From assembly GCA_944381535.1 (NCBI GenBank), contig CALWLN010000143.1, positions 1 through 36,653 on the forward strand: 36,653 nucleotides of DNA. Direction: 5' to 3'. The position numbers and the translations under genes were made by a program. The notes beneath the pieces were generated by a model, which saw only the letters and a list, made by a program, of their open reading frames with translations, was not told where the DNA came from and searched no databases. Below, one piece after another: positions 1 through 36,653 of the stretch. Each line of letters opens with the position of its first letter. Position 1 is the first letter of the stretch. The stretch is from an uncultured Lachnospiraceae bacterium. Its GTDB lineage: Bacteria; Bacillota; Clostridia; Lachnospirales; Lachnospiraceae.

Positions 1-455
1 ATCACGCTCTTGATCCCGGCGCGGTTGATACAGCCAATTTTCTCCAGCGTGATGTCAAAACTGCCCGGCCTGCGAAACCAATCGTGGGTTTCGCGCATCC
101 CATCCAGCGAGAGCTGATACTTTTCACAGCCGTATGCCTTCAGCCGGCGGCATACCTGATCGTCGAGATGATAAGGGTTGCCAAGGATGGTGAACGGCAG
201 GTCGCGCTGCTACATCTGTTCCAGCAGCTTCCAGAAATCTGGGTGCAGAATCGGGTCGCCGCCGGTGATGTAGAAGTAGGGCAGGCGGTTATAAACTTTA
301 CAGAAATCAAGGCAGTTGTAAAAGGTGTCCTGCATCTGCTGCCAGTCCATGGAATCCAGCTTTTTGCAGTTGTCCTCCGAGAAGATGTAGCAGTGCTTGC
401 ACCGCTGGTCGCACTCATCGGTGATGTGCCATTGAAAAGAAAAATATTGTTTCAT
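1..455 (-). pseudogene. radical SAM peptide maturase (ACGX-repeat type), 5' part, interrupted by an in-frame TAG; runs off the window edge
   Basis: The minus-strand frame from the ATG at 455 starts MKQYFSFQWHITDEC and carries the radical SAM CxxxCxxC motif (Cys15, Cys19, Cys22) that binds the 4Fe-4S cluster used to cleave S-adenosylmethionine. A typical GGDPILHPDF segment follows. Codon 82 (210-212) is TAG. Past it, the same frame stays open to base 1 and still reads like the family (LPFTILGNPYHLDD, then KYQLSLDGMRETHDWF), so the only lesion visible here is this stop. The C-terminal half, where SPASM-type clusters would lie, is outside the window. The gene lies 106 bp downstream of the Cys-rich peptide at 562-696 on the same strand, so the likely role is to modify that peptide. 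The TAG could be a real nonsense mutation, a sequencing error or a recoded codon; the sequence alone cannot decide. Confidence 0.8.
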
Positions 456-561
456 CTTGTCTGACCTCGCTTATCGTATATAAAAATCGGATTGACCGAG
501 TAGCATTTCGTAGGTTCCCGGCGAAGAAAACCTACCGTGAGCCGTTTTTGGGAAGAACGCC

Positions 562-696
562 TTATTTGTCGGCTGCGCCGCAGGCAGAGCCACAGGCCGC
601 AGGCTTCTCGTCCGGTTTGTCGGTTGCGCCGCAGGCAGTACCGCAGGCGGAAGCCGCTTTTTCTTCGTTCCATCCCGATAAATTAGAAAGTGCCAT
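562..696 (-). CDS. ACGX-repeat peptide, candidate RiPP precursor (44 aa)
   Basis: The frame starts at the ATG at 696, eight bases after GGAGG (RBS at 701-709 on the minus strand), and ends in TAA. The peptide begins MALSNLSGWNEEKAAS and then has two Ala-Cys-Gly-X pairs, ACGTACGA and ACGSACGA, separated by TDKPDEKPA. The four cysteines are residues 18, 22, 35 and 39. I recall short peptides with this repeat being encoded beside dedicated radical SAM proteins in Lachnospiraceae, and the gene at 1-455 fits that role. By analogy with other Cys-rich radical SAM substrates, the product may carry thioether crosslinks from the repeat cysteines; this is inference. A longer overlapping frame (452-673) is an artefact of the repetitive GC-rich codons. 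No exporter or protease gene is visible within the window. Confidence 0.85.
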   Translation of the reverse strand: MALSNLSGWNEEKAASACGTACGATDKPDEKPAACGSACGAADK

Positions 697-993
697 GTCT
701 GTTACCTCCGTTTCTGTATTCAGTGAGTTTTTTTGCTCTCTGTACCTATCATTTTACTGACTTTTTTTGGAGCTGCAAGTACGCACTTTTTTGTGCCCCA
801 GTTACCTTTGGGTGACTTTTGCGCTGTTAGGCGGTCTGTGGCTTGCTGTCTGAACTGTTACCTTTTTGAAAGAAAAAATTAAAATTCTACGAATCATAGA
901 GTGACTTTTCAACTTGCAGCTATTATACTATAGGAAACGAAAAATAAATTTGCCATTTACGATAGCTGTCAGAAAGTATAGGGAGGCGATGAA
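697..993. other. divergent intergenic region between the ACGX peptide and the XRE gene
   Basis: About 300 bp, AT-rich, with no supported gene. It contains the peptide RBS, a short hairpin GCAC-TTTTTT-GTGC (782-795), an imperfect palindrome GTTACC-TTTG-GGTGAC (801-816), a second GTTACCT at 857, and TGACTTTT repeated near 757, 813 and 902. I could not find a convincing consensus promoter for the peptide on the minus strand. These motifs may be regulator sites, but nothing proves it. Confidence 0.4.
901..929 (+). promoter_or_regulatory. predicted promoter of the XRE-membrane regulator
   Basis: GTGACT (901-906), a 17-bp spacer and TATACT (924-929) lie about 60 bp before the start codon at 994. 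The -35 matches consensus at 4 of 6 positions and the -10 at 5 of 6. Confidence 0.5.
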
Positions 994-1869
994 ATGGATT
1001 TGAAAAAAACGGGATTGTTCATTGCGGCTTTGCGCAGGGAGCGGAATCTGACACAAAAAGAACTGGCGGAAAAAATCGGAGTTACGGACAAAGCCATATC
1101 CCGATGGGAGACAGGCAAGGGATTTCCGGAGATTTCCATTTTGCAGAGACTGGCGGAGGCGCTGCAGGTGTCTGTCACGGAACTTATAAATGGAGAAAAA
1201 TCGAATAAAGAGAATATGAAGGAACAGGCGGATTTGGCAGTGGTGGAAATGCTGTCTTACGCAAAACAGATGAGGAAAAAGGTTGTGGGAACCCTGGTTC
1301 TTGTCATTGGCATATGTCTTCTGGTTTCACCTTTGGTTACAGCAGGTTGGGCCTGGGCGGCTGTTTCCCTCTGGGGGCTTTTCATGACAGCCCTTGGAAT
1401 TGTGATACTGAACGCCCATAAATTGTCTGTTAAATTTGCGAAGCTGTCAAAGTATGCCGCCAGCTTTTTGTCGCTGTGCGCCCTACTTGTGGCGCTCATT
1501 CTGGAGGCTCTGCCCTTCGGGGCAGTTTTAATTTTTGCGGATGAACAGGGGCAGAGAAATGTAAGCACTTTTTCCTACTTTAGCCTGATACCCTATGGCT
1601 ACGCAAATTTTTTCCCGCTTATCACGGCAACATTGACGGTTTTGCTCGGGGTGCTTTCCATTCTGATTTTATTGAGGAGATTAAGGGCGCTGAAGCTTCA
1701 GAACGCCGTTTTTATTTGCACGGTTATAACGTTTGTGTGCTCCGTTTCTCCCATTCTTTATGGGATAGAGTATATGAGCGTGACAGGAGCTGGCATATCC
1801 ATTATGCTGTTGATTTCGATCCTGTTTCAGGCATTTGCCAATAGACCCAGCCAAAGTGCTGGCTCTTGA
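994..1869 (+). CDS. XRE-family HTH regulator with multi-pass membrane C-terminus
   Basis: A 291-residue protein. Residues about 5-60 form an XRE/Cro-type helix-turn-helix (RRERNLTQKELAEKIGVTD, then KAISRWETGKGFPEISILQRLAEAL). After a charged linker, residues about 95-285 contain roughly five to six hydrophobic segments consistent with membrane spans. GGGAGG lies just before the ATG at 994, which supports this start. HTH-plus-membrane proteins are common in Firmicutes and are thought to couple envelope signals to transcription; the signal here is unknown. The gene diverges from the ACGX peptide locus and could regulate it, though only adjacency suggests that. It converges with the antitoxin gene on the other strand. 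Confidence 0.8.
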   Translation: MDLKKTGLFIAALRRERNLTQKELAEKIGVTDKAISRWETGKGFPEISILQRLAEALQVSVTELINGEKSNKENMKEQADLAVVEMLSYAKQMRKKVVGTLVLVIGICLLVSPLVTAGWAWAAVSLWGLFMTALGIVILNAHKLSVKFAKLSKYAASFLSLCALLVALILEALPFGAVLIFADEQGQRNVSTFSYFSLIPYGYANFFPLITATLTVLLGVLSILILLRRLRALKLQNAVFICTVITFVCSVSPILYGIEYMSVTGAGISIMLLISILFQAFANRPSQSAGS

Positions 1870-1893
1870 ACAAGAAACGAGTGCTTTGGCTGG
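1847..1893 (+). terminator. inverted repeat at the 3' end of the XRE gene, possible weak terminator
   Basis: CCAGCCAAAG (1847-1856) and CTTTGGCTGG (1884-1893) are perfect 10-bp complements around the stop codon, with a 27-nt loop. No strong T run follows (ATTCTTATT), so termination is uncertain. It lies between convergent genes. Confidence 0.4.
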
Positions 1894-1949
1894 ATTCTTA
1901 TTGAAACTGGCGTTATATACGGTGTCCGGACTTTCGATTTTTTTGCTAG

Positions 1950-2990
1950 TTAGAAGGGACGAATATCTTTTGCGAGGCTATAGTAGATAATATTTCCGGG
2001 ATTTGTTTCTATATAAGCACGTTCCTGGTGCATATATTTTACAATATCGGGAGCGTTAAAGTTTCGAAATTTATCAATTACCAAATCAAGAGTTTTTATT
2101 TCAGCTTCGGACAGGAAGGCCATGTTCAGCTTTGGGTTGGGAAGAAAATGGTAGCTGGTATAATCATACCCTTCTTCTTTTTGTACATTGATATTCTCCA
2201 GATTCATCATACTATAGTGCCCGACAGGAAGTGCTCCCATTGCCTCATGGCGGTATACCAGTCCGGTCATGGACATGCCTGTGGATTTGAAAAAAAGGAC
2301 ATCTCCATACCATAACAATTTCATCATTTTTACTTTATGCAGATTGGCTATGTGTCCGGCGTAGTAGGACAGAATATATTCGATTTTATCAATGTCAAGG
2401 GTTTTATAGCCGTTAGCGTCAGAAGGCTCGGAAAAATGGACATATTCGCTTTCCAAAGCCTGGCGCTTAAGGAACTCTTTTCCGTAAGAATCTAATTTTT
2501 CTTCCAGATTCGCACGGATCTGCATTCTTTTGGAATCGGTAAATTTATCTCTGTTTTTGTCTAAAAGTTCAATTGCTTTCAGAGGATTCGCCTGAATGAT
2601 TCTCAGCATGTTATCATAGGCTTCATCCTGGATGGATTTGCTTTCATATCTGGCGACGGTTGCCTCGCCCCAGTCTAATAATTTGGCTAAATCCACTTGG
2701 GATAAGCCGTAGCTTTCACGGATTCTTACAATTTCATCAGAAGTCAGAAGGTGATGGACGGTGCGGTAGGCGTTTCGTGCCGCCGACAAATTTGCGTTCA
2801 CCATGCTTCCGGTCTCGAATTCATTTTCTTCTTCAGCGCAGTTGCGGCATAAAAAATATCTTTCTTTATAAGAAACTTTTTCACCTTTTATGGTGAGCGT
2901 TGCGATTCTTTCTCTTTCTTCGAGTTCATGGGTCTTGTCGCATAATGGACAATCCATAGGAACCTTTTTTATTAATTTACTGGCTGTCAT
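1950..2990 (-). CDS. antitoxin with MqsA-like zinc finger, XRE HTH and Panacea/SocA-like domain
   Basis: A 346-residue protein with three parts. Residues 14-51 carry CPLC and CRNC pairs (Cys14/17, Cys48/51), as in the YgiT/MqsA N-terminal zinc domain. Residues about 80-135 are an XRE helix-turn-helix (RIRESYGLSQVDLAKLLDW, then ATVARYESKSIQDEAYDNML). Residues about 205-320 resemble the Panacea domain (DUF4065, SocA-like), including a KLLWYGDVLFFK segment and a YRHEAMGALPVG segment. Panacea domains are known in antitoxins that neutralise varied toxins. The gene is 24 bp downstream of an MqsR-like toxin gene, in toxin-first order. AAAGGAGA before the ATG supports the start. The HTH probably represses the operon through the palindromic promoter at 3436-3490. 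Confidence 0.8.
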   Translation of the reverse strand: MTASKLIKKVPMDCPLCDKTHELEERERIATLTIKGEKVSYKERYFLCRNCAEEENEFETGSMVNANLSAARNAYRTVHHLLTSDEIVRIRESYGLSQVDLAKLLDWGEATVARYESKSIQDEAYDNMLRIIQANPLKAIELLDKNRDKFTDSKRMQIRANLEEKLDSYGKEFLKRQALESEYVHFSEPSDANGYKTLDIDKIEYILSYYAGHIANLHKVKMMKLLWYGDVLFFKSTGMSMTGLVYRHEAMGALPVGHYSMMNLENINVQKEEGYDYTSYHFLPNPKLNMAFLSEAEIKTLDLVIDKFRNFNAPDIVKYMHQERAYIETNPGNIIYYSLAKDIRPF

Positions 2991-3014
2991 AACTGTCTCC
3001 TTTCCCTGTGACCG

Positions 3015-3422
3015 TTATGCATATGGAAATGTCATTTCTTTCTCTGCATAGTGGAAGGACAGGCACAAGATATATTTGTTTTCCGTTCCCTTGATTTTGA
3101 TTTTAATATACACTTGCCTGGAATTGATATCTTTGCCAAAGACGAAAAGTAACGGTGGCTTGTCATCATCCCGGTCAAATAAAGTCTCTGAGTATTCCCG
3201 TATTGTTAATTCCTTCAGCCTCTGTACAATATCAGTTGTGTCGTATTCAAGATCTGCCAGAGTGTAAGGGGTAGAAAACTGTTCCTTTTCCTTTTTGGTT
3301 TTTATTATGATAAAGTTCTTGTCTATGCTAAAATTTTTATCATTCAAAATAGTATTTAGGTTTTTTAAGAATTCCGCAACCATTTTTTTGTCGGATTGTA
3401 TACGAACCTGTATGGCGTTCAC
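3015..3422 (-). CDS. MqsR-like toxin, first gene of a toxin-antitoxin operon
   Basis: A 135-residue protein. The C-terminal 80 residues align by eye with the MqsR pattern: a short helix (LADLEYDTTDIVQRLKEL), an acidic/aromatic turn (REYSETL), then strands VYIKIKIK and ILCLSFHYAE, comparable with VYLKITV and LIVSFKE of E. coli MqsR. MqsR proteins are RelE-fold endoribonucleases that cleave mRNA; catalytic activity here is inferred. The start is GTG at 3422 with AAGGGGAGG immediately before it, giving tight spacing; the next candidate, ATG at residue 14, has no obvious RBS. It is the first gene after a consensus promoter inside a perfect palindrome. The partner antitoxin has an MqsA-type zinc finger, which strengthens the call. 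A RelE/HigB-type toxin is the alternative. Confidence 0.65.
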   Translation of the reverse strand: MNAIQVRIQSDKKMVAEFLKNLNTILNDKNFSIDKNFIIIKTKKEKEQFSTPYTLADLEYDTTDIVQRLKELTIREYSETLFDRDDDKPPLLFVFGKDINSRQVYIKIKIKGTENKYILCLSFHYAEKEMTFPYA

Positions 3423-3435
3423 CCTCCCCTTAATC

Positions 3436-3490
3436 CCATTGACTTCCTATCAATTGATATTATACACATCAATTGATAGGAAGTCAATGG
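3436..3490 (-). promoter_or_regulatory. toxin-antitoxin promoter embedded in a perfect 23-bp inverted repeat
   Basis: The arms 3436-3458 and 3468-3490 are exact reverse complements separated by 9 bp. On the minus strand TTGACT (in the outer part of one arm) and TATAAT (3459-3464, at the centre) are spaced by 17 bp, a near-consensus sigma-A promoter. The predicted transcription start falls near 3452, about 30 nt before the toxin GTG. A dimeric repressor bound to the arms would cover -35, spacer and start, which fits autoregulation by the HTH antitoxin. It lies 15 bp past the tmcAL stop, so it may also form a transcript-end hairpin, though no T run follows. Confidence 0.85.
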
Positions 3491-3505
3491 AAAAATTAAT
3501 TTTGT

Positions 3506-4798
3506 TTACACCGTCAAAAGCTTTCTTCGATATTCCGTAGGGAAAATTTTCCCGGTTTTGGCAGTCAGCACGCTGCGATACAGGTCGGAGGCATACAGGT
3601 CCCGCCCCAGCATTTGTAAGCCCGGGCCGCTCAGCGCTTCCTCCGCGGAAGAAAGGGAGGTCAGCGCCGGGGCTTTTGCCCGCTTTTTAAGTTCTGTCAG
3701 TAACGGGGCCGCCGAACTGCGAAATCCAAGAATGCGCAGGTAAGGCAGTATGGAAGCCGCCTTGGAACCGCCGTCTGTTACAGAACTGTCAGAACAGCTT
3801 TCAGAAATGCCGGGACCTGCAAATCTGTTTCCTGGGCGATAGGGATGGAGGTCTTCTTTTGTAATCTGGAGCAGGAGATGAGTCAGCGCCCGGCTGATCC
3901 TGGCGTAGGCCATATCCCTTGAGTCGCATGCTTCACAGAATTGGTTCCAGGAGAGAAAATTTTCCCGCTGGCGCAGAATACGGTTGGCCAGGGCCTCCGT
4001 CATATCCTCGTACCGAAGCAGCGATTCCGCCGTTTCCCCCAATAGGGCATGGTGTAAGAGCAGAGAGAAGTCGTTTTCCCAGAGGAAGGCGGCTTCTTTC
4101 TGATATGCTTCCAGAATATGGAAGGAGTCGGCGGGCAGGGCGATTTTAAGTTCCTCCGGCAGAACCGCAGAAGCTTGCAGCTTCCTCCGAATGGCGCTGG
4201 CGGAGACAAAAGGCCCCGTAAGCCCCATATCATGATACCCGCTGCCCTTCCGCTGAATCAGCACCGGCTCCATTCCGGGGGCAATCTCTTTTATGGCTTT
4301 TAAATATTCCAAAGCCAGGATATTATTGGGAAGTTCCAGTAAATCCGCATATTCCGGCAGAGCCTTTGCCCGGGCGGCCGGAAACGAAAGGCCCTGTCTC
4401 AGTCCTTCTTTCAGACCCTCCCGATACCATTCCGGCTCTTTGATCAGGAGTCCGGCCAATTCCTTTAATCGGTTTAAATCTCCGCTCTCCGCGCCGAAGC
4501 AGAGACAGTCCGTCAGGCCGGTGGCCGCAAACAGCAGCACGCCGCCCCGGGCGAACATTTCCGCGCTTGCGGTGGCAAAACAGGCCGGCAATTCCAAAAT
4601 AAGATCCGCTCCCTGTAATAAAGCCATCCGTGCCCGGGCATACTTATTAATCAGCGCGCATGTGCCCCGCTGGACAAAATCTCCGCTCATGGCGATGATG
4701 ACGTAGTCCGGCCGGTATTGGCGTTTTAAAACGTCAAGCTGATACCTGTGGCCCTGGTGAAAGGGATTGTATTCGGCAATGACACCTGCTATCTTCAA
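3506..4798 (-). CDS. tmcAL: tRNA(Met) cytidine acetate ligase TmcAL (YlbM family)
   Basis: A 430-residue protein starting MKIAGVIAEYNPFHQGH. The N-terminal nucleotidyltransferase fold shows the HxGH motif (His14-His17, HQGH) and MSGDFVQRG; the conserved VSASAIRRKL lies further on. TmcAL activates acetate with ATP to acetyl-AMP and acetylates the wobble cytidine of elongator tRNA-Met to N4-acetylcytidine, which keeps AUG/AUA decoding accurate. Length matches the family. It is transcribed divergently from ackA, which is biologically apt because both use acetate-derived substrates, though this pairing may be coincidental. The window also encodes an elongator-type tRNA-Met(CAT) at 36279-36352, the kind of substrate expected. 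The start at 4798 matches the conserved N-terminus. Confidence 0.93.
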   Translation of the reverse strand: MKIAGVIAEYNPFHQGHRYQLDVLKRQYRPDYVIIAMSGDFVQRGTCALINKYARARMALLQGADLILELPACFATASAEMFARGGVLLFAATGLTDCLCFGAESGDLNRLKELAGLLIKEPEWYREGLKEGLRQGLSFPAARAKALPEYADLLELPNNILALEYLKAIKEIAPGMEPVLIQRKGSGYHDMGLTGPFVSASAIRRKLQASAVLPEELKIALPADSFHILEAYQKEAAFLWENDFSLLLHHALLGETAESLLRYEDMTEALANRILRQRENFLSWNQFCEACDSRDMAYARISRALTHLLLQITKEDLHPYRPGNRFAGPGISESCSDSSVTDGGSKAASILPYLRILGFRSSAAPLLTELKKRAKAPALTSLSSAEEALSGPGLQMLGRDLYASDLYRSVLTAKTGKIFPTEYRRKLLTV

Positions 4799-4897
4799 AA
4801 TAGATTCTCCTTTATTTGCGGTTTGATATGCCCGTCAGGTATGTACGGGACAAATGGGATTGACAAAAGTTTCACAAATAAACTTCTCTGTGAAAAA

Positions 4898-4926
4898 AGT
4901 ATACCATTTTCCGTTAAATTTAGCAA
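4898..4926 (-). promoter_or_regulatory. predicted tmcAL promoter
   Basis: On the minus strand TTGCTA, a 17-bp spacer and TATACT. Just downstream, in the predicted 5' leader, TTTCACA and TGTGAAA form a 7-bp inverted repeat with a 12-nt loop (4870-4895), which could be an operator or a leader hairpin. Confidence 0.6.
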
Positions 4927-4954
4927 AGAATTTAATTTTATACAAGAATGAGGG

Positions 4955-4983
4955 TTGTTTCATGGAAAACATTGGTTTATAAT
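4955..4983 (+). promoter_or_regulatory. predicted ackA promoter
   Basis: TTGTTT (4955-4960), a 17-bp spacer and a perfect TATAAT (4978-4983), about 70 bp before the acetate kinase ATG. It is back to back with the tmcAL promoter. Confidence 0.65.
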
Positions 4984-5054
4984 AGAACCAGTTGGGCTAT
5001 GATTTTGGAGTATCCAACAGGGATGCGATAGAAAAAAGAAAGAAGGACAGAAAT

Positions 5055-6251
5055 ATGAATGTATTAGTGATCAACTGCGGAAGCTCCTCCTTGAAGTTTC
5101 AGTTAATCAACTCTGAGACAGAGGGGGTGCTGGCAAAGGGACTGTGCGAGAGAATCGGTATTGAAGGAAGCCAGCTTGTCTATCAGCCGGCAGGCGGTGA
5201 GAAGGAAAAAAGTCTGGTTTCCATGCCCACCCACACCCAGGCCATAAAACTGGTTCTTGACTCTCTTGTAAATGAAAAGACCGGGGTGATCAAGAGTTTA
5301 AGCGAGATTGGCGCTGTGGGCCACCGGCTGGTACACGGCGGAGAGAAATTTGCCAACTCCACCATTATCACGGAAGAAGTGATCGCGGCGGTGGAAAGCT
5401 GCAATGAACTGGCGCCTCTTCACAATCCGGCCAATCTCATCGGTGTGCGGGCCTGCCAGGAGCTTATGCCGGACGTGCCCATGGTTGGCGTGTTTGACAC
5501 GGCTTTCCACCAGACTATGCCGGAGAAGGCATATTTGTATGGAATTCCCTATGAATATTATGAAAAATACAAGGTGCGCCGTTACGGCTTCCACGGAACT
5601 TCCCACAGCTATGTGAGCAAGCGGGCGGCTGAACTGGAAGGAAAGCCCTATGAGGAGCTTAAGACCATTGTCTGCCATCTTGGAAACGGTTCCTCTATCT
5701 GTGCGGTGAAGAACGGAAAATCCGTAGACACCTCCATGGGATTGACGCCCCTGGAAGGCGTTTTGATGGGAACCCGCTCCGGAGATATTGATCCGGGCGC
5801 CATCGAGTATATCGCCAAGAAAGAGAATCTGAGTCTGGACGAGATCATGGATATATTAAATAAGAAATCCGGCGTTTTAGGCGTATCCGGTATTTCCAGT
5901 GATTTTCGTGACCTGGAGGACGCTGCCTTTAAAGATAAGGACCCGGCGGGAATCCGCGCCTTAGAGACCTTCCACTACCGTGTGGCGAAATACATCGGCG
6001 CATATGCTGCGGCCATGAACGGCGTGGATGTTATCTGCTTTACCGCAGGCGTGGGCGAAAACGGACCGGAAACCCGTGAGGACATCTGCTCTTATCTGGG
6101 ATATCTGGGCGTGAAGCTTGACTCGGAGGCCAACAAGGTGCGGGGCAAGGAACAGGTTATCTCCACTCCCGATTCCAAAGTGAAGGTATACTGCCTGCCC
6201 ACCAACGAGGAGCTGGCCATCGCCCGCGCTACCGTGGAACTGGTGGGGTAA
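5055..6251 (+). CDS. ackA: acetate kinase
   Basis: A 398-residue protein of normal family length. It starts [15 protein letters not shown], the N-terminal ASKHA phosphate-binding loop, and includes [26 protein letters not shown] and [13 protein letters not shown], all acetate kinase signatures. It converts acetyl phosphate and ADP to acetate and ATP, the energy-yielding step of acetate fermentation, and is reversible. The ATG at 5055 follows AGAAGGA at suitable spacing; an upstream in-frame start at 4992 lacks family conservation. Its partner pta is not adjacent: yceD, rpmF and a membrane protein lie between, and pta has its own promoter. Confidence 0.97.
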
Positions 6252-6342
6252 TGGCAAACAGCGCCGCCATGGAGCTGGCGGGATAACGCGCGGCTTAGGG
6301 TAATACGAACACGAACGGGAATGTTAATTTTTAAAATTCAGA

Positions 6343-6371
6343 TTGACAAATGCAGGCGGAATATGTATAAT
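6343..6371 (+). promoter_or_regulatory. consensus promoter of yceD-rpmF
   Basis: TTGACA (6343-6348), exactly 17 bp, then TATAAT (6366-6371): a full sigma-A consensus, 27 bp before the yceD start. This predicts strong expression, as expected for a ribosomal protein operon. Confidence 0.88.
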
Positions 6372-6397
6372 AGAGCAAGTATGGATAGGAGACTGCC

Positions 6398-6925
6398 ATG
6401 ATAGTAGATGTATCGGACATTATTTCCAATGAAAATAAGGAAATATCGAAGCAGGTAGAGATTGATTTTACCGTCTTTGACGCTGGAATGGGAGAATTTC
6501 AGGTTCTTAAGAAGGCTCCGTTTCTTCTGTCTGTCGCCAATGTGAATTCGAAGCGGCTGAAGATTTCCGGCGAGACAGAAGTTACCATTGCGCTTTTCTG
6601 CGACCGCTGTTTAACCCAGGTTGACATGGATTTTCCCATTGAGATTTCCAGGGAGATCGATCTGGAGAAGTTCCGGCAGGGCGACAGCGAGGAGCTGGAG
6701 GACGCAAGCTACATGATAGGTACAAGCCTGGACGTAGATCAACTTATTTTTGGAGAGATATTGGTGAGCTGGCCAATGAAGGTTTTGTGCAAGGAGGATT
6801 GCAAAGGTATCTGCAAGAAGTGCGGAAGCAATCTCAACCTGGTATCATGCCAATGCCAGAGAACAGAACCAGATCCAAGAATGGCGGCAATCCAGGACAT
6901 ATTTAACCAATTTAAGGAGGTGTGA
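6398..6925 (+). CDS. yceD: YceD family protein (DUF177), 23S rRNA accumulation protein
   Basis: A 175-residue protein. Its centre has CDRCLTQVDMDFPIEI, and its C-terminal part has LCKEDCKGICKKCGSNLN followed by CQCQ, the cysteine pattern of the YceD/DUF177 family in Firmicutes, followed by PDPRMAAIQDIF. YceD is nearly always upstream of rpmF, as here, and is linked in E. coli and plants to accumulation of large-subunit rRNA; the molecular activity is not settled. The start is the ATG at 6398 after TAGGAGA. The stop codon overlaps the rpmF ribosome-binding region (AAGGAGGTGTGA), so the two are probably translationally coupled. Confidence 0.9.
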   Translation: MIVDVSDIISNENKEISKQVEIDFTVFDAGMGEFQVLKKAPFLLSVANVNSKRLKISGETEVTIALFCDRCLTQVDMDFPIEISREIDLEKFRQGDSEELEDASYMIGTSLDVDQLIFGEILVSWPMKVLCKEDCKGICKKCGSNLNLVSCQCQRTEPDPRMAAIQDIFNQFKEV

Positions 6926-6927
6926 CC

Positions 6928-7107
6928 GTGTCTATTTGTCCCAAGAATAAATCTTCCAAAGGGAGAAGAGATAGAAGAAGAGCAAACTGGAAAATGACTG
7001 CTCCCAACTTGGTAAAGTGCAGCAAGTGTGGAGCGTTAATGATGCCGCACAGAGTGTGCAAGGCCTGTGGCTCTTATAACAAAAAAGAAATCATTGCTCA
7101 GGACTAG
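6928..7107 (+). CDS. rpmF: 50S ribosomal protein L32
   Basis: A 59-residue basic protein reading SICPKNKSSKGRRDRRR after the start residue, then a zinc ribbon CSKCGALMMPHRVCKACG. This is the L32 family with both CxxC pairs intact, so it is the zinc-binding form. I chose GTG at 6928 because AAGGAGG (6914-6920) is 7 nt upstream and the family starts at this point; a GTG at 6922 would overlap the RBS. It forms a two-gene operon with yceD and is followed by a strong hairpin terminator. Confidence 0.95.
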   Translation: MSICPKNKSSKGRRDRRRANWKMTAPNLVKCSKCGALMMPHRVCKACGSYNKKEIIAQD

Positions 7108-7130
7108 CTTTTGGCGCATTGAGAATTTAT

Positions 7131-7162
7131 GGGGAGTGTCACGGAGGTGATGCTCCCCTTTT
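7131..7162 (+). terminator. rpmF intrinsic terminator
   Basis: GGGGAGTGTCAC and GTGATGCTCCCC form a 12-bp stem (two G-U pairs) with a GGAG tetraloop, followed by TTTT. It sits 24 bp after the rpmF stop. Confidence 0.8.
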
Positions 7163-7193
7163 GCCTAAATATGTGAGACAAAGGAGAAGGAAC

Positions 7194-7847
7194 ATGAATC
7201 GAATTTTCAATTTAGACAATGGATTTTTTCGGGCCCTGTCCAAATTTGTGGACTGCATTTATCTGAGTCTGCTCTTTATTATAAGCTGTATTCCGCTGTT
7301 TACCATAGGCGCGGCTCTGACGGCCCTCTATTACACGGTGCAGAAGGTACTCCGCAACGATAGAGGCTATGTGGGGAGCGAATACTGGCATGCCTTTAAG
7401 ACAAACTTTAAGCAGGCCACCATCATCTGGCTCATTGTAGCGGTGGTGGGTATTATCATGTCACTGGATATCCAGATACTGGACGCCATGGATGAGGCAG
7501 GCCACGCCATCGGCAAAACATCCATTTTCTTTCGAGTGATGATGATTCTGGAGGTTGTCTGGTGCATTTACCTGTTCCCCTATATGGCCCGTTTTATCAA
7601 CACCAACAAGATTATTATGAAAAACGCGGCTTTTATAGCGATTTTGAATTTGCCGCGGACCATTTTGCTTGGGTTGCTTCTGTTGGTGTTTGGACTGATT
7701 GTATACATTTTTCCCATCGCCATTTTTATCGTTCCGGCCCTGTATACCTGGGTGAGTAACCGGATTCTGGAAAAAATCTTCCGCAAATATATGAGCGAGG
7801 AGGATAAAGCTGCCGAGGACGAGATGAACCGTGAGTATAAGAATTAG
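7194..7847 (+). CDS. DUF624 (YesL-like) membrane protein
   Basis: A 217-residue protein starting MNRIFNLDNGFFRALSKFVD. The N-terminal pattern (short amphipathic start, then YLSLLFIISCIPLFTIGAAL, then YYTVQKVLRNDRGYV) is typical of DUF624/YesL proteins. About five hydrophobic segments are visible across residues 20-200, followed by a charged tail. YesL of Bacillus subtilis lies with rhamnogalacturonan genes, but the biochemical function of the family is unknown. The ATG at 7194 follows AAAGGAG; an upstream start at 7119 would place the rpmF terminator inside the coding region. It lies between rpmF and pta with its own downstream hairpin. No promoter of its own was clear, so read-through past the terminator may contribute. 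Confidence 0.85.
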   Translation: MNRIFNLDNGFFRALSKFVDCIYLSLLFIISCIPLFTIGAALTALYYTVQKVLRNDRGYVGSEYWHAFKTNFKQATIIWLIVAVVGIIMSLDIQILDAMDEAGHAIGKTSIFFRVMMILEVVWCIYLFPYMARFINTNKIIMKNAAFIAILNLPRTILLGLLLLVFGLIVYIFPIAIFIVPALYTWVSNRILEKIFRKYMSEEDKAAEDEMNREYKN

Positions 7848-7855
7848 TTGACAGA

Positions 7856-7905
7856 TACAGTGGCTACTGTTTATGGATGAACAGAAGCCACTGTACGTCA
7901 TTTTG
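7856..7905 (+). terminator. hairpin after the DUF624 gene, probable terminator
   Basis: TACAGTGGCT (7856-7865) pairs with AGCCACTGTA (7886-7895); an inner CTGTT/AACAG stem continues after one A-A mismatch. A T-rich stretch (CGTCATTTTGT) follows. Confidence 0.6.
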
Positions 7906-7918
7906 TACAATAAGGCGG

Positions 7919-7946
7919 TTGCAATATTTCAAAATTTCTGTAAAAT
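7919..7946 (+). promoter_or_regulatory. predicted pta promoter
   Basis: TTGCAA (7919-7924), a 16-bp spacer and TAAAAT (7941-7946), 47 bp before the pta start. Confidence 0.55.
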
Positions 7947-7992
7947 GGTAGATAGCAAAATGATTTTATTTTAAATGAAGGAGAGATGAAAT

Positions 7993-8994
7993 ATGGCGAC
8001 AATGCAAGGATTCGGCCAGATGATAGAGAAGCTGAAAAAGAGTCCCAAGTCCATCGTTTTTACGGAGGGGTGCGACGAGCGTATTCTGGAAGCTGCTTCC
8101 AGGCTTCTTTCGGGGAATTTCTTAACCCCGGTGCTGGTTGGCAATGAACAGAAGATTCTGGCAGCGGCAGAAGAGTTGGGTTACAATGTCCGGGGGGCAA
8201 GAATTATGGACCCGGAGCGCTATGAGAGAATGGACGAGATGGTGAATCTTCTGTGTGAGATTCGTAAGAACAAGGGCATGCGGCAGGAAGAAGCCCGTGC
8301 GTTGCTTAAGAAAGGAAATTATTTCGGGACCATGCTGGTGAAGATGGGAGAGGCAGACGCTCTTCTGGGCGGCGCCACCTATTCCACTGCGGATACCGTG
8401 CGTCCGGCCTTACAGATCATCAAGACAAAGCCGGGGCACAGCGTAGTGTCCTCCGTATTCATTATGGTGCGTCCTTCCGCGACCGGAGAGAATGAGGTGC
8501 TGGCTATGGCTGACTGCGCCATCAACATCAGACCGGACGCCGACCAACTGGCGGAGATTGCCATCAATGCGGCGGAGTGCGCCAAGGAATTCGGTGTGGA
8601 CCCCAAGGTTGCGTTTTTAAGCTACTCTACCTTAGGCTCCGGCAAGGGCGAGGACGTGGAAAAGATGAGGCAGGCGGCCGCCAAGGCGAAGGCTATGCGC
8701 CCGGATATTCCCATCGAGGGCGAGATTCAGTTTGACGCGGCGGTGTCCCCCAAGGTTGCCCGCACCAAGTGCCCCGACAGTCCTGTGGCCGGCCACGCCA
8801 ATACCTTTATTTTCCCGGATATCAATGCCGGCAACATCGGCTACAAGATTGCCCAGCGGTTGGGAAATTTTGACGCCTACGGTCCGGTTCTGCTGGGATT
8901 GAACGCGCCTATCAATGACCTGTCCCGGGGCTGCAATGCCGAGGAGGCCTACTCCATGGCGATCATTACGGCTACTTTGGCATGTGAGGACTAA
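7993..8994 (+). CDS. pta: phosphate acetyltransferase
   Basis: A 333-residue protein, the length of the short, single-domain Pta class. Visible signatures include IVFTEGCDERILEAA near the N-terminus, DALLGGATYSTADTVRPALQ in the middle, then SATGENEVLAMADCAI, and near the C-terminus FPDINAGNIGYKIAQR with GPVLLGL. It converts acetyl-CoA and phosphate to acetyl phosphate, which acetate kinase (5055-6251) then uses to make ATP. The ATG at 7993 follows AAGGAGAG. It has its own promoter and a strong terminator, so it is a single-gene unit physically separated from ackA. Confidence 0.96.
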   Translation: MATMQGFGQMIEKLKKSPKSIVFTEGCDERILEAASRLLSGNFLTPVLVGNEQKILAAAEELGYNVRGARIMDPERYERMDEMVNLLCEIRKNKGMRQEEARALLKKGNYFGTMLVKMGEADALLGGATYSTADTVRPALQIIKTKPGHSVVSSVFIMVRPSATGENEVLAMADCAINIRPDADQLAEIAINAAECAKEFGVDPKVAFLSYSTLGSGKGEDVEKMRQAAAKAKAMRPDIPIEGEIQFDAAVSPKVARTKCPDSPVAGHANTFIFPDINAGNIGYKIAQRLGNFDAYGPVLLGLNAPINDLSRGCNAEEAYSMAIITATLACED

Positions 8995-9030
8995 GTAAAG
9001 CGTATATACATTTGCTGCCATTTTGTGGAA

Positions 9031-9057
9031 AGAGACTCCGGAAGGGGTCTCTTTTTT
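9031..9057 (+). terminator. pta intrinsic terminator
   Basis: AGAGACTCC and GGGGTCTCT (9-bp stem, one G-U pair) with a GGAA tetraloop, followed by six T. A smaller inverted repeat AACCACG/CGTGGTT follows at 9068-9090. Confidence 0.88.
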
Positions 9058-9185
9058 GTATCATGAAAACCACGAGATAGTCGCGTGGTTCTGTAGGAGC
9101 TTTTGCGATGTATTCAGATAAAAAACTCCTGATGTGTATCAAAAAAATGTGACCCGCCCTCTTGCGTTCTTACATCGGATATGCT

Positions 9186-9221
9186 AAAATAAAAACAAAA
9201 AGTATAATTTGTTTTTATTTT
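9186..9221 (+). promoter_or_regulatory. operator-promoter of the TetR gene: perfect 14-bp inverted repeat
   Basis: AAAATAAAAACAAA (9186-9199) and TTTGTTTTTATTTT (9208-9221) are exact complements with an 8-bp centre. A TATAAT lies across the centre (9203-9208), so a bound repressor would block the -10. The -35 is poor. The repeat ends 15 bp before the tetR ATG and is matched by a second site at 9930-9965. Confidence 0.8.
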
Positions 9222-9236
9222 GGGTGAGGTGATGCA

Positions 9237-9875
9237 ATGCCAAGGGTAGCTTATTCTGAGGAGGATAGGGAGCGTATCAGAACGGCACTTATTACAGTTG
9301 GGCTTGAACTGATGGCAAAACAGGGCATACAACATACGACAGTAGAGCAGGTGTATAAAAAAGTCGGTATTTCACGAACTTTCTTTTATTCTTTTTTTTC
9401 GACAAAGGAAGATCTGGTACTTGAAACGCTATACTGGCAACAGCCGAAAATCATTGAGTATGTTCAGAAGTTAATGGCTGATCCCGCTCTAAGCTGGCGT
9501 GATGCCGTGAAAAAATTTCTCCATGATTGCTGCTATGGAGAAAAAAATGGAATTGCTGTTTTAACCATTGAAGAACAACAGTTTATTTTTAGACGTCTGT
9601 CAAAGGAAAGTTATCAGACGTTCCGTCAAAAGCAACACTGGCTTTTTGGAAAAATTTTAGAAAGTTTTGGGATAACGGCAGACGAAAAACGGATCAATCT
9701 GTTTACAAATTTAAGTCTGACAGCGATGGTTATACGCAGAGCGCTCCCTGATACTCTCCCCTTGTTTGTTCCTGAGGTTGCGGATGAAACAGTTGACTTT
9801 CAACTTGACGCGATTGTGGATGTCTTGGAGAAACTGAAAACGGCTCCCCGGGTTTTGGATGATGGGAATAGGTAG
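9237..9875 (+). CDS. TetR/AcrR family transcriptional regulator
   Basis: A 212-residue protein. Residues about 10-57 form the TetR DNA-binding domain (DRERIRTALITVGLELMAKQ, then TTVEQVYKKVGISRTFFYSFFSTKEDLVLETL). The C-terminal ligand-binding region is not recognisable as a specific subfamily, and the ligand is unknown. The ATG at 9237 follows GGGTGAGGTGA. The regulator probably represses itself and the next two genes, because near-identical inverted repeats lie just upstream of both units (9186-9221 and 9930-9965). With the next two genes it forms an accessory block placed between the housekeeping genes pta and plsX. Confidence 0.9.
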   Translation: MPRVAYSEEDRERIRTALITVGLELMAKQGIQHTTVEQVYKKVGISRTFFYSFFSTKEDLVLETLYWQQPKIIEYVQKLMADPALSWRDAVKKFLHDCCYGEKNGIAVLTIEEQQFIFRRLSKESYQTFRQKQHWLFGKILESFGITADEKRINLFTNLSLTAMVIRRALPDTLPLFVPEVADETVDFQLDAIVDVLEKLKTAPRVLDDGNR

Positions 9876-9929
9876 ATCCGTCCGGATATTGTGTTACGGC
9901 GTTATATTCAGGCGGATTTTACTTTAATC

Positions 9930-9965
9930 AAAATAAAAACAAAATTTAATATTTATTTTTATTTT
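9930..9965 (+). promoter_or_regulatory. second copy of the TetR-type operator, upstream of the 10031-11720 operon
   Basis: AAAATAAAAACAAA (9930-9943), an 8-bp centre, then TTTATTTTTATTTT (9952-9965). It is the same element as at 9186-9221, with identical spacing and one base change (G to A) in the right arm. It lies 65 bp before the first gene start. No clear -35/-10 pair could be assigned around it. Confidence 0.75.
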
Positions 9966-10030
9966 ACGATTTGCGAAACATGGTGGTCTTGCAACAGAGA
10001 ATGAAAACAAATATCCAGGAGGAAAAAGTT

Positions 10031-10516
10031 ATGGGATTTTTTAGCAAGTTATTTAAGGGACCGGAAATTGACATGGAAAAGAGTAATGCAAATGCAAAGA
10101 AAATGCGTATTTTATTTAACCATGTTGTGAAAGACGGGGACAATTACAGGCTGATTTTCGGATATACCGAGGATGTGAGCCGTTTCAATTATGGATTTGT
10201 TCATGGAAGTAAAACGAAAATCGGAAATTTAATTGTCGGCTGGAGTGAGGCCAGTCAAACGATTGTGGTCGTTCCCACGGTTCCCGATCTTTCCGGCTGT
10301 GGTGATCCGACCTACTATCGCCGCTCTGAAATCCTGAAAGCTTATCGCAATAAGTATCCTACAGATGCTTTTATCATTTATCCGGACAAAAAAGGGTATA
10401 TCGGTATCAATGCCTATGATTGGCTGGAAGATGAAAAGCTATATGTCTACGTGTCGCAGGATGAGGAGCTGGCCGCTTTTACGGACTTTTTTATGAATAG
10501 ATTTGCGACAAAGTGA
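10031..10516 (+). CDS. uncharacterised protein of the TetR-controlled operon
   Basis: A 161-residue soluble protein starting MGFFSKLFKGPEIDMEKSN. I do not recognise a family. The N-terminal MGFFSKLF is amphipathic, a pattern often seen in peripheral proteins. The middle is rich in beta-type segments (YRLIFGYTEDV, GNLIVGWSEA, TIVVVPTVPDLSG), and there is no signal peptide or membrane span. The ATG at 10031 follows CAGGAGGAAA at good spacing; an in-frame start at 9971 lacks this. It is 22 bp upstream of the DUF1266 gene and surely in one operon with it, under the predicted TetR operator at 9930-9965. Confidence 0.7.
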   Translation: MGFFSKLFKGPEIDMEKSNANAKKMRILFNHVVKDGDNYRLIFGYTEDVSRFNYGFVHGSKTKIGNLIVGWSEASQTIVVVPTVPDLSGCGDPTYYRRSEILKAYRNKYPTDAFIIYPDKKGYIGINAYDWLEDEKLYVYVSQDEELAAFTDFFMNRFATK

Positions 10517-10538
10517 TCCCCTGAGGAGGAAAGGAAAA

Positions 10539-11720
10539 ATGGTTGATATAAACGAAATCAGGAAACGGGCGCAACAAGCCAGTGAGAGGGCCGTTGAGTC
10601 TATGAAAAGGACTTTTGAAAAAAGCGAGGAACTGGTTAATAAAATTGAGTTTTCCAGCTCTGAAAAAGAAGCGGCTATATCTGCCGCTGAGGCAGAGGAA
10701 CAGATCAATGCCAACACTGAACGGCAAGTAGAAATTCTTGGTCAGATATTCGGGGCTGATGGTATGGCACAGATGACCGGCAACGAGGAACTATTACAAA
10801 AAATGGTAACTGAAAAAGTTGCTGAGGCTACTGCTTCTAGTACAGAGAACTTGATGGAGCAGCTGCTTGGAGAAGATATGGGCGTTCTCGCGGCGGCTCT
10901 GGAAATGTTGGAGATGGAGGATGGCGACGAAGGGGAAGAACTCGTATTTAATTTGGAACTGGAGCAAAACCTTTATACTGCCTTGGAAGAAACAATGGCT
11001 CGGCTTGAGGCCATCCCTGAGCCAGAACCGATCCCTTACCAAAAAAATGACGCAAAATGGGAGAGATTTGGCATCCTGCTGTCCGGGATCGTGTCTAATC
11101 TAAACAGTCATGATTTGAGTGGAATGGATGTAGAAGAACATATCCCTGTTATGGAACAGAAGGTTGTATCTATTGTTCGTCGCTCCTGGGGAATAAATGG
11201 CCGTAGCGATCTGCTGGATATGATACGCTATTTAGCGCAGGAGGGCTATATCCTGCGGTATCGGCTTTATAGTGAGGCGTTTTCGCCGGAAGAACTGATG
11301 GACGAAACCATGGACGAGGATGATCGTGAGTCTACCAGGCGAGCATGGAGGTTTGCGCAACGGTATAAAAGTCAATATGCCCCAGGATTTATGGCTGGAT
11401 GGGATATTGGCCGGGCGGCGATGCTGACCCGTTGGGGGTGCTATTTAGGCTGGCTTACGGAAAGCGAGGCTGTTGGTATTCTCTGGGATCTCGCCCAAAA
11501 GGTTGTGGAGGAACTGCATAGCTGGCGAGAATTTGCTCAGTCTTATCTTTTTGGCGGTCTTATGTGGAAATTGCTGTGCGGTGACAGCTCCGCCGGAAGT
11601 TACCTGGGCTATATTGCAGACGCTGCCACAGACCTGCTGACTGGAAAAGCAGAGCAAGACAGCGGACAATGGCGTGATTGTCCTTGGCCTGCGCAGAGAA
11701 AAATCGGCTTTGCCTCGTAA
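10539..11720 (+). CDS. DUF1266 domain-containing protein
   Basis: A 393-residue protein. Residues 1-110 are charged and Ala/Glu-rich, likely helical. Residues about 225-375 match the DUF1266 pattern: a WGINGRSDLLDMIRYLAQEG segment, then GWDIGRAAMLTRWGCYLGWL, then ESEAVGILWDLAQKVVEEL with SWREFAQSYLFGGLMWK. DUF1266 proteins are widespread but uncharacterised; in several bacteria they sit in polymorphic toxin or secretion neighbourhoods, which I do not see here. The ATG at 10539 follows GAGGAGGAAAGG; an upstream in-frame start at 10503 overlaps the previous gene. It is the last gene of the TetR-controlled operon, followed by a terminator hairpin. Confidence 0.78.
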   Translation: MVDINEIRKRAQQASERAVESMKRTFEKSEELVNKIEFSSSEKEAAISAAEAEEQINANTERQVEILGQIFGADGMAQMTGNEELLQKMVTEKVAEATASSTENLMEQLLGEDMGVLAAALEMLEMEDGDEGEELVFNLELEQNLYTALEETMARLEAIPEPEPIPYQKNDAKWERFGILLSGIVSNLNSHDLSGMDVEEHIPVMEQKVVSIVRRSWGINGRSDLLDMIRYLAQEGYILRYRLYSEAFSPEELMDETMDEDDRESTRRAWRFAQRYKSQYAPGFMAGWDIGRAAMLTRWGCYLGWLTESEAVGILWDLAQKVVEELHSWREFAQSYLFGGLMWKLLCGDSSAGSYLGYIADAATDLLTGKAEQDSGQWRDCPWPAQRKIGFAS

Positions 11721-11801
11721 AAACAGACATAGCCGCGGATAGATCCTCATAAATGGATGGCAAAAGCCGGTCACTTAACAGAAAGTAAAAAGAAGACATA
11801 G

Positions 11802-11848
11802 AAAGCGCCTGAGTACGGGAGGAGACTTTTTGGTACACAGGCGCTTTT
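11802..11848 (+). terminator. terminator of the DUF1266 operon
   Basis: AAAGCGCCTG (11802-11811) pairs with CAGGCGCTTT (11838-11847); an inner GTAC/GTAC adds pairing. The right arm ends in TTTT. Confidence 0.75.
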
Positions 11849-11877
11849 GTATGTGACAGAAACTTTTCATTCCCCTA

Positions 11878-11906
11878 TTGACTTCTCCTCTCACATATAG
11901 TAAATT
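11878..11906 (+). promoter_or_regulatory. predicted plsX promoter
   Basis: TTGACT (11878-11883), 17 bp, TAAATT (11901-11906), 45 bp before plsX. I saw no clear FapR-type operator. Confidence 0.55.
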
Positions 11907-11951
11907 TTGTTATAGGTATTTGCCAGATAGCAAAGGAGGATGTAAAATAAC

Positions 11952-12971
11952 ATGGAGGAAACAGTCAAAGTCGTAGTGGACGCCATGGGCGGAGATAATG
12001 CTCCGGGTGAGATTATCAAAGGTGCCGTGAATGCTGTCCTGCCGCGAAAGGATATTCAGATACTTCTGGTGGGTCAGGAAGCTGTCATCCGGGAAGAACT
12101 GGCTCAGTATACGTATCCAAAAGAACAGATTACCATTGTGGACGCGCCCGAAGTGATAGAGACCGCTGAACCTCCGGTGCTGGCCATTCGTAAGAAAAAA
12201 CAGTCATCCATTGTGGTGGGATTGAATATGGTAAAACAGGGGGAAGCGGACGCTTTTGTCTCAGCTGGAAGCTCCGGCGCCATTTTGGCGGGCGGACAAG
12301 TCATTGTGGGCCGCATCAAGGGCGTGGAACGGCCGCCCCTGGCGCCGTTGATTCCCACGGATAAAGGGGTTTCCCTGTTGATTGACTGTGGTGCCAATGT
12401 GGACGCCCGGGCTTCGCACCTTGTGCAGTTTGCGAAAATGGGTTCCATCTATATGGAGCATGTGGTGGGAATCAAGAATCCCAAGGTTGCCATTGTCAAC
12501 ATCGGCGCGGAGGAAGAAAAAGGAAACGCGCTGGTCAAAGAAACTTTCCCGTTGTTGAAGGAGTGTAAAGACATTAATTTTGTAGGGAATATTGAAGCGC
12601 GGGATATCCCCTACGGGGAAGCGGACGTTATCGTCTGCGAAGCCTTTGTGGGCAACGTGATTCTGAAATTATATGAGGGTGTCACCTCCGCCTTTCTGGG
12701 CATTATAAAAAGAAGCATGATGTCCAACTTAAGAAGCAAAATCGGGGCGCTTCTTGTGAAGCCGTCCTTGAAGAAAACCTTGAAGGCCTTCGATGCCTCC
12801 CAGTACGGCGGGGCGCCTTTGCTGGGCTTGAAGGGACTGGTGGTCAAGACCCATGGTAATTCCAAAGCGCCGGAGGTCACCAACTCGATTTTGCAGTGTG
12901 TCACATTCAAAGAGCAGCAGATCAATGAAAAAATAAAAAATAAGATAGGAATCTCTTCGGAGGAAGAGTAG
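11952..12971 (+). CDS. plsX: phosphate acyltransferase PlsX
   Basis: A 339-residue protein with [19 protein letters not shown] at the start, [11 protein letters not shown] near residue 105, and [15 protein letters not shown] near residue 230, all PlsX signatures. It converts acyl-ACP and phosphate to acyl phosphate, the donor used by PlsY in the first step of phosphatidic acid synthesis. AAAGGAGG precedes the ATG. It opens the conserved Firmicutes cluster plsX-acpP-rnc-smc-ftsY; here fabD and fabG, found between plsX and acpP in Bacillus, are absent. It is 13 bp from acpP, which encodes its substrate carrier. Confidence 0.96.
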
Positions 12972-12984
12972 AAAGGAAGAACAA

Positions 12985-13218
12985 ATGGAATTTGAAAAGT
13001 TGAAAAAAATTATTGCGGAAGTACTGAACGTGGATGAAGAGGAAATCACCATGGATACCACCTTTATGGATGATCTGGGTGCGGATTCTCTGGACATTTT
13101 CCAGATTATCATGGGCCTGGAAGAAGAATTTGACGTGGAAATCGACAACGAGGAAGCAGAGAAAATCGTCACTGTGGGAGATGCGGTAGAGAAGATCAAA
13201 AGCGCTTTGAACGGATAG
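12985..13218 (+). CDS. acpP: acyl carrier protein
   Basis: A 77-residue acidic protein with the [11 protein letters not shown] motif; Ser35 is the phosphopantetheine attachment site. It carries growing acyl chains in fatty acid synthesis and delivers them to PlsX, encoded immediately upstream. The ATG at 12985 follows GAAAGGAAG. It is followed by an imperfect hairpin with a T run (13252-13293) before rnc. Confidence 0.96.
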
Positions 13219-13251
13219 ACGATAGGAAAGTAAACATGGCAAGCAGGAGAA

Positions 13252-13293
13252 GGGTGTCAGGAGGATAACGAAAATTCTCCCGACAGCCTTTTT
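13252..13293 (+). terminator. imperfect hairpin with T run between acpP and rnc
   Basis: GGGTGTCAGGAG and CTCCCGACAGCC form 10 of 12 pairs (two mismatches) around a 13-nt loop, followed by TTTTT. This would give partial termination, letting acpP be expressed far more than rnc-smc-ftsY. Confidence 0.55.
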
Positions 13294-13317
13294 CCACTCA
13301 TTAGGGGACAAGAAAAC

Positions 13318-14010
13318 ATGGAAAAAAACGAAGAGTTTCAGAAAAGAATCGGGTACCAGTTTCGAAACAGGCACCTTTTGACCCAGGCGCTGACTCACAG
13401 TTCCTACGCCAACGAGAAGCACATGAGTCGCCTGGCCAACAATGAGCGGCTGGAATTTCTGGGGGACGCGGTGCTGGAGCTTACCACCAGTGAATTTTTA
13501 TATGAAAAATTCCCCGAGTACCCGGAGGGAGAACTGACCCGCTTAAGAGCCAGTCTGGTGTGTGAGCAGACTCTTGCCTTCTGCACCCGGGAGCTGGAGC
13601 TGGGAAAATATCTCCTGTTGGGCAAGGGGGAGGATATGACCGGCGGACGGAATCGGAAGTCCATTTTGTCCGACGCCATGGAGGCGGTGATCGGAGCCAT
13701 CTATCTGGATGGTGGTTTTGCTAATGCAAAAGAGTTTATTTTGCGGTTTGTGCTGAATGACATGGAGCATAAGCAGCTCTTTTTTGATAGCAAGACTATC
13801 CTGCAGGAGCTGGTACAGGGGAGAGAGGAAGGAGAGCTTACCTATCATCTCATAGAGGAATCCGGTCCGGACCACCAGAAAAAATATGTGGTGGAGGCAC
13901 GTATTGGAGACAAGGCCATGGGACAGGGCGAAGGCGGAACCAAGAAACAGGCGGAGCAGGAGGCGGCTTACCAGGCGCTCCTTATTTTAAAGAAGCGTAG
14001 TCAGGACTGA
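13318..14010 (+). CDS. rnc: ribonuclease III
   Basis: A 230-residue protein. The N-terminal endonuclease domain has the signature NERLEFLGDAVLEL (about residues 41-54) and a second acidic cluster, SDAMEAVIGAIYLDGG (about residues 119-134), which supply the metal-binding Glu and Asp. The C-terminal double-stranded RNA-binding domain ends GQGEGGTKKQAEQEAAYQAL. It cleaves double-stranded RNA in rRNA precursors and some mRNAs. GGGGA lies 9 nt before the ATG. It stands between acpP and smc in the usual Firmicutes order. Confidence 0.96.
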   Translation: MEKNEEFQKRIGYQFRNRHLLTQALTHSSYANEKHMSRLANNERLEFLGDAVLELTTSEFLYEKFPEYPEGELTRLRASLVCEQTLAFCTRELELGKYLLLGKGEDMTGGRNRKSILSDAMEAVIGAIYLDGGFANAKEFILRFVLNDMEHKQLFFDSKTILQELVQGREEGELTYHLIEESGPDHQKKYVVEARIGDKAMGQGEGGTKKQAEQEAAYQALLILKKRSQD

Positions 14011-14090
14011 CAGCCGCAGCTGCCTTTTCAAGGAAAGCCGGTACGGCGCTACGTCGACGAAGAAAATACGAAAAGTAGTTGGAGGAATTT

Positions 14091-17000
14091 ATGTATTTAA
14101 AAAGTATTGAGGTTCATGGTTTTAAATCCTTTGCCAATAAGATACGCTTTGATTTTCATAATGGAATCACTGCCATTGTGGGGCCAAACGGCAGCGGCAA
14201 GAGCAACGTAGCCGACGCCGTGCGCTGGGTGCTGGGAGAGCAGAGCGCCAAGCAGCTTCGGGGCGCCAGCATGCAGGATGTTATATTTGCGGGAACCGAG
14301 AACCGGAAGCCCTTAAGCTATGCCTATGTGTCCATCACTCTGGATAATGAGGACCGGCAGCTGAATCTGGATTACAACGAGGTCACTATTGCCAGAAGGG
14401 TGTACCGCTCCGGTGAGAGCGAGTATCTCATGAACGGCACTCCCTGCAGGCTGAAGGATGTCAACGAACTCTTTTACGATACCGGTATCGGCAAGGAGGG
14501 CTACTCCATCATCGGACAGGGCCAGATTGAGAAGATTTTAAGCGGTAAGCCCGAGGACCGCCGGGAGCTTTTCGATGAGGCGGCGGGAATTGTAAAATAT
14601 AAGCGGCGCAAAGCCACCGCCCAGAAGAAGCTGGAAAATGAACGGCAGAACCTGGTCCGGGTGACGGACATTTTATCGGAGCTGGAAAAGCAGATCGGCC
14701 CTCTAGAGCGCCAGTCGGAGAAGGCCCGCATTTATCTGAAGAAAAAGGAAGAACTGAAAATTTACGATGTGAACCTCTTTTTGATGGAGGTTGCCCGCAT
14801 GGAGCAGCAGATGAAGGAGGTCCAGGAAAAAATAACCATTGCCGACAGGGACTACCAGGATTCTAAAACCTCCTTTGAGCGCATAAAAGAACAGTATGAG
14901 AAAACCGAGCAGGAAATGGATAAGATGGAGCAGGCCATCAACCTGGTGCGGGAGGAGCTGAACAATACCACCGTGGTAAAAGGAAAGCTGGAAGGCCAGA
15001 TCAACGTGCTTCTGGAGCAGATTCGGGGAGCAAAACAGAGCGAGGAACACTTTGCTTCCCGTAAGGAAGCCGTGGAGCGGGACTTAGCGGAGCGAAGGGA
15101 GAGCCTGAAGGGCTATGAGGCCCAGGCGGCGGAGTTGGCAGGACAGTTAAGCCAGGTGAAGTCCAGGCGGGATGCGGTTACCGATAAGCTGACCCAGATA
15201 CAGACCACCATTTCTGAGTGCCAGCAGGGAATCGAGCTTGGCAAGAACGAAATCATTGAGCTTTTAAACAGCAAGGCCTCCACCAAGGCCCGCATGCAGC
15301 GCTATGACACCATGTTAGAGCAGGTGAACATCCGAAAGGCCCAGCTGAACAAACGCCTGCTGGAGCAGAAGACCGGGGAGGAAGCCCTGCTGTCTGCAGT
15401 GGAGGAAGCCGACAGGCGTCTTAAGGAAATCACGGACCGGCAGGAGGAACTGGCGGGAAAGGAACAGGAGCTGGAGGGCAAGCGCCGGGAGTGGCAGGAG
15501 AAGTTAAATCAGGTCAACGGCCTTCTGGAGGAGGACACCAGAAGCTATCACCGGGAGCAGTCCAGGCTGGAATCCATGACCAATATCGCTGAGCGCTACG
15601 ACGGCTACGGCAACAGTATCCGCCGGGTGATGGAATGTAAGAATAAGGAGCCGGGCATACTGGGAGTGGTGGCGGATCTGATAAAGGTGGAGAAGCAATA
15701 TGAGACTGCCATTGAGACGGCCTTAGGCGGCAGTATCCAGAACATTGTGGCGGAGGATGAGGATACCGCCAAGCGCATGATTTCTTATCTGAAACAGAAC
15801 CGCTACGGGAGAGCCACCTTCCTGCCTCTCACCAGCGTGGGCAAAAAGCCGGTGCAGGTGAATCAGCAGGCCTTAAAGGAGCCGGGGGTCATCGGCGTGG
15901 GAAGTGCGCTGGTGAAGACGGAGGCCCGTTACATGGGACTGTGCGACTACCTTCTGGGCAGAACCTACGTGGTGGACCATATCGATAACGCCGTGGCCCT
16001 GGCCAGGAAATATCAGTATTCTCTCCGAATCGTAACCCTGGAGGGAGAATCCTTAAATCCCGGCGGCTCCATGACCGGCGGTGCCTTCAAGAACACCAGC
16101 AATCTCCTGGGCCGGAACCGGGAAATCGAGGATCTAAAGAAAAAGGTGGCTCAGCTCACCGAAATCATCCGAAAGCACCGTCAGCGCATCTCGGATATTC
16201 AGACCGCCAGAGAACTGTTAAAAGAGGATTTGGCCAAGGTCCGGGAGGAATTGCAGGAGGTTTTGCTACAGCAGAATACGGCGCGGATGAACGCCAGGCG
16301 AGCCCGGGAACAAAAGCAGGAGTATGATAAAAGCTTTGAAGGAATAAAGAAGGAAAGCCACCAGATGGAGGCTCAGATTGCGGAGATTCGCCAGAGCAGG
16401 GAAGCCATTGAGACGGAGATAAACCAGGCGGATGCACGGGAAAGGGAAATCGAAGAAGAAAATGCCCGGTTCCAGAGCATTTTGGAGGAGCAGAACGGAC
16501 TTCTGGAGGAAGCCCAGGACGAAGCCTCAAAGGTGCAGTTAGAAGAGGCCGGTGTGGGCCAGAAGATGGGCTTTGTCCGGGAAAATATGACCCGTATTCA
16601 GGGGGAAATCGACAGGTTTTCCCAGGAGCTTGCCCAAATTTCCCAGGACGCCGCCCTGTCTCAGGCGGACATTGAGAAGAAGCAGCGGGACATCGAGGAA
16701 ATCAAAAAGACCATTGAGGCCTCCGAGGGAGCCCATACGGACCTTATGGAGCGGCTTGCAAAGCACCAGGAATTAAAGGAACAGCTGTCCAATTCCCACA
16801 AAGACTTTTTCAGGGAGCGGGAGGAAATTTCTGAAAAGATGAACAGCCTGGACAAGGAATTGTTCCGCTTGAATAACCAGAAGGAGAAGCTGGCGGAGAG
16901 CATGGAGAACCAGAATAACTACATGTGGGAGGAGTATGAGCTGACCTACCACAACGCCATGGCCCTTCGCAATGAGGAGTATGCAAGCCCCTCCCGGATG

Positions 17001-17651
17001 AAGCAGCAGATTGCCGCCATCAAGGAGGAAATCCGGGGGTTGGGAGACGTGAACGTCAACGCCATCGAGGATTACAAGGTACTCTCAGAGCGCTACACCT
17101 TCTTAAAAACCCAGCATGACGACCTGGTGACGGCGGAGAAGACTCTCCTTGACATTATCGAGGATCTGGACACCGGTATGCGAAAGCAGTTTATGGAGAA
17201 ATTTGTGGATATCCAGCGGGAATTTGACAAGGCCTTCCGGGAACTGTTCGGCGGAGGAAAGGGAACCCTGGAACTGGTGGAGGATGAGGATATCCTGGAG
17301 TGCGGAATCCGTATCATTGCCCAGCCCCCGGGAAAGAAGCTGCAGAACATGATGCAGCTCTCCGGCGGAGAAAAGGCTCTGACGGCCATCTCACTGCTTT
17401 TTGCCATTCAGAATCTGAAGCCCTCCCCCTTCTGTCTCCTGGATGAGATCGAGGCGGCCCTGGACGATTCCAACGTGGGACGGTTTGCCCAGTACCTACA
17501 TAGACTGACCAGGAATACCCAGTTTATCGTGATCACCCACCGGCGGGGCACCATGGCGGCGGCGGACAGGCTTTACGGCATTACCATGCAGGAAAAGGGC
17601 GTATCCACCCTGGTTTCCGTGAATTTAATAGAAGAAGATTTGGAGGAGTAA
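14091..17651 (+). CDS. smc: chromosome segregation protein SMC
   Basis: A 1186-residue protein of normal SMC length. Walker A is GPNGSGKS at residues 31-38. Two long heptad-rich coiled coils (about 165-500 and 680-1010) flank the hinge domain (about 520-660, with GGSMTGGAF near its end). The C-terminal head has [17 protein letters not shown], then Walker [14 protein letters not shown], then [11 protein letters not shown] dimers with ScpAB load near parS sites and extrude DNA loops for chromosome organisation. I chose ATG 14091 because GGAGGAATTT directly precedes it and [15 protein letters not shown] is the conserved N-terminus. The stop is 4 bp before ftsY. Confidence 0.97.
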
Positions 17652-17655
17652 ATAT

Positions 17656-18597
17656 ATGAGCGAGGAAAAGAAAGGCTTTTTTCGCCGTCTGGTAAAGGGA
17701 CTTTCCAAGACGAGAGACAATATTGTGGCGGGAATCGATTCCATTTTCAGTGGATTTTCCAGCATTGATGAGGATTTCTACGAGGAAATTGAGGAGATTC
17801 TCATTATGGGAGATCTGGGCGTCAACGCTACAAACGCCATTATCGAGAACCTGAAGCAGAAGGTAAAGGAGCAGAAGATTAAAGATCCGGCCCAGTGCAA
17901 GGAGCTGCTCATCCGAAGCATTAAGGAGCAGATGGACGTGGGCGAGACCGCCTACCGGTTCGAGGAGGAGACCTCCGTAGTGCTGGTCATCGGCGTCAAC
18001 GGCGTGGGCAAGACCACCTCCGTGGGCAAGCTGGCCGGAAAGCTGAAGGACCAGGGAAAAAAGGTCATCCTGGCGGCGGCGGATACTTTCCGGGCGGCGG
18101 CAGGAGAGCAGCTGGGCGAATGGGCCCGCCGGGCCGGCGTGGACATGGTGGGGGGACAGGAGGGCGCAGACCCGGCCTCCATCGTTTACGATGCCGTGGC
18201 GGCCGCCAAGGCCAGAGGGGCCGACGTGCTTCTGTGCGATACGGCGGGGAGGCTTCACAATAAGAAGAATCTCATGGAGGAATTAAAGAAGATTAACCGG
18301 ATTCTGGAAAAGGAGTACCCGGAGGCCTTCCGGGAGACCCTGGTGGTGCTGGACGGAACCACCGGCCAGAATGCCCTGGCCCAGGCCCGGGAATTTTCCC
18401 AGGTGGCAGATATCACCGGCATTATTCTAACCAAGTTGGACGGAACGGCCAAGGGCGGGATTGCGGTGGCCATTCAGTCGGAACTGGGGATTCCGGTAAA
18501 GTATATCGGCGTGGGCGAGACCATCGACGATTTGCAGAAATTCGATTCCCAGGAATTTGTGAACGCGTTGTTTGACATAGAACAGGAGGGTGAATAA
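17656..18597 (+). CDS. ftsY: signal recognition particle receptor FtsY
   Basis: A 313-residue protein with the NG GTPase: an N domain of helices (about residues 10-90), then G1 GVNGVGKTT at 113-121, the ADTFRAAAGEQL motif, DTAGR, and TKLDGTAKGG. It receives the SRP-ribosome complex at the membrane for cotranslational insertion. As in many Firmicutes, the long acidic A domain of E. coli FtsY is missing; a short basic N-terminus (KKGFFRRLVKGLSK) probably contacts the membrane. It starts 4 bp after smc, so the two are coupled. The stop is 4 bp before ilvA. Confidence 0.97.
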   Translation: MSEEKKGFFRRLVKGLSKTRDNIVAGIDSIFSGFSSIDEDFYEEIEEILIMGDLGVNATNAIIENLKQKVKEQKIKDPAQCKELLIRSIKEQMDVGETAYRFEEETSVVLVIGVNGVGKTTSVGKLAGKLKDQGKKVILAAADTFRAAAGEQLGEWARRAGVDMVGGQEGADPASIVYDAVAAAKARGADVLLCDTAGRLHNKKNLMEELKKINRILEKEYPEAFRETLVVLDGTTGQNALAQAREFSQVADITGIILTKLDGTAKGGIAVAIQSELGIPVKYIGVGETIDDLQKFDSQEFVNALFDIEQEGE

Positions 18598-18601
18598 GCG
18601 G

Positions 18602-19813
18602 ATGTTGACGTTGGACAAATTTGAGGAAGCATGTGAAATAGTGAGTAAGGTGACCCTGGAGACCAAGCTGGTGTACAGCGAGTATCTCAGCGGGCTCTGC
18701 GGAAACAAGGTGTATTTAAAGCCCGAAAATATGCAGTACACCGGGGCCTACAAGGTACGGGGAGCCTACTACAAGATAAGCACCCTAAGTCCCGAGGAGC
18801 GGGAAAAAGGGCTGATTACCGCCTCCGCCGGAAACCACGCCCAGGGCGTGGCCTATGCGGCGCAGAGGTACGGCGTGAAGGCCACCATCGTCATGCCCAC
18901 CAGCACGCCCCTCATCAAGGTGAACCGCACCAAGGGTTACGGCGCCCAGGTGGTGCTCTGCGGGGACGTGTACGACGAGGCCTGCCAGAAGGCCTATGAG
19001 CTGGCGGAGGAGCACGGTTATACCTTCATCCATCCCTTTGACGATCTGGCGGTGGCCACCGGCCAGGGAACCATTGCCATGGAGATCTTCAAGGAGCTGC
19101 CCCTGGTGGAATACATACTGGTGCCCATCGGCGGGGGCGGCCTTGCCACAGGCGTGGCCACCCTGGCGAAGCTTTTGAATCCCAAGATCAAGGTCATCGG
19201 CGTGGAGCCGGCGGAGGCAAGCTGCATGAAGGCCTCCTTTGCGGCGGGCAAGGTGGTCACCCTGCCAAAGGTCAATACCATCGCCGACGGCACGGCGGTT
19301 AAGACCCCGGGGGAGAAGATCTTCCCCTATATCAGGGAGAATCTGGACGACATTGTCACCGTGGAGGACGACGAGTTGATCGTGGCCTTCCTGGATATGG
19401 TGGAGAATCATAAGATGGTGGTGGAAAATTCCGGCCTGCTGACGGTGGCGGCCTTAAAGCATCTGGACGTGAAGGACAAACGGATCGTGGCTATTTTAAG
19501 CGGCGGAAATATGGACGTGATCACCATGTCCTCGGTGGTGCAGCAGGGGCTGATCTTCCGGGATCGGATTTTTACGGTGTCCGTTCTTCTGCCGGATAAG
19601 CCCGGGGAGCTCTGCAAGGTGGCCGGGATGATTGCCAGGGAACTTGGCAATGTGATCAAGCTGGAGCACAACCAGGGTGTCAGTACCAACCGCAATTCGG
19701 CGGTGGAGCTTCGGATCACCCTGGAGGCCTTCGGGACGGAGCATAAGGAGCAGATTATTGCGGCCTTGAAGGAGAATGGGTATAAGCCGAAGCTGGTGCG
19801 GGCGAATCTGTAG
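18602..19813 (+). CDS. ilvA: threonine ammonia-lyase (threonine dehydratase) with ACT domain
   Basis: A 403-residue protein. The PLP-dependent fold type II domain has TGAYKVRGAYYK (Lys51, the predicted Schiff-base lysine), SAGNHAQGVAYAAQ, and the glycine loop PIGGGGLATG. A single ACT domain is visible at about residues 325-400 (TVSVLLPDKPGELCKVAGMI). It deaminates threonine to 2-oxobutanoate, for isoleucine synthesis or for catabolism to propionate. The single short ACT domain matches the clostridial/TdcB-like type rather than long IlvA with two regulatory repeats, so the symbol could also be tdcB. The ATG at 18602 is 12 nt after AGGAGGG; the GTG at 18590 is too close to the RBS. It follows ftsY by 4 bp. 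Confidence 0.92.
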   Translation: MLTLDKFEEACEIVSKVTLETKLVYSEYLSGLCGNKVYLKPENMQYTGAYKVRGAYYKISTLSPEEREKGLITASAGNHAQGVAYAAQRYGVKATIVMPTSTPLIKVNRTKGYGAQVVLCGDVYDEACQKAYELAEEHGYTFIHPFDDLAVATGQGTIAMEIFKELPLVEYILVPIGGGGLATGVATLAKLLNPKIKVIGVEPAEASCMKASFAAGKVVTLPKVNTIADGTAVKTPGEKIFPYIRENLDDIVTVEDDELIVAFLDMVENHKMVVENSGLLTVAALKHLDVKDKRIVAILSGGNMDVITMSSVVQQGLIFRDRIFTVSVLLPDKPGELCKVAGMIARELGNVIKLEHNQGVSTNRNSAVELRITLEAFGTEHKEQIIAALKENGYKPKLVRANL

Positions 19814-19857
19814 GGACGGCGCGGTGAAGTGATAGGCGCAGTATAGTGGAATAAAGT

Positions 19858-19920
19858 AAGCCTCCTGGGCGTAGTGCTTCCATGATAAGACAGGGAGCGT
19901 TTTGCCCAGGAGGCTTTTTT
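19858..19920 (+). terminator. ilvA/ftsY operon terminator, copy 1 of a related hairpin element
   Basis: AAGCCTCCTGGGC (19858-19870) pairs perfectly with GCCCAGGAGGCTT (19904-19916), followed by T6. The 33-nt loop and flank (GTAGTGCTTCC, AAGACAGGGAGCGTTTTGC, then TTTGTAGT) resemble the element at 23934-23998. Confidence 0.88.
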
Positions 19921-19954
19921 GTAGTGTGAAAATGGGGTAAGGGGCATGAAACCA

Positions 19955-20221
19955 TCAAGAAACAAGGATCCAGTCACCAATCCATTGCCTGGTAGTGTAG
20001 TTATACAGACGTTTGTAGAGCTTTCCGTCCTCCTTTATTTCATACCGCCATCTGATGTCATCTGACATGGGAATAATGTCGCCGCTACTATGATTGCTTA
20101 TGGTTTCTGTCATAGATAAAGTATAGGAAGCTTGTCCGGTAATATTTGCGGTGAAAAAGATTGAAAGAGCTATCACCATTGTATAAAATAAAGATACGAT
20201 TTTCTTAATGCGTTTATTCAT
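19955..20221 (-). CDS. small secreted protein, third gene of the blaI-M56 operon
   Basis: An 88-residue protein with a basic start (MNKRIKKIV), a hydrophobic core (SLFYTMVIALSIFFTANI) and a likely signal-peptidase region near GQAS, so it is probably exported. The mature part of about 55 residues ends WRYEIKEDGKLYKRLYNYTT and then RQWIGDWILVS. I do not recognise a family. Its ATG overlaps the end of the upstream M56 peptidase gene by 8 bp, which implies translational coupling and a shared function. It could be a substrate, ligand or inhibitor of the peptidase; this is inference from position. Confidence 0.65.
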   Translation of the reverse strand: MNKRIKKIVSLFYTMVIALSIFFTANITGQASYTLSMTETISNHSSGDIIPMSDDIRWRYEIKEDGKLYKRLYNYTTRQWIGDWILVS

Positions 20222-21362
20222 AATTTATCTCCTCTTCGTTTTTATATATTTTTAAGTCTGTTAAAGAGTCATCTATTTGAGATAGAGTTGCTAAATAATT
20301 ACCATTTACATATAAATCATAACCTCCATTGGGATTTTCGACAAAATACCCGTTTTCATAGGTGATTTCGAAAGTATTATCACGTGGTGGAGAAGACGGC
20401 TCAAATATAAAAAAGAGCGAAAAGGCGTACAACCCCACAATCAAAGAAGAAAATAGTAACTGCACCGGACGATGTCCGACTTTATCAGAAGAGCGAATCA
20501 TCATGAGGATCCGTTGGCTTAGCGCCGAGCCAGAGACATCGCAAAAGGAAATGGTAGGTCCTAAGGTTTGATGAATCTGTAGCTTTGCCATGTGCAGAAG
20601 GGTCTGGGCATATTCCTCCTTGTGCAGGGAATCGGTAGAGATAAACCGGTCCGTCCGCATTTCCAGCATGAGAGAAATCTGGCGTTTCAGCAAAAAGGAG
20701 AAAGGGTTCCACCAAAATACTGCCTGCAGGATCTGTGAAAAGAGCTTCAGCCACAAATCATGTTGAAAGAAATGGGAGGCTTCGTGGCAGAGGATATAAT
20801 ATAGTTCCTTTTCATTCAGAAACAGTTCCTCCGGCAACAGAATATAGGACGATTGTAGTCCGTATATCATAGGTGTGGTGATTTCGGGCAATGTAAAAAT
20901 GTGAAATCTGTTTTTACGTCCACGTTCCCGACATATTTCTTCAAGCAGAGAAAGATAGGGTTCCTTTGCCGAAATATCTGTTCCAAATACTAAAATTTTT
21001 CTGCGGAGCAGGCGGTAGGAGCGAATCAGCCGGCAACCTTGAATCACGGCTCCGGTGACCCAGACTACAAGAAGCACCTGCCAGAGAGAAAAACGAAAAT
21101 TTCCCACTGTGATGTGCGGAACCAGGAAAACAGTGGAAATCCAATAGGAGACAGCTTCCGGCCAGTAAATATTTGTGCTCAGGAACAACAGCTCAAAGGG
21201 AAAAGCGAGCCGTAGCAGCGTTATTGCCAGAAAAACCACCAGCAGTCGATAGCCAATCTTAAGCATAAGCTCTGTGTTTCTGAATATAAGGTACATTATC
21301 ATTAACAATAGATTGCTGAATAATACGGACATCAGTACCGAGGACATGGAAAAATTCAGCAT
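20214..21362 (-). CDS. M56 family (BlaR1/MecR1-like) membrane metallopeptidase without a beta-lactam sensor domain
   Basis: A 382-residue protein. Several N-terminal hydrophobic spans (about residues 5-120) lead to a cytoplasmic zinc protease domain with HEASH at residues 193-197, then WWNPFSFLLKRQ and LEMRTDRF. A last transmembrane segment (VQLLFSSLIVGLYAFSLFFI) leaves an extracellular tail of only about 65 residues with tyrosine-rich repeats (YENGYFVENPNGGYDLYVNG). Classical BlaR1 has a penicillin-binding-like sensor of about 250 residues there; it is missing, so the signal is probably not a beta-lactam. It lies 72 bp downstream of a BlaI-type repressor, which it presumably causes to be cleaved upon signalling. 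Confidence 0.88.
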   Translation of the reverse strand: MLNFSMSSVLMSVLFSNLLLMIMYLIFRNTELMLKIGYRLLVVFLAITLLRLAFPFELLFLSTNIYWPEAVSYWISTVFLVPHITVGNFRFSLWQVLLVVWVTGAVIQGCRLIRSYRLLRRKILVFGTDISAKEPYLSLLEEICRERGRKNRFHIFTLPEITTPMIYGLQSSYILLPEELFLNEKELYYILCHEASHFFQHDLWLKLFSQILQAVFWWNPFSFLLKRQISLMLEMRTDRFISTDSLHKEEYAQTLLHMAKLQIHQTLGPTISFCDVSGSALSQRILMMIRSSDKVGHRPVQLLFSSLIVGLYAFSLFFIFEPSSPPRDNTFEITYENGYFVENPNGGYDLYVNGNYLATLSQIDDSLTDLKIYKNEEEINYE

Positions 21363-21434
21363 ATGGATTCTCCTTTGTAAGATTTCTTTCTGCGGAAAAC
21401 GGCATATGGGAGTTCCGCTTATATCGGGTGAGGT

Positions 21435-21848
21435 TTACAACCGATTCTTCTTATAGTCGGCCAGAAGCTGCTCCAGCTGCTGGATTTCTTTCGCCCTTTT
21501 TTGGGCGTCCGGCTCATTGTCCAGCAAGGTGGCTACCAGAGAGGAGGTAGTGACCTCTTCCTGAAGCTGTTTGAATTCATCCGCAAGTTGCGTGAGAGCA
21601 AAATCCCTGGCTGTCATCGCGGGCCGGTAGCTTCGGCACAGGACCGTGCCGCTATATACGATGTCGGCAATCTCAATCCATTTCTGTTTTAACAATTTTC
21701 TTAGAACTGCCTGGACGGTATTTGTGGTCAGTCCGTTGCCTGTTGCCACGATTTCAGAAGCTGTCATGGGTTTTCCGGCATTCCAGAGGATATTTAAGAT
21801 GTCCAGATCCCGATGAGTAATTTTTTCGTAAGGTTTTTTGAGTATCAT
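21435..21848 (-). CDS. BlaI/MecI/CopY family transcriptional repressor
   Basis: A 137-residue protein with the BlaI-type winged helix at the N-terminus (ITHRDLDILNILWNAGKPMT, then ASEIVATGN, TNTVQAVLRKLLKQKW) and a helical C-terminal dimerisation region. These proteins bind DNA as dimers and are inactivated by proteolysis triggered by the M56 partner. Here it is the first gene of the operon with the M56 peptidase and a small secreted protein, so autoregulation is expected. TGACACTATG follows a clear AGGAGGT on the minus strand. The C-terminus YRPAMTARDFALTQLADEF follows family spacing. Confidence 0.88.
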   Translation of the reverse strand: MILKKPYEKITHRDLDILNILWNAGKPMTASEIVATGNGLTTNTVQAVLRKLLKQKWIEIADIVYSGTVLCRSYRPAMTARDFALTQLADEFKQLQEEVTTSSLVATLLDNEPDAQKRAKEIQQLEQLLADYKKNRL

Positions 21849-21880
21849 AGTGTCACCTCCTGTATATATCTATTTTTTAT

Positions 21881-21909
21881 AAGATAACATTTATTTTGTA
21901 AGTTGTCAA
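21881..21909 (-). promoter_or_regulatory. promoter of the blaI-M56 operon
   Basis: On the minus strand TTGACA, a 17-bp spacer and TATCTT, about 33 bp before the blaI ATG. A TTGTCAATTGTCA direct repeat covers the -35 and could be part of an operator; the canonical TACA-TGTA box was not clear. Confidence 0.65.
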
Positions 21910-21952
21910 TTGTCACATAACATAAAAGATAAAAAAGAAATATGAGAATATA

Positions 21953-21981
21953 TTGACAGCAATAAAAAAATATGATTTAAT
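21953..21981 (+). promoter_or_regulatory. predicted promoter upstream of the Amidase_6-type pseudogene
   Basis: TTGACA (21953-21958), 17 bp, TTTAAT (21976-21981). The following 190 bp before the gene are purine-rich with several GGAGG-like runs but no other gene that I can support. Confidence 0.55.
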
Positions 21982-22175
21982 TAAACAGTAAATAAAATAC
22001 TATATAAGCAAACTTAATAATATATTACTGAATAAACAGGGAAAGGAGGAGGAGTAACGTAGGTTTCTAAAATTTAAGTAGGAAGGAGGGAATCATTAGG
22101 GGAGAACTATTTGGTAGATGAATATAGGTATGGAAAGAGAACTATTAACAATGAACACGGGGAAAGGAGAAGAAT

Positions 22176-22836
22176 ATGAAGAAATTGATTTGTTTTTTGT
22201 TATGTACTGTATTTGCGTTCTCATTAACAGGCGAATGTTATGCAAAAAAGGGTATTCTACTAATAACGGAGGCGGCAGTAGAAGAAGTGACTGAGGATAA
22301 GGAATCAGAAAATATCCATATAATTGTGTCAAATCAAAATATAGATAAACAGCAGATAATTGGTGCATTGGTTTCCTATGGCGCTCAGCGAAAAGCGGAG
22401 TTTTTGGATTCTAATGATACAATAGTAAATTACCGGATATGAGTTTGGAACTGCGAAAGATATAAGATTATTATGTGAACGAAAAGATAGAGAAAATGAA
22501 CTAATAAATGCAGAATATGAATCTGTGAGCGAAAACATTATTCCGATGGCTGCCTATAGTGCAAGTGCCGCTATCAGTTATTCTAATAAGTGGTGTGGAA
22601 ATAGTAATGCGGGAACTTCCGTATCCATGAATCCGTCACGGTATAATCCTTCATATTATTATTATCTAGGAGCAGATTGCTGCAATTTTGTATCTCAATG
22701 CTTGAAGGCCGGGGGAATGTCAATGTCCGGTACGTGGACAGCTACTTTGAATACTAGTGGAACACCCACTGCAGATTCTTCCTATAGTAAATCGGGAGAA
22801 GCATGGAGGTATGTTCCTTTGGAGCCGGAAGCCTAG
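22176..22836 (+). pseudogene. secreted putative amidase (Amidase_6-like), frameshifted and C-terminally truncated
   Basis: The first frame (22176-22442) encodes a signal peptide (KKLICFLLCTVFAFSLTGECYA) and ends NYRI at a TGA. Coding resumes in another frame from about 22435 (EFGTAKDIRLLCERKDRENE, without a break into MAAYSASAAISYSNKW), so one extra base near 22436-22440 would explain the shift. The second part, to 22836, has RYNPSYYYYLGADCCNFVSQCLKAGG, the tyrosine-rich DCxNFVSQ pattern of the Amidase_6 domain. That domain should continue for about another 80 residues, including a His motif, but the frame stops after SGEAWRYVPLEPEA. The product would have been an exported putative amidase of unknown substrate. 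Confidence 0.7.
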
Positions 22837-22839
22837 CTA

Positions 22840-23135
22840 TTAGGAGGCGCAAGAGCAGTATAGGAAACTCACAGGGCCAATTCAGACTCGTTGATTGTGC
22901 AGTCAAAAAGTGTGCTGCCATTTATGAAATACCCACTGTATTTATGCGAGAATCATATTCAATATTGACATTTTATTATACATTTGATTTAATGAGAGTA
23001 TAAAGTAAATACAAAAGTGCACATAGGTAACCATAAATGTTATTGATACGGTACATTAGCAGCTTTAACAATGAGATAAAAAAGATTTTTACTGGCTACA
23101 AGGCATCTAACCTATAAAATAGCTGGAGGCGAATT
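22840..23135 (+). other. intergenic stretch, no gene supported
   Basis: About 300 bp of AT-rich sequence after the broken amidase gene. A 66-residue open frame here has no recognisable features and no RBS. The only element I can support is the promoter at 22965-22993. Confidence 0.4.
22965..22993 (+). promoter_or_regulatory. predicted promoter of the lipoprotein gene at 23136
   Basis: TTGACA (22965-22970), 17 bp, TTTAAT (22988-22993). It has the same -35, spacing and -10 as the promoter at 21953-21981. Confidence 0.55.
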
Positions 23136-23897
23136 ATGAAGCGAACGTTCATTATGATACTGATTATTTCCTGTATATGCCTTTTGACAGGTTGTGGAGA
23201 TAAAGCGAAGAAATCCGACAGGAGGGAAACACTAAAAGAAGCTACAGATAAGCTGGAGAAAGTCGACGAGCTGGAGATGAATGAGTCGGAGAATAACGGG
23301 CTGGAGGGGGATACTCAGCCGGAGAATAACGGGACGGAGGAAGCCGACGAGCCGAAAGCTACGGATAAGCCGGAGGAAGCAGATGAAAAAGATTCGATGA
23401 TAGCCGCATTAAAGGAAATGCAGGATTCCGAATGGGCAGACTTGTATGCGGATTATAATGGGGAGTCGCTACAGTTGCAGATATCCGAGGAAAATTCTCA
23501 GGCTTCTCCCGCCCTCCGTTCGGACACGGTTTTCTTCCGGCCACAGGAAGGAGAAACGCTTTCCGATATTGTGAATCAGATGATTACAGCAATGCTCATG
23601 CCCTTAAAGGAGCCGGAAGAGGGCAGAACCTTTACCATTACGGAATTCAGAGTGGAAGAACAGGAGCTGACGGCCATCGGAGATAATCTTTGGCTGTTGC
23701 CGTTTCTGAAGGTGTATTACAGCTACGAGGGAATCGATGTTGTTTCCATGGAGACCTATCGGGAAACAGAACCGGAGTTGGAAAAGGACGGGCTTATGCC
23801 TTTACAGCGGGAGGGAAGTGAAAGTGTCTTTTCCTTTGTCCTTTCTGAAAGAGACGGGGTCTACCGCTTACAGAGGGCCCAGGACGTGCTGGAATAA
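23136..23897 (+). CDS. predicted lipoprotein with acidic low-complexity linker
   Basis: A 253-residue protein. The N-terminus MKRTFIMILIISCICLLTGC ends in a lipobox (LTGC), so lipidation and anchoring on the outer membrane face of the cell are predicted. Residues about 25-90 are Glu/Lys/Asn/Asp-rich with imperfect repeats (ENNGLEGDTQPENNGTEEAD). The C-terminal globular part (about 90-253) has FFRPQEGETLSDIVNQMITA and FKVYYSYEGID-like beta segments resembling GerMN-type sporulation/germination lipoproteins, but I cannot confirm that. GGAGGCGAATT precedes the ATG. It is followed by the second copy of the hairpin element. Confidence 0.75.
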   Translation: MKRTFIMILIISCICLLTGCGDKAKKSDRRETLKEATDKLEKVDELEMNESENNGLEGDTQPENNGTEEADEPKATDKPEEADEKDSMIAALKEMQDSEWADLYADYNGESLQLQISEENSQASPALRSDTVFFRPQEGETLSDIVNQMITAMLMPLKEPEEGRTFTITEFRVEEQELTAIGDNLWLLPFLKVYYSYEGIDVVSMETYRETEPELEKDGLMPLQREGSESVFSFVLSERDGVYRLQRAQDVLE

Positions 23898-23933
23898 TCC
23901 CCCATTGGGATAAAAGGATATAAATGGAAAAAT

Positions 23934-23998
23934 AAGCCTCCGTAACGGGTGCTTTCTTAACAAGACGAGGAACGTTTCGCTTAGGAGGCCTTTGTAGT
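23934..23998 (+). terminator. terminator hairpin, copy 2 of the element at 19858
   Basis: AAGCCTCC-GTAA pairs with TTA-GGAGGC-CTT. The loop carries GGTGCTTTC, AAGACGAGGAACGTTTCGC, then TTTGTAGT, recognisably the same sequence as copy 1 with substitutions and small gaps. The T run is interrupted, so it is weaker as a terminator. Confidence 0.6.
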
Positions 23999-24025
23999 AC
24001 AAGCGGATAAGGAAGGAGGAAGCCA

Positions 24026-25297
24026 ATGAAAAAAAGAGTATTTGCCATAACGCTATTTCTGGTACTCACAATCATCCTGTGTTCCTGCGGTGGAAAGGAA
24101 GGTGACGGTTCTCTGGAGTTTCCCAAGACGAAATGGGGAATGACCAGAGCAGAGGTTCTGGAGGCTTACGATATGGAGCGGGAGGATGCCAGCGAATGGC
24201 AGGATGACGGATATGGCACCACATTTGCGGTAGAAGGACAAAAATTATTTGGAGAAGAAACCGGCCGGATTCGATTTGAGTTTCTGGATATCGGAAGCGG
24301 CACCCAACAGCTTTGCGCAGTGAGTGTGGAATATCCGGATGACGCGGATATGAACAGGGTATTGAAGAACATGCGGAAGGAATATGGCGACACGGTTCCT
24401 GAAATTACCATGTATCAGCCGGCCACTGAAAGCCCGGGCATTTTGGTGGAGGAACATGTTGCGGAATCGGAAACCATGAAAGTGTGGGGAAGTGCCTTTG
24501 TGAACCAGGAAATTCCGGAAGAGCATTTTGCGGATTACAGAACCCTTTGGAGCGGTCCGTCCCCGCTGGAAGTCAAGGAAGAAAGCTGGGAGGAATTTTA
24601 CGGGAAATCCAGGCTGGCAGGGATTTTGTGGTCGGATGACGGAGGAGTCCCCGGGGCGGAGAATGCGTTGTATTTTAACGCTTATAATCTCATGGTCTGC
24701 AACCAGATGAAAGGGGAACAGGCTCTGGAGGAAACGGACAAGCCGGAGAATAGCGGAGACATAAGTGAGTCTTATCTGTCGGAGGATTTCTTTAATCAGC
24801 AGTATGACAATGGGACCGATATATATGTTCCCTGGTTCACCAATGCCTGCCTGTATTCTCTCTATGACAGCCCGGAAGAGGTGGATTTGTATGAACTGTT
24901 TCATGATGGGCTGCAGCTTGCGGTGACAGAGGAGGATATAAAGTTCCTGGAAGAACAGGGAGCGCCCACGGAGTTGGAGGTGATGAAGCTTCCGGGAGAA
25001 GAGATGGACCGGATTCTTCAGAAGTATTTTAATCTCACGCTGGCGGAAATGACTGGGGTAGGATTGGAGAAATTTTATTATAATGAGGAAACGAACACTT
25101 ATTATCTGACGCATTCCGATTCAAACAACAAATATATCAATGTTGTGGAACAGAGAAAAAATTCGGATGGAGATGTGGAACTCATCTATACGCTGAGAGG
25201 AACGCCGGAGGGAGAGGATGTGGGCGGTCAGAGAATGGCGGTTTTAAAGGAGATGGAGGGACGGTATATTTTCTGTTCCAATCGGGAATTCGATTAG
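24026..25297 (+). CDS. predicted lipoprotein of unknown function
   Basis: A 423-residue protein. MKKRVFAITLFLVLTIILCS leads to a lipobox-like CSCGG, so a lipid-anchored extracellular location is likely. Residues about 32-130 resemble small repeats of the type KWGMTRAEVLEAYDM with a following beta sheet, a pattern I have seen in secreted Lachnospiraceae proteins, but I cannot name the family. The C-terminal half (from about 270) has YLSEDFFNQQYDNGTDIYVP and DLYELFHDGLQ, then KLPGEEMDRILQKYFNLTLA, with no catalytic motif that I can identify. AAGGAGGA precedes the ATG. It may form a pair with the lipoprotein at 23136. Confidence 0.75.
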   Translation: MKKRVFAITLFLVLTIILCSCGGKEGDGSLEFPKTKWGMTRAEVLEAYDMEREDASEWQDDGYGTTFAVEGQKLFGEETGRIRFEFLDIGSGTQQLCAVSVEYPDDADMNRVLKNMRKEYGDTVPEITMYQPATESPGILVEEHVAESETMKVWGSAFVNQEIPEEHFADYRTLWSGPSPLEVKEESWEEFYGKSRLAGILWSDDGGVPGAENALYFNAYNLMVCNQMKGEQALEETDKPENSGDISESYLSEDFFNQQYDNGTDIYVPWFTNACLYSLYDSPEEVDLYELFHDGLQLAVTEEDIKFLEEQGAPTELEVMKLPGEEMDRILQKYFNLTLAEMTGVGLEKFYYNEETNTYYLTHSDSNNKYINVVEQRKNSDGDVELIYTLRGTPEGEDVGGQRMAVLKEMEGRYIFCSNREFD

Positions 25298-25311
25298 AAA
25301 TGGACATGAAC

Positions 25312-25384
25312 TGGATAGTATGTCAACAGAAATATCCAAAAATGGATAAAACGATTGACATACTATCCATTTTTGGTTTATAAT
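25312..25384 (+). promoter_or_regulatory. XRE-Uma2 promoter overlapped by nested inverted repeats
   Basis: TGGATAGTATGTCAA (25312-25326) and TTGACATACTATCCA (25355-25369) are exact 15-bp complements. Between them lies TATCCA-AAAA-TGGATA (25333-25348). The right arm contains the -35 TTGACA (25355-25360); with an 18-bp spacer it reaches TATAAT (25379-25384). The four TGGATA half-sites suggest cooperative binding by the XRE domain of the gene product. The outer hairpin could also end the upstream lipoprotein transcript. Confidence 0.78.
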
Positions 25385-25412
25385 GAACCCAGATAAGGAA
25401 AGGGGTGGGTTC

Positions 25413-26201
25413 ATGAACCTTGAGGATTTAAAGGAGAGGAAGCGGCAATCCGGCATGACCAATGGAGAGATTGCCCGGTTGTCCGGGATTCCCTTAAGCA
25501 CTGTGAATAAGATTTTTTCCGGGGCTACGAAGAACCCCCGGTATGCGGCGCTGCTGGCGATCGAGGAGGCCCTGGCTACCAGGGAGAAGCTTCCCTTTAC
25601 CTACAAAGGGCTGACGGAGGAGCCAATGCTGGCGCGGGATTCGGCTGCAGCCTACGCTTATCGGGCCAGGCAATATGAGGGGGCGGATATCGAGGCTTTA
25701 TCGGAATCCGCCAGAGCGGAGCTGATAAATGGGGTTCTTTATGTGTTGGCTGCCCCAAGCCGTATGCACCAGTGGCTGGTATCGGAACTTCTGTACCGGG
25801 TGAAAGGTCATATCCGGGAGCGAAAGGAAAGCTCCCAGGCATACACGGCGCCCTTTGACGTGTGGCTCTTCGGAGACGATTCCACGGTGGTGCAGCCGGA
25901 TATCCTGGTAGTCTGCCATAGGGAGAGATTGACGGATAAGGGGTGCTGTGGAGCGCCGGACTGGATCATTGAGGTGGTTTCCCCGGGAAATGCTTCCTAT
26001 GATTATTTCACGAAGCTTTTGCAGTATCAGAAAGCCGGAGTGGAGGAATATTGGATCGTGGACCCCACGGAGCGTAAAGTGTCTGTGATGAACTTTGCGA
26101 ATCCCGCGCTGACGAGGCAATATTCCTATGAAGAGGAGACACCCTCCGGGGTGCTGGAAGGCTTTAGGGTGCGGATGGCGGAGGTGGAGGAGAGCTTTTA
26201 G
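25413..26201 (+). CDS. XRE HTH fused to a Uma2-family (DUF820) endonuclease-like domain
   Basis: A 262-residue protein. Residues about 5-55 are an XRE HTH (KRQSGMTNGEIARLSGIPLS, then TVNKIFSGATKNPRYAALLAIEEAL). Residues about 85-255 are a Uma2 domain of the PD-(D/E)XK nuclease fold: AELINGVLYVLAAPSRMHQ, then VVQPDILVVCHRERL, then DWIIEVVSPGNASYDYFTKL and YWIVDPTERKV. Uma2 proteins are abundant in cyanobacteria and are often linked to transposons; natural substrates are unknown. The ATG at 25413 follows AAAGGGG. The ATG at 25383 overlaps the -10 and cannot be the start. The gene probably binds its own nested inverted repeats. Confidence 0.88.
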   Translation: MNLEDLKERKRQSGMTNGEIARLSGIPLSTVNKIFSGATKNPRYAALLAIEEALATREKLPFTYKGLTEEPMLARDSAAAYAYRARQYEGADIEALSESARAELINGVLYVLAAPSRMHQWLVSELLYRVKGHIRERKESSQAYTAPFDVWLFGDDSTVVQPDILVVCHRERLTDKGCCGAPDWIIEVVSPGNASYDYFTKLLQYQKAGVEEYWIVDPTERKVSVMNFANPALTRQYSYEEETPSGVLEGFRVRMAEVEESF

Positions 26202-26286
26202 TAGTAGTCCGTGAAAGTGATTAGAACAAAATTGTAACATGTAAAAAATAAAATGTTATAAAATCAAAACATTTGCTTGACATCCA

Positions 26287-26478
26287 GTGGATTTGCGGAT
26301 TGCAAATATATTGGATGTAACAGTGGGTGATATAACAAGAATTCTGGAGGAGGATCCGGCTGTTGCATACAGAGCCGGTTCTGAAAATGCTTCTATAGAA
26401 AAAATATTTGATATGTTAGATCTGTTTTATGCGAATAAGCACTTGTATGAAAAATTGCAGCATAACAATATTTTTTAG
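26287..26478 (+). pseudogene. remnant of an XRE-type antitoxin or regulator
   Basis: A 63-residue frame starting at GTG 26287, with no RBS. It begins DLRIANILDVTVGDIT, which matches the last helix of a YdaS/XRE-type HTH, so the recognition-helix half appears to be deleted; an in-frame TGA lies at 26278. The rest (RILEEDPAVAYRAGSENASI, then EKIFDMLDLFYANKHLYEKL) is not recognisable. It immediately precedes the ImmA/IrrE-like gene, where an XRE partner is normally found. Confidence 0.45.
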
Positions 26479-26489
26479 GGGAGACTGCG

Positions 26490-27309
26490 ATGCAAAACAG
26501 TAGAAAAAAGGAAATCAGAATTAAAGCGGCTTCTTTTCGTGAAAATTGTAAAGTTGGCCGTTATGGGGTTCTTGATTTATTTAAGGATTGTGAGAGATGT
26601 GGCTTTAAGCTGTTGCGATATCCGTTAGGTGAAAATGCAGACCTTGGATTTACGTTAAAAAAAAACGGCGGATATTATTATATTTACGAATACGTGCAGC
26701 CGCTTATCCAGAGAGAATTTTACATTGGCACATGAGATTGGCCATGCAATTCTGCATATGAAAGCAGCGTTCTCGTTTGTTGATAACGTTATTACGATTT
26801 CGGAAGGAAGCAGTGATGAAAAAGAGCAGGAAGCAAATTATTTTGCGGCATGTCTGTTAATGCCATCAGATGATGTGGAGAAATTTCTGGATTTAGAGAT
26901 TGAGGATTTTGAGAAAAATAGCTTGTCCGCAATGGATATAGCAAGAATGATGTCTGAATTTAACGTAAGCTTTGATATGGTATTAAATCGTCTGGAGAAT
27001 TTAGGTAAAATTGATAAGGATGAAAGAGTACGTTTGGATAATGAGCGAAATGAGTTACGTGTAGGAAATTTGTTACGAAGTGTTGGAGGAAATAGTCGAT
27101 TAAATGAACCAAGTATGGAGAGGGATATTCCGCATGAATATATAGATTATGTAATTTATAATTATAATCACAACGCAATACCCATAGAGACGCTTGAAAA
27201 AGTTTTAGAATATTATCGGCTTACAGTGGAAGATATTAGAGACAGAATTGTTGAGCATTCGCAACAGGATGAAAATCTTAGTGATTTGATAGGAGGACTG
27301 GAAGATTGA
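26490..27309 (+). pseudogene. ImmA/IrrE family metallopeptidase, frameshifted
   Basis: Two frames join into one protein of about 273 residues. The first (26490-26735, starting MQNSRKKEIRIKAASFR after AGGGGAG) ends QPLIQREFYIGT. The second (from about 26719) continues TLAHEIGHAILHMKAAFSFV with the HEXXH zinc motif HEIGH and EQEANYFAACLLMP (third ligand Glu). Removing one T from the TTTT at 26718-26721 restores REFTLAHEIGHAIL, the usual family sequence. COG2856 proteases cleave XRE repressors or antitoxins. The shift in a homopolymer could be a real mutation, a phase-variable tract or a sequencing error. It overlaps the PIN gene start by 4 bp. Confidence 0.8.
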
Positions 27310-27595
27310 AGGCCTCTTTGGATACAAATGTAATCATTCATTTATATCGTGCAAATTTACAGAACATATTGTTTGATTTCTTTAAAGATGGCATATTTAT
27401 ATATGAGCAGATTAGAAATGTAGAACTTAAACATCATGGACAGGATATTCTGGAAATGGTAGATGAGGATATAACTTTAGGAAATTTTGGCATGATCCAT
27501 ATAAAGATGAGGAAAGGCAGTGGATACAAAACCTGGTAGAGGATAGAAATATCAAGGTTAAAAGTAAATTCACTACTTTAAGTAAATGGATTTAA
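27306..27595 (+). pseudogene. PIN-domain toxin remnant, frameshifted
   Basis: The TTG start at 27306 follows AGGAGG and overlaps the protease stop codon (TTGA). It reads KASLDTNVIIHLYRANLQNI, the PIN N-terminus with the first catalytic Asp, then FDFFKDGIFIYEQIRNVELK. The frame breaks at the T run near 27485-27488; adding one T lets it continue HDPYKDEERQWIQNLVEDRN to a stop at 27593-27595. At about 97 residues the joined protein is still shorter than a complete PIN domain and lacks a clear C-terminal Asp cluster. With the protease and XRE remnants it looks like a decayed XRE/COG2856/PIN toxin-antitoxin module; the grouping is inference. Confidence 0.6.
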
Positions 27596-27639
27596 TATGT
27601 GGTACAGGTTGACGGGGAAAGTGCCCGGGCGAGAATAGG

Positions 27640-27671
27640 AAAAATCCCTTCAGAATCTTGAAGGGATTTTT
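27640..27671 (-). terminator. bidirectional terminator between the PIN remnant and the glyoxalase gene
   Basis: AAAAATCCCTTCA (27640-27652) and TGAAGGGATTTTT (27659-27671) form a perfect 13-bp stem with a 6-nt loop. The A/T ends give a U run on either strand. Confidence 0.85.
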
Positions 27672-27679
27672 CTAAAAAA

Positions 27680-28048
27680 TTACCTTGCCGGCACGACCTC
27701 CAGCCAGTACCCGTCCGGGTCCTCCACAAAATAGATGCCCATGGAGGGGTTCTCATAGCAGATACAGCCCATCTCCTGGTGCTTTTTGTGGGCGGCTTCG
27801 TAGTCGTCGGTCTGGAAGGCCAGATGAAACTCGCACTCACCCAGATCATAGCGGCCCTCCTTTTCCTTCATCCAGGTCAGCTCCAGCTCGAAGGAGCTCT
27901 CCTCATTGGCCACATACACAATGATGAAGCTTCCGTCCGGGGCTGTTTTACGGCGGACCTCCGTTAAGCCGAAGGCCTCCCGGTAGAAGGCCAGGGATTT
28001 TTCCAGGTCCGTGACGTTGTAGTTTTCGTGAATCATTTTGAATTTCAT
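27680..28048 (-). CDS. VOC family protein, lactoylglutathione lyase-like (glyoxalase I)
   Basis: A 122-residue single-domain VOC protein. It starts MKFKMIHENYNVTDLEKSLA and has FYREAFGL, FELELTW, ECEFHLAFQTDDY and DPDGYWLEVVP. The predicted metal ligands are His7, Glu in FELEL, His in EFHLAF and Glu in WLEVV, the pattern of glyoxalase I. The enzyme would convert the hemithioacetal of methylglyoxal; many clostridia lack glutathione, so the thiol cofactor is uncertain. It is 21 bp downstream of a LysR gene on the same strand, so the two form an operon, ended by the hairpin at 27640. Confidence 0.85.
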   Translation of the reverse strand: MKFKMIHENYNVTDLEKSLAFYREAFGLTEVRRKTAPDGSFIIVYVANEESSFELELTWMKEKEGRYDLGECEFHLAFQTDDYEAAHKKHQEMGCICYENPSMGIYFVEDPDGYWLEVVPAR

Positions 28049-28069
28049 AGTGAATACATCCTTTCTTTT

Positions 28070-28954
28070 TTATACCTCCGGCAGCAGCTTTAGAAATTCC
28101 TCCGTGGAGGCAGCCACCGGAAGGCCGGTGTTGATGGCCGCCACAAGCTGGCGGGCGGGAATACGTTCCCTGGTTTTCAGCACATACAGTTCCGGGGAGT
28201 CGGGGGTCAGGCAGTAATCGGGGATAAAGGCGATACCCAGGCCGATTTTTGCCAGGTCGATGAGCAGGTCGTTGCTGCTCAGTTCCACCTCGGGAATCAG
28301 TTCCAGCTGGTGCTGCAAAAATAAATTGTGAAGAAATTCGCTGGTGGTGCTTTTCTGATCCAGGGTCATAATGGGGTACTGTTTTAATTCCTCAAAGGGA
28401 ATTTCTTGTTGCTTCAGATCAAAGTAAGCCGGATTGGCAATAAACACGTCCCGGAAGGAAAGCACGGTCTTCTGTATGTAAGACGGGTTCAATTTTGGGT
28501 TGGGGGAGTTGCTGATGATCAAATCCACTTTTCCATGCTCCAACAGTTCCACGCAGCTTAAGGAGGTGGCGTTGGTGACCTTGATGGGCACGGAGGGGAA
28601 TTTTTTGTGGAACTCCTTTAAATAGGGGACCAGAAAGTACCGGCAAATGGTGTCGCTGGCTCCGATGTGGAGCTGGCCCAGCCCTAAGGTGGCGGCGTCC
28701 AGCAGCTGATTTTCTCCCCGCTGAATCAGATTCATGGCCGGCTCGATATGCTTTAGTAAAATCTTGCCGGCGGGGGTGAGCTGTACCTTCTTGGTGCTTC
28801 TGACAAAAAGAGACTGCCCCAGCTTGCGCTCCAAAGTTTTGATGGACTGGCTGACGGCGGACTGGGAGATGAACAGCTTCTTGGAGGCCTCGGAAAAGCT
28901 CAGGGAGGAGGCTACCTGATAGAACACCTTGTATAACTCGTAGTTGATATCCAT
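28070..28954 (-). CDS. LysR family transcriptional regulator
   Basis: A 294-residue protein. Residues 1-60 are the LysR winged helix (YELYKVFYQVASSLSFSEAS, then KKLFISQSAVSQSIKTLERKL). Residues about 90-290 are a substrate-binding-like effector domain with GASDTICRYFLVPYLKEFHK and IGLGIAFIPDYCL. The effector is unknown. I chose the ATG at 28954, preceded by AAGGATGG, because MDINYELYKVFY is the typical start; an upstream ATG at 28993 overlaps the -10 region. Its operon partner is the glyoxalase-like gene, and the divergent neighbour is purL. It could sense methylglyoxal or another metabolite, but nothing here shows this. Confidence 0.92.
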   Translation of the reverse strand: MDINYELYKVFYQVASSLSFSEASKKLFISQSAVSQSIKTLERKLGQSLFVRSTKKVQLTPAGKILLKHIEPAMNLIQRGENQLLDAATLGLGQLHIGASDTICRYFLVPYLKEFHKKFPSVPIKVTNATSLSCVELLEHGKVDLIISNSPNPKLNPSYIQKTVLSFRDVFIANPAYFDLKQQEIPFEELKQYPIMTLDQKSTTSEFLHNLFLQHQLELIPEVELSSNDLLIDLAKIGLGIAFIPDYCLTPDSPELYVLKTRERIPARQLVAAINTGLPVAASTEEFLKLLPEV

Positions 28955-28994
28955 AGAGCACCATCCTTTCCTTTTATAAAAATCCCATATCAAA

Positions 28995-29023
28995 ATTATA
29001 AGCGCAGATTATAAATGTGTCAA
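28995..29023 (-). promoter_or_regulatory. consensus promoter of the LysR-glyoxalase operon
   Basis: On the minus strand TTGACA, exactly 17 bp, TATAAT: a full consensus, about 40 bp before the LysR ATG. An ATTATAA / ATTATAA direct repeat covers the -10 and spacer. Nearby on the purL side AGGATAA-AA-TTATCCT (29061-29076) forms a 7-bp palindrome, a possible regulator site. Confidence 0.82.
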
Positions 29024-29131
29024 TGAAAAAGAATAAAAATATATGCTTTATTTGATATAGAGGATAAAATTATCCTGGAGTAACCAGCTTTTATTATGTG
29101 TAAAACTTATAAAAAAGATTAAATATATTAA

Positions 29132-29161
29132 TTGTACTAATTATTAAGAGCGTGGTATAAT
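29132..29161 (+). promoter_or_regulatory. predicted purL promoter
   Basis: TTGTAC (29132-29137), an 18-bp spacer and TATAAT (29156-29161), about 120 bp before purL. Confidence 0.65.
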
Positions 29162-29167
29162 CGGGGT

Positions 29168-29281
29168 AACGAAAGGAACCGAAGAGGTAGCCCTTTTGTC
29201 TACACCGTCATGATGAGGTTGGTGACGGCGATGGACAAGTGGCTCCCTGGAAAATGTCAGACAAAGATACAGGAGGTTATC
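29168..29281 (+). other. purL 5' leader, about 110 nt, candidate structured RNA
   Basis: The leader holds competing small hairpins: GGTAG/CTAC-ACC (29186-29206) and CCGTCA/TGACGG (29205-29228), which share bases. It ends in the RBS AGGAGG. Mutually exclusive stems could indicate control, but I could not match it to a purine, PRPP or ykkC riboswitch consensus and saw no terminator. Confidence 0.3.
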
Positions 29282-32200
29282 ATGAGCAATGTAAAAAGAA
29301 TTTATGTAGAGAAGAAAACTCCCTATGCGGTCCAGGCCAAAGAGCTTGCGTCCGAGATTAAAAGCTACCTTGGAATTTCCACCGTCACCGGGGTACGGGT
29401 GTTGATCCGATACGACATTGAGAACATTTCACAGGAAGTCTACGAAAAAGCACTGTATACCGTTTTTTCCGAGCCTCCTGTGGATGATGTGTATGAGGAA
29501 ACCTTTGATTTAAAGGGAGGCACGGCCTTCAGCGTGGAATTCCTGCCGGGCCAGTTTGACCAGCGGGCGGATTCCGCCGAGCAGTGCGTGAAGCTGCTTG
29601 ATGAGGAGGAGGATCCCATCATCCGTACCGCCACCACCTATGTGCTTACGGGAGAACTCACCGAAGAACAGCTGGCCGCCATTAAGAATCACTGCATTAA
29701 TCCGGTGGATTCCCGTGAGACCGGCATGGAGAAGCCGGAAACCCTGGTACAGATTTTCCCCGAGCCGGAGGACGTACAGATTCTTGAAAATATGCCGGGA
29801 AAATCGGATTTTATCGCCATGCCGGAGCCGGAACTTAAAAGTCTTTACGATTCCTTCAATCTTGCCATGACCTTCAAGGATTTTCTGCATATTCAGAAGT
29901 ATTTCCGGGAGGAGGAGAAGCGGAATCCTTCCATGACGGAGATCCGGGTGCTGGACACTTACTGGTCCGACCACTGCCGTCATACCACCTTCTCCACGGA
30001 GCTTACGGATGTGAGCTTCGGAGAGGGATACTACAGAAAGCCCATGGAGGAGACCTACGAGGATTATCTGAATACCCATAAGGAATTGTACAAGGGCCGC
30101 GACGATAAATTTGTCTGCCTGATGGACTTGGCGCTGATGGCCATGAAGCGTTTGAAAAAAGAAGGAAAATTACAGGACCAGGAGGAATCCGACGAGATCA
30201 ACGCCTGCTCTATTGTGGTGCCTGTGGAGGTGGACGGACGTACCGAGGAATGGCTGGTGAATTTTAAAAATGAGACCCACAATCATCCCACGGAGATCGA
30301 GCCCTTCGGAGGAGCCGCCACCTGTCTGGGCGGAGCTATCCGGGACCCTTTATCCGGGCGTACCTATGTGTACCAGGCCATGCGTGTGACCGGAGCCGCG
30401 GACCCCACGGTTTCTGTCAAGGATACCCTGCCGGGAAAGCTGCCCCAGAAGAAGCTGGTGCGGGGGGCGGCCCAGGGCTACAGCTCCTACGGCAACCAGA
30501 TTGGACTGGCTACCGGATATGTGAAGGAGATTTATCATCCCGACTATGTGGCAAAGCGAATGGAAATCGGCGCCGTGATGGGGGCTGCGCCCAGACGGGC
30601 CGTGCGGCGGCTCACCTCCGACCCGGGAGATATCATCATTTTGCTGGGAGGCCGTACCGGCCGTGACGGCTGCGGCGGAGCCACCGGTTCCTCCAAGGCC
30701 CACACCACCCAGTCCATCGACACCTGCGGCGCAGAGGTCCAGAAGGGAAATCCCCCCACCGAGCGTAAGATCCAGCGCCTGTTCCGCCGGGAGGAGGTTG
30801 CCTATATCATCAAGAAATGCAACGACTTCGGAGCCGGCGGCGTGTCCGTGGCCATCGGCGAACTGGCGGACGGCCTGCGGGTGCAGCTGGACAAGGTTCC
30901 GAAGAAATACGCCGGTCTCGACGGTACGGAAATCGCCATCTCTGAATCCCAGGAGCGGATGGCGGTGGTGGTATCCCCGGAGGATGTGGACAAGTTCTTA
31001 GGATACGCAGCCGAGGAAAATCTGGAGGCCGTGGCTGTGGCCGTGGTGACGGGGGAGCCCCGGCTGGTGCTGGAGTGGAGAGGCAAGGAGATTGTGAATA
31101 TTTCCAGGGCCTTCTTAAATACCAACGGCGCCCACCAGGAGACAAAGGTGGCTGTGGAGATTCCGGTGAAGGAAGAAAACTTTTTTGAGAAGAAGGAGAT
31201 TGCGGGTGTTACAGAGGCCCTTGAAAATGGCGATGTGAAGAAAGCCTGGCTTGCCACCCTTTCGGATTTGAACGGTTGCTCCCAGAAGGGTCTGGTGGAG
31301 CGGTTCGACGGTTCCATCGGCGCGGGGAGCGTATTCATGCCCTATGGAGGAAAATATCAGCTTACCGAGACCCAGAGCATGGTGGCCAAGCTTCCGGTGC
31401 TGAAGGGAAACTGCGACACCGTCACCATGATGGCCTATGGCTTTGACCCCTATCTGTCCTCCTGGAGCCCCTACCACGGAGCTGTCTATGCGGTACTGGA
31501 GTCCATGGCAAGAATCGTAGCCGCTGGCGGCGATTATAAGAAAATCCGTTTCACCTTCCAGGAGTATTTCCGTAGAATGAGCGACGAGCCCAGCCGTTGG
31601 AGCCAGCCCTTTGCGGCCCTTCTGGGAGCCTACAGTGCCCAGATTGGCTTCGGACTTCCCTCCATCGGCGGCAAGGATTCCATGTCGGGAACCTTCAACG
31701 AGATTGACGTACCTCCCACCCTGGTGTCCTTTGCGGTGGATGTGGCACGGGAAGGCGACATCATTACACCGGAATTAAAGCAGCCGGGCAATCCGCTGGT
31801 TGTCTTCCGGATTCAGAAGGACGCCTACGATTTGCCCGTCTATGAGCAGGTGATGAAGCTATATGACGCGGTACACACGCTGATTCAGAAGGGCGTGATC
31901 GTGTCCGCCTACGCTCTGGACGGCAAGGGTCTGGCGGCGGCTTTGAGCAAAATGGCCTTTGGTAATAAGTTGGGCGTCGCCGTTGAGGAAAGCTTTGTCC
32001 CGGAAACTCTGTTCATCCCCGGTTTCGGAGATCTGGTGGCGGAGGTTGCGGCGGATAAGCTGCAGCTGCTGAAAGAAGTGATGGAGCAGGCCGGCGAATG
32101 GCAGGTTGTGGGACGGGTGAAGAAATCGCCCAAATTCGTCTGCGGAGATATGGAGCTTGATATGGATGAAGCGTTGGAGGCTTGGACAAAGCCTCTGGAG

Positions 32201-33094
32201 AAGGTATTCCCCACAAGAGCTACCCAGGACACAGGCATATTGACCACCGGGCTTTATAACGCAAAAGATATTTATGTGTGCAAGAATAAGGTTGCAAAGC
32301 CCACCGTATTTATTCCGGTATTCCCGGGAACCAACTGCGAGTACGACAGTGCCAGGGCCTTCCAGCGGGCAGGGGCAGATACCGTTGTGAAGGTGTTTAA
32401 GAACTTAAGCGCCGGAGATATCCGGGATTCCGTGGAGGAATTTGTAAAGGCCATCGACCAGGCGCAGATCATCATGTTCCCCGGCGGATTTTCCGCGGGA
32501 GACGAGCCCGAGGGAAGCGCAAAATTCTTCGCCACCGTTTTCCGCAACGGGAAAATGACCGAGGCGGTGAACCGGCTGCTGCAGGAGCGTGACGGGCTGA
32601 TGCTTGGAATCTGCAACGGTTTCCAGGCCTTAATCAAGCTGGGACTTGTACCCAACGGCGAAATTACCCAGCAGAGGCCGGATTCCCCCACTCTGACCTA
32701 CAATACCATCGGGCGTCACATTTCCAAGATGGTGTACACCAAGGTGGTGACCAACAAATCTCCCTGGCTTAAGAATGCGGTTCTGGGCGGTGTTTACACC
32801 AGTCCTGCCTCCCACGGAGAGGGACGCTTTGTGGCTCCCAAGGAGTGGCTGGATAAGCTGTTTGCCAACGGACAGGTGGCCACCCAGTACGTCAACGAGG
32901 CAGGCCAGCCTACCATGGATGAGGAGTGGAATGTCAACGGCTCCTACATGGCCATCGAGGGAATCACCAGCCCGGACGGACGGATTTTAGGAAAGATGGC
33001 GCATGCCGAGCGGCGGGGAAGAAGTGTCGCTGTCAATATTTACGGCGACCAGGATCTGAAGCTGTTTGAGTCTGGCGTGGAATATTTTAAATAA
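29282..33094 (+). CDS. purL: phosphoribosylformylglycinamidine synthase, single chain
   Basis: A 1270-residue protein of the clostridial single-chain type. The synthetase part has DTYWSDHCRHTTFSTEL, then NFKNETHNHPTEIEPFGGAA, then GGRTGRDGCGGATGSSKAH and GGKDSMSG. The C-terminal class I glutaminase domain (about 1010-1270) has FPGTNCEYDSARAFQRAGA, GGFSAGDE and LGICNGFQAL with Cys1111 as the predicted nucleophile, plus a final SHGEGRF-type His motif. It converts FGAR, ATP and glutamine to FGAM, step four of purine synthesis. The ATG at 29282 follows ACAGGAGG; the upstream start at 29210 lacks family conservation. It is a single-gene unit convergent with the AraC gene 7 bp away. Confidence 0.96.
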   Translation: MSNVKRIYVEKKTPYAVQAKELASEIKSYLGISTVTGVRVLIRYDIENISQEVYEKALYTVFSEPPVDDVYEETFDLKGGTAFSVEFLPGQFDQRADSAEQCVKLLDEEEDPIIRTATTYVLTGELTEEQLAAIKNHCINPVDSRETGMEKPETLVQIFPEPEDVQILENMPGKSDFIAMPEPELKSLYDSFNLAMTFKDFLHIQKYFREEEKRNPSMTEIRVLDTYWSDHCRHTTFSTELTDVSFGEGYYRKPMEETYEDYLNTHKELYKGRDDKFVCLMDLALMAMKRLKKEGKLQDQEESDEINACSIVVPVEVDGRTEEWLVNFKNETHNHPTEIEPFGGAATCLGGAIRDPLSGRTYVYQAMRVTGAADPTVSVKDTLPGKLPQKKLVRGAAQGYSSYGNQIGLATGYVKEIYHPDYVAKRMEIGAVMGAAPRRAVRRLTSDPGDIIILLGGRTGRDGCGGATGSSKAHTTQSIDTCGAEVQKGNPPTERKIQRLFRREEVAYIIKKCNDFGAGGVSVAIGELADGLRVQLDKVPKKYAGLDGTEIAISESQERMAVVVSPEDVDKFLGYAAEENLEAVAVAVVTGEPRLVLEWRGKEIVNISRAFLNTNGAHQETKVAVEIPVKEENFFEKKEIAGVTEALENGDVKKAWLATLSDLNGCSQKGLVERFDGSIGAGSVFMPYGGKYQLTETQSMVAKLPVLKGNCDTVTMMAYGFDPYLSSWSPYHGAVYAVLESMARIVAAGGDYKKIRFTFQEYFRRMSDEPSRWSQPFAALLGAYSAQIGFGLPSIGGKDSMSGTFNEIDVPPTLVSFAVDVAREGDIITPELKQPGNPLVVFRIQKDAYDLPVYEQVMKLYDAVHTLIQKGVIVSAYALDGKGLAAALSKMAFGNKLGVAVEESFVPETLFIPGFGDLVAEVAADKLQLLKEVMEQAGEWQVVGRVKKSPKFVCGDMELDMDEALEAWTKPLEKVFPTRATQDTGILTTGLYNAKDIYVCKNKVAKPTVFIPVFPGTNCEYDSARAFQRAGADTVVKVFKNLSAGDIRDSVEEFVKAIDQAQIIMFPGGFSAGDEPEGSAKFFATVFRNGKMTEAVNRLLQERDGLMLGICNGFQALIKLGLVPNGEITQQRPDSPTLTYNTIGRHISKMVYTKVVTNKSPWLKNAVLGGVYTSPASHGEGRFVAPKEWLDKLFANGQVATQYVNEAGQPTMDEEWNVNGSYMAIEGITSPDGRILGKMAHAERRGRSVAVNIYGDQDLKLFESGVEYFK

Positions 33095-33101
33095 GAAACG
33101 A

Positions 33102-33848
33102 CTAAGGAACGACCTTGAGAAAATTCCGAATCTGTGAGGGAGAATAGCCATAGTGCTTCCGGAAGGCCCGGGAGAAATTCCGAATCTCGGGATACCCGGC
33201 CTTCCCGGCGGCCTCTCCCACCTTGTCTCCCGCCAGCAGGGCGTACAGCGCCAGCCGCATACGGTAATTGATGATGTACTGATGAGGCGTCATTTTCATG
33301 TATTTTCGGAACAGGCGGATATAATATTGCGGATGGTAGCCGGACAGGAGGCTCAAGGTCTCGATGGAGATGGCTTCACTGATGTGTTCGGAAATATATT
33401 GTATGGTCTCCGCCAGCTCCTTTGGTACGGACTGCAGCAGGGAATGGCTGCTAAGATGGGCAATCAGCGCGTCGGACAGCGGCGCGATAACGGGGTCAAA
33501 GTCCTGGATGGAACTGGCGGAAATGCCAAGCTGTATGGCCCCCAGAAGATGGAAGAGGAAAGAGTCTTCCGTCACCTTAAGCTCCAGCAATTCCGTCAGC
33601 AGATTCGGAAAAATATCCAGGTGCAGATACAGGCATTTCAGCGGATGAGCGGGATCCTGCTCCATGCTGTAAGAAACCGTGGAAGGAAACACATAGAGAT
33701 ATCCGGGACGCAGAGACTGGGCGGCGCTGCCGCAGCGGTATATCACATCCCCGGAAAGGACATAGTAAGCCCTGCAGTACAGCGGGGCGCTTTTTTCGTT
33801 TACCTGCCAGTCGGAAGAGACTGTTTCATACCCGTATGCCAATAACAT
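33102..33848 (-). CDS. AraC family transcriptional regulator
   Basis: About 248 residues from the ATG at 33848, which is 8 nt after GGGAGG; an in-frame ATG at 33875 adds 9 residues but has only a distant GAGG. The N-terminal half resembles a cupin-like sensor (YCRAYYVLSGDVIYRCGSAA, then LRPGYLYVFPSTVSY). The C-terminal 100 residues are two HTH units of AraC/XylS type (AISIETLSLLSGYHPQYYIR, LFRKYMKMTPHQYI, then GYPEIRNFSRAFRKHYGYSP). It is divergent from the URO-D family gene and is the likely regulator of it; the effector is unknown. The 3' end is 7 bp from the purL stop, tail to tail, with no terminator hairpin between. Confidence 0.9.
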   Translation of the reverse strand: MLLAYGYETVSSDWQVNEKSAPLYCRAYYVLSGDVIYRCGSAAQSLRPGYLYVFPSTVSYSMEQDPAHPLKCLYLHLDIFPNLLTELLELKVTEDSFLFHLLGAIQLGISASSIQDFDPVIAPLSDALIAHLSSHSLLQSVPKELAETIQYISEHISEAISIETLSLLSGYHPQYYIRLFRKYMKMTPHQYIINYRMRLALYALLAGDKVGEAAGKAGYPEIRNFSRAFRKHYGYSPSQIRNFLKVVP

Positions 33849-33925
33849 GCTTGCAACCTCCCGAAATTTGTTCATGGAATTACTGATTACCTCATGATAG
33901 GAATCGCGGCGTCTTGTCTGCCATT

Positions 33926-33954
33926 ATTATAACCGAAGGCGGTGAAATCCGCAA
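33926..33954 (-). promoter_or_regulatory. predicted promoter of the AraC gene
   Basis: On the minus strand TTGCGG, a 17-bp spacer and a perfect TATAAT. The -35 matches at three positions only, as is common for activator-dependent promoters. Confidence 0.5.
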
Positions 33955-34013
33955 TGGAAAGTATATTACTGTTCATTCCCCGTTTTGATACACTTTGACT
34001 ATTTCTGAAGAAG

Positions 34014-34042
34014 TTGTTTTTTGAGAATATTTGTATTATAAA
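34014..34042 (+). promoter_or_regulatory. predicted promoter of the URO-D family gene
   Basis: TTGTTT (34014-34019), 17 bp, TATAAA (34037-34042). It lies 60 bp from the AraC promoter, back to back. The remaining 118-nt leader shows no gene. Confidence 0.6.
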
Positions 34043-34160
34043 TACCATTGTTTTATGGGAAGGATGGAATAAAATGATACCAGGATGAAAGGAGCGTATG
34101 CTTTGCGCCTGAAGGAAGCGCCCCTTCGGACAGACCTGTAAAACGAGGAGGAAGATACAG

Positions 34161-35402
34161 ATGGAGTTGAGAAAAGAAGAAATTACGGCCTTGCGGGAGC
34201 TGGCAAAAGAGTATATGGAAGTGGCGTCTCTTCCCTGCCAGAGAGAGAAGATGGAGCTGTGGAAGGCTTTTAACAGGCATGAAAATACAAGGCCCATGGT
34301 TCTGATAGACCAGCTTCCCTGGAACGAGCTGAATCAGGAGGGGGAGTTGACTTGTATGGTGGAGGACCCCATGTTCCGGGACGTGGAATTTTTCCTGCGG
34401 AGTACTCTGTATAAGTGGAGGCATTTTCCGGTGGATATGGTGGTGGAGCCCTTTGTTACCATTCCCTATGCCGCCACAAACAGCGGCTATGGCCTGACAA
34501 TCCAGGAGACGACCCTCTCCACCGATGAGAAAAATTCCGTGGTTTCCCACGCCTTCCAGAATCAGCTTAAGACGGAGGAGGACCTGGAGAAGATCAAAGA
34601 CATGGTAATCACTCATGATACGGAGAAATCCGCCCGGTGGCTGGAGCAGGCCAGGGAGGTGTTCGACGGAATTCTGCCGGTGCGGCAGGCCGGAGGGGTG
34701 TTTGTGCGTCTGGGTATCTGGGATGAACTGGCCGAACTTATGGGAGTGGACAACATTTATTACGATCTGATAGACCGGCCTGAGTTCCTCCATAAGATTA
34801 TGGAGAAAATGACCCATTCCGCCCTGGCCGGTATCCGGCAGGTCAATGAGCTGGGGCTGGTGGACACCTCGGCGAATCTCTGCCATTGCTCGGTCATCTA
34901 CACTGACGAGCTGCTGCCGGATTTTGGAGCGGGGAAGGAGGCTAACACGAAAAATGCCTGGAATTTCGGGTTGGCCCAGCTATTTACGGCGGTGTCCCCC
35001 GATGTGACGGAGGAATTTGAGGTACCCTATATTTCACAGCTCTCCCAACAGTACGGCATGTTCTATTACGGCTGCTGCGACAGGCTGGACGACAGGCTGG
35101 ACATTGTGCAGAAAATCCCCAATGTGAGAAAAATATCCTGTAGTCCCTGGAGCCATCGGGAGGAATTTGCGGAAGGCTTGAGAAAGGATATCGTCATGTC
35201 CAACAAGCCCACACCCGCCTTCCTGGCAGGAGACACCATGGACCTGGAGGTGATTGCCCAGGATTTGAGACGGACCTGCGCAGCCGCAAAGAAAAATAAC
35301 ATTGCCCTGGAGATGATTTTGAAGGATATTTCCACAGTCCGCTATCAGCCCCAGCGGCTGACGGAATGGGCAAACTGTGCCATGAAGATTGTGGAGGAGT
35401 AA
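34161..35402 (+). CDS. uroporphyrinogen decarboxylase (URO-D) superfamily protein
   Basis: A 413-residue protein. After a helical N-terminus (ALRELAKEYMEVASLPCQRE) the TIM-barrel part has VDMVVEPFVTIPYA, VFVRLGIWDELAELMGVDNI, and the late motif YGCCDRLDDRLDIVQKIPNV with KISCSPWSHREEF. These fit the URO-D/MtaA/CmuA superfamily rather than true HemE: it is longer than HemE, and no haem genes are nearby. Members of this group in anaerobes act as corrinoid-dependent methyltransferases or O-demethylases, or are uncharacterised. No corrinoid protein is in the window, so the substrate is unknown. GAGGAGGAAG precedes the ATG. The divergent AraC regulator suggests substrate-induced expression. Confidence 0.82.
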   Translation: MELRKEEITALRELAKEYMEVASLPCQREKMELWKAFNRHENTRPMVLIDQLPWNELNQEGELTCMVEDPMFRDVEFFLRSTLYKWRHFPVDMVVEPFVTIPYAATNSGYGLTIQETTLSTDEKNSVVSHAFQNQLKTEEDLEKIKDMVITHDTEKSARWLEQAREVFDGILPVRQAGGVFVRLGIWDELAELMGVDNIYYDLIDRPEFLHKIMEKMTHSALAGIRQVNELGLVDTSANLCHCSVIYTDELLPDFGAGKEANTKNAWNFGLAQLFTAVSPDVTEEFEVPYISQLSQQYGMFYYGCCDRLDDRLDIVQKIPNVRKISCSPWSHREEFAEGLRKDIVMSNKPTPAFLAGDTMDLEVIAQDLRRTCAAAKKNNIALEMILKDISTVRYQPQRLTEWANCAMKIVEE

Positions 35403-35409
35403 ATGCATT

Positions 35410-35471
35410 TGCCATTTTGGGACGGATTCGCTATAATATTCGTAGCAATCGGGAAAAGAATCCGTCCCAAT
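35410..35471 (+). promoter_or_regulatory. promoter of the Dph6-like gene within a 13-bp inverted repeat
   Basis: TTGCCA (35410-35415), 17 bp, TATAAT (35433-35438). TTGGGACGGATTC (35418-35430) and GAATCCGTCCCAA (35459-35471) are perfect complements flanking the -10, so the repeat spans spacer and transcription start. It could be an operator pair, or the hairpin could cap the preceding URO-D transcript. Confidence 0.7.
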
Positions 35472-35492
35472 GATGGAAAGTGAGGAAGCGAC

Positions 35493-36149
35493 ATGGAATT
35501 TGTTATGTCTTACAGCGGTGGAAAGGACAGCGCATTGGCCTTATACCGCATGATAGAGGAGGGGCACACGCCGGTGGCCCTTCTTACCACCGTGAACCGG
35601 GACCAGGAGCGTTCCTGGTTTCACGGAATCGGAGATTCTTTGTTGCAGGCTGTCTCGGAGAGCCTGCATATTCCGCTGCTTGCCTGTGTATGCACTGCGG
35701 ACAATTATAATCAATCCTTTGAGGAGAGTTTGAAAAAGGCGCGGGAACTGGGAGCGGAGGCCTGTGTATTTGGTGATATTGATATTGAGGAGCATAAAAG
35801 CTGGAACCAGGACCGGTGCCGCCATGGGGGACTAAGGCGCGTGCTTCCCCTGTGGCAGCAGTCCCGGGAGGAACTTGTGTATGAAGCGCTGCGGGCAGGG
35901 TTTCGGGCAAAGATTAAAATTGTGAATGCGAGTAAGCTGGACCCTTCTTATCTGGGGCAGGATCTGTCCTTGCCGCTCCTTGCGAAAATGAAGGAGGCCG
36001 GCGTGGACATCTGCGGGGAGAACGGAGAGTATCATACCTTCGTGTACGATGGGCCCATCTTTTCTTTTCCGGTCCCCTTTGTGATGGGGGAAGTGGTGGA
36101 GCTTGGAAATTATCGGGCGGTGGAGCTTCGAAAGAAGGGAGCGGAATGA
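35493..36149 (+). CDS. Dph6-related PP-loop ATP pyrophosphatase
   Basis: A 218-residue protein with the PP-loop SYSGGKDSALALY (SGGKDS at residues 8-13), FGDIDIEEHKSWNQ, and ICGENGEYHTFVYDGPIF near the C-terminus. This is the diphthine-ammonia ligase family (MJ0570 type). In eukaryotes Dph6 amidates diphthine on EF2; bacteria lack diphthamide, so the bacterial substrate is unknown, though adenylation followed by amidation or ligation is expected. The motif GENGEYHT is intact. GTGAGGAAGCG precedes the ATG. It has its own promoter within an inverted repeat, so its control differs from that of the URO-D gene 90 bp upstream. Confidence 0.88.
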   Translation: MEFVMSYSGGKDSALALYRMIEEGHTPVALLTTVNRDQERSWFHGIGDSLLQAVSESLHIPLLACVCTADNYNQSFEESLKKARELGAEACVFGDIDIEEHKSWNQDRCRHGGLRRVLPLWQQSREELVYEALRAGFRAKIKIVNASKLDPSYLGQDLSLPLLAKMKEAGVDICGENGEYHTFVYDGPIFSFPVPFVMGEVVELGNYRAVELRKKGAE

Positions 36150-36233
36150 GGCTGGAGGCCTTAGGGTACAGTGTGTTGGCAGATTGCGAATTATGGACCA
36201 TCGGTATAAACTTTTATGCGCTGTATATCATTC

Positions 36234-36274
36234 AAAAAAAAAACCTCGGAAACCATTGATTTTCCGGGGTTTTT
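36234..36274 (-). terminator. terminator of the tRNA operon (bidirectional)
   Basis: A stem of about 12 bp (AAAACCTCGGAAA with TTTCCGGGGTTTT, one G-U pair) and a short loop. On the minus strand a run of ten T follows, directly after tRNA-Met; on the plus strand TTTTT follows, serving the Dph6-like gene. Confidence 0.85.
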
Positions 36275-36278
36275 AGCG

Positions 36279-36352
36279 TAGCGGAAGGGGGATTTGAACC
36301 CTCGACACCACGGGTATGAACCGTGTGCTCTCGCCAACTAAGCTATTCCGCC
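36279..36352 (-). tRNA. tRNA-Met (anticodon CAT), elongator type
   Basis: A 74-nt cloverleaf. Acceptor GGCGGAA pairs with TTCCGCT (one G-U), D stem GCTT/GAGC, anticodon stem CACGG/CCGTG with loop TTCATAC, T loop TTCAAAT, discriminator A, no encoded CCA. The anticodon stem lacks the three G-C pairs of initiator tRNA, and the loop matches elongator Met rather than lysidine tRNA-Ile2. The T stem has one A-C mismatch (50-64). As elongator tRNA-Met it would be the substrate of TmcAL encoded at 3506-4798. Confidence 0.93.
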
Positions 36353-36366
36353 ATATTCATTTGAAG

Positions 36367-36439
36367 TGGGACCTATAGGGCTCGAACCTATGACCCTCTG
36401 CTTGTAAGGCAGATGCTCTCCCAGCTGAGCTAAGATCCC
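36367..36439 (-). tRNA. tRNA-Val (anticodon TAC)
   Basis: A 73-nt cloverleaf. Acceptor GGGATCT/AGGTCCC, D stem GCTC/GAGC, anticodon stem TCTGC/GCAGA with loop CTTACAA, T stem ATAGG/CCTAT with loop TTCGAGC, discriminator A, no encoded CCA. It is the first gene of a two-tRNA transcript, 14 bp before tRNA-Met. Confidence 0.95.
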
Positions 36440-36473
36440 ACACCCTGTGGTCCTGTTTCTGACCGACTTCTAT

Positions 36474-36502
36474 ATTATAATGGCATGTCCGGAAAAAGTC
36501 AA
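36474..36502 (-). promoter_or_regulatory. tRNA operon promoter
   Basis: On the minus strand TTGACT, exactly 17 bp, TATAAT, about 35 bp before tRNA-Val: a strong stable-RNA-type promoter. Confidence 0.85.
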
Positions 36503-36606
36503 CCACTTTTTTACAAAATATTCAAGGGTGAAGTGAAAAGTTAAATTCCACTCTGAAGGGCAAAATATTGAATCCAGTCTTACTGGAATTTCTAGTTGCA
36601 TTTAGT

Positions 36607-36635
36607 CTTACATTTACAGCCTATTCTGGTATAAT
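36607..36635 (+). promoter_or_regulatory. possible promoter of a gene beyond the right edge
   Basis: CTTACA, 17 bp, TATAAT on the plus strand, 18 bp before the window ends. The rest of 36503-36653 shows no gene. Confidence 0.35.
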
Positions 36636-36653
36636 GCTCTTGATACCACAAAA

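Follow-up and report, generated by a model that had tools for sequence, protein, structure and literature searches.

What would a bacterium of the family Lachnospiraceae do with a peptide of 44 residues, four of them cysteines, that is encoded beside a radical SAM enzyme? The window, by which we mean the whole stretch of DNA analysed here (36,653 nucleotides), is the entire contig C143 of the source genome G000, and the two genes lie at its very beginning, at what appears to be the promoter end of an operon. A preliminary description, made from the letters, had proposed that a radical SAM gene neighbours the gene of an ACGX-repeat peptide. That pairing stands. An in-frame TAG in the maturase gene and its truncation by the contig end had gone unnoticed, as had a curated NCBI family with gene names and the absence of the usual HxlR regulator from the window locus. 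Also missed was the neighbourhood that tells most about function, which lies beyond the contig end and is visible only in relatives. The features of the locus are as follows.

1..455, minus strand: AcgM, radical SAM/SPASM maturase, first 151 codons only (TIGR04340 match and sequence)
456..561, minus strand: spacer between peptide and maturase genes, with stem-loops in many relatives (spacer alignment and folding)
465..468, minus strand: Shine-Dalgarno GAGG of the maturase gene (sequence)
482..498, minus strand: second stem-loop CGGTCAATCCG with a T-rich run, kept in the window (alignment and folding)
514..523, minus strand: remaining 3' arm of the first stem, CGCCGGGAAC, the 5' arm being changed in the window (alignment A4)
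562..696, minus strand: AcgA, ACGX-repeat precursor peptide, 44 aa (TIGR04341, 46.8 bits, and sequence)
705..709, minus strand: Shine-Dalgarno GGAGG of the peptide gene (sequence)
751..756, minus strand: -10-like TAAAAT (by eye)
773-778, minus strand: -35-like TTGCAG, 16 nt from the -10-like box (by eye)
777..786, minus strand: putative operator core GTGCGTACTT, lying 80 nt upstream of the ATG and over the -35-like box (conservation in relatives)
801..816, minus strand: second conserved element GTCACCCAAAGGTAAC, GTYAC-N6-GTRAC (conservation in relatives)

The small gene proposed at 562-696 is borne out. Its 44-codon frame was compared, as had been suggested, with the NCBIfam ACGX-repeat peptide profile TIGR04341, which it matches end to end (positions 1-65) with a whole-protein score of 46.8 bits and an E-value of 3.5e-12, above the threshold of 28 bits. 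A leader-like MALSNLSGWNEEKAAS is followed by two repeat units, in which the two ACGX pairs described earlier can be read as ACGTACGA and ACGSACGA. The residue at +4 is another Cys for two of the four cysteines and Asp for the other two, giving C-G-x-x-C-G-x-x-D twice. The ribosome-binding site, which had been called ideal, is the GGAGG 8 nt upstream of the ATG. Judged from these matches, 562-696 is a real ACGX-repeat peptide gene.

Relatives were collected by searching the first 81 residues of the maturase against 84,980 species genomes, which found 543 relatives, and the analysis went on with the best 80 of them. The counts of loci given below therefore describe close relatives, and some of the 80 loci are nearly identical to each other. 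The comparison of neighbourhoods, also proposed earlier, places the peptide frame before the maturase gene in 70 of the 73 loci with more than 600 nt upstream. The overlapping frame 452-673, in contrast, runs through the peptide gene without a stop in no more than 7 of 71 relatives; we rejected that frame as a coding candidate and agree that it is a shadow. The three loci with room for the peptide and without it are L061, L087 and L110. L087 keeps the repeats and lacks the usual leader, and L110 shows nothing by the patterns used. Upstream of position 8001 in L061 (Mediterraneibacter glycyrrhizinilyticus An427) the leader is kept and the repeats are lost, unlike in L062, which has a similar leader.

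Co-conservation with the radical SAM gene, named at the outset as a check of the peptide, was followed in 397 genomes of the same family. The peptide was found at E 0.001 in 50 genomes, with 48 above the cut-off, and the maturase at 1e-60 in 55. Both are present in 48 of the 57 genomes with either (Fisher p about 1e-51); of the others, seven show the maturase match alone and two the peptide alone. One of these two, G618, has an end-damaged peptide and a SirTM gene with no maturase between. In L037 (439-1689), an end-damaged ACGX peptide lies directly before SirTM, and the interval holds only a ferredoxin-like remnant and no maturase. Carriage by phages was not seen, a search of 50,697 records having yielded nothing at 1e-30; 4 of 72,556 plasmid records matched, two of them versions of one, and all four are called non-mobilizable.

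The pair is not new as such, since it is curated by NCBI as a predicted RiPP system (TIGR04341/TIGR04340) with gene names, acgA and acgM, in the public record; many gut bacteria carry this predicted pair. The window agrees with this system in a peptide above the TIGR04341 cut-off and a maturase whose best match is TIGR04340, and differs from it in that the maturase is broken and cut. The preliminary description held that the mature product is not established. This agrees with our search of open-access full text, from which the subscription literature is mostly absent: no paper was found that names ACGX, be it with 'radical SAM' or by the family names.

The neighbouring gene has the radical SAM motif C-x3-C-x2-C ascribed to it, and it aligns at 131.6 bits with positions 1-78 of the ACGX radical SAM/SPASM family, TIGR04340. 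This family is also the best match of the maturase fragment. The maturase frame meets TAG at 210-212, reads on in phase beyond it and is cut off where the contig runs out, at base 1 of the window. With its one TAG and the contig end, the window maturase scores 258.4 bits over positions 1-148, and it misses the 400-bit cut-off of TIGR04340 because it is broken and cut. Many relatives have an intact maturase, with scores above 400 bits in 50 of the 397 family genomes. In an alignment of 28 relatives, 164 of 391 columns are invariant, including C15, C19, C22 and C260..G268-x4-C273 as well as C309-x2-C312-x5-C318-x2-C321 and C339. All 28 thus combine C-x3-C-x2-C with SPASM cysteines, the pattern of a SPASM radical SAM maturase; the window holds the first part only.

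Against the window piece of the maturase gene, dN is 0.06-0.13 and pS 0.53-0.94 in 13 comparisons, and dN/dS is 0.04-0.08 in the three of them with a computable dS. Recent horizontal transfer was considered as the cause of the high maturase identity and rejected, since synonymous sites are well diverged while dN is low, which indicates constraint. By this measure, the maturase is under strong constraint and the window copy is without sign of long relaxation. Such conservation bears on a simple explanation of AcgA, namely that it is a plain metal- or thiol-buffering peptide for which the radical SAM step is minor. The Cys content (about 9%), the stress-type neighbours and the variable length (30-142 aa in 71 relatives) would suit a buffer. 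The explanation is nevertheless improbable in view of the invariant columns and low dN/dS of the maturase and of the joint presence of both genes in 48 of 57 positive genomes.

The chemistry that AcgM may perform can be approached from the repeats. Across 72 peptides, the one of the window and those of 71 relatives, Gly follows Cys in 477 of 478 cases. In the 70 distinct peptides, 12% of whose residues are Asp or Glu, Cys occurs in 259 runs with a spacing of four; 243 of them end in Asp or Glu at +4 of the last Cys, and 52 of 55 single-Cys units have Asp or Glu at +4. The ranthipeptide-type acceptor motif Cys-Xn-Asp/Glu is thereby present in the ACGX peptides, and it is retained where the intervening residues have changed, as in CGSID and CGAPD. 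Exceptions at +4 include an Ala in the middle unit of Roseburia acgA. A more distant case is a plasmid of the archaeon Methanosphaera sp. ISO3-F5, on which a 57%-identical maturase, annotated as two genes, is accompanied by an HTH gene and a zinc dehydrogenase. Its 85-residue peptide, which has no TIGR04341 match and is taken as the precursor because of its place and repeats, has all seven Cys as C-G-x-E. This archaeal ACGX-like locus is L204, 6673-8025.

The best solved sequence matches of the maturase are SkfB, two cytosylglucuronate decarboxylase entries and 5wgg, which we take to be CteB. An AlphaFold model of the maturase (mean pLDDT 69.7) recovers general radical SAM/SPASM folds only, with BlsE, SkfB, SuiB and anSME first. 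According to PMC9413430, PapB links Cys to the beta carbon of Asp or the gamma carbon of Glu in Cys-X3-Asp/Glu and accepts other spacings. Since C-x3-D/E is the motif cross-linked by PapB, a Cys-to-acid thioether is our first-choice chemistry, and the best solved match, SkfB, being a thioether maker, points the same way. The freyrasin system (PapA-PapB; PMC9413430) is alike in its repeated Cys-X3-Asp/Glu and in a SPASM maturase of similar size. It differs in that the ACGX maturase is only distantly similar, the Cys pairs are of the form C-x3-C-x3-D, and the operon is of redox type. The maturase of L079 scores 64.7 bits against NF047865 (PapB), below the cut-off of 340.

The same locus and role could be combined with another change at Cys-Gly, for example to a thio(seleno)oxazole. 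The second-best NCBIfam family of the maturase, and the closest other one over its full length, is SbtM (157.6 bits, far above the PapB score), which, going by its name, would be concerned with thio(seleno)oxazole formation. The maturase being nearer to SbtM than to PapB, an SbtM-type change is the main chemical rival. The Gly after Cys is more constant than the acid, 7 of 7 in the archaeal peptide included, and the Ala at +4 in the Roseburia middle unit counts against the thioether. However, an SbtM-type change leaves the acid at +4 in 243 of 259 Cys runs unexplained, together with its persistence in CGSID and CGAPD and in the archaeal C-G-x-E, and we consider it unlikely. The thioether remains the chemistry assumed below.

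The control of the operon is suggested by the region before acgA. The sequence GTGCKTACTT, to which the putative operator core conforms, is found before the peptide gene in 64 of 70 relatives, at 72-90 nt from the ATG in 58 of the 64; elsewhere in the same loci there are six matches in 1.75 Mb on both strands, and in the window it occurs once. The second element, GTYAC-N6-GTRAC, is found in 51 of 70 relatives, against two matches elsewhere in the same 1.75 Mb, both strands. A scan of the whole genome G000 with the operator pattern, whose spacing was mis-set, gave seven matches against five for the reversed control and carries no weight. The core also occurs in 2 of 30 SirTM loci with no ACGX in the sequence examined, before SirTM or HxlR/Macro-SirTM (L159 and L162).

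An HxlR-type repressor gene lies upstream of acgA and divergent to it in 56 of the 66 loci with room, and 61 of 63 HxlR proteins have a Cys 10 residues before G-x-K-W. HxlR and DUF24 denote one group of regulators. The N-terminal Cys of YodB and CatR senses quinones, and their regulons include nitroreductases and quinone reductases (PMC6798810). By analogy, we infer that the HxlR protein binds the putative operator and senses quinones likewise. The likeness to the YodB/CatR/HypR (DUF24) regulons lies in a redox-sensing repressor with a conserved Cys set over nitroreductases and quinone reductases (PMC6798810); the difference is that we found no open-access paper joining these regulons to SirTM and radical SAM.

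Clustering of the neighbours, together with family searches, shows one recurrent operon in these best 80 of 543 loci. The following counts refer to genes downstream on the same strand in the 52 loci with more than 5 kb downstream. Some redox enzyme is present in 51 of 52, some of the nitroreductase matches behind this figure having only 22-28% identity. A PNPOx-ferredoxin protein is found in 35, a zinc-type quinone oxidoreductase in 20, and nitroreductases in 11 and 27, according to which of two query proteins is used. SirTM is found in 39 and not found in 13; the Zn-macrodomain is found in 28, always with SirTM. Among all 80 loci, five downstream clusters (SirTM, PNPOx-ferredoxin, nitroreductase, macrodomain and zinc dehydrogenase) occur in 32-47 each, and the other seven clusters seen in at least three loci occur in 3-8 each. 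On a complete plasmid of Roseburia sp. 831b the locus begins with HTH, acgA, acgM and a nitroreductase and continues with 4Fe-4S, protein-ADP-ribose hydrolase, Sir2 and DUF1848 genes, as annotated by others.

Against PDB 5a3a, an entry filed under the SIR2 family and presumably the SirTM structure of the 2015 study, the SirTM scores 247 bits. Its QG, a hallmark of the SirTM class (PMC4518038), is invariant in 10 of 10. The Zn-macrodomain has 272 and 265 bits to 8rsi and 5kiv and lies above the cut-off of NF003163, protein-ADP-ribose hydrolase. Nine of nine sequences keep both C...H-x-C, in which C, H and C probably bind the zinc, and D-x3-H, a motif described in PMC11490716. The arrangement of the extended SirTM class, a QG SirTM beside a Zn-macrodomain, is thus found in relatives and absent from the window.

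Some smaller genes accompany these. DUF5131 or DUF1848 genes stand at the SirTM end of the operon in 8 and 4 of 80 loci, respectively, and also in Roseburia (examples: L139, 12598-13704; L135, 10032-10976; L203, 12001-12942). An AAA/DUF4143 ATPase gene is found downstream in three loci (L139, 11336-12607, with a Pfam match; L142, 3817-5043), and by eye a similar ATPase lies beside a SirTM remnant in the genome of the window.

The company of acgA also bears on whether its product is secreted, as a bacteriocin or a signalling peptide. A RiPP precursor beside a SPASM maturase invites this idea, the closest solved sequence, SkfB, is a bacteriocin maturase, and the repeats could be cut into several copies. 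However, the recurrent downstream clusters are SirTM and redox types. No peptidase was recognised among the downstream clusters in at least 3 of 80 loci, four of the seven rarer clusters being judged by eye, and a cluster that looks by eye like an ABC transporter occurs in only 3 of 80 loci, with no other exporter seen to recur. The repeats are moreover near-identical and the regulator is of redox type, so that secretion is quite unlikely. Since no peptidase or exporter was seen to recur among these genes, the product is probably retained inside the cell.

We favour, with a little more confidence than doubt, AcgA/AcgM as an HxlR-controlled system making an intracellular thioether peptide for redox stress, a carrier resembling GcvH-L, of which the window holds a decayed or misassembled copy. 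In intact relatives, the divergent HxlR, with its conserved N-terminal Cys, would sit on the operator and leave it under quinone, electrophile or thiol stress. AcgA would then be produced along with the SPASM radical SAM enzyme AcgM, whose most likely action is to link Cys to the acid in each C-x3-D/E unit by a ranthipeptide-type thioether, while the other Cys of each pair would stay a free thiol. The product would probably act as an intracellular redox carrier or scavenger, served by the oxidoreductases of the operon much as lipoyl-GcvH-L may be. Where SirTM and the Zn-macrodomain are present, they may switch AcgA by reversible ADP-ribosylation of acidic residues.

The analogy rests on the SirTM operon of Lactobacillales and Staphylococcaceae (PMC4518038, PMC11490716). 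In its classical extended form, a GcvH-L carrier is lipoylated by its own LplA2, often beside two oxidoreductases, and SirTM and the Zn-macrodomain switch GcvH-L by ADP-ribosylation, with links to oxidative stress (both sources). In streptococci and staphylococci, lipoyl-GcvH-L probably serves to carry or scavenge redox equivalents. The ACGX operon shares with the SirTM operon a QG SirTM, a Zn-macrodomain, oxidoreductases and a small protein that bears thiols and is modified by a dedicated enzyme. It differs in that AcgA/AcgM replace GcvH-L/LplA, the oxidoreductases are of other families and the regulator is HxlR. GcvH-L/LplA genes were not recognised in downstream clusters of at least 3 of 80 loci, judged partly by eye, nor are they annotated in the Roseburia locus.

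PMC11490716 describes Zn-macrodomains of lone pairs that do not demodify GcvH-L and act on Glu/Asp-ADP-ribosylated PARP1. GcvH-L is there the only known SirTM target, and its authors state that the targets of other SirTM/Zn-macrodomain systems are unknown. The similar operon plan, the Asp- and Glu-rich AcgA and the Glu/Asp-active macrodomains lead us to propose AcgA as a carrier and possibly as a SirTM target. That AcgA is a SirTM substrate, replacing lipoyl-GcvH-L in Lachnospiraceae and Oscillospiraceae, is put forward tentatively, as a rather unlikely but serious candidate.

The distribution of SirTM is relevant here. A match to the SirTM model is present in 45 of 50 genomes with the peptide and in 170 of 347 without it (397 genomes, p 1.2e-8). 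SirTM lies within 8 kb on the same strand in at least 28 of the 55 genomes with a maturase match, a lower bound, since only 45 SirTM places, picked by eye, were compared and weaker matches have no listed place. Up to 187 of the 215 genomes with a SirTM-model match are accordingly without a SirTM shown near an ACGX maturase, and some of the 215 matches may be other sirtuins. Given the 13 of 52 loci where no SirTM was found, and the up to 187 genomes that do not show it by an ACGX maturase, the peptide cannot depend on ADP-ribosylation. Redox enzymes accompany the peptide more constantly, which makes the redox role firmer than ADP-ribosylation.

The new aspect of the system appears to be its setting, with a divergent HxlR, a conserved operator, oxidoreductases, SirTM and a Zn-macrodomain. 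No open-access paper was found with SirTM and 'radical SAM', or with any three of sirtuin, macrodomain, radical SAM and HxlR, and 'radical SAM' does not occur in the available parts of the SirTM-operon papers PMC4518038 and PMC11490716. If the proposal holds, RiPP chemistry and reversible ADP-ribosylation would meet in one redox-stress switch, a predicted RiPP family would gain a likely internal stress function, and a target would be named for some, at least, of the SirTM/Zn-macrodomain pairs that lie outside the lipoyl operon. The ACGX peptide, which has SirTM close by in 39 of 52 loci and shares operator and oxidoreductases with it, is a ready candidate target from common gut bacteria.

The spacer between acgA and acgM may add a further level of control. 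In 22 aligned spacers chosen from 71, two stem-loops comprise 15 pairs, 8 of them with compensating two-sided changes. The first 90 nt fold with z below -2 in 55 of 69 spacers and no better than -2 in 14 (mononucleotide shuffles), and no more than 26 of 71 spacers show the pattern of the second stem. The window copy has a weakened first stem (z -1.0) and keeps the second. A likely use of these predicted stems is to provide more precursor than maturase.

How much of this applies to the window itself is a separate matter. No match to the HxlR, oxidoreductase, macrodomain or SirTM of the ACGX operon was found within the window. Elsewhere in the genome, contig C35 has a quinone oxidoreductase (76% to that of L079) and a Zn-macrodomain as a pair preceded by the same operator core; about 1.6 kb away lies an HxlR that shares 57-58% identity with that of L079. 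SirTM is represented by a C-terminal remnant only, on contig C142. Contig C43 has an HxlR remnant, with no operator core or other operon gene in the 6.5 kb examined around it. The peptide is absent from three of six genus members.

The in-frame stop and the missing usual HxlR mean that the window copy may not work. That it is a mere remnant, the family being read correctly while nothing here functions, has in our judgement a slight edge. The TAG, the lack of an HxlR match in the window, the altered first stem and the SirTM remnant agree with this, and radical SAM frames shorter than 335 aa that end inside a contig are seen only in L075 and L084 among the best 80 of 543 relatives. Genus mate G667 has a clearly broken copy, while the locus of genus mate G340 is nearly complete, with a partial HxlR match. 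On the other hand, the peptide frame, operator and promoter are intact, the maturase has diverged without excess amino-acid change, and a single stop near a contig end could be an assembly error. The window thus probably shows a scattered, decaying version of the locus, with an assembly error as the alternative for the stop.

Two further observations concern the DNA next to the locus. At 994-1869, in the position of the divergent HxlR of relatives, lies a gene for an HTH_3/XRE-type regulator with a hydrophobic tail. Beyond it, 1950-3422 is perhaps a toxin-antitoxin-type pair, made up of an MqsA-like/SocA-Panacea antitoxin-type gene (1950-2990, minus strand) and, upstream of this, an ORF of 135 aa (3015-3422, minus strand).
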